IMG/VR virus record: IMGVR_UViG_3300008116_000453
Location: 1 to 25,031 of that record
DNA: 25,031 nt
From: a virus
Direction: 5' to 3' (one strand)
This document shows positions 1-25,031 of the stretch, piece by piece. The notes below the pieces were generated by a model, which was given only the letters and a program-made list of their open reading frames with translations, did not search any database and was not told the origin of the DNA. Within the stretch, counting starts at the first letter, position 1, and each line of letters begins with the position of its first letter. The position numbers were made by a program, and so were the translations under genes.

Positions 1-86
1 TCATCTTGTTCTTGCAAATCTTTTTTGATCTGTTCTACCACAGCTTTGATGAGTGGAGACTCTAGATAGTTTTTTATGCGGGGCAT
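1..86 (-). CDS. Partial hypothetical protein (N-terminus only)
   Basis: An ATG at 86 opens a minus-strand frame that stays open to the window edge. It encodes MPRIKNYLESPL... followed by a charged helical stretch (IKAVVEQIKKDLQEQ), 28 complete residues in all. It starts 4 bases after the stop of the GIY-YIG gene, which is the normal spacing in this gene array and supports it being real. Too little is visible to assign a family; the helix could be any small phage protein. The C-terminus lies outside the window. Confidence 0.6.
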   Translation of the reverse strand, partial: MPRIKNYLESPLIKAVVEQIKKDLQEQD

Positions 87-90
87 AGTG

Positions 91-546
91 TTAACATTTG
101 CAGTTTTCCATGTCTCTGCCATAGTACCTGCCCAAGATGTTACCATTGTAGCTGTTAGATTTCAGCACGTCATGCTTAATCTGCCAGGACAACTCACAAA
201 AGGTCAGGTATTTTTTAGTGCAGCAGAGCTCAAGGATCTCTCGTTTAAAATTCTCAGGTCCCAGTCTTGCTACATCATGTTTCAGGTCAGCTGAAGAACC
301 ATGATATGTAAGCCAATCAGACTCTTTGACAACCTTTTTAAAGATTTTTCTGGTACCTGTAGTTGTCTTTTCTCTTTTTGATAGTCTTGTCTTCCTTGAG
401 GAGTGAAGACTTTTTTTACCAATGTAAAACTTGTCAGTTTTTAGATTAGTGATTTTGTAGACAAAACCTACAATTTCATTGTGGTTAGGCAGATCTTCTA
501 ATTGCAGAACAGCTTTGCCTGTAGGAGAATAAATCCAATGGTTCAT
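91..546 (-). CDS. GIY-YIG family endonuclease, phage type
   Basis: Predicted DNA endonuclease of the GIY-YIG fold, 151 residues. Residues 27-46 carry the two signature strands (GFVYKITN ... FYIGKKS). A basic loop follows (KTRLSKREK), then SDWLTYHGSS, FKREILELC and a helix with CELSWQIKHDVL, where the glutamate is the likely metal ligand. Stand-alone GIY-YIG proteins of this layout are common in large phages, as homing (Seg-like) or DNA-processing nucleases; which role applies here cannot be told. It follows the primase gene and has its own promoter at 573-604. The ATG at 546 sits about 20 bases after the predicted transcription start. No intron or split gene is visible beside it, so mobility is not shown. 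Confidence 0.8.
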   Translation of the reverse strand: MNHWIYSPTGKAVLQLEDLPNHNEIVGFVYKITNLKTDKFYIGKKSLHSSRKTRLSKREKTTTGTRKIFKKVVKESDWLTYHGSSADLKHDVARLGPENFKREILELCCTKKYLTFCELSWQIKHDVLKSNSYNGNILGRYYGRDMENCKC

Positions 547-572
547 AGAGTTTTGGGATTAATGAAGCTCTA

Positions 573-604
573 CAAAAGTAGTTAAAACTCTATAATAAAC
601 CAAA
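573..604 (-). promoter_or_regulatory. Bacteroidota-type promoter for the GIY-YIG gene
   Basis: On the minus strand the sequence reads TTTG (604-601), a 20-base spacer, then TACTTTTG (580-573). This matches the Bacteroidota housekeeping sigma pattern TTTG / TAnnTTTG. The predicted transcript would start near 566, about 20 bases before the ATG at 546. The -33 box lies within the end of the primase gene. The -7 box continues as TTTTGTAGAG, a string shared with other promoters in this window. Confidence 0.7.
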
Positions 605-1606
605 GTGATCAGGGTCTTCTTCAAGATATTTGCTTACTGCAATGTCCAGGCGAGGTACAAATTCTGCCATCGCTTTCTGCACACCATGTATTCTTACCAC
701 TTCAGCAATGTCTTTTTCCAATGGTATATAGATAAATGGTAGGCCGTGGCGTTCTTTGTAGTTCTTCATCGCTTGAATACCTGCCTGGTCACTATCAAAA
801 ACAGTGACAATAGCCAAATAAACCTGCTTAAATTCTGTCATTAAGTCATCGCTAAACATGGTGTTTTCGCTGTCAGGAGCAATAACATCACAGTTTAGAT
901 TCATACTTTTGATAGCAAGACAGTCTTTCAAAGAGGATGCAATTACCAAATAAGGTTTGTCCTCCAACTGGTCATAGCCCTGGGTGTGATTACAAAGTTT
1001 GATAAATTTGCGCTCACGGTTTTTGGGCTGATAGATTTTGTAGAGCTGACCTTCCTGGTTAAAGTAACCATAGATAAACTTGCTGACCACTTCAAACTCT
1101 TGCTCAACATTGTTGTCACCACTTTTTTTCTGCATAATATAGCGCGCTATAGGTACGACATTGTACTTTTCTAAAAGCTTGCTAGAAATATTGTAAGAGC
1201 CCCAAAAAGCAGCGTCATCTTTGGTCCATTGTCTGACTTTGTAATCAGCCACTTGCCAGCGTGCGTGTTCAATAATTTTAGTCTCACAAATTTTACCAGA
1301 ACGCTGATACGCTACATAGTCGGTGATAATCTTTTTAGAAGCTTCTGCAAAACCTGTATTCCACAGGTGCATCATCAAATCCACTGCGTTGCCTCCCTTG
1401 CCGGTGGAGAAGCACTTGTAGCGGTATGATTCTGCCTCTTTGTTGTAGTACAAGTACATGGACGGTGTCTTGTCATTGGGATTAAACAAAGAGTTAATGC
1501 GTACACGTTGGCCTGTCAAAGGCTCTGGAAGACCCAGGTAGTTTTCAAAGATCCAAGTAACTGGAACATGATTGACATCCTCAATAAAATGTTTGCTTGA
1601 AAACAT
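590..1606 (-). CDS. DnaG-type primase with degenerate zinc-binding domain and TOPRIM domain
   Basis: Predicted replicative primase, 338 residues. Residues 36-82 resemble the DnaG CHC2 zinc domain (FNPNDKTPSMYLYY ... KCFSTGKGGNAVDLMMHLW), but only one cysteine of the metal-binding set remains. The TOPRIM domain is at about 218-300. It has SSLKDCLAI where classical DnaG has EGxxD, then APDSEN and the metal-binding FDSDQAG (270-276). The SLKD plus PxSE variant is familiar from phage primases, so activity is plausible. The frame is open upstream to a GTG at 1654, but that codon lies inside the stem of a strong terminator hairpin (1627-1657), so the ATG at 1606 is preferred. Stop is TAG. It lies downstream of the candidate SSB and Sak4 genes, consistent with a replication module. 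Confidence 0.85.
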   Translation of the reverse strand: MFSSKHFIEDVNHVPVTWIFENYLGLPEPLTGQRVRINSLFNPNDKTPSMYLYYNKEAESYRYKCFSTGKGGNAVDLMMHLWNTGFAEASKKIITDYVAYQRSGKICETKIIEHARWQVADYKVRQWTKDDAAFWGSYNISSKLLEKYNVVPIARYIMQKKSGDNNVEQEFEVVSKFIYGYFNQEGQLYKIYQPKNRERKFIKLCNHTQGYDQLEDKPYLVIASSLKDCLAIKSMNLNCDVIAPDSENTMFSDDLMTEFKQVYLAIVTVFDSDQAGIQAMKNYKERHGLPFIYIPLEKDIAEVVRIHGVQKAMAEFVPRLDIAVSKYLEEDPDHFGLL

Positions 1607-1626
1607 AACTTCTGGGGAAAGCACAG

Positions 1627-1657
1627 AAAAAAAGGGATGAGAAATGCTTCCCACCCC
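1627..1657 (-). terminator. Intrinsic terminator between the candidate SSB gene and primase
   Basis: On the minus strand GGGGTGGGAA pairs with TTCTCATCCC over 10 bp (two G-U pairs) around the tetraloop GCAT, and seven T residues follow directly. This is a textbook rho-independent terminator. It lies 25 bases after the stop of the gene at 1683-2468. It ends 20 bases before the primase ATG, so the primase must depend on read-through or on processing. No TAnnTTTG box fits in the 20 bases between. Confidence 0.85.
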
Positions 1658-1682
1658 TTTAATTCTGTTGCTGGGTTAAAGA

Positions 1683-2468
1683 TTAGGGAAGTCTCAGATC
1701 TGCAATACCTGGGGTAGTAGTTTGAAACTGAACTTGTGTAGTTGTAATCCCATTAGAAGACGAGACATTCAACATGTCCATAGGATTTCCTTGTGGCATT
1801 TGCTGGCCAGAAAAACTACCCACAGTTTCAGCTACATCTTCTGTTTTTACTACAATGTGCTTGGCACGATCAAAAGTAAGCAGGTTCAGCGGCTGACCAT
1901 TTTCATCTTCTACTGCAGCAAAAGGAAGCAGTTTTCCTTCAGGCTTTGGGTAAAACATGCGGTAGTTAGGCTTGTCATAACCTTCAGTGAAGTATTCTTG
2001 ACCGCCAATGGTGTGATGAGCCCATAGTTCTGGATTAACAACATAATTTCTGACAGCATCCACGTACTCCTCAATAGTAGTCGCCTCTACGTTGTCAGCA
2101 TTCATCTTGTCCAGTACACCTAGTTGCTTGGCAAGGTTGTTCACCCAGCGAAAAATCTGGTCATCGCGCTGAATAGTACGACCCTCATAGGTGTAGGTGG
2201 TAAAAGGATAGCGTCCTGAACGCACGTTGGCAATCTGCCCACGGTAGTTTCCACGTGAAGGGTCATTCTTGTCAATGGCAATGCCCTGAAAATCATCACC
2301 TAGATCAACACCTTCCAAAGTCAGAACTACAAAGTAAGGCTCTTTTTCTGGAGAGTAGGGTGGCCTGTCAAGCTTCAGGTCAATGACGCGACAATAATGA
2401 GTGCCTGGACTCATAATCTTAGGATAGTTACTTCCTGCGTTGGGGTTGAATTTTTTTGAATTAAACAT
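1683..2468 (-). CDS. Hypothetical protein, candidate ssDNA-binding protein
   Basis: 261 residues. The N-terminal half has the look of an OB-fold-like phage ssDNA-binding protein of the DUF669 kind: a short leader (MFNSKKFNPNAG), then IMSPGTHYCRVIDLKLD, then YFVVLTLEGVDLGDDFQGIAID. The C-terminus from about residue 215 is low in complexity, with Q, S, T and N runs, as in flexible SSB tails, although it is not strongly acidic. Position is the best support: it lies just downstream of a Sak4-like ATPase, and Sak4 proteins usually work with an SSB. The assignment is an inference; no catalytic motif is visible. It has an A-rich leader before the ATG at 2468, and a strong terminator follows its stop. 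Confidence 0.45.
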   Translation of the reverse strand: MFNSKKFNPNAGSNYPKIMSPGTHYCRVIDLKLDRPPYSPEKEPYFVVLTLEGVDLGDDFQGIAIDKNDPSRGNYRGQIANVRSGRYPFTTYTYEGRTIQRDDQIFRWVNNLAKQLGVLDKMNADNVEATTIEEYVDAVRNYVVNPELWAHHTIGGQEYFTEGYDKPNYRMFYPKPEGKLLPFAAVEDENGQPLNLLTFDRAKHIVVKTEDVAETVGSFSGQQMPQGNPMDMLNVSSSNGITTTQVQFQTTTPGIADLRLP

Positions 2469-2497
2469 AGTTTTTTTGTTTTTAAGGTTTTAAATGG

Positions 2498-3271
2498 TTA
2501 GTCAATAAAAATTTTATTCCAGTTATGTGTCACTGATCCATCTTCATTTACTTCAGAAACAATAATTTCTGCATTGCGAAGATGTTCAGGACGAGCACCA
2601 CAGGCAATGTCATCTGAAGTTTTGAAACTCAGAATGTTTTTGTTGCCTTTGCGGTACAAATAGCCAATTGCATCAGCATTAGAACTGGTGATGCGTTTTA
2701 GTTTACCTGTAAGGTCAAGGTCCAGTGAATTAAATTCTGAACCATTTTTTTCCAGAAGCGTGTCCTTAATGTGTCCTACCAAAATCACATGTGGAGCAAG
2801 ACCTTTCAGCATGTTCAGCATAGTTTCAAATGCCTGGCGTAACCATGGGTAACCAGCACCATTGGCCATGTTCAGGATAGAACCATACTTTTCTTTACCT
2901 CCACCAGCTTTGAACCAGTTGGTACCCATAGAGCTTTTAGAATAGTTGTATTCCGCCAGTGGAATACACATTTCTTCTAACGCAGTAATTGTGTCAACTG
3001 CAATATACTTGTAGGGCTTACCTGCTTCTAAAATAGCACGAGCAATGTTACTAAGCTCTGTGACATTTGAAGCTTTGATTTTCATTGCGTCTATGTAATC
3101 TGTACCATTCTCAAGATCTATAATCAAGCAGTTCTCAAGTTTGGAAAGCAGTGTGGTTTTACCCACCTTAGGTTTTGAGAAAATGATTAAGTTTTTAGGA
3201 CTTTTTACAGCAGACTTTATTACGCTGGTAGGTAGAACTACACCCTGGGGTTTTACTTCTGTTGTTGCCAT
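2498..3271 (-). CDS. Sak4-like RecA-fold ATPase (AAA_24 family)
   Basis: 257-residue single-domain NTPase. The Walker A motif is KPKVGKTT (33-40), the Walker B strand is YKYIAVDT (88-94), and a further core strand ends in HVILVGHIKD, typical of the AAA_24/Sak4 group. LLSKLENCLIIDLENGTDYI after the P-loop is also characteristic (ATPase core reporting a DNA- or nucleotide-bound state). Sak4 proteins are phage RecA relatives that act in single-strand annealing and recombination with an SSB. The gene overlaps the upstream gene (3253-3903) by 19 bases, so the two are probably translationally coupled. The next gene downstream is the candidate SSB, which fits the role. Confidence 0.8.
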   Translation of the reverse strand: MATTEVKPQGVVLPTSVIKSAVKSPKNLIIFSKPKVGKTTLLSKLENCLIIDLENGTDYIDAMKIKASNVTELSNIARAILEAGKPYKYIAVDTITALEEMCIPLAEYNYSKSSMGTNWFKAGGGKEKYGSILNMANGAGYPWLRQAFETMLNMLKGLAPHVILVGHIKDTLLEKNGSEFNSLDLDLTGKLKRITSSNADAIGYLYRKGNKNILSFKTSDDIACGARPEHLRNAEIIVSEVNEDGSVTHNWNKIFID

Positions 3272-3903
3272 TGTTTACCTTTTGAAATGAGTTGGTTTAG
3301 CCATTTTTTGTTACTCATAGGAACATTCTGCAACATGCAATACAGATCGCGAATGGTCATTGAAGAGTAATGATTGTCATCTTTGTCAACAAAAAGTTCT
3401 GACAGTTCTTCTTCCATGTTAAAAAGACCTGTAGCATCGTCATTGTCAATTGCATTTCCTAAAAATGCAGGTTTTGAAGAAATTTCAGGAGTCAGTGCTC
3501 TTGCGTCAGTTCGGTTTACAAGATCAAAGTCAGACAACTTTACAGCATAAGTAGAAGTTGGAAGCTTGTCAGAAAGAACTTCAACATATTTGCTAGTTTC
3601 TAAACTCCAGTTAGGATTAAACTTTAGCCTGTAAAGTGTGCGATGTTGTGGATCATAATAATTCTGATTCCAGTCAAACAGTTCTAAGTAATAATCTTGA
3701 CCACTGTTAAGTTCATTAGGAAAGAAACGTACACAAGGAACACGAGTGCCATCATTGCTGAACTCTATACCCATGTAGCACAGCTTAGCGCCAAATTTAG
3801 GGTTGCTCAAGCCCATGTTATCAAAGAGCGGTTGCCAAAAAGTACGATACTCTGCTGTAATCACAGGTATTTGTTTTTTTGGCTTTTCAACACTTGTTGT
3901 CAT
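3253..3903 (-). CDS. Hypothetical protein coupled to the Sak4-like ATPase
   Basis: 216 residues, no recognised family. The middle is rich in aromatic residues and beta-strand patterns (YYLELFDWNQNYYD, TLYRLKFNPNWSL). There is then an acidic linker with DNDDATGLFNMEEELSELF (about 153-171), followed by a short C-terminal helical unit (MTIRDLYCMLQNVPMSNKKW) and a basic Q-rich end. The acidic linker plus C-terminal helix would suit a protein that docks on replication partners, so an SSB or loader role is possible but unproven. Its end overlaps the ATPase start by 19 bases. The leader has a run of ten A residues upstream of the ATG at 3903. Confidence 0.7.
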   Translation of the reverse strand: MTTSVEKPKKQIPVITAEYRTFWQPLFDNMGLSNPKFGAKLCYMGIEFSNDGTRVPCVRFFPNELNSGQDYYLELFDWNQNYYDPQHRTLYRLKFNPNWSLETSKYVEVLSDKLPTSTYAVKLSDFDLVNRTDARALTPEISSKPAFLGNAIDNDDATGLFNMEEELSELFVDKDDNHYSSMTIRDLYCMLQNVPMSNKKWLNQLISKGKQWQQQK

Positions 3904-3928
3904 AGAAAATTGTTTTTTTTTTGTTAAG

Positions 3929-4981
3929 TTATTTTTTAGGAATCATTCTTGGTATTGGTGCTTCAGTTATTGTCATAGTTTCATATTGAGCTTTGTACCA
4001 GTGTATTGCAGGTTCACCAAAGCGATTTTTAAGCACGTGCATTGCTAATAGGTATTTGTCAGTAATTTCAAAACGCTGTGGTCCATAAAGAGCCAGGTTA
4101 TATTTTGCAGGACGGTTGTATGCAATCATAACATCTGCACACTGCAAAAGATAATCACTGCCAAATACATCAGCCTCTGTGGGATAATTGCTCAGCATTC
4201 CTGGTTTTTGACGTTCTGCGTCATCAATGTCACGATTTAGCTGAGTCAAAATCAAAAATGTAACAGGAAGCCTGTTCTTCATTTCTGTCAGCATGGTTGC
4301 TAAGTTTTGCAAGGTTTGCTGTCTGCTGGTTTCAGAAGCTCCTTGCTTTACAAGCAAAGTATGGTCAAGAGTAACTACCACCGGTTTTCTTATCTCAGTG
4401 TAAAAACTTATAATTGCAGCTTGCATTTCATTGACAGTAAGCGCTTTGTCAATAATGTACTCCTGTCTTTCTCTTTGAGTAGAGGCATATCTCTCAAGTT
4501 TTTTTAAGTCTTCACTTTTGAGAGGTGGAAGACCATCATCTTGAGCGCTTTGCATGTAGCGAATGTTCAAGTTGGTAGCGCTTGAAAGTTCTCGCATAGC
4601 CATGTTGCGTCCAAGCATTTCAAATTGAAAATGCAACACTGCAAAGTTTTGGTCGTAATTAAGCACCTGAAGCTCTCTAGTCAAAGATGCTGCTATAAGT
4701 GTTTTACCAACACCAGGTCTTGCAGCAATCACATACAGTGACTGCCACTCAATGCCGTTTAAACCTATCTTGTTAAAAGTAGGCCATTGAGTTTTCAGTG
4801 ACTTGAGTGAACCATTAGAACGCTTTGTAAGATAATCAATGCTCTCAGACATAATATCTCCATAGCGTTTCCAGGGTTTTTTGGTGGTAGCATCAACTGG
4901 TGATGCTGAATGTGTCATAGTTAATGGTGGTTTTGAAGCGTTTGAAGATATAGGTGCCTCTGCATTAACAGACTTAAACAT
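3929..4981 (-). CDS. DnaB-like replicative DNA helicase (RecA-fold domain)
   Basis: 350 residues. Motif H1 (Walker A) is ARPGVGKT at 87-94. The catalytic glutamate lies in FQFEM at 118-122. Walker B is VVVTLDHT at 200-207. Motif H3/H4 includes FLILTQLNRD at 241-250, and SDYLLQCADVMI and HVLKNRFGEP complete the DnaB core. The N-terminal primase-interaction domain of bacterial DnaB is absent; instead there is a short S/T/P-rich region (1-35), as in many phage helicases. The open frame extends to a TTG at 5008, but that codon is part of a promoter -7 box (5006-5013), so the ATG at 4981 is taken as the start. The protein should unwind the fork with the primase encoded downstream. Confidence 0.87.
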   Translation of the reverse strand: MFKSVNAEAPISSNASKPPLTMTHSASPVDATTKKPWKRYGDIMSESIDYLTKRSNGSLKSLKTQWPTFNKIGLNGIEWQSLYVIAARPGVGKTLIAASLTRELQVLNYDQNFAVLHFQFEMLGRNMAMRELSSATNLNIRYMQSAQDDGLPPLKSEDLKKLERYASTQRERQEYIIDKALTVNEMQAAIISFYTEIRKPVVVTLDHTLLVKQGASETSRQQTLQNLATMLTEMKNRLPVTFLILTQLNRDIDDAERQKPGMLSNYPTEADVFGSDYLLQCADVMIAYNRPAKYNLALYGPQRFEITDKYLLAMHVLKNRFGEPAIHWYKAQYETMTITEAPIPRMIPKK

Positions 4982-5005
4982 AAATAGAATACTGGGATAA
5001 GAGTT

Positions 5006-5037
5006 CAAATATACAAATACTGTAGAACATAAACAAG
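5006..5037 (-). promoter_or_regulatory. Bacteroidota-type promoter for the DnaB-like helicase gene
   Basis: On the minus strand CTTG (5037-5034), a 20-base spacer and TATATTTG (5013-5006) fit the TTTG / TAnnTTTG pattern with one mismatch in the -33 box. The predicted start is near 4999, giving a leader of about 18 bases to the ATG at 4981. Farther upstream, CTATTTTGTAGAC (5055-5043) repeats a string found at the promoter at 10695-10726, so a second start or a phage-specific element is possible. Confidence 0.65.
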
Positions 5038-5066
5038 TGAACGTCTACAAAATAGTCAAATTGTCA

Positions 5067-5822
5067 TTACTGCCAGTTTATTTCAGGTTTTCCCAATGCG
5101 CGCAGGTTATTGTTGACTTTGTTGAATATATCCTCACAATTCCAATGTTGTTCTCGCTGGTAAGCTGCAGACGCAGGGTGAGAAGCATAGAGTTTAATGT
5201 GGTGATCTCCAATAAGATCACTATATTCTTGTGCTTTTTTGCCCAAAAACACCCATATTATGTCCTTTTTTTGGGTATTTAACATGTCAAACAAATACCC
5301 TATTAAACTTTTCCACAATTCTAAGTGTTTACCAATTTTACCTATCTCTGTTGTCAGAGAGGTGTTCAACATAAGAATACCTTGCCTGGACCAATTGGAT
5401 AGGTCTGGACTAAGCTCTTTGACAGTTATTTTACCTTCGTAAACAGTGTCAATTATTGCCCTTTGCATGTATCGCAAGGATACTTCAGGTTTCATTGTGT
5501 TGCTACAACTAAATGCAATGCCGTCTGCTACACCCATTTGTGGGTATGGATCTTGCCCTACAAAAACTACTTTAAGTTCTGCAATAGGACACTCTTGAAA
5601 AGCTCTAAAAACCTGTCTTAAAGGAGGTGTAAAACGCTTATTATCAGCTACATACGTTTTTAAGGTTTTGATAATATTTTCAAAATCTTCTGATACCAGA
5701 AAACCTTTAAGCAAGTTGTGCCAGCCAGATGGTCTTAGCATTTCCTGCAGTTTGTCAATAACTTGCTCATGGTCAAGTACTTGCTCATGGGTAAGTGTAG
5801 AATTTGCAACTTTATTTTGCAT
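5067..5822 (-). CDS. ung: Uracil-DNA glycosylase, family 1
   Basis: Removes uracil from DNA. 251 residues from the ATG at 5822. The water-activating motif is GQDPYP (89-94; usually GQDPYH), followed by GVADGIAFS. The motif with the uracil-binding Asn is ILMLNTSLT (149-157). WVFLGKKAQEY is the usual strand before the leucine-loop motif, seen here as SHPASAAY (214-221; usually HPSPLSA), with the catalytic His at 215. All elements of a working family-1 enzyme are present. Longer in-frame starts up to 5900 run through the divergent promoter region and lack a methionine with a leader. With dUTPase at 9652-10071, the phage seems to guard its DNA against uracil. Confidence 0.92.
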   Translation of the reverse strand: MQNKVANSTLTHEQVLDHEQVIDKLQEMLRPSGWHNLLKGFLVSEDFENIIKTLKTYVADNKRFTPPLRQVFRAFQECPIAELKVVFVGQDPYPQMGVADGIAFSCSNTMKPEVSLRYMQRAIIDTVYEGKITVKELSPDLSNWSRQGILMLNTSLTTEIGKIGKHLELWKSLIGYLFDMLNTQKKDIIWVFLGKKAQEYSDLIGDHHIKLYASHPASAAYQREQHWNCEDIFNKVNNNLRALGKPEINWQ

Positions 5823-5851
5823 AATGTGTAGAACTTGTGTTTTTTTGATTG

Positions 5852-5859
5852 TATTTTTG
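5852..5859 (+). promoter_or_regulatory. Promoter -7 element for the single plus-strand gene
   Basis: TATTTTTG on the plus strand matches TAnnTTTG and continues as TTTTTGTAGAC, the string seen at other promoters here. The start would be near 5866, 13 bases before the ATG at 5879. No clear TTTG lies 20 bases upstream, so the -33 box is weak or absent. A promoter for ung on the other strand of this 56-base gap was not found. Confidence 0.5.
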
Positions 5860-5878
5860 TAGACTATAATCAAATCCC

Positions 5879-6205
5879 ATGGAAAACCAAAACAGCACAT
5901 CTAGCACAGGTTCTGTAATGATTGATGTCATTAAACCTGAAACTCTGGTCAGTATCTCAATGAGTTCTGGCTATTATAGGAAAATTCAAAGCGCTCTTGC
6001 GTTCTTTATTTCTGGTAAATCAACAGAAGAACTTAATAGCGCACATCAACAAATTTCTTCCCAGGATATAACAGAAGAGTGGGTAAGTCACTATGAAACG
6101 CTGTTAATCTTGGCAAAAGAATTTGAAGATGTTGCTAGAAAAGAAGGGTTCATTGTGCAAGTCACACAAGAGAAGGCAGCAGAAATGCTGAAAGAGTCTC
6201 TTTAA
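5879..6205 (+). CDS. Hypothetical helical protein, the only plus-strand gene
   Basis: 108 residues, no recognised family. It starts with a short polar leader (MENQNSTSSTGSVMIDVIKP) and then looks largely alpha-helical, with two probable helices (ISMSSGYYRKIQSALAFFIS and EWVSHYETLLILAKEFEDVA). No membrane segment or cysteine is present. It is transcribed divergently from ung and converges on the helicase gene; the two stop codons overlap tail to tail at 6202-6205. It has its own -7 promoter box. Being alone on this strand, it is probably expressed at a different time or level from its neighbours. Function unknown. Confidence 0.75.
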   Translation: MENQNSTSSTGSVMIDVIKPETLVSISMSSGYYRKIQSALAFFISGKSTEELNSAHQQISSQDITEEWVSHYETLLILAKEFEDVARKEGFIVQVTQEKAAEMLKESL

Positions 6206-7455
6206 ACAAGGTGATGGCCAAGCAAATGACCTATTTCAATGCATGTGTCTATTGCTTTTGACAATTCATCCTTGCTGCAATCTGCAAAACTTTTGAGCTT
6301 CCAGTCCTGAGAGCGGGTCCCTGTAACAACATGGAGACCCGCTTTTCTTTTTACTTCATCTTTGATTTCATCAAAGGTGTGACCTGTAAATTCTGCAAGT
6401 TCTCTCATCATTGTGTGAATCCTTGCAAGTTGAGGTAGTGTTTTGTCATTTTTTGAAGCTAAAGACATGTACACTTCAATAGTGCTATCTTCTTTTAAAG
6501 CCATATTAAACTGTTTCAGCTTGCCCATTTCTCTTTCAGAGGCTGGAATAAGCTGACCATTTTCACCTTCGTTTAACTGCTGCACACAAGAAAGCTGCAA
6601 TACTTTACCAGTTTTAAACATCTCAAGATTGGCTTCGCTATCAGGGTTTTTGCTGTGATAAGAAAGTGTACACACACGGTCCGCTTGTTCTGTAGTGTTG
6701 CAAAACACCAGGCATTTTTCATGAATCATGTTTAGCAGCCTTCTTGCATAACGTTCTTTTGATGAAAATTGCATGAGTGCTTGCATGCGCATGATGCGAA
6801 AGATTTTTTGCTGGGTGCTATTAGGGTTTGCACTTAAAATCCTGTCTGTCCAATACTGATAGTTGGCTTGCTCAGAAGTCATAAAATAACCACCTTTTTT
6901 AAGCTGTACGCGATGATTTTTTACAGTGTCTAAAGGAATGGTGTGTACAACAATCCGATAGTCATTAAGGATCTTATCCTCTACGGCATCATCAGTGATG
7001 TAAGTGTAAACGATAGGGCAGTACTTTGACACCATCTCACCCTTTTCTGATTTTTTGAAACGCGGTGGTGTGCCAGTCAGACCCAGGATCTTGCCTGGAA
7101 AAGTTGACAGATAAAAATCGTGAGTGTACAACATACTGTGACACTCATCTAGGTAAACCACATCATAGTCCCTGGTCTTTTTGCTCAAAGACAGGTAAGT
7201 GGTAAATTCAATATGTTCCAGCAAGTGGCTGAGTCCAAACTTTTCAGCATCTTCTTTCCAGGACTCAAAGATGCTGACCTTTGGGGCTACGACCAGAAAC
7301 TTTCTGTAGCCGTTAGCGTACTCCTGCTCCATGTGACGCAGCCCTATAAGAGTCTTTCCAACTCCCATACTTATAGCCAACCCAGAACGATACTTGTTGT
7401 GTATCGCTCTGAGGGCTTCTTGCTGAATCAACTCACGTTTGGTCAATTCAGTCAT
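6202..7455 (-). CDS. SF2 helicase fused to a NinB-like C-terminal domain
   Basis: 417 residues. RecA-like domain 1 is complete: Walker A SMGVGKT (29-35), motif Ia LVVAPKVSI, motif II DECH (103-106), motif III LGLTGTP (124-130). Domain 2 begins with KCLVFCNTTEQADRVC (247-262) and reaches VLQLSCVQQLNEGEN (285-299). The part that should follow, including the arginine-finger motif VI (QxxGRxxR), is missing. Instead residues 310-417 resemble phage NinB/recombination-mediator proteins: VYMSLASKNDKTLPQLARIH, then TGHTFDEIKDEVKRKAG, then KSFADCSKDELSKAID. The fusion point is near base 6558. An internal deletion joining two once-separate genes is the simplest explanation; the fused protein may still bind DNA, but helicase activity is doubtful. 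Start is the ATG at 7455. Confidence 0.75.
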   Translation of the reverse strand: MTELTKRELIQQEALRAIHNKYRSGLAISMGVGKTLIGLRHMEQEYANGYRKFLVVAPKVSIFESWKEDAEKFGLSHLLEHIEFTTYLSLSKKTRDYDVVYLDECHSMLYTHDFYLSTFPGKILGLTGTPPRFKKSEKGEMVSKYCPIVYTYITDDAVEDKILNDYRIVVHTIPLDTVKNHRVQLKKGGYFMTSEQANYQYWTDRILSANPNSTQQKIFRIMRMQALMQFSSKERYARRLLNMIHEKCLVFCNTTEQADRVCTLSYHSKNPDSEANLEMFKTGKVLQLSCVQQLNEGENGQLIPASEREMGKLKQFNMALKEDSTIEVYMSLASKNDKTLPQLARIHTMMRELAEFTGHTFDEIKDEVKRKAGLHVVTGTRSQDWKLKSFADCSKDELSKAIDTCIEIGHLLGHHLV

Positions 7456-7467
7456 TATGATTTTGTA

Positions 7468-7785
7468 TTAGTTATTTTTTACTTTACGCGATTTTTGTGG
7501 CGCAGGTGTTTTGCGGACACCAGAGGTTTCTTCTGTTTTTACTGGAGAAAGCTTTTGCATTTCTGTTACAGGTTTGTCAGAAACACTTGTTTGACTTTGT
7601 GCAGTCTTACCGCGTTCTTCCAAGATTCTGTCTTTGTCAATCCAGTAGATACCTAACAGCGTTGAACAAAGAAATCTGCGTAGTGCAGAAGGTTTTTTTT
7701 CAGTCCATAATAACAGACCTTTTTCATCTTGTGCGTCTTGTTTAGTAGTTGCACCAATGATGTAGTAGCCAATGAATTTTTTCAT
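7468..7785 (-). CDS. Hypothetical protein with basic disordered tail
   Basis: 105 residues from the ATG at 7785; the frame is open farther upstream but would cut deep into the DUF2829 gene. The first half looks folded (MKKFIGYYIIGATTKQDAQ ... LLLWTEKKPSALRRFL ... LLGIYWIDKD). The second half is rich in K, P, T, S and Q and ends in PAPQKSRKVKNN, probably disordered and able to bind nucleic acid or acidic partners. No family recognised. The leader contains a run of nine A residues, typical of this genome. It lies between the DUF2829 gene and the helicase gene and is probably co-transcribed with both. Confidence 0.7.
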   Translation of the reverse strand: MKKFIGYYIIGATTKQDAQDEKGLLLWTEKKPSALRRFLCSTLLGIYWIDKDRILEERGKTAQSQTSVSDKPVTEMQKLSPVKTEETSGVRKTPAPQKSRKVKNN

Positions 7786-7813
7786 AAAAAGTGTGAAGTG
7801 TTTTTTTTTAGGG

Positions 7814-8161
7814 TTAGAGTATAGACCAGTCTTCAGCAAGCATATCTGTTTGAGTTGCCAGCCAGCCGGTAAGAATTTTCTTGTCAGCAGTAAACATTCT
7901 GATGCTGCCAAGTGCCTCAAAAGTCTCTCCGCCTACCTGCTCTTCAATAACCTGGCGAAGTGCAGGGTCATGAATGGCTTTTGTAGGAACAGTTCCTGCG
8001 GGAAGCAAAAACAAAAACATGTTCTTGCCATTCCAGCCACTGCGTGCAACGCGATGTCCTTGCTTAAGCGCCTCAAGGGCTTCTCCAAAAGTGCCTTTGC
8101 CAAGGTGAAGTAGACCTAAAAGTCCAAAACCAAAAGGTCCAGATGATTCTGATTGTTCCAT
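7814..8161 (-). CDS. DUF2829 protein, Tad2-like (candidate anti-Thoeris)
   Basis: 115 residues. Residues 25-53 show the DUF2829 signature (FGEALEALKQGHRVARSGWNG ... MFLFLLPAG). The C-terminus has the second part: FTADKKILTGWLATQTD, then MLAEDWSIL. Proteins of this family include Tad2, which binds the cyclic ADP-ribose signal made by Thoeris ThsB and so blocks abortive defence. Whether this member binds such a signal is inferred from family membership only; some DUF2829 proteins have not been tested. A glycine-rich N-terminal extension (SGPFGFGLLGLLHLG) precedes the domain and is not typical of the shortest members. The gene is next to the holin gene, 8 bases downstream of its stop. Confidence 0.85.
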   Translation of the reverse strand: MEQSESSGPFGFGLLGLLHLGKGTFGEALEALKQGHRVARSGWNGKNMFLFLLPAGTVPTKAIHDPALRQVIEEQVGGETFEALGSIRMFTADKKILTGWLATQTDMLAEDWSIL

Positions 8162-8169
8162 TACGTTTT

Positions 8170-8346
8170 TTAAGATTTTGACTTAGAGTAGATAGACCAT
8201 ACAATAGCAATAGAGGCTAATACTGCACCTGTTAGTTCCTGCACCTGATCATCAGAAGCCCACCCATTGGTGGCCAAAATAGCACCAAATGCAGAAAAAA
8301 GGTGTCTAACTACACCAAGCCATTGTTCAAGAGTTAAGTTTTTCAT
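8170..8346 (-). CDS. Putative holin, Pam3-gp28-like (58 residues)
   Basis: A 58-residue gene with ATG at 8346 and TAA at 8170. The sequence runs MKNLTLEQWLGVVRHLFSAF, then GAILATNGWASDDQVQEL, then TGAVLASIAIVWSIYSKSKS. Two hydrophobic segments are separated by a short polar turn, and a basic tail follows. The pattern RHLxxxxGAxLxxxGxxxxxQxxELxGAVxxxxxxxWSxxxK is that of the small phage holins of the Pam3-gp28 type, which make membrane lesions at lysis. It fills the gap between the HNH and DUF2829 genes exactly. The candidate lysin (24246-24809) is 16 kb away, so this is not a classical lysis cassette. Confidence 0.75.
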   Translation of the reverse strand: MKNLTLEQWLGVVRHLFSAFGAILATNGWASDDQVQELTGAVLASIAIVWSIYSKSKS

Positions 8347-8366
8347 AAGATTATTGTTTAATAAGG

Positions 8367-8783
8367 TTAAACTCTGGATTCTGTGAGAAACATTTCTTTA
8401 GCGTCAGCGGGGTGTTCCTCTACCCACCGGTGACAGCTTAAACATAAAGGGATCCAGGTAGCACTGTCAAGATAGTACTTACCACGACCGCGTGTATGAT
8501 GTATTGTCAAGTCTTGTCCTGTATGATGCGTGCAGACATGCAGCTTAGCCCTACAGGTACTGTTCTCTGGCTGATCCAGGAACTGCTTTCTAAGTTTGGA
8601 GTACAGCTGATCCAGCGGTTTGCGTTTGTCAGAAACAGGCTTGATCAGTTTTGATGTAACTGGCTTTGTAGCAGGAGTTTTCTTCATCCAGCAATCTTTG
8701 CAGAACTTCTGTCCTTCAAAGTTTTTCCAGATGAGTCTATCCTCCCCACAACCTGCGCAAGGCTTGAGTTTTGCTTTAATCAT
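8367..8783 (-). CDS. HNH-like zinc-binding protein, candidate endonuclease
   Basis: 138 residues with two metal-binding parts. Residues 9-31 form a zinc knuckle pair (CAGCGED ... FCKDCW). After a basic linker (residues 36-70), residues 77-122 hold CRAKLHVCTHHTG, TIHHTRGRGKYYL and IPLCLSCHRWVEEHP. The order Cys pair, His-His strand and CxxCHxxxEEHP helix is that of treble-clef HNH nucleases, some of which act in phage recombination or packaging (NinG-like or late nucleases). The His in IHH and the last His of the helix are candidate catalytic residues. Start is the ATG at 8783; it is followed closely by the holin gene. Confidence 0.7.
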   Translation of the reverse strand: MIKAKLKPCAGCGEDRLIWKNFEGQKFCKDCWMKKTPATKPVTSKLIKPVSDKRKPLDQLYSKLRKQFLDQPENSTCRAKLHVCTHHTGQDLTIHHTRGRGKYYLDSATWIPLCLSCHRWVEEHPADAKEMFLTESRV

Positions 8784-8810
8784 GACATGCGCGCTTACGT
8801 TAGCGGCTTC

Positions 8811-9107
8811 TTAAATATCATCAGGTCCTGTATAATCAATATCATTAAGCTTTTCCTCAGATGGAATGTCTGTGAGTTCTTTTATGCCAAGCTCTTCTTC
8901 AATGCTTGGTTCTTCAAGAAAATCAAAGTCATCATAATCAGCTTTTTCGTTACTTGGACCATGTCTAAGGACACTTAAGGCAAAAGGGTCGTTAACCTCT
9001 TCACCAATGTTGTATGCCATAAACATATTAAGTTCATCATCGCTCATACTGAGGTATTGCTCTAGTGAAATCTCTATACACTTTCCGTTAGGTAGTTGAT
9101 ATAGCAT
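8811..9107 (-). CDS. Hypothetical acidic protein
   Basis: 98 residues from the ATG at 9107. The N-terminus is compact (MLYQLPNGKCIEISLEQYLS) and is followed by SDDELNMFMAYNIGEEVNDP. From about residue 55 the chain is very acidic (DYDDFDFLEEPSIEEELGI, DIPSEEKLNDIDYTGPDDI) and probably disordered. Such a chain could mimic DNA or bind a basic partner, but that is speculation. The open frame continues to a TTG at 9167, but that codon lies in a promoter-like TATATTTG box, so the internal ATG is chosen. No family recognised. Confidence 0.7.
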   Translation of the reverse strand: MLYQLPNGKCIEISLEQYLSMSDDELNMFMAYNIGEEVNDPFALSVLRHGPSNEKADYDDFDFLEEPSIEEELGIKELTDIPSEEKLNDIDYTGPDDI

Positions 9108-9164
9108 TTTAAGTAGGCAAGTAGTTGCCACTAAAATACTACATGTTATAAAGATGCACCTCTG

Positions 9165-9172
9165 CAAATATA
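9165..9172 (-). promoter_or_regulatory. Probable promoter -7 element for the gene at 8811-9107
   Basis: TATATTTG on the minus strand matches TAnnTTTG. It lies in the 103-base gap between two genes and would give a leader of about 50 bases. The position of the -33 box reads AGTG, so the second box is poor. The confidence is lower than for the two full promoters. Confidence 0.45.
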
Positions 9173-9210
9173 CATGTTGTAGAAGTATTTTGCACTATAT
9201 TGCTATGATT

Positions 9211-9579
9211 TTAAATGTTAGCTCTTGATAAAAAGTTTATAACAAAATCTTTAAAAGAATTTTGAAGCTTATAATGTTTATCAGTTGCAGACTGTAATAA
9301 TATTTTTTGATTTACTGTGTCAAGTGTAATAAGTAAGTTTACATCTGCATATAGTTGAGTACCTATACCAAAACCAAGATCAGTATTCCAGCACTCAACT
9401 GGCACCATTTTGCAAAAGACCATTTTAGCAAGATAATCAGGGTCATCCCAGCGTTGACGCATTGAAAGGACACTGTGTATATCATTAACTAAAGAACCAG
9501 CACCGCTGTGTGTGTACAGATAAACTCGACCATAGGGTCCTACAATTTCTACTTGACCACTGTCTTTGTTGATGTTCAT
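9211..9579 (-). CDS. Conserved hypothetical protein
   Basis: 122 residues. The pattern YLYTHSGAGSLVNDI, then RQRWDDPDYLAKMVFCKMV, then GFGIGTQLYADVNLLITLD is like a widespread uncharacterised family in phages and bacteria (a H-x-G turn, a RWDDPEYLA helix and a GFGI strand). The function of that family is not known to me. The fold looks like one small alpha/beta domain with no membrane segment. The ATG at 9579 directly abuts two overlapping hairpins (9580-9639), so translation may be controlled by RNA structure. Confidence 0.75.
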   Translation of the reverse strand: MNINKDSGQVEIVGPYGRVYLYTHSGAGSLVNDIHSVLSMRQRWDDPDYLAKMVFCKMVPVECWNTDLGFGIGTQLYADVNLLITLDTVNQKILLQSATDKHYKLQNSFKDFVINFLSRANI

Positions 9580-9639
9580 GTCACAAACTTTTTAAATATT
9601 TGTGACAAAAGAGCCTTAGTTAAAAAGCTCTCTTGTCAC
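9580..9639 (-). promoter_or_regulatory. Two mutually exclusive hairpins in front of the gene at 9211-9579
   Basis: Hairpin A pairs 9602-9614 with 9627-9639 over 13 bp (one G-U) around a 12-base loop. Hairpin B pairs 9580-9587 with 9599-9606 over 8 bp. Both use the bases 9602-9606, so only one can form at a time. Hairpin B touches the ATG at 9579. The layout is that of an attenuator or a translation switch. Hairpin A is not followed by a T tract, so simple termination is unlikely. Function is inferred from geometry only. Confidence 0.55.
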
Positions 9640-9651
9640 CAAATACTGTTG

Positions 9652-10071
9652 TTAGTTTCCTGTAGAACCAAATCCTCCAACTGATCTTTCTGTATCAGAA
9701 AGAGTATCTGTTTCTTCAAATTCTACTTGAGGGTAAGGAATAATCATTAACTGCATGATCCTGTCACCAACTTGGTAGTGGTTCTTATCCATACCTCTCC
9801 AGTTAAAGGTAGCCATAATCTCACCGCGATATCCTGAGTCAATCACCCCTACTGAGTTGCTTAGTGAAAGGTTTTTGTTGCGTACAGAACTGCGTGGGAA
9901 GATAAGTCCTACATATCCCTCAGGGATTTCAACAGCAAGACCAGTTCTGTAGTGCACCTGTTCTTGTTGTATATCAATTGCAATTGCTTGCAAATCCATG
10001 CCAGCGTCCCCAGGTTTTGCATAACTGGGTATCACAGCGTTAGGATGTAGTTTTTTGATTCTGACTTTCAT
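9652..10071 (-). CDS. dut: dUTP diphosphatase (trimeric dUTPase)
   Basis: Hydrolyses dUTP to dUMP and pyrophosphate, keeping uracil out of DNA and supplying dTMP precursor. 139 residues with all five motifs: AGMDLQA (23-29), PRSSVRNK (motif 2), GVIDSGYRGEI (motif 3, with the catalytic Asp and Tyr), GDRIMQLMIIP (motif 4), and RSVGGFGSTG at the C-terminus (motif 5, the P-loop-like tail). Length is normal for the family. The gene follows 5 bases after the secreted-protein gene and belongs to the transcript from the promoter at 10695-10726. It acts in the same pathway as ung at 5067-5822. Confidence 0.95.
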   Translation of the reverse strand: MKVRIKKLHPNAVIPSYAKPGDAGMDLQAIAIDIQQEQVHYRTGLAVEIPEGYVGLIFPRSSVRNKNLSLSNSVGVIDSGYRGEIMATFNWRGMDKNHYQVGDRIMQLMIIPYPQVEFEETDTLSDTERSVGGFGSTGN

Positions 10072-10076
10072 AAGGT

Positions 10077-10487
10077 TTAGTAAGGTTTGAGATAGTATTC
10101 AACACGCAATTCTGCAGCCCAGTCATAAATTATAGCTTGCACTTTCATGTGATATGGAACGTTGTCTTTAAAAATGTACACAACAGTGTAGTTTTTGCCA
10201 TTCTTGTCTATACCATTGTAGGAATATTCTGTATGCCCAGGTTTTTCAAACTTTTTAAGAGCTTTGTTGAGAAAAATAAAAGTCTCAACTTGGTTGTCTA
10301 CTTGAAGATGATTTTCACTCATGCAGTATGTAAGATCACTTGCGCGAGTAGAAGAGTGCACAAATGTATTTTTTGAATTGTCCCATTTGTAAAGACTTAC
10401 ATAAAGCACATCAGTACACCGCGTTTCTTGCGCAATGCTTGCAAGCGTTGAAAATATCAACGCCAAGAGTATTAAAAGTTTTTTCAC
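10077..10487 (-). CDS. Hypothetical secreted protein with signal peptide
   Basis: 136 residues. The N-terminus is a clear Sec signal: MKKLL, a hydrophobic core ILLALIFSTLAS and a probable cleavage at IAQ-ET. The mature part is about 115 residues, with two cysteines (RCTDVLY, TYCMSEN) that could form a disulfide, and a beta-rich pattern (YTVVYIFKDNVPYHMKV, ELRVEYYLKPY). No family recognised. Export suggests a role at the envelope, for instance in exclusion of other phages or cell-surface change, but this is only a guess. The start codon is GTG, overlapping the stop of the upstream gene by 4 bases (GTGA), so the two are translationally coupled. Confidence 0.75.
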   Translation of the reverse strand: MKKLLILLALIFSTLASIAQETRCTDVLYVSLYKWDNSKNTFVHSSTRASDLTYCMSENHLQVDNQVETFIFLNKALKKFEKPGHTEYSYNGIDKNGKNYTVVYIFKDNVPYHMKVQAIIYDWAAELRVEYYLKPY

Positions 10488-10675
10488 AGTTGTGAGTTTA
10501 AGTTGTAAATAAGTGCCCTTTTGTCAAGTTCTGTTTGTACAATTTGAACTTTTTGTTTGGCAATATCTTTTGACTCAACGCCTTGTTCAGAACACCAGGT
10601 CATGTTTGAATGTTCCTGGTGTAACTGTGTAATGCTTAATTTTCTAAGCCATTCAGTGTATTGAACATTATTCAT
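10484..10675 (-). CDS. Hypothetical small helical protein
   Basis: 63 residues (MNNVQYTEWLRKLSITQLHQ ... LDKRALIYNLNSQL), mainly alpha-helical with a probable coiled segment around DIAKQKVQIVQTELDKRA. It is the first gene after the strong promoter at 10695-10726, with a leader of only about 13 bases. Its stop overlaps the GTG start of the secreted-protein gene. No family recognised. Confidence 0.65.
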   Translation of the reverse strand: MNNVQYTEWLRKLSITQLHQEHSNMTWCSEQGVESKDIAKQKVQIVQTELDKRALIYNLNSQL

Positions 10676-10694
10676 TAGGTGCAGTAAAGTTCTA

Positions 10695-10726
10695 CAAATA
10701 TAGTAAAAGTCTACAAAATAAGCAAA
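10695..10726 (-). promoter_or_regulatory. Bacteroidota-type promoter for the dut operon
   Basis: On the minus strand TTTG (10726-10723), a 20-base spacer and TATATTTG (10702-10695) match TTTG / TAnnTTTG exactly. The box continues as TTTGTAGAACTT. A further TTATTTTGTAGAC (10721-10709) lies in the spacer and repeats the string seen near the DnaB-like promoter. The predicted transcript starts near 10688. The -33 box overlaps the foot of the terminator hairpin at 10717-10762. Confidence 0.75.
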
Positions 10727-10762
10727 CTGAAAAGAGAGTCACCCCTCTTTTCAGTGCTTATT
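10717..10762 (-). terminator. Terminator hairpin after the gene at 10772-11023
   Basis: ACTGAAAAGAG and CTCTTTTCAGT (10726-10736 and 10745-10755) form a perfect 11-bp stem around an 8-base loop. The outer arms AATAAGC and GCTTATT (10717-10723 and 10756-10762) add 7 bp with a two-base bulge, so about 18 bp in all. On the minus strand TTTTG follows. It starts 10 bases after the stop of the upstream gene. The 3' arm also carries the -33 box of the next promoter, an economical terminator-promoter overlap. Confidence 0.7.
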
Positions 10763-10771
10763 CATGTGTTT

Positions 10772-11023
10772 TTAGTCAAAAATCCTTGAGACAGAGTTGT
10801 CAAAAGGGTTAAACTCCACCTGGTTGGTTTTGTAATAGACACCAGTTGACAAACGAATAGTGCCATGTTCCTCATGAGTAACAAGGGCAAACTCGTCTTT
10901 GATCTCAAACTTGATCGTTTCTTCACGCATTTCTGAGAAACTGATCTTAGAAGCAGCAATTACTGCATGTGTATTGGCGCCCTCACCTGTGGCAAGAACA
11001 AGCCGGTCATGTGTTTTGCTCAT
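10772..11023 (-). CDS. Conserved small protein with HEEH motif
   Basis: 83 residues: MSKTHDRLVLATGEGANTHA, then EFALVTHEEHGTIRLSTGVY and QVEFNPFDNSVSRIFD. The order ATGE..xTHA, THEEHxxIxLxxGxY, QxEx is like a widespread small family in phages and bacteria of unknown function, in which HAH-like and HEEH motifs suggest a metal site. It is separated by one base from the upstream DUF6745-like gene. In other members of this family a RQGD strand precedes the ATGE strand; here RQGD is found near the C-terminus of the upstream gene, which suggests a split or shared module. A strong hairpin follows the stop. Confidence 0.7.
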   Translation of the reverse strand: MSKTHDRLVLATGEGANTHAVIAASKISFSEMREETIKFEIKDEFALVTHEEHGTIRLSTGVYYKTNQVEFNPFDNSVSRIFD

Positions 11024-11024
11024 T

Positions 11025-11720
11025 TTAGCTTTGTGATTTTAACAGTTTCAGGTAGTCTTCTTTTTCAAGATGATGCAGATTACATTCTTCAGAGTTCTCA
11101 GAAGCCTTGGCAATAATGATATCACCTTGCCTTACAATGTATTCTGGATTTGTAATGTTGATTCTAAATGTCCAGGCAATAGCCTTAATAGCGTCATTGC
11201 TTTCACCAATCCACCTTGGAACATAGATCCAATACTCACGTCCTGTGGTAGTACACCAACAACGCACCGCGTAAGCATCTGCGTTAGAGCGACGCCAGCC
11301 CTCTTTTTCTTCAGGAAAAAGCTTATCACCAGGGATTTTGTACAGTTGATACTTGTCCTGAACAGTTTCAACATGAGGATTGCCGTTGATGTCTGTCAAA
11401 TGATTTTGAAACTCAATCACTTGTTCGTCTACAAGTTCTGGCTTAAGTTCTTGAAACACTTTTTCAATACCCAGTGCCTTAAAGAAAAGCCTGCGCATCT
11501 CAAGATTTGTCTGAGACATTGCTATTGCCACTGTTGCAGGAAGAATGCTGTCCCACTCTTTGGCACAATGCTCGCCAAAAGCTTTAAGAGGTTCTTGTGT
11601 AATTACTTTTTTTTCAAAGTCGCTGAAGTTTGGGTATGCCGTTTTCCAATACATCAGAGCGTTGTCATAAGACACACCTGTGTGTCCTTCTACATGGTAA
11701 GTTAATTTTTCAAAGTTCAT
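11025..11720 (-). CDS. DUF6745-like conserved hypothetical protein
   Basis: 231 residues. A helical N-terminal half contains SQTNLEMRRLFFKALGIEKV. It is followed by DKYQLYKIPGDKL, then YAVRCWCTTTGREYWIYVPR and NDAIKAIAWTFRI, and the end has EYIVRQGDIIIAKAS. The order of RRLFFxxLG, LYKIPG, VRCxxTxxEYxIxVP and AIAWTF resembles the DUF6745 group, though this rests on memory of motifs and not on a search. No catalytic site is evident. The gene overlaps nothing but is only 2 bases from the gene upstream and 1 base from the one downstream. An AGGAGG near its start is part of the upstream coding sequence and probably not a ribosome site. Confidence 0.6.
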   Translation of the reverse strand: MNFEKLTYHVEGHTGVSYDNALMYWKTAYPNFSDFEKKVITQEPLKAFGEHCAKEWDSILPATVAIAMSQTNLEMRRLFFKALGIEKVFQELKPELVDEQVIEFQNHLTDINGNPHVETVQDKYQLYKIPGDKLFPEEKEGWRRSNADAYAVRCWCTTTGREYWIYVPRWIGESNDAIKAIAWTFRINITNPEYIVRQGDIIIAKASENSEECNLHHLEKEDYLKLLKSQS

Positions 11721-11722
11721 GG

Positions 11723-12412
11723 TTAATCCTCCTCGTTAGTTTCTTCAAGCATTTCTTCAAGACAAATATCTACATCACGTGGGTCGTAGACATGTACACT
11801 GTAACAGTAATCTTCAATTACACCTACTAAATACTCTCCTTCTTCTGTAAGATTTTCTCTTTCAAAAGTCACCCACTGATAGGAACTTGCAATTTCTTCA
11901 TCTGTAGATCCTTCTACTTGTTCTAAAACTGCTTCAAATTCTTTTGTAAGTTGTTCTTCAAGAATTTGTTGTACAACAATTCTTTCAGGATGGTCAAAAC
12001 CATTGGCTATTGTCAAATTGACACTGGTTTTGTTGCTTTCATGAGCCTCAATCAATACTCTGTCAAAAGGAATGTGTTTTGGAATTTTAACTGTGATGTG
12101 ACAGTCAAAAGTTTTTCCTTCTTCTTCAGAATAATTATCTTCACCTTGAAAAGACTTTGTGATAGGATCGTAAGTTGCACTGCCTGAAGCACTGAATTCT
12201 CCTGCCCACGATCCATAATCTAACTGGCTATAAATCATGTCTACTAAAGCTTCTGCTTCAGGTTCTGATGTTTGTTCGCCATCAATTTCAAAATAAACCC
12301 AGCCACTATCTCCTCCACCTTCCCACTTAATCTCAAGAAATTTGCCTTCTGCTACTTGTGCATCGCACCAGTTCATCAGGTCTTTTATTGTAAAATCTTT
12401 TGTTTTACTCAT
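11723..12412 (-). CDS. Conserved hypothetical acidic protein
   Basis: 229 residues, very acidic. N-terminal helix (FTIKDLMNWCDAQVAEGKFL) followed by KWEGGGDSGWVYFEIDG. The segment ALVDMIYSQLDYGSWAGEFS, then SASGSATYDPITKSFQGEDN, is a recognisable block of a conserved hypothetical family (DYGSWAGEFSAxGxAxYD). The second half lacks clear motifs and ends in EEMLEETNEED. No membrane segment. Overlaps the upstream DUF6915 gene by 4 bases (start-stop coupling). Function unknown. Confidence 0.65.
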   Translation of the reverse strand: MSKTKDFTIKDLMNWCDAQVAEGKFLEIKWEGGGDSGWVYFEIDGEQTSEPEAEALVDMIYSQLDYGSWAGEFSASGSATYDPITKSFQGEDNYSEEEGKTFDCHITVKIPKHIPFDRVLIEAHESNKTSVNLTIANGFDHPERIVVQQILEEQLTKEFEAVLEQVEGSTDEEIASSYQWVTFERENLTEEGEYLVGVIEDYCYSVHVYDPRDVDICLEEMLEETNEED

Positions 12413-12807
12413 GGTAATTTAGGTTGTTTATGTGTAACAAAATCAGACTTTTCTTCTGTCATTTGCTTAAGCATTTTTCTACCGTCTCCTGGCTTGTACA
12501 TCCAGCCTACAATAGTCATGTTGTCAAGGTAGTCTTTGATGGTTGGTATCCATCCTAAGTCTTCTTTAATGTGTTGTTCACCAATAGCTCTTACAGGGAC
12601 CATGCGTCCATCAGAGTTGGTGATATAGGTGCCAAATTGTTTTTCACACCAGAAGATACCTTCTGAGTGATGGCGCAGTGCTCGGTGACGCATGTCAGGG
12701 TAGTGCGCTTTGGTTTCATCAAACCAGTTGTGAAGCGGAAGATAGTCATCTACCTGACCGCCCCACTGTTTCTGGCTTGAAATAGCATGATGCAATGGAT
12801 GGCTCAT
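12409..12807 (-). CDS. DUF6915 family protein
   Basis: 132 residues with strongly conserved features: HPLHHAISSQKQWGGQVDDY, then LHNWFDETKAHYPDMRHRA, LRHHSEGIFWCEKQFGTYI, SDGRMVPVRAIGEQHIKEDL and GWIPTIKDYLDNM. This matches the DUF6915 pattern (xPLxHAxSSxxxxGG, HxWFDxxK, RHRALRHHxEGI, R.IGEQHxxEDxG.IP). Many conserved histidines suggest a metal or nucleic-acid site, but no activity is known to me. It is widespread as a small cargo gene in phages and mobile elements. Overlaps both neighbours by 4 bases. Confidence 0.8.
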   Translation of the reverse strand: MSHPLHHAISSQKQWGGQVDDYLPLHNWFDETKAHYPDMRHRALRHHSEGIFWCEKQFGTYITNSDGRMVPVRAIGEQHIKEDLGWIPTIKDYLDNMTIVGWMYKPGDGRKMLKQMTEEKSDFVTHKQPKLP

Positions 12808-13244
12808 GTTTTTTGTTTAAATAACTTTTGCATTCTTTGCTCAAGATTTTCCCAGTAACCTGAAGAGTTCATGTGCTTGTAAGCAACTTCAACATGTTCT
12901 GGAAATCCTTTGGCAAGTTTTGCCTGGTTGTGAATGTCAGCATTCATAATACACTCGAACAAGCTTGTCATAAAACTGCCTGCTGTGTTGTGTATAAAAA
13001 AGTAAAGCTGCTGCTCTGCTTCAGACGGTTCTGTGTCATTCAAAGAATTAACAAGTGACTCTGTTATATGCAAAGCGTCGTCTCTGTTTTTTGCCATAAA
13101 AGGCCCTACAACATGTTTGCAAAATGGAGATTCATTTGCTTCAATGATGTCAATCGCTTCGCGATATGGTTTTACTTGGTAAGTACCAGAAACATGCTGA
13201 TAGCCCCACCATTCTTGATGATCACTTGAATTACTCATCATCAA
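12804..13244 (-). CDS. Conserved hypothetical protein, two phage motifs joined
   Basis: 146 residues. N-terminal part: EWWGYQHVSGTYQVKPYRE, then NESPFCKHVVGPFMAKNRDD, a motif set common in phage hypothetical proteins (YQHVNGTxQxKxY, ESPFVxxVxGPFxA). C-terminal part: FIHNTAGSFMTSLFECIMNA, then DIHNQAKLAKGFPEHVEVAY, another set usually seen as its own small protein (NTAGSFxTxLFxxIxxADxxNQxKLxxGFPE). The two seem joined in one chain here. Three ATGs in a row open the frame; which is used cannot be told. Overlaps the upstream gene by 14 bases. Function unknown. Confidence 0.7.
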   Translation of the reverse strand: MMMSNSSDHQEWWGYQHVSGTYQVKPYREAIDIIEANESPFCKHVVGPFMAKNRDDALHITESLVNSLNDTEPSEAEQQLYFFIHNTAGSFMTSLFECIMNADIHNQAKLAKGFPEHVEVAYKHMNSSGYWENLEQRMQKLFKQKT

Positions 13245-13455
13245 CTTGCTTTACAATAATGTCAAGTTGGTCACCAATGTTTCTTAATGTTTTAGCAAGA
13301 TGTTTTGCTAAACTTTTTAGAGAATCAGGATCAAGCGTGTTTAACCACTCAGATTGTTTTTCTTCTGGGCAGTCTTCAAAGCAGGTAGGTTCCCTGCGTT
13401 CTTCGTCATCAAATTTGTGGAAGATGTACACTCCACTTAAGTTTCTGCGATTCAT
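13231..13455 (-). CDS. Hypothetical small protein (CFEDCP motif)
   Basis: 74 residues: MNRRNLSGVYIFHKFDDEER, then REPTCFEDCPEEKQSEWLN, then a helix with LKSLAKHLAKTLRNIGDQLD and an acidic end. The block GVYIFxKFxxxExxxPTCFEDC followed by a helix recurs in phage hypothetical proteins. The two cysteines (CFEDC) might hold a metal or disulfide. The end overlaps the next gene by 14 bases, so they are coupled. A 40-base hairpin (13481-13520) stands before its start. Confidence 0.7.
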   Translation of the reverse strand: MNRRNLSGVYIFHKFDDEERREPTCFEDCPEEKQSEWLNTLDPDSLKSLAKHLAKTLRNIGDQLDIIVKQVDDE

Positions 13456-13480
13456 CTTTGGTTCTATTATTTTGTACTAC

Positions 13481-13520
13481 ACAGCTTAGAAATGTAGCTT
13501 TCTACTTCTCATTAAGCTGT
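13481..13520 (-). promoter_or_regulatory. Intergenic hairpin before the gene at 13231-13455
   Basis: ACAGCTTA (13481-13488) and TAAGCTGT (13513-13520) pair perfectly over 8 bp. Inside, a further 9-bp helix with one mismatch and one G-U closes around AAAG. No T tract follows on either strand, so this is probably not a terminator. It may mark RNA processing or protect a downstream message end. It fills most of the 72-base gap. Confidence 0.5.
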
Positions 13521-13527
13521 TATGATG

Positions 13528-13785
13528 TCATTCGACGATTTTGTTGAAAAAGTTAGCATTAATCCAATCTTCTGCTTCACCCACATTAGGTGGAGCCTGG
13601 ATGACCCAAGTGATCTCCATGATTTCCTCTGATCCATTTTCATGGTCTTCAGTCACAACAACTGTAAATTCAAAAGTTTCAGTCTGAATTTCATCTTCCC
13701 ACTGAGAACAATCGCAGGTGTACTCTCCACTATAGTATTTGGTAGAGGAAAATGGAGTCTTTTCTATTGTAAACTTTCCTTTCAT
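13528..13785 (-). CDS. Hypothetical small protein
   Basis: 85 residues: MKGKFTIEKTPFSSTKYYSG, EYTCDCSQWEDEIQTETFEF, TVVVTEDHENGSEEIMEITW, VIQAPPNVGEAEDWINANFF. Beta-rich first part with a CDC pair, then a short helix at the end. Composition is acidic and the protein is probably soluble. No family recognised. It starts 5 bases after the stop of the DUF4241-like gene upstream, so it is likely co-translated from the same message. A hairpin follows its stop. Confidence 0.65.
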   Translation of the reverse strand: MKGKFTIEKTPFSSTKYYSGEYTCDCSQWEDEIQTETFEFTVVVTEDHENGSEEIMEITWVIQAPPNVGEAEDWINANFFNKIVE

Positions 13786-13790
13786 GGTTA

Positions 13791-14252
13791 TTATTCTTCA
13801 TCATTAAAGTGAACAGACACAGACACCAGTTCTCCCTGGTCGTCATAGTTGGCAAACACTGGATAAATTCCATCACCACAAGCAGTGCTGAAAGCAACAG
13901 CTACACCGTCATGTCCCAGCTTATAGTTAAGCTGACCATGTCCTTTGGCAGACAAGGTAGCTTTACAGCAAGCGTTGTAACTGAAATTGTGCATGGAATC
14001 AGGACTATCAAGTTCTTTCCATTCACCGGATGCTATTAGCTGGTTCATGGTTTGACCACCATATTTTGGAATTGGTGTATCATACTTAGCAAAGTCTACA
14101 CGATACTGCAAAATATCACCTGTAGTTTTGTGCTGGTACTTTCTGATGTCCTGAAACTCTTCTTTTTCCCAATCAGAATCAATGTAGCAGGGATCACATA
14201 AAACAAGCTGACCTGAGTCAACTCCTACTACTCCAATTTGTACTTTTTTCAT
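13791..14252 (-). CDS. DUF4241-like conserved protein
   Basis: 153 residues. The N-terminus GVVGVDSGQLVLCDPCYIDS is typical of phage proteins of this group (GxxVDSGxLxLxDPCY). The C-terminus has AVAFSTACGDGIYPVFANYD, then DQGELVSVSVHFNDEE (GDGxYPVxxxxDxxGxxxxxxxxF), which fits DUF4241 best, from memory of the motif. The middle is variable. The conserved DPCY and GDGxYP sites suggest ligand binding, activity unknown. The ATG at 14252 follows an A-rich leader with a run of 12 A residues; a small gene (14218-14367) overlaps this start in another frame. Confidence 0.65.
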   Translation of the reverse strand: MKKVQIGVVGVDSGQLVLCDPCYIDSDWEKEEFQDIRKYQHKTTGDILQYRVDFAKYDTPIPKYGGQTMNQLIASGEWKELDSPDSMHNFSYNACCKATLSAKGHGQLNYKLGHDGVAVAFSTACGDGIYPVFANYDDQGELVSVSVHFNDEE

Positions 14253-14367
14253 GTTGTTTTTTTTTTTTAGGTTTTACTAATACTTTCAGATGAACCTGAT
14301 AAAAAGCTCCATGTTTTAACAGATCAATTGGTAATAATTCATCATGTTTGTTTTCATCAGGTTCCAT
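14218..14367 (-). CDS. Hypothetical 49-residue protein
   Basis: ATG at 14367, TGA at 14218. Sequence: MEPDENKHDELLPIDLLKHG, then AFYQVHLKVLVKPKKKKQHE, then a tail KSTNWSSRS read inside the next gene. An acidic start, an amphipathic middle and a lysine run encoded by 12 consecutive A residues are visible. It fills an otherwise empty 104-base gap and overlaps the upstream gene by 11 bases and the downstream gene by 35. The composition looks protein-like up to the lysine run; the tail may be accidental. The A12 run could allow slippage into the frame of the downstream gene. The start also forms a 13-bp inverted repeat with 14288-14300. Confidence 0.45.
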   Translation of the reverse strand: MEPDENKHDELLPIDLLKHGAFYQVHLKVLVKPKKKKQHEKSTNWSSRS

Positions 14368-14725
14368 TACTTAGTTTTTTAAGTTCTTCAATTTCAACAA
14401 GCACCCTGTCCATCTTCTCAGAAATTTTCAGGTTTATTTTGTTTGTGCTGCCATGTACATAGCACTCACTTAAAGACCTATAAATAGATTGCAACTCTTT
14501 CATTTTTGCATTGTTTGCAGAAGTTTTTGGTTCTTCTTTGCGATTCTTGTAAATAATTTCTAAAGCGTCATCTAAAGAAAAATCCATTCCTTTTTCATGC
14601 AGCTTTGCAAAAACATCTTGAATGGTTGCTACAATTGTCAAATTGTCAATGTGAACCTCAGTCATTGCAAGAGCGATTCTTACAAACTCAGGCTTCAGGG
14701 TCTTTAATGGATATGTTGTTTTCAT
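14357..14725 (-). CDS. Hypothetical helical protein
   Basis: 122 residues from the ATG at 14725; a TTG-started longer form (14749) would overlap the upstream gene more and is less likely. N-terminal part: MKTTYPLKTLKPEFVRIALA, then DNLTIVATIQDVFAKLHEKG, then DFSLDDALEIIYKNRKEEP. C-terminal part is a long helical stretch, KISEKMDRVLVEIEELKKLS, likely a coiled coil. Alpha-helical throughout, no cysteine-rich motif. No family recognised. It overlaps the upstream zinc-motif gene by 38 bases. Confidence 0.65.
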   Translation of the reverse strand: MKTTYPLKTLKPEFVRIALAMTEVHIDNLTIVATIQDVFAKLHEKGMDFSLDDALEIIYKNRKEEPKTSANNAKMKELQSIYRSLSECYVHGSTNKINLKISEKMDRVLVEIEELKKLSNGT

Positions 14726-15107
14726 GTCGGTATTGAAGTTCTTTAGCAATAAGTTTTAAGTGCCACTCCGCACCACCAAACGCTAAAACAGCTGCCAAAT
14801 GTTCATCAGTCATTTCAGCAAGTTTTACCCAGGTGAGTGGTTCTTTGCCACTTTTACCTCTTGAGCCACGTGTAGCATACTGTCTTACTTTTTCAAAAGG
14901 TTCATCTGCATATACAGTCAAAAGCTCAATTAATTCAAGATCTAATGCACCATGACGCAGATAGCTCATACCTCCATCAACAGAAGCATGATTAGGACAA
15001 CCACAAGTATTGTAATCATGGCGATGACGACTCACAATTGTTTTTGAACAAACTTTGCATAAAACAGCGTTATACACAATCTGTCTTTCAGTTATTTCTT
15101 TACTCAT
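14688..15107 (-). CDS. Conserved phage protein with zinc motif (RHDYxxC, VDGG)
   Basis: 139 residues from the ATG at 15107. Residues 15-45 hold CKVCSKTIVSRHRHDYNTCG, then CPNHASVDGGMSYLRHG: a CxxC plus CxC set that probably binds zinc, with the SRHRHDYxxCxC and VDGGxxYLR signature of a phage family of unknown role. Later blocks YATRGSRGKSGKEPLTWVKL and AEMTDEHLAAVLAFGGAEWH are also typical (RGxxGxxGxxPLxxVxLxxMxDxHLxAV). Longer forms upstream lack support. It follows 8 bases after the radical SAM gene and is probably part of the same transcript. Confidence 0.75.
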   Translation of the reverse strand: MSKEITERQIVYNAVLCKVCSKTIVSRHRHDYNTCGCPNHASVDGGMSYLRHGALDLELIELLTVYADEPFEKVRQYATRGSRGKSGKEPLTWVKLAEMTDEHLAAVLAFGGAEWHLKLIAKELQYRHENNISIKDPEA

Positions 15108-15115
15108 AGGATCAG

Positions 15116-15973
15116 TTAAAAAATGTAACGAATGTAATTCCAAGGGATGATGCTTTCATGCAGCTTTCTAAAATCAGCAATGTAACCAGCTTTCAAAGAA
15201 GCTTTGTATCTTAGGTTTACACCTCCATATTGAGATACTTTATCTTCTTGTATCTCAGGGCGCCAGATAAGACTCTCACCGGCGGCATTGTTTTTAAGGT
15301 TTTGATGATGTCTTGCTGTGTTATGCGTAAGAAAAATAACTTCTGCTTTTACAGCAGGTTTGTACTCGTCTTTGACAGCATTGTTCAAGTCTTCAAATAA
15401 TTTCTGATAGTTTTCAAGCCAGTTATCTGTGACGATTACTGGTGAAAAGTTCACATGTACATCATAACCTGCCTCAACAAACATGTTGATAGCATCAAGA
15501 CGTTCTTGAATGCTTGATGTTTCAGGCTCAAGCACATCTGCATAGCATTGTGGCATTAAAGAAAACCTGATGCGTATTTTTTTCTGAGGATTGTATAACA
15601 ACAGCTTCTTGTTCACATACTTGGTGGCAAAAGAACCCATAATTTTTTCGTTCATCTTGAAAAAATCAAATATCTGTTGCCAGTTGTGGTACTTCAGATG
15701 CAACGCAAAGTCTTCATTGCAAGAAATGTCGTAAGTGATCAGACTTTCATGTGTCTGATTAGGTTTTTCTACCTGAGCAAACCAGCTATGATTGTTGATA
15801 GCAGTGAGGATCTCTCCTGTGTTTTTGGCAATGTCTAAGCCAGTAGGCTTATGTCGCTTCATGTAACAGTAAACACATTGAAACAGGCATCCGTGCCCAA
15901 AGCTGGGTGAGATAAAGTCTGTGCTTCTGCCACTTTCTCTAATGAGCATGGATTTTCTGTCAATAATCTTCAT
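15116..15973 (-). CDS. Radical SAM protein, spore photoproduct lyase-like
   Basis: 285 residues. The iron-sulfur motif CLFQCVYC (C29, C33, C36; CxxxCxxC) follows ISPSFGHG, as in spore photoproduct lyase (SplB) and related enzymes, which split thymine photodimers using a 5'-deoxyadenosyl radical. Later blocks FSLMPQCYADVLEPETSSIQ, RLDAINMFVEAGYDVHVNFS, PVIVTDNWLENYQKL and AEVIFLTHNTARHH follow the Spl layout (xRxSxxP, R..A....GY.v...fxPV). It is shorter than typical SplB (about 340). Photodimer repair of phage DNA is possible; a DNA-modification role cannot be excluded. It overlaps the upstream zinc-ribbon gene by 14 bases, so the two are coupled. Confidence 0.85.
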   Translation of the reverse strand: MKIIDRKSMLIRESGRSTDFISPSFGHGCLFQCVYCYMKRHKPTGLDIAKNTGEILTAINNHSWFAQVEKPNQTHESLITYDISCNEDFALHLKYHNWQQIFDFFKMNEKIMGSFATKYVNKKLLLYNPQKKIRIRFSLMPQCYADVLEPETSSIQERLDAINMFVEAGYDVHVNFSPVIVTDNWLENYQKLFEDLNNAVKDEYKPAVKAEVIFLTHNTARHHQNLKNNAAGESLIWRPEIQEDKVSQYGGVNLRYKASLKAGYIADFRKLHESIIPWNYIRYIF

Positions 15974-16166
15974 GGTTTAATTTTCTTATTTCCCATTCAG
16001 TGTCTAGTGCCTGGTTATAACTGTAGTTTTTACTACATTTGCCACAGGTCAGGTGTTCATCATGGCGGATAGCCACGGTGTCTTCTTCAGTGATGTGCGG
16101 TTTACAATTGGTACAGTCACAAGCGTTTGGTGTCTTACAATGCGGACAGTAAAATGCTCCTTTCAT
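15960..16166 (-). CDS. Small zinc-ribbon protein
   Basis: 68 residues with several cysteine pairs: FYCPHCKTPNACDCTNCKPH (residues 6-24) and TCGKCSKNYSY (40-50). The first and last CxxC pairs look like a zinc ribbon with a CxCxxC insertion that could bind a second metal. The start ATG at 16166 overlaps the upstream stop by 4 bases and the end overlaps the radical SAM gene by 14 bases. Coupling on both sides suggests joint use; it may serve as a partner of the radical SAM enzyme or simply be a DNA- or RNA-binding ribbon. No function is known. Confidence 0.65.
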   Translation of the reverse strand: MKGAFYCPHCKTPNACDCTNCKPHITEEDTVAIRHDEHLTCGKCSKNYSYNQALDTEWEIRKLNHEDY

Positions 16167-16372
16167 AGCCAGCCAAGTTTTAAGTGTGCGATTTCTGTAC
16201 GTTGACCGGTGTAACTCTGATAGTCATCCCAATCATCATTGCAGTGATACACCACAAATGCGTGGTAAGGGTCTTCTGGAAAAGACTTAATGATACCATG
16301 TTCTTTAGCTCCTTTGTGCACATATGTGACTTTGGTGCCTTCAGTCATTAATTGCATGATTGTGTGAGTCAT
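16163..16372 (-). CDS. Conserved small phage protein
   Basis: 69 residues: MTHTIMQLMTEGTKVTYVHK, GAKEHGIIKSFPEDPYHAFV, VYHCNDDWDDYQSYTGQRTE, IAHLKLGWL. The order TKVTYxxxGxKExGIxKS, FVVYxCxDDWxxYxxYTGxRT and LxxGW is common in phage small proteins of unknown function; it looks like one small beta-barrel domain (SH3-like). A large hairpin (16376-16412) ends 3 bases before its ATG. It overlaps the zinc-ribbon gene by 4 bases. Confidence 0.7.
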   Translation of the reverse strand: MTHTIMQLMTEGTKVTYVHKGAKEHGIIKSFPEDPYHAFVVYHCNDDWDDYQSYTGQRTEIAHLKLGWL

Positions 16373-16375
16373 AGA

Positions 16376-16412
16376 AACAAAGGGTACAGCGCATTAACAC
16401 TGGACCCTTGTT
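16376..16412 (-). promoter_or_regulatory. Interrupted hairpin in front of the gene at 16163-16372
   Basis: Three helices stack: AACAA/TTGTT, GGGT/ACCC and CAGCG/CACTG (one G-U), separated by a one-base bulge and a 1x1 mismatch, with a 6-base loop. The total is 14 bp. It lies in the 49-base gap after the SPFH gene and ends 3 bases before the next ATG. There is no T tract, so translational control or RNA processing is more likely than termination. Confidence 0.5.
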
Positions 16413-16421
16413 CTCTACTAA

Positions 16422-17270
16422 TTAATTAACAGGTTTGTAAAGCATAGGTGCTTGACCGTATACAGGTAGCTTGCCATCCCAACGCTCAATCCATTGCTGT
16501 TTAAGCAACATTTCTGTAAGAGTGCGTTGTTTTAATGCATTAGCTTCTGCTTCTGCTTTAGCAGATGTCAAAAGTGCTTGTGCATTACCTTCAGCAGTAG
16601 CAACTTTAATTTTAGCTTGTGCTTCAGCAGATTTAACTTGGTTTTCAGCAGTAAGTGCTGCTTGAACTGCGTTGTTCTTAGCTTCAATAGCTTTCTTGAA
16701 AGTTTCTGGATACACAAGGTTAGAAGTAAACTGTGCCAAAACAAATCCTTCAGGATACAACTGTGACTCTAATACTTTACGCACTTTAACTTCAAACTGC
16801 TCACGATTAGAAATAAGTTCATCAGCAGTATAAGAGTTGGCTACAATACGAAAAGCGTCATACACAGCAGTTTTAAGAAATCCTTCTTCAATAGCGTCAA
16901 GAGTTAAGCGATACTTACCAAAAATATAAGGAACACGATCACGTTTGACAGCGTAGTTAACTATTGGAGAAACATGAAACTCTGAACCATCTTTTGAGTT
17001 AACAATAAATGACTCATCAGCAGCATCTTCACCGTTGTTTTTATACTCTTTATGCTGTACAAAAGTAGGAAACTCAATAATCTTTGTGCTGAAAGGATTG
17101 TAGAAGACCCATCCTGTAACTTCAGTAGCATCATCTACACCTTTACCATCTCCATAAAGATTTACTTTAACACCAACATGTCCTGCGTCAATACGCTCGC
17201 AACAAGACAAAGAAAATATCATTAGTAGCGCCGCAACAGATGATAATAAAGTTATTTTAGCTTGGTTCAT
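16422..17270 (-). CDS. SPFH/prohibitin-like membrane protein
   Basis: 282 residues. N-terminal signal or anchor: MNQAKITLLSSVAALLMIFS then LSCCERIDAGHVGVKVNL. The cysteine pair might be lipidated in Bacteroidota style (SLSC), or the segment may stay as an anchor. The SPFH (Band 7) domain follows: AGHVGVKVNLYG, GWVFYNPFSTKIIEFPTFVQ, then SKDGSEFHVSPIVNYAVKRD. The tail is a long A/E/K-rich coiled coil (AIEAKNNAVQAALTAENQVK, AEAQAKIKVATAEGNAQALL), the classic prohibitin/stomatin arrangement that forms rings on membranes. It overlaps the small membrane-protein gene by 14 bases and lies in one operon with the AAA+ and VWA genes. A host envelope or membrane-remodelling role is inferred. Confidence 0.85.
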   Translation of the reverse strand: MNQAKITLLSSVAALLMIFSLSCCERIDAGHVGVKVNLYGDGKGVDDATEVTGWVFYNPFSTKIIEFPTFVQHKEYKNNGEDAADESFIVNSKDGSEFHVSPIVNYAVKRDRVPYIFGKYRLTLDAIEEGFLKTAVYDAFRIVANSYTADELISNREQFEVKVRKVLESQLYPEGFVLAQFTSNLVYPETFKKAIEAKNNAVQAALTAENQVKSAEAQAKIKVATAEGNAQALLTSAKAEAEANALKQRTLTEMLLKQQWIERWDGKLPVYGQAPMLYKPVN

Positions 17271-17493
17271 TGTTTTTTGGTTTTTTGATATTGTTAATAA
17301 CCTTTTGAAATACTGTCACAATTATCGTGGACAGTGCAATGACAAGGGATAAGGCTATAATAAAACCCATGTACACTGCTATATTGCTGTCTTGATTCAT
17401 CAGCCAAAACGCAAGGCGTGATAGCTCCATAATGAGTGCAAAGACAAACAAATAGACAAAAATTTTAATATAAATGTTTTTGAATTGATTCAT
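17257..17493 (-). CDS. Small two-helix membrane protein
   Basis: 78 residues from the ATG at 17493 (another ATG at 17499 and a TTG at 17508 are also in frame). Two hydrophobic segments: FVYLFVFALIMELSRLAFWL and YMGFIIALSLVIALSTIIVT, joined by a short polar loop, then a basic tail KVINNIKKPKNNEPS. No family recognised. Its end overlaps the start of the SPFH gene by 14 bases, so the two are probably made together; a complex at the membrane is plausible. A strong hairpin lies just upstream. Confidence 0.7.
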   Translation of the reverse strand: MNQFKNIYIKIFVYLFVFALIMELSRLAFWLMNQDSNIAVYMGFIIALSLVIALSTIIVTVFQKVINNIKKPKNNEPS

Positions 17494-17510
17494 AAGCATT
17501 AGTAACAAAC

Positions 17511-17538
17511 CCAGATGCAGAAGTTACTCTGCACCTGG
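17511..17538 (-). terminator. Hairpin after the VWA gene, possible weak terminator
   Basis: CCAGATGCAGA (17511-17521) and TCTGCACCTGG (17528-17538) form an 11-bp stem with one G-U and a 6-base loop. On the minus strand GTTTGTT follows, a poor T tract. It lies 11 bases after the VWA stop and 17 bases before the membrane-protein ATG. Partial termination that lowers expression of the membrane genes, or RNA processing, is likely. Confidence 0.5.
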
Positions 17539-17549
17539 TGTTCATTTTG

Positions 17550-19382
17550 TTAAAGAGTGACCCGTTCTTTGATAAGCTTGTCTACTTTGCGTGACATATA
17601 GTTGATCATGTCATTAGGTAGATTTTTGATGTCAGTCATCTTGATAAAGTAGTCAAACATTTGAGCTGAAGGCACTGATTCTTCAATAGCAATCTGAATT
17701 ACCTGAAAACCTAAAGCCTGTGCTTTTTGAACTTTAGATTTGGTGTCTTCAATAGCAGATTTGCCACTGTAGCCTACAGCTGAAGGCTGACCATCTGAGA
17801 GTACAAACAACAAGCCCTGATTGGGTGTGTTTTTACGTACTCTTTTTGCAAAAGCAAGTATAGCGTCACCGTCGCGGTTGTTACCTCTTGCTTCAATAGA
17901 TCCTAAGGAAAAAGGATCTGTGACATATCCTTTCTCACGGTAAACACGCAAGTAAGTGAGATGTGTAGAAGGTGTATCTGCAGTATGACCATACATGTAC
18001 AAGTCTACATCAGGCATGTTTTTGAAAACTTCGTTAATGAATATGGCAGCTTGTCGTGCTTTGTCAATTTTGCTGCCTCCCATGGAGCCTGATTCATCAA
18101 TCAATACGCCCACACAGATTTTATTTGTGGTGACGCGTCCCATTCTTTCATAGATAGTAGGGACGTTTTGAACAGCTTCTGCAATCTTGTTGGTATCAAG
18201 TCTACCAGAACGCATTGACTTCATTACAAAAGCCTGGTCTTTACTTTTTCTTGCAAAAAGCTTTTGAAGCACAGCAGCTTTAGTACCGTCTACTTTGTGC
18301 AACGCATTTTTGTATGCGCTGACATTAGTGTCAGCTTTTAAGAAGACTACAGTGCTGTCTTCAGCAAAACCTTCTTCATCATAATCTTTAGAATTAGGTA
18401 TATGATGCGCGCCAGGTATCATGTCCTCAGTAAAATCTTCAAACTCTTTTGTGAAAGCTCCTTCTTTGTTACCTTCTTCAGCATTAATCAAAGATTTGAT
18501 CATCTCTTTAGCTATCTCATCCAGGTCTGATTTACTCAGCTTTGGTTTTGATTTGCCAGAAGATGACCCACCGTCTTCTTCATCATCTCCTTCTCCAGGT
18601 GGAGGTGGTTCTTCGTCTTCGGTATATTTGACAATGATGTTGGTTAAAGAAGTAGCCATGCTAGCACATTCTGCAGTTGTATTAGGTATGCCGCCATACT
18701 TTTTCAAAAGACGTTCAATAGCTGTTACAGGCTTTTCAAATTCTTCAAGATCACTTTCAGAAATATTAGCAGGATAGCGTAACATTTTGACAATAAGATC
18801 CATCAAACGCTTTTGAGCAGGTTCTTCTTCCCCTACAACTGGTGCATTTTCATAGCGATGGTTCTTGAACTTTTGAACAAACTTAAGATAACCTGGCAGA
18901 CGATCTGCAAGTTTTTTGTCAATACGTTCTGTATTCAACACAGTAAACAAAAGATCTTTCAGACCTACGTCTTTAGAGGTGTCTCTTGCTTTCATAGTCT
19001 GATAATACTCAGAAGTAGTCTGCATTGTGGCCAGTGCAGCATTTTGAATGGAAGCACCGTAAAACGCATCCAACAGCTCTGTGTCTTTGTCCAGGTAGTT
19101 TCCTTTCTTATCGCGCAACATGCTCAATGGAATTTGCACTGAAGGATTACGTGAATTTGCTTCTACGTTATTGGTGTATTCAAAGTCTTTAGGAACACCA
19201 ATTACCCTGAATATAGAACCAATCATCTTAGCAGCTACTTTCAGAGAGTCGTTATTGCGGACAAAGAATGAGGAGTAAGAATCTCTGCCTCTGTCCCAGC
19301 TGAAAAATCTTTTAGAGTCATCAGCAAATGTGTAGGCATCTTCTGCCCTGCGGTTAAACCAGTCTCTTGACAGTTTACTCAT
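17550..19382 (-). CDS. VWA-domain protein, CobT/MoxR-partner type
   Basis: 610 residues. The N-terminal 240 residues are helical with no clear family; about 255-285 is an acidic, P/G/S-rich linker (EDEEPPPPGEGDDEEDGG), as in CobT-type proteins. The C-terminal VWA domain has a full metal-ion adhesion site: DESGS (429-433), RDGD (503-506) and LSDGQPSA (528-535). VWA proteins of this type pair with MoxR/CobS-like ATPases, which remodel or load metals onto targets; the matching ATPase gene is directly upstream (19497-20783). CobST-like pairs occur in several large phages, where the target is unknown. The ATG at 19382 has an A-rich leader. Confidence 0.88.
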   Translation of the reverse strand: MSKLSRDWFNRRAEDAYTFADDSKRFFSWDRGRDSYSSFFVRNNDSLKVAAKMIGSIFRVIGVPKDFEYTNNVEANSRNPSVQIPLSMLRDKKGNYLDKDTELLDAFYGASIQNAALATMQTTSEYYQTMKARDTSKDVGLKDLLFTVLNTERIDKKLADRLPGYLKFVQKFKNHRYENAPVVGEEEPAQKRLMDLIVKMLRYPANISESDLEEFEKPVTAIERLLKKYGGIPNTTAECASMATSLTNIIVKYTEDEEPPPPGEGDDEEDGGSSSGKSKPKLSKSDLDEIAKEMIKSLINAEEGNKEGAFTKEFEDFTEDMIPGAHHIPNSKDYDEEGFAEDSTVVFLKADTNVSAYKNALHKVDGTKAAVLQKLFARKSKDQAFVMKSMRSGRLDTNKIAEAVQNVPTIYERMGRVTTNKICVGVLIDESGSMGGSKIDKARQAAIFINEVFKNMPDVDLYMYGHTADTPSTHLTYLRVYREKGYVTDPFSLGSIEARGNNRDGDAILAFAKRVRKNTPNQGLLFVLSDGQPSAVGYSGKSAIEDTKSKVQKAQALGFQVIQIAIEESVPSAQMFDYFIKMTDIKNLPNDMINYMSRKVDKLIKERVTL

Positions 19383-19434
19383 GGTGTTTTAGTTTTAAGT
19401 TTTGTCTGACAAATAATAAACATTTGCGACATCA

Positions 19435-19467
19435 GGGTGTGAGCAACACGAATGTCACTCACAACCC
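19435..19467 (-). promoter_or_regulatory. Hairpin between the AAA+ and VWA genes
   Basis: GGGTGTGAG and CTCACA-A-CCC pair over 9 bp with a one-base bulge, enclosing a 14-base loop. No T tract follows. The 114-base gap around it also has a TATTATTTG string on the minus strand (spacing one base off the -7 pattern) and nothing else recognisable. Function unknown; it may allow different levels of the two partner proteins. Confidence 0.4.
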
Positions 19468-19496
19468 TTTTGTCACAAACTCGCTGATCCTACAGC

Positions 19497-20783
19497 TTAA
19501 AACGCAGAAACGATAGACAATACCTTGCTGCGCTCACTCACACCAATGCTGTCTTCAAACAGCGGCATGATCGTGGCCAGCAATGCTTTGTCTACTTCAA
19601 AACCATCAGAGATAAGTGATGCAGCTTGCAAGGTGTGACGAACTGACACAGGAGTGGATAGTTCCTGTTCTTTGTACTGCTTGCGAATCTCATTAGAGAC
19701 TCTGACAATAGCAGTAGCAGCCTTTTCGTCTACGCCGGTGCGCAGTTTTAGCACATTAATCTCATCACGCTCTGAAGGATAGCCCAGCTCTACAGGAAAG
19801 AACCTGTCAAGCAAAGCGCGATCAATACTATGGGTGCCAGAATACTCTGAACCCAGGTTTGCAGTAGCAAAGAACACGGTGTTTTCATGCACTGCAATCC
19901 TGCGCTCACCATCTTCACAAGCGATATCTACAGGCAAGTAACGTCGCTTGTCTAAGCATGGAAATAGGATATTATTAGCTGCAAGTGGAGAGCGGTTAAG
20001 CTCATCAAGCAGTACAATACCACCGCTCTGAATGTGAGAAACAAAAGGTGCTTGTTCAAACGAAGAGTGACCTTCCTTGTTTAGACGGTGTACACCTAAC
20101 AGAGCGCTTTGGGCGTCTTGTACAGTACCCATATCTTGGATATAAAGCTCTTTTCCCATAGCAGTTGCCAAGTGGTAAAGAATTTCTGTTTTACCGCTAC
20201 CAGTAGGTCCTACAAGTAAGGTGTTTTCACCACGCAGCGCGTTGCGGCACATCAAGAACCAGATGTCTGGATCAATGTGAAAGCCAACATCTTCTGTTTT
20301 AGGTACAGGATAATGCGCTGCAATCGTGCGACGAATGTTGGTTCCAGTAGATGTTGTTCCTGGCTCTTCAGGCTTAGGAGCAATCTTGTCGTCCCAGACA
20401 TATTCATAGCCGTATGAAGCCATCTGTTCAGCCATTTTCTTGGCGTATTCTACACCATAGTCAGCGCTGTCCAGGAAATAATCAACAGCAAAGTCACAGA
20501 CTTTCTGCAAACGCTCTTTGTCAAGTGATGACAAAGGAAATAGGTTACCTTCAAAGGAAAGAGCGATGATGTTCTCTTTGCGAATATGCAAGTGATCTGC
20601 TTCAGGAAAGTCATAGCCGTCAGAAACAAAAATGGTTTCCAAAGGAAATTTAGCAAAATCAGCAATAGAAGTTGTAATCTTCAAATCTTCAATGCTACGG
20701 GTGAGAGTTTTCTCAAATGCCTGTTTAGGCAATGTTTTAATTTGGTAGCTAGTACCTTGAATAAAGCTTTGTAGTAGGATCAT
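19497..20783 (-). CDS. MoxR/CobS-like AAA+ ATPase
   Basis: 428 residues. An N-terminal region of about 165 residues with no recognised family precedes the AAA+ core. Walker A is GPTGSGKT (192-199), Walker B IVLLDELNR (256-264), sensor 1 FFATAN (304-309), and the arginine-finger region DRALLDRF (321-328). ALLGVHRL and FEQAPFVSHIQSGG are typical of the MoxR/dynein-related (AAA_5) group. Such ATPases form hexamers and work with a VWA adaptor; the VWA gene follows directly. Start is the ATG at 20783 with the A-rich leader GACAAAAATG. This pair looks functional. Confidence 0.88.
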   Translation of the reverse strand: MILLQSFIQGTSYQIKTLPKQAFEKTLTRSIEDLKITTSIADFAKFPLETIFVSDGYDFPEADHLHIRKENIIALSFEGNLFPLSSLDKERLQKVCDFAVDYFLDSADYGVEYAKKMAEQMASYGYEYVWDDKIAPKPEEPGTTSTGTNIRRTIAAHYPVPKTEDVGFHIDPDIWFLMCRNALRGENTLLVGPTGSGKTEILYHLATAMGKELYIQDMGTVQDAQSALLGVHRLNKEGHSSFEQAPFVSHIQSGGIVLLDELNRSPLAANNILFPCLDKRRYLPVDIACEDGERRIAVHENTVFFATANLGSEYSGTHSIDRALLDRFFPVELGYPSERDEINVLKLRTGVDEKAATAIVRVSNEIRKQYKEQELSTPVSVRHTLQAASLISDGFEVDKALLATIMPLFEDSIGVSERSKVLSIVSAF

Positions 20784-20810
20784 TTTTGTCTTTTTGTTAG
20801 AGTTGAATGT

Positions 20811-21404
20811 TTAGTAAATCGCAAAACCATTGCAGTTTTGAAGAAAGAGCGCAAAGTCTCTCATGTTGTCAGTAGTTGTACCATGTGAGGTTTGATAAGC
20901 AATGCCGTCTAGTTCTGCGTCTCCAAAAAAGTATGTGTCGTACTTTTCATTGAGACGCTTCAGTTTTTCTGGATCATCTAGGGTGCAAGTAACAATGTCA
21001 CCACGCTCATTTGGCGTTTTGAACGTCCAATAACCCATATTTAAGCTCACAAACCTGTGTCCTGCTGCTTCTATTGCGGAAGCGTGTGAATTGAAGGCTT
21101 CAGCGAGCTTTAAGCAGTGTACAGGGTCTGTGATACCGCCACCGCTATTGCTACCAAGAGCATTAATCTGTTCTTCAGGAATGTTCAGGTCATACTTTCT
21201 ATTGAAATGAAACACCAACATTTGCAAGGGTCGCCAGTGCCACCAGTTGTTTCTGAAGTAATAACCAGGGTTTTGGTCTTCCCATTTGTCAAGTTTATCG
21301 TAATACTCAGTGCGTTCTTCAGCAGAAAGTTCGCTGAAATTGTCAGGATAAGAGGGTTTTTCGCTTGTCAGCGCAGGCTTTAAGCCATAAATGTCTACTC
21401 CCAT
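20811..21404 (-). CDS. Conserved hypothetical phage protein
   Basis: 197 residues from the ATG at 21404. N-terminus MGVDIYGLKPALTSEKPSYP is followed by YYFRNNWWHWRPLQMLVFHF, a motif pair (MGxDIYGxxP, YFRNNxWxWRPL) seen in many phage and bacterial proteins of unknown function. Later part: GGGITDPVHCLKLAEAFNSH and helical/beta segments with no clear site. The open frame extends to 21470, but this would translate the repeat region at 21431-21466, so the internal ATG is preferred. It lies 27 bases upstream of the MoxR-like gene and is probably in the same transcript. Confidence 0.75.
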   Translation of the reverse strand: MGVDIYGLKPALTSEKPSYPDNFSELSAEERTEYYDKLDKWEDQNPGYYFRNNWWHWRPLQMLVFHFNRKYDLNIPEEQINALGSNSGGGITDPVHCLKLAEAFNSHASAIEAAGHRFVSLNMGYWTFKTPNERGDIVTCTLDDPEKLKRLNEKYDTYFFGDAELDGIAYQTSHGTTTDNMRDFALFLQNCNGFAIY

Positions 21405-21430
21405 AAACAGTAAATTTTTATAAGGGGGAT

Positions 21431-21552
21431 GGTCACCAGTGACCAGGGGGATAGTCATGGGTGACCACACCCCCTAGTCATGGGTGACTAGTAAGGAATA
21501 AGAAGAATTAAAAAGAGAAAGGCGCGCAGTTGAGGGGTGGTCATGGATGACT
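21431..21552. repeat. Four-copy 14-bp dyad cluster (RGTCA-N4-TGACY)
   Basis: Four imperfect copies of one palindromic motif: GGTCACCAGTGACC (21431-21444), AGTCATGGGTGACC (21453-21466), AGTCATGGGTGACT (21476-21489) and GGTCATGGATGACT (21539-21552). Most are flanked by G- or C-runs (GGGGAT, ACCCCC). Centre-to-centre distances are 22, 23 and 63 bases, near two and six helical turns, so a bound dimer would sit on one face of the DNA. A purine-rich AT-rich stretch (about 21488-21520) lies between copies 3 and 4. The cluster is in the gap (21405-21562) between two minus-strand genes, close to an HTH gene (22011-22331). Operators or origin iterons are the likely roles. Confidence 0.8.
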
Positions 21553-21562
21553 ACCCCCATGC

Positions 21563-22051
21563 TTAAAAGCCTCCTTTAAAGTCGTCAATTCTGAATTCAT
21601 CAGAGCCAGAAGACCCATCGTTGTCATCGTCATCTTGACCATCACTATTGCCAAATTTGATCTCTTTAAGCAGATTAATAAGCTCTATTTTGATTGCGTC
21701 TAACTTTTCATCATCACCATTTTCTGCTGCCTTGCGAGCGGCATCTTCAAGTTTTTGCAAACGAGCACGGTGTGAAGAAGTAGCTGATTTAAAAGTGTCA
21801 TTCAGTTTATCAGCTTTGTTGAATTTTTCTATAATGCCTTCTCTGATAGCAGAAAGTTGTTCAGTTATCAGGTCAATCATGCCAAGTAAGCCAAAAGGAT
21901 GTCCTTTGACTTTTATAATTTTGCCATTTGGCAAACCATTTTCATCACTTTCCAAAACGATCATGATATGGTCATGCATTGACTTTTCATTTAGTTCATC
22001 TGAAACATTTTCAAGGATTTTGATCAATGATGTTGAAGTGGGCTTGTTCAT
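21563..22051 (-). CDS. Hypothetical protein with acidic tail
   Basis: 162 residues. N-terminal part includes HDHIMIVLESDENGLPNGKI, then IKVKGHPFGLLGMIDLITEQ, then LSAIREGIIEKFNKADKLND; it looks alpha/beta then helical. A coiled-coil stretch follows (HRARLQKLEDAARKAAENGD). The last 30 residues are extremely acidic and end in phenylalanine (DGQDDDDNDGSSGS, DDFKGGF), similar to the partner-binding tails of ssDNA-binding proteins, though no OB fold is evident. Its start overlaps the HTH gene by 41 bases. The dyad cluster lies just after its stop. Confidence 0.65.
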   Translation of the reverse strand: MNKPTSTSLIKILENVSDELNEKSMHDHIMIVLESDENGLPNGKIIKVKGHPFGLLGMIDLITEQLSAIREGIIEKFNKADKLNDTFKSATSSHRARLQKLEDAARKAAENGDDEKLDAIKIELINLLKEIKFGNSDGQDDDDNDGSSGSDEFRIDDFKGGF

Positions 22052-22331
22052 AGGTGGATTTGGATTTTTTAGGGTCTAAAAGATTAACAGTAACTGTTTT
22101 GTTCAGGGTAGTATTAAAACCACGTGTCACAACGCCTTTCTCAGAAAGTTCTTTAAGGATTCGCTGCACTGTAGATTTGCTTTTACCTGAAAGCTTTGCC
22201 AATTTTAATAAAGAAGGGTAGCAGTAGTCTTTGCTACCGCACATACAACAGATAATTCCATAAAGGCCTTTTGCCTCTAAGGACAAATGCTCAGACATTG
22301 CAACATGGTTATTGAGTCTACCGTAACTCAT
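22011..22331 (-). CDS. HTH protein, replication-initiator or regulator type
   Basis: 106 residues with a winged-helix of the HTH_36 kind: LSLEAKGLYGIICCMCGSKD, then YCYPSLLKLAKLSGKSKSTV, then QRILKELSEKGVVTRG. The text LSxEAKGLYGxI...YPSLxxLAxxSGxSKSTVxRxLKELxxxGxV is that of N-terminal domains of phage and plasmid replication initiators and of small regulators. No second domain is present, so a DNA-binding regulator is likelier than a full initiator. It is the only obvious sequence-specific DNA-binding protein nearby and so a candidate ligand of the dyads at 21431-21552. Overlaps both neighbours. Confidence 0.8.
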   Translation of the reverse strand: MSYGRLNNHVAMSEHLSLEAKGLYGIICCMCGSKDYCYPSLLKLAKLSGKSKSTVQRILKELSEKGVVTRGFNTTLNKTVTVNLLDPKKSKSTYEQAHFNIIDQNP

Positions 22332-22644
22332 TGGCTAGAGATTGCAAAGAGTCATCACACTCCATGATCACTTCAGCAATAGGTTCAAGTTTTTCAACAA
22401 CCAGCTTGGTGAGCTTGTAGTATTCTGTTTTTCTGAAACGCTCCACATGTTCTGGAGGAACTTTTTTGATAACTACTCCTTTACCGATTGGAGTGTCAAT
22501 TGGCTTAGAGATCTGCTGCTGGTCAAGATTGCTGTCCAGGTTTTCCAGGTACTTTTTAAAACGAAAGTAGACCAGTAACAGTTCAGCATTGGTGAGACCA
22601 CCGTACTTGACGATGGCCTCACTGTTTGCAATGGATTCACTCAT
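22318..22644 (-). CDS. Hypothetical protein upstream of the HTH gene
   Basis: 108 residues: GGLTNAELLLVYFRFKKYLE, then a polar linker (NLDQQQISKPIDTPIGKG), then VVIKKVPPEHVERFRKTEYY and KLTKLVVEKLEPIAEVIMEC. Two helical parts joined by a loop; no cysteine cluster and no membrane segment. No family recognised. Overlaps the upstream gene by 4 bases (ATGA) and the HTH gene by 14 bases, so all three are co-translated. Confidence 0.65.
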   Translation of the reverse strand: MSESIANSEAIVKYGGLTNAELLLVYFRFKKYLENLDSNLDQQQISKPIDTPIGKGVVIKKVPPEHVERFRKTEYYKLTKLVVEKLEPIAEVIMECDDSLQSLANELR

Positions 22645-23174
22645 GGCATGGAAACATTTTCTGGAGTGATAGTGTAAAAATTCTTAGGAAGAAGCCGGCG
22701 TGTGATGAACTCATCAATAACCTCTTTGGTAGAGATTCCCAAGCTGCGTAAAGTAATATGCTTAGGAACATCCAAGTACCAGTCAAAGTCCTTGGTGCCA
22801 ATTTCCATGTCAGGAAAAATAGCATTCAAAAGCTTGGTTTCAGCTTGATAATGACGTTTAGCTTTTAACACATGCAAAGCGCGTTTGGCTTTTTTGTAGT
22901 CTTCTACAATATTTGTAATGGCAGTAGGAGACATTGATGCCATTTGTTCTGGTGTGTATTCTTTTAATCCATACATGAGTCTTCTGAACATTTGGCGTTG
23001 AATCATGTTCAGATGAATTTTCTCAAGATTTTCAGATGTTTCAAGAATATGTTTAGGTTTAAAATCAGATTTTTTCTGATAAGTATTATCATAACGCTGT
23101 ATGATTTGTTTACCATTTTTGTCATAGGTTATGATGCCTTGTGCTGTGGCAGTAATTGAAGGGTACTTTTTCAT
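22641..23174 (-). CDS. Hypothetical basic protein
   Basis: 177 residues. The N-terminus is beta-like (ITATAQGIITYDKNGKQIIQ), followed by helical, basic segments (HLNMIQRQMFRRLMYGLKEY, VEDYKKAKRALHVLKAKRHY) and a C-terminal region with SLGISTKEVIDEFITRRLLP. The basic helices and the short GISTKEVIDEFI helix pair might bind nucleic acid, but no family is recognised. It is the first gene of the block that runs to the HTH gene; the 94-base gap upstream holds a 16-bp CRP-like dyad and a hairpin. Confidence 0.65.
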   Translation of the reverse strand: MKKYPSITATAQGIITYDKNGKQIIQRYDNTYQKKSDFKPKHILETSENLEKIHLNMIQRQMFRRLMYGLKEYTPEQMASMSPTAITNIVEDYKKAKRALHVLKAKRHYQAETKLLNAIFPDMEIGTKDFDWYLDVPKHITLRSLGISTKEVIDEFITRRLLPKNFYTITPENVSMP

Positions 23175-23218
23175 AAAGTAGTATTTTTTTATTTTTGATT
23201 GTCAATGTGGGTTTTAGA

Positions 23219-23234
23219 TGTGATAGATCTCACA
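23219..23234. promoter_or_regulatory. CRP-type dyad TGTGA-N6-TCACA
   Basis: TGTGATAGATCTCACA reads TGTGA, six bases, TCACA, identical to the half-sites of the classical CRP-family operator. It lies 45 bases upstream of the ATG at 23174 in a 94-base gap. A host CRP/FNR-like regulator could bind it. One short match in 25 kb may be chance, and no -7 box of the TAnnTTTG kind was found beside it. Confidence 0.35.
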
Positions 23235-23251
23235 ATATTTGTCAAAATAAC

Positions 23252-23271
23252 TAGTTCAATAAAATGAACTA
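23252..23271 (-). terminator. Possible terminator after the gene at 23269-23478
   Basis: TAGTTCA (23252-23258) and TGAACTA (23265-23271) form a 7-bp stem with a 6-base loop. On the minus strand GTTATTTTG follows, a broken T tract. The TAG stop of the gene at 23269-23478 is the first three bases of the stem. Termination here is likely but weak. Confidence 0.5.
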
Positions 23272-23478
23272 AAATCTAGAACTATTTTTTTTAAAAATAG
23301 GCTTGTCAAGGTCAACAACACGACTCAAGATGAACACAGCAAAAATTGGAATTGCTGTAAAAGGTGCTAATAAAAACATTATAACATCTGACCAAGTAAT
23401 TTCACCATCTTGTTCGCCAAAACAGCTAGAAAGTATCATTATTGCTGAAACTATATAGGATATAATCAAGTAAAGCAT
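23269..23478 (-). CDS. Small membrane protein
   Basis: 69 residues. Two hydrophobic segments: MLYLIISYIVSAIMILSSCF (1-20) and VIMFLLAPFTAIPIFAVFIL (32-51), separated by an acidic loop (GEQDGEITWSD). The tail is basic (DKPIFKKNSSRF). The first segment could also be read as a lipoprotein-type signal (ILSSC), so a lipid anchor plus one helix is an alternative. No family recognised. It starts 5 bases after the gene upstream and is followed by a hairpin. Confidence 0.65.
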   Translation of the reverse strand: MLYLIISYIVSAIMILSSCFGEQDGEITWSDVIMFLLAPFTAIPIFAVFILSRVVDLDKPIFKKNSSRF

Positions 23479-23483
23479 AATTA

Positions 23484-23750
23484 TTAAAAGAGGTGTTTTA
23501 TAGGAGACATGATTGTAAACTCTCCTTCAAGATTATGCTTTTTAGCTATGTGCATGATTTCTTGAGGAGTATTTCCCTGAAGCATTATGAGATCTCCATT
23601 TTGATCTGCCATAAAGCATACATGGGGTGGTGACATATATTTGTTTTGTATGTAGAGTTGATATTGATAATCATCATCAATGTTATCAAATCCTTCTACA
23701 TTAGCTTCATGTTCACGCATTTGCATAAACAGTTCTTTCATTTTTCCCAT
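23484..23750 (-). CDS. Hypothetical small protein
   Basis: 88 residues (85 if the second ATG at 23741 is used): MKELFMQMREHEANVEGFDN, then DDDYQYQLYIQNKYMSPPHV, CFMADQNGDLIMLQGNTPQE, IMHIAKKHNLEGEFTIMSPI. A helical acidic N-terminus and a small beta-alpha unit (FMADQNGDLIMLQG, then a TPQEIMHIAKKH helix) are visible. No family recognised. It lies 14 bases after the gene upstream and 5 bases before the small membrane-protein gene. Confidence 0.65.
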   Translation of the reverse strand: MGKMKELFMQMREHEANVEGFDNIDDDYQYQLYIQNKYMSPPHVCFMADQNGDLIMLQGNTPQEIMHIAKKHNLEGEFTIMSPIKHLF

Positions 23751-23764
23751 TGGGTAAAAGTGGT

Positions 23765-24280
23765 TTAATAGTCTTCAAAAATGCTTGAATCAGATTCTAC
23801 TTGCAGTTTTAGGTAGTTACTGCGACCCAAAAACTCTTTGATTATATACTTGTCAGTACTTGTTAACAAAGGGTTTTGAGAATCTAAATCAATGCTGAAA
23901 ATGACAGAAATATTTGGTTCATCTGTTACAGGATCTGTAAAATTCAAAGGACTGACAGTGCATGTTTTCTTATCAGTGTCATAGTGTAATTCAAGTGATT
24001 CAAATTTTTCATCAAGTCCTGGATATGATACAGGATCACTGAAGTTGTACAGTTTTATTACGTTTTGACCTGTGCGATAAGATTCTGAGCTTAGAATTGC
24101 TTCAGGTGAAACTGATTCAATAGCATCTTTTATAGTGTAAAAGCGTTTAAAATTTGCTTTTCTCGTTTTTTTACAAACTGTCATCAGCTCATAGCAAGGA
24201 CTATACATCATGGGATTATAGACCATGTTTTTACCATTGTAAAAGTCAATAAACTCCTGCTTTAAGCTTTTTAGCGACAT
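23765..24280 (-). CDS. Hypothetical protein
   Basis: 171 residues from the ATG at 24280; the frame is open to 24316 but that would overlap the glucosaminidase gene by 71 bases instead of 35. Sequence: MSLKSLKQEFIDFYNGKNMV, PCYELMTVCKKTRKANFKRF, YTIKDAIESVSPEAILSSES, then beta-rich segments (KTCTVSPLNFTDPVTDEPNI, SVIFSIDLDSQN). Soluble, no membrane segment, acidic end (ESDSSIFEDY). No family recognised. The overlap with the glucosaminidase suggests joint expression. Confidence 0.65.
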   Translation of the reverse strand: MSLKSLKQEFIDFYNGKNMVYNPMMYSPCYELMTVCKKTRKANFKRFYTIKDAIESVSPEAILSSESYRTGQNVIKLYNFSDPVSYPGLDEKFESLELHYDTDKKTCTVSPLNFTDPVTDEPNISVIFSIDLDSQNPLLTSTDKYIIKEFLGRSNYLKLQVESDSSIFEDY

Positions 24281-24809
24281 GTTCAACTTGTGAAGCATAT
24301 GTTGGAGATTCTGCATAGTTTTCTTTTAGATATTGATAATAACTTTCTTCTGTATGTATTTTGCTTAAAAAAGCGCATTGATACAGTGCGTAATCAAGTA
24401 CACTTTCACGCCAATGGTAGTACACAGCATGACCTAGTTCAGAACCTGAATTGGTGGTTGCACGACTTCGCGCTTGCTTCATACCAAAAAGATTATGGTT
24501 GTTTTTGAATATCTGTGACTTAAAATGACCAGATTCAATAACAGCCTGAGCATGAACAATGTGAGGAAATTTCACATTTAGTTCTACAAGATAATTTTTC
24601 AGTTTTTCTTCTGAAAATTTGTCTTCTTCTTTGATTATGAATGCTTTTTCAGCATCTGTTAAACTTTTTGTTCCTTTTGTATAACCTGCGTTATGACCCA
24701 TGTAATATGCCAATGATGCAGATAGTAAAGAAAATAGAACTACAAATTTAATAAAATATTGTAGAGCTGAAACATATCTTAAAGTTTTTTTACAATATTT
24801 GTAGAGCAT
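24246..24809 (-). CDS. Membrane-anchored glucosaminidase-domain protein, candidate endolysin
   Basis: 187 residues. One hydrophobic segment at about 17-37 (LQYFIKFVVLFSLLSASLAY) acts as a signal or anchor. From about residue 80 there is a glucosaminidase domain of the FlgJ/LytG kind: FPHIVHAQAVIESGHFKSQI with the catalytic Glu at 92, then NNHNLFGMKQARSRAT, GHAVYYHWRESVLDYALYQC and SYYQYLKENYAESPTYASQV. This cleaves peptidoglycan glycan strands and is a frequent lysin of Bacteroidota phages. The N-terminal anchor allows export by Sec and release at lysis (SAR type) or a structural role. The holin candidate is 16 kb away. A large hairpin lies upstream. Confidence 0.82.
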   Translation of the reverse strand: MLYKYCKKTLRYVSALQYFIKFVVLFSLLSASLAYYMGHNAGYTKGTKSLTDAEKAFIIKEEDKFSEEKLKNYLVELNVKFPHIVHAQAVIESGHFKSQIFKNNHNLFGMKQARSRATTNSGSELGHAVYYHWRESVLDYALYQCAFLSKIHTEESYYQYLKENYAESPTYASQVEHVAKKLKAGVY

Positions 24810-24843
24810 GGGTCATTTTTTAAGTGAAACAGATATATGTAGA

Positions 24844-24887
24844 CTCAGTTTTTTATAGTGTCGTTTTATACACTATTAAAACTTGAG
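24844..24887. terminator. Long interrupted hairpin, possible bidirectional terminator
   Basis: ATAGTGT and ACACTAT pair around an 8-base loop; GTTTT/AAAAC and CTCA/TGAG extend the stem with small bulges, about 16 bp in all. The stop codon of the 33-residue gene lies in the loop. The stem carries A/T runs on both strands but no separate T tract. It is 35 bases before the glucosaminidase ATG. Termination between the two genes is likely. Confidence 0.5.
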
Positions 24888-24967
24888 GCTAAACTTGCTT
24901 TACACCCAAGAGTTCTATTGGGATCTGATGTAAAGTCTTTACCTGAACTACGCTGGCGCTGCATCAT
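24866..24967 (-). CDS. Hypothetical 33-residue protein
   Basis: ATG at 24967 (a second ATG follows directly), TAA at 24866. Sequence: MMQRQRSSGKDFTSDPNRTL then GCKASLASSFNSV. Short, basic and polar, no family recognised. The start overlaps the stop of the frame upstream in the arrangement ATGATG/TGA that is common here, and the stop lies in a hairpin loop. These two facts support it, but a gene this short cannot be confirmed by eye. Confidence 0.4.
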   Translation of the reverse strand: MMQRQRSSGKDFTSDPNRTLGCKASLASSFNSV

Positions 24968-25031
24968 GCCCTTACGTCTAACAGCAGTGTGTTGCAGCTT
25001 TCAAAGAGATACCTTCTGACAAACCCATTCA
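24964..25031 (-). CDS. Partial frame, C-terminal end of a gene that starts outside
   Basis: A minus-strand frame is open from the window edge to a TGA at 24964, with the visible end GFVRRYLFESCNTLLLDVRA. The 4-base-like overlap of its stop with the ATGATG of the next small gene fits the gene packing here. Another frame gives MGLSEGISLKAATHCC and stops at TAG, so the choice of frame is uncertain. No family can be named from 21 residues. Confidence 0.3.
   Translation of the reverse strand, partial: NGFVRRYLFESCNTLLLDVRA

Follow-up and report, generated by a model that had tools for sequence, protein, structure and literature searches.

Does a run of seven neighbouring phage genes, leading from a MoxR-class AAA+ ATPase and a VWA protein through a small membrane protein and an SPFH protein to a SplB-like radical SAM enzyme, constitute one system, as an initial annotation of this locus had proposed, or do separable units lie side by side? 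The window analysed here is the whole 25,031-base virus record IMGVR_UViG_3300008116_000453, in which all called genes are on the minus strand. Our preferred reading, to which we assign a probability of roughly 0.6, is that the locus holds two separable functional pairs, MoxR-VWA and hairpin-SPFH, together with accessory genes, in an accessory-gene slot within one co-directional crAss-like block.

Gene content and phage background

All seven genes were recovered at the annotated positions from open reading frames and from Pfam, PHROGs and NCBIfam searches (Table 1), the three small proteins (two-TM, 69-aa and zinc-ribbon-like) giving nothing significant in Pfam or PHROGs. The tight packing noted in the initial annotation is real (gaps between the seven genes run from -28 to +114). 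Gene direction is the same and spacing similar elsewhere in the window, however, and packing by itself is therefore no sign that the seven belong together.

Table 1. The seven genes of the locus, with positions in the 25,031-base window and the evidence for each assignment.
Feature	Position	Strand	Evidence
MoxR-class AAA+ ATPase (CbbQ/NorQ/Midasin-like), 428 aa	19497-20783	-	Pfam, PDB phmmer, motifs
VWA protein, 610 aa	17550-19382	-	Foldseek, second aligner, alignment of relatives
Two-TM hairpin protein, 83 aa, TTG start	17257-17508	-	Hydropathy, hairpin-family alignment
SPFH/Band 7 protein, 282 aa, prohibitin-type	16422-17270	-	Band_7, phrog_200, fold
Small 69-aa protein, accessory	16163-16372	-	Homologues in variable order
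Zinc-ribbon-like protein, 68 aa (CPHC, CGKC), accessory	15960-16166	-	Sequence; sporadic in relatives
SplB-family radical SAM protein, 285 aa, N-terminally short	15116-15973	-	TIGR03886, 4fhc alignment

The source phage is crAss-like: its RecA/Sak4-type ATPase is ~43% identical to those of crAss-like phages such as cr125_1, and the primase, SNF2 and lysozyme homologues encoded in the window match Bacteroides phage PhiCrAssBcn1. At the DNA level crAss phages matched only 3% of the region, so relatives were sought by protein searches. Membership of an anti-phage defence system was rejected, as PADLOC returned generic AAA+ matches only and none for the VWA, SPFH or SPL proteins.

MoxR and VWA as a core pair with a predicted chaperone role

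The MoxR protein matches Pfam AAA_5 (2e-18) and CbbQ_C (4e-10), both above cut-off, and phmmer searches of the PDB returned Midasin (8e-36), NorQ (4e-21) and CbbQ (5e-13); judged by sequence, it belongs to the Midasin/NorQ/CbbQ branch of MoxR AAA+ ATPases. Walker A (residues 192-199), Walker B (~256-261), the sensor and the Arg residues show no variation in 16 relatives, bearing out the earlier view that the AAA+ motifs are intact. Of 74 related viral contigs that extend far enough upstream, 73 have this gene immediately before VWA (neighbour counts around VWA include some near-duplicate contigs). The pair is kept on the 123-kb contigs L015 and L020, where SPFH is found nowhere, and in Bacteroides phage BS162P1, which likewise gave no SPFH match, and group I introns within the MoxR gene of four relatives (L159, L170, L172 and L174) fit a core gene. 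We conclude that MoxR-VWA is a core, widespread pair of this phage group, with a predicted chaperone role. The literature searched held no paper pairing crAss-like phages with MoxR, and the sole paper in which MoxR, phage, VWA and SPFH occurred together mentions SPFH in its reference list only. Assignment to the MoxR-vWA ternary conflict system (Kaur et al. 2020, PMC7159879) was rejected, since the bpMoxR profile scored 16.9 bits on the window protein against a cut-off of 27 and no VMAP or propeller third component was present among the neighbour genes scanned.

The VWA protein consists, in order, of a helical N-terminal domain, an acidic linker (~257-278) and a C-terminal VWA domain with a DESGS MIDAS (429-433). 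When its AlphaFold model (mean pLDDT 66) was compared with the PDB by Foldseek, the VWA domains of NorD from NorQ-NorD complexes ranked top and the Midasin MIDAS next, and a second aligner gave Z scores of 17.5 for Midasin and 17.0 for NorD versus 13.7 for the best ordinary VWA domain; these matches span residues 336-585 only, with the N-domain outside them. As modelled, the VWA fold is thus of the MoxR-partner type, like the NorD and Midasin VWA domains. The initial annotation had called the metal site intact, which holds for DxSxS (81/81 VWA proteins) and for the aspartate (SDG in 78/81) but not for the threonine position, which reads NRDG in 67/81. Further divergence is seen in the N-domain. 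An HExxH together with an ED(E/R) motif occurs in 25 VWA homologues, including those of the cultivated Bacteroides phage BS162P1 and of large phages, and HExxH is absent from 56 proteins that make up the window's clade and its neighbours; in the window protein it is replaced by QNAAL, and the second motif reads NTER. These motifs identify the N-domain as a predicted metallopeptidase-like domain whose peptidase appears to have been inactivated by HExxH loss in the window's clade, and this pseudo-peptidase clade of phage VWA proteins is a new element of our analysis.

The metal-loading role suggested for the locus would imply that MoxR-VWA is a metal chelatase of the CobS-CobT kind. MoxR matches phrog_249 (porphyrin biosynthesis) at 1e-37, the VWA protein gives chelatase-family matches (CobT_C 2e-5; phrog_17276 CobT 2e-4), and its acidic linker and NRDG loop resemble CobT. 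However, no CobN-sized gene lies within the 25-kb window (largest ORF 610 aa), the fold searches rank NorD and Midasin VWA domains best and list no chelatase in their top rows, and NorQD remodels its target rather than carrying metal (PMC9976466). We therefore consider a chelatase very improbable, and for metal loading we found nothing beyond family analogy. As one of two separable pairs, a MoxR hexamer would instead burn ATP around one VWA protein, whose MIDAS would dock on an acidic patch of the client, with the pseudo-peptidase N-domain possibly helping to recognise it; the client would then be remodelled, by analogy with NorQD (PMC9976466) and CbbQO. Virion assembly would be the likeliest setting, as has been proposed for the MoxR and metallopeptidase-vWA pair of jumbo phages (Iyer et al. 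2021, PMC7824862).

A two-TM hairpin partner of phage SPFH genes

The SPFH protein matches Band_7 in Pfam (3e-19; 70 bits versus a cut-off of 23.6) and phrog_200 in PHROGs (1e-63), and prohibitin is its best match in both sequence and fold (fold search E 3e-10, with FtsH-HflK/C also matched). Its model (mean pLDDT 66) has a long C-terminal helix (189-263). Its hydrophobic N-terminus ends in Cys24, a residue that does not vary in an alignment of seven relatives and hardly varies in one of 18, and the protein is probably a lipoprotein anchored through this residue; in some homologues K or N at -2 makes for a poor lipobox and leaves lipidation uncertain. The window carries one SPFH gene only, with no tandem second copy. 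Our searches counted SPFH genes in 701 phage records; phage SPFH genes usually carry the labels 'lipoprotein' or 'hypothetical'.

The hairpin gene overlaps the SPFH start by 14 nt, and hydropathy places its TM segments at about residues 11 and 50, based on the near-identical homologues L028 and L029. In a scan of the 80 loci most like that of the window, biased towards phages of Bacteroidota, 39 of 52 non-redundant loci on viral contigs had a small ORF with two predicted TM helices immediately before SPFH; among the 278 other genes of 180-500 aa at these loci, only 7 were preceded by such an ORF (Fisher p=3e-32). The hairpin-SPFH order also occurs in eight reference phages of unrelated hosts, namely Burkholderia phage Maja, Salmonella phage PVPSE1 (where one small gene lies between hairpin and SPFH), Stenotrophomonas phage Pokken, Myxococcus phage Mx1, Prevotella phage Lak-B5 and the crAss-like phages cr85_1, cr126_1 and cr128_1. 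Alignment of the hairpins centres on a short loop, L-x-x-x-[SN]-[ST]...G, whose motif differs between the window and jumbo types. No two-TM ORF was found directly upstream of four chromosomal Bacteroidota SPFH genes (≤67% identical), and since such an ORF stands near phage SPFH genes and beside none of these chromosomal ones, the hairpin is probably specific to phages, a partner to an SPFH gene of host origin. We regard hairpin-SPFH as a general, mobile two-gene phage unit and as a second new element of this analysis; the only published parallel in the literature searched is the Kayvirus pair MbpV-MbpS (PMC7150955). NfeD, with which bacterial SPFH genes are usually paired (PMC2636767), was rejected as the identity of the hairpin, which has no NfeD Pfam match and the wrong architecture.

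Hairpin-SPFH might be a lysis-timing or membrane-protection unit that neighbours MoxR-VWA by chance: Kayvirus MbpV-MbpS is flanked by the lysis genes lysK and tgl (PMC7150955), cr126_1 encodes a peptidoglycan hydrolase two genes downstream of SPFH and PhiCrAssBcn1 has one close to it, and in Mx1, cr126_1 and cr85_1 the pair adjoins NAD-salvage genes of the kind countering NADase defences. The neighbours vary between phages, however, and the lysozyme-like gene of the window lies 3.5 kb upstream of MoxR with eight genes between, leaving this account possible though on the doubtful side. On our reading of hairpin-SPFH as a functional pair in its own right, SPFH subunits held by a lipidated N-terminus or signal anchor would build a prohibitin/HflK-C-like dome, and the hairpin would sit in the SPFH ring and tune it. 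Such an assembly may reshape host membrane proteostasis (FtsH-type quality control) or shield the membrane during infection.

One system or two modules

The gene-neighbourhood comparison called for by the initial annotation kept the MoxR-VWA and hairpin-SPFH pairs but not the full seven-gene order, and a single conserved seven-gene system was rejected, because the neighbourhood splits into modules in relatives (L007/L024, L015/L020, L021). In the near relatives L007 and L024 the SplB-like gene follows VWA at once and hairpin-SPFH is absent; both fall inside an SPFH-bearing clade of the VWA tree, on which at least four SPFH gains or losses are forced. Enough sequence to read the genes downstream of VWA was available in 59 contigs, of which 10 have SPFH there and 28 a SplB-like gene. 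Conversely, 19 of 30 large SPFH contigs have no VWA. L036 and L037 (177 and 230 kb) carry an SPFH protein 82% identical to that of the window, together with its hairpin, and no VWA match on the contig.

The two pairs nevertheless adjoin more often than full independence would suggest. MoxR and VWA lie upstream, with centres 1.6-4.8 kb away, in 13 of 53 non-redundant SPFH loci; nine large-phage loci read VWA-MoxR-x-hairpin-SPFH, with MoxR and VWA reversed relative to the window; and the same slot in L018 is filled by a divergent SPFH, 29% identical and accompanied by a hairpin of its own, with L187 a similar case. The pairs have thus become neighbours in two or more distinct phage backgrounds. 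Of the arrangement first envisaged for the locus two true pairs survive, recurrently adjacent, and the seven-gene system does not.

These observations raise the alternative that the products of all four genes, MoxR, VWA, hairpin and SPFH, act together as a single remodelling machine anchored in the membrane, in which a cytosolic tail of the hairpin would link the SPFH dome to the motor. Adjacency is seen in the window type, in the reversed-order large phages and in a third SPFH subfamily (L018/L187), the loop motifs of window-type and jumbo-type hairpins differ in a way that favours independent juxtaposition, and adjacency to VWA, mapped as a label on the SPFH tree, must have changed at least five times, a count that shared synteny inflates. 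A Clp-like AAA+ gene lies upstream of hairpin-SPFH in L061 and L093-98, and HflK-C or prohibitin domes enclosing the AAA+ protease FtsH provide a structural precedent. Against a single machine, 49 of 59 VWA contigs have no downstream SPFH, L007 and L024 have lost SPFH while keeping MoxR-VWA, and on the 11 long contigs that carry both pairs the distance between them is 1.1-1.9 kb in seven cases but reaches 24 kb in three contigs of one lineage and 50 kb in another. A lipoprotein SPFH, moreover, would have its SPFH domain in a different compartment from MoxR-VWA. The unresolved base of the SPFH tree leaves repeated juxtaposition unproven, and the adjacent arrangement may go back to common ancestry. 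A functional link between the pairs is possible; that they form one machine we think unlikely but a serious rival to the two-module reading, and we rate as similarly unlikely the wider idea that large phages repeatedly built a motor (MoxR-VWA or Clp-like), hairpin and SPFH dome as a viral counterpart of HflK/C-FtsH. The repeated juxtaposition of hairpin-SPFH with AAA+ motors is itself a new element of this analysis.

Accessory genes

The remaining genes stand outside the two pairs favoured here. The radical SAM protein matches Pfam SPL (1e-23) and TIGR03886 (4e-91) at profile positions 63-346, its 305.7 bits falling below the curated cut-off of 437.55, probably because the N-terminus is short. 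Cys29, 33, 36 and 85 are conserved in 28-29 of 29 aligned homologues, and Cys85 aligns with the SPL region EAACTSD of 4fhc, whose cysteine we take to be the hydrogen-donor Cys of SPL. Many relatives that lack SPFH have this gene, whereas L021, a 121-kb contig whose SPFH is 98% identical to that of the window, does not; it is therefore a third, independent gene, encoding a DNA-repair-like enzyme. The literature searched held no paper uniting spore photoproduct lyase, a phage genome and radical SAM. The two remaining small genes, for the 69-aa and the zinc-ribbon-like protein, come and go independently and are tied to neither pair; homologues of the 69-aa protein take a variable order among relatives, and one lies near SPFH in the unrelated L036.

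Implications and comparison with known systems

With a conserved hairpin partner at most phage SPFH loci examined, hairpin-SPFH is a concrete two-gene unit for work in cultivated phages such as Bacteroides phage PhiCrAssBcn1, which carries the pair. Should its repeated placement beside AAA+ motors prove functional, phages would run SPFH-AAA+ membrane machines of their own, and the loss of HExxH provides a natural contrast of peptidase and pseudo-peptidase phage MoxR-VWA chaperones.

The closest comparison for the first pair is with the MoxR and metallopeptidase-vWA genes of jumbo phages (PMC7824862), which are likewise adjacent and encode an N-domain, an acidic linker and a C-terminal VWA; the window phage is crAss-like rather than a group 2.2 jumbo phage, and its clade has lost the HExxH that distant homologues keep. 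The NorQ-NorD and CbbQ-CbbO activases (PMC9976466; PDB 9qh4, 9qh6, 9qhd) share the MoxR class, the VWA fold and the DxSxS MIDAS, whereas the window pair has no known respiratory or Rubisco client, a different N-terminal domain and NRDG at the threonine position. The spore photoproduct lyase family TIGR03886 shares the CxxxCxxC cluster and Cys85 with the window protein, which differs in being N-terminally short, below cut-off and phage-encoded. HflK-HflC-FtsH and the prohibitins resemble the second pair in an SPFH fold with a long C-terminal helix, but HflK-HflC consists of two tandem SPFH genes, whereas the window has one SPFH gene and a hairpin partner. In NfeD-SPFH operons (PMC2636767) a small membrane partner gene also adjoins the SPFH gene, although NfeD has 140-150 aa, three hydrophobic stretches and a beta domain, and the phage hairpin, with 83 aa and two TM segments, has neither. 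Kayvirus MbpV-MbpS (PMC7150955), compared by description, again joins a small phage TM protein to a nearby SPFH protein; MbpV is described as having 102 aa and one TM and lies in a lysis-gene context.

Genes around the MoxR-VWA and hairpin-SPFH pairs

In four relatives the MoxR gene is split by Group I introns, which apparently sit in the neighborhood of its Walker A and Walker B codons. The position upstream of MoxR is retained by a 219-aa protein, itself without a family match, in many close relatives, and the SplB-like gene shares a 28-nt overlap with the DUF7695 gene that comes after it. The variable slot downstream of VWA is filled in some relatives by a second AAA+ ATPase, BCS1-like as judged by eye. 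In another phage group, a Clp-like AAA+ ATPase gene lies upstream of SPFH where MoxR-VWA would stand.

Features of the window and of compared loci (L handles)
Locus	Coordinates	Feature
L159	7687-7965	Group I intron (RF00028), MoxR
L170	7688-7955	Group I intron (RF00028), MoxR
L172	6189-6509, 7708-7939	Group I introns (RF00028), two matches, MoxR
L174	8774-9073	Group I intron (RF00028), MoxR
Window	20811-21470	219-aa protein, 27 nt upstream of MoxR
Window	14688-15143	DUF7695-domain gene, next after SplB-like gene (Pfam, 2e-13)
L005	11441-12682	Second AAA+ ATPase (413-431 aa, both loci), slot downstream of VWA
L011	10302-11597	As L005
L061	4032-6050	Clp-like AAA+ ATPase, about 1.6-1.8 kb upstream of SPFH (both loci)
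L093	4241-6271	As L061
L227 (Mx1)	4176-7478	Hairpin-SPFH within/adjoining NAD-salvage genes
L224 (cr126_1)	3093-6807	As L227
L230 (cr85_1)	2501-5810	As L227
L056, L057, L062, L073-L078, L083, L085, L097		Hairpin ORFs with GETELDY tail motif, upstream of SPFH
L237	3167-4747	Multi-TM gene, then directly SPFH gene

Hairpin-SPFH in other settings

Many large-phage hairpins repeat the GETELDY motif in their C-terminal tail, which could possibly be a docking peptide. In Myxococcus phage Mx1 and the crAss-like phages cr126_1 and cr85_1, the genes around hairpin-SPFH encode nicotinamide phosphoribosyltransferase, NMN adenylyltransferase, and PRPP synthetase, and this NAD-salvage setting suggests a counter-defense neighborhood. 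In a Bacteroidales chromosome, the multi-TM gene directly before SPFH looks by eye like BI-1/YccA, a family associated with FtsH-HflK/C in E. coli.
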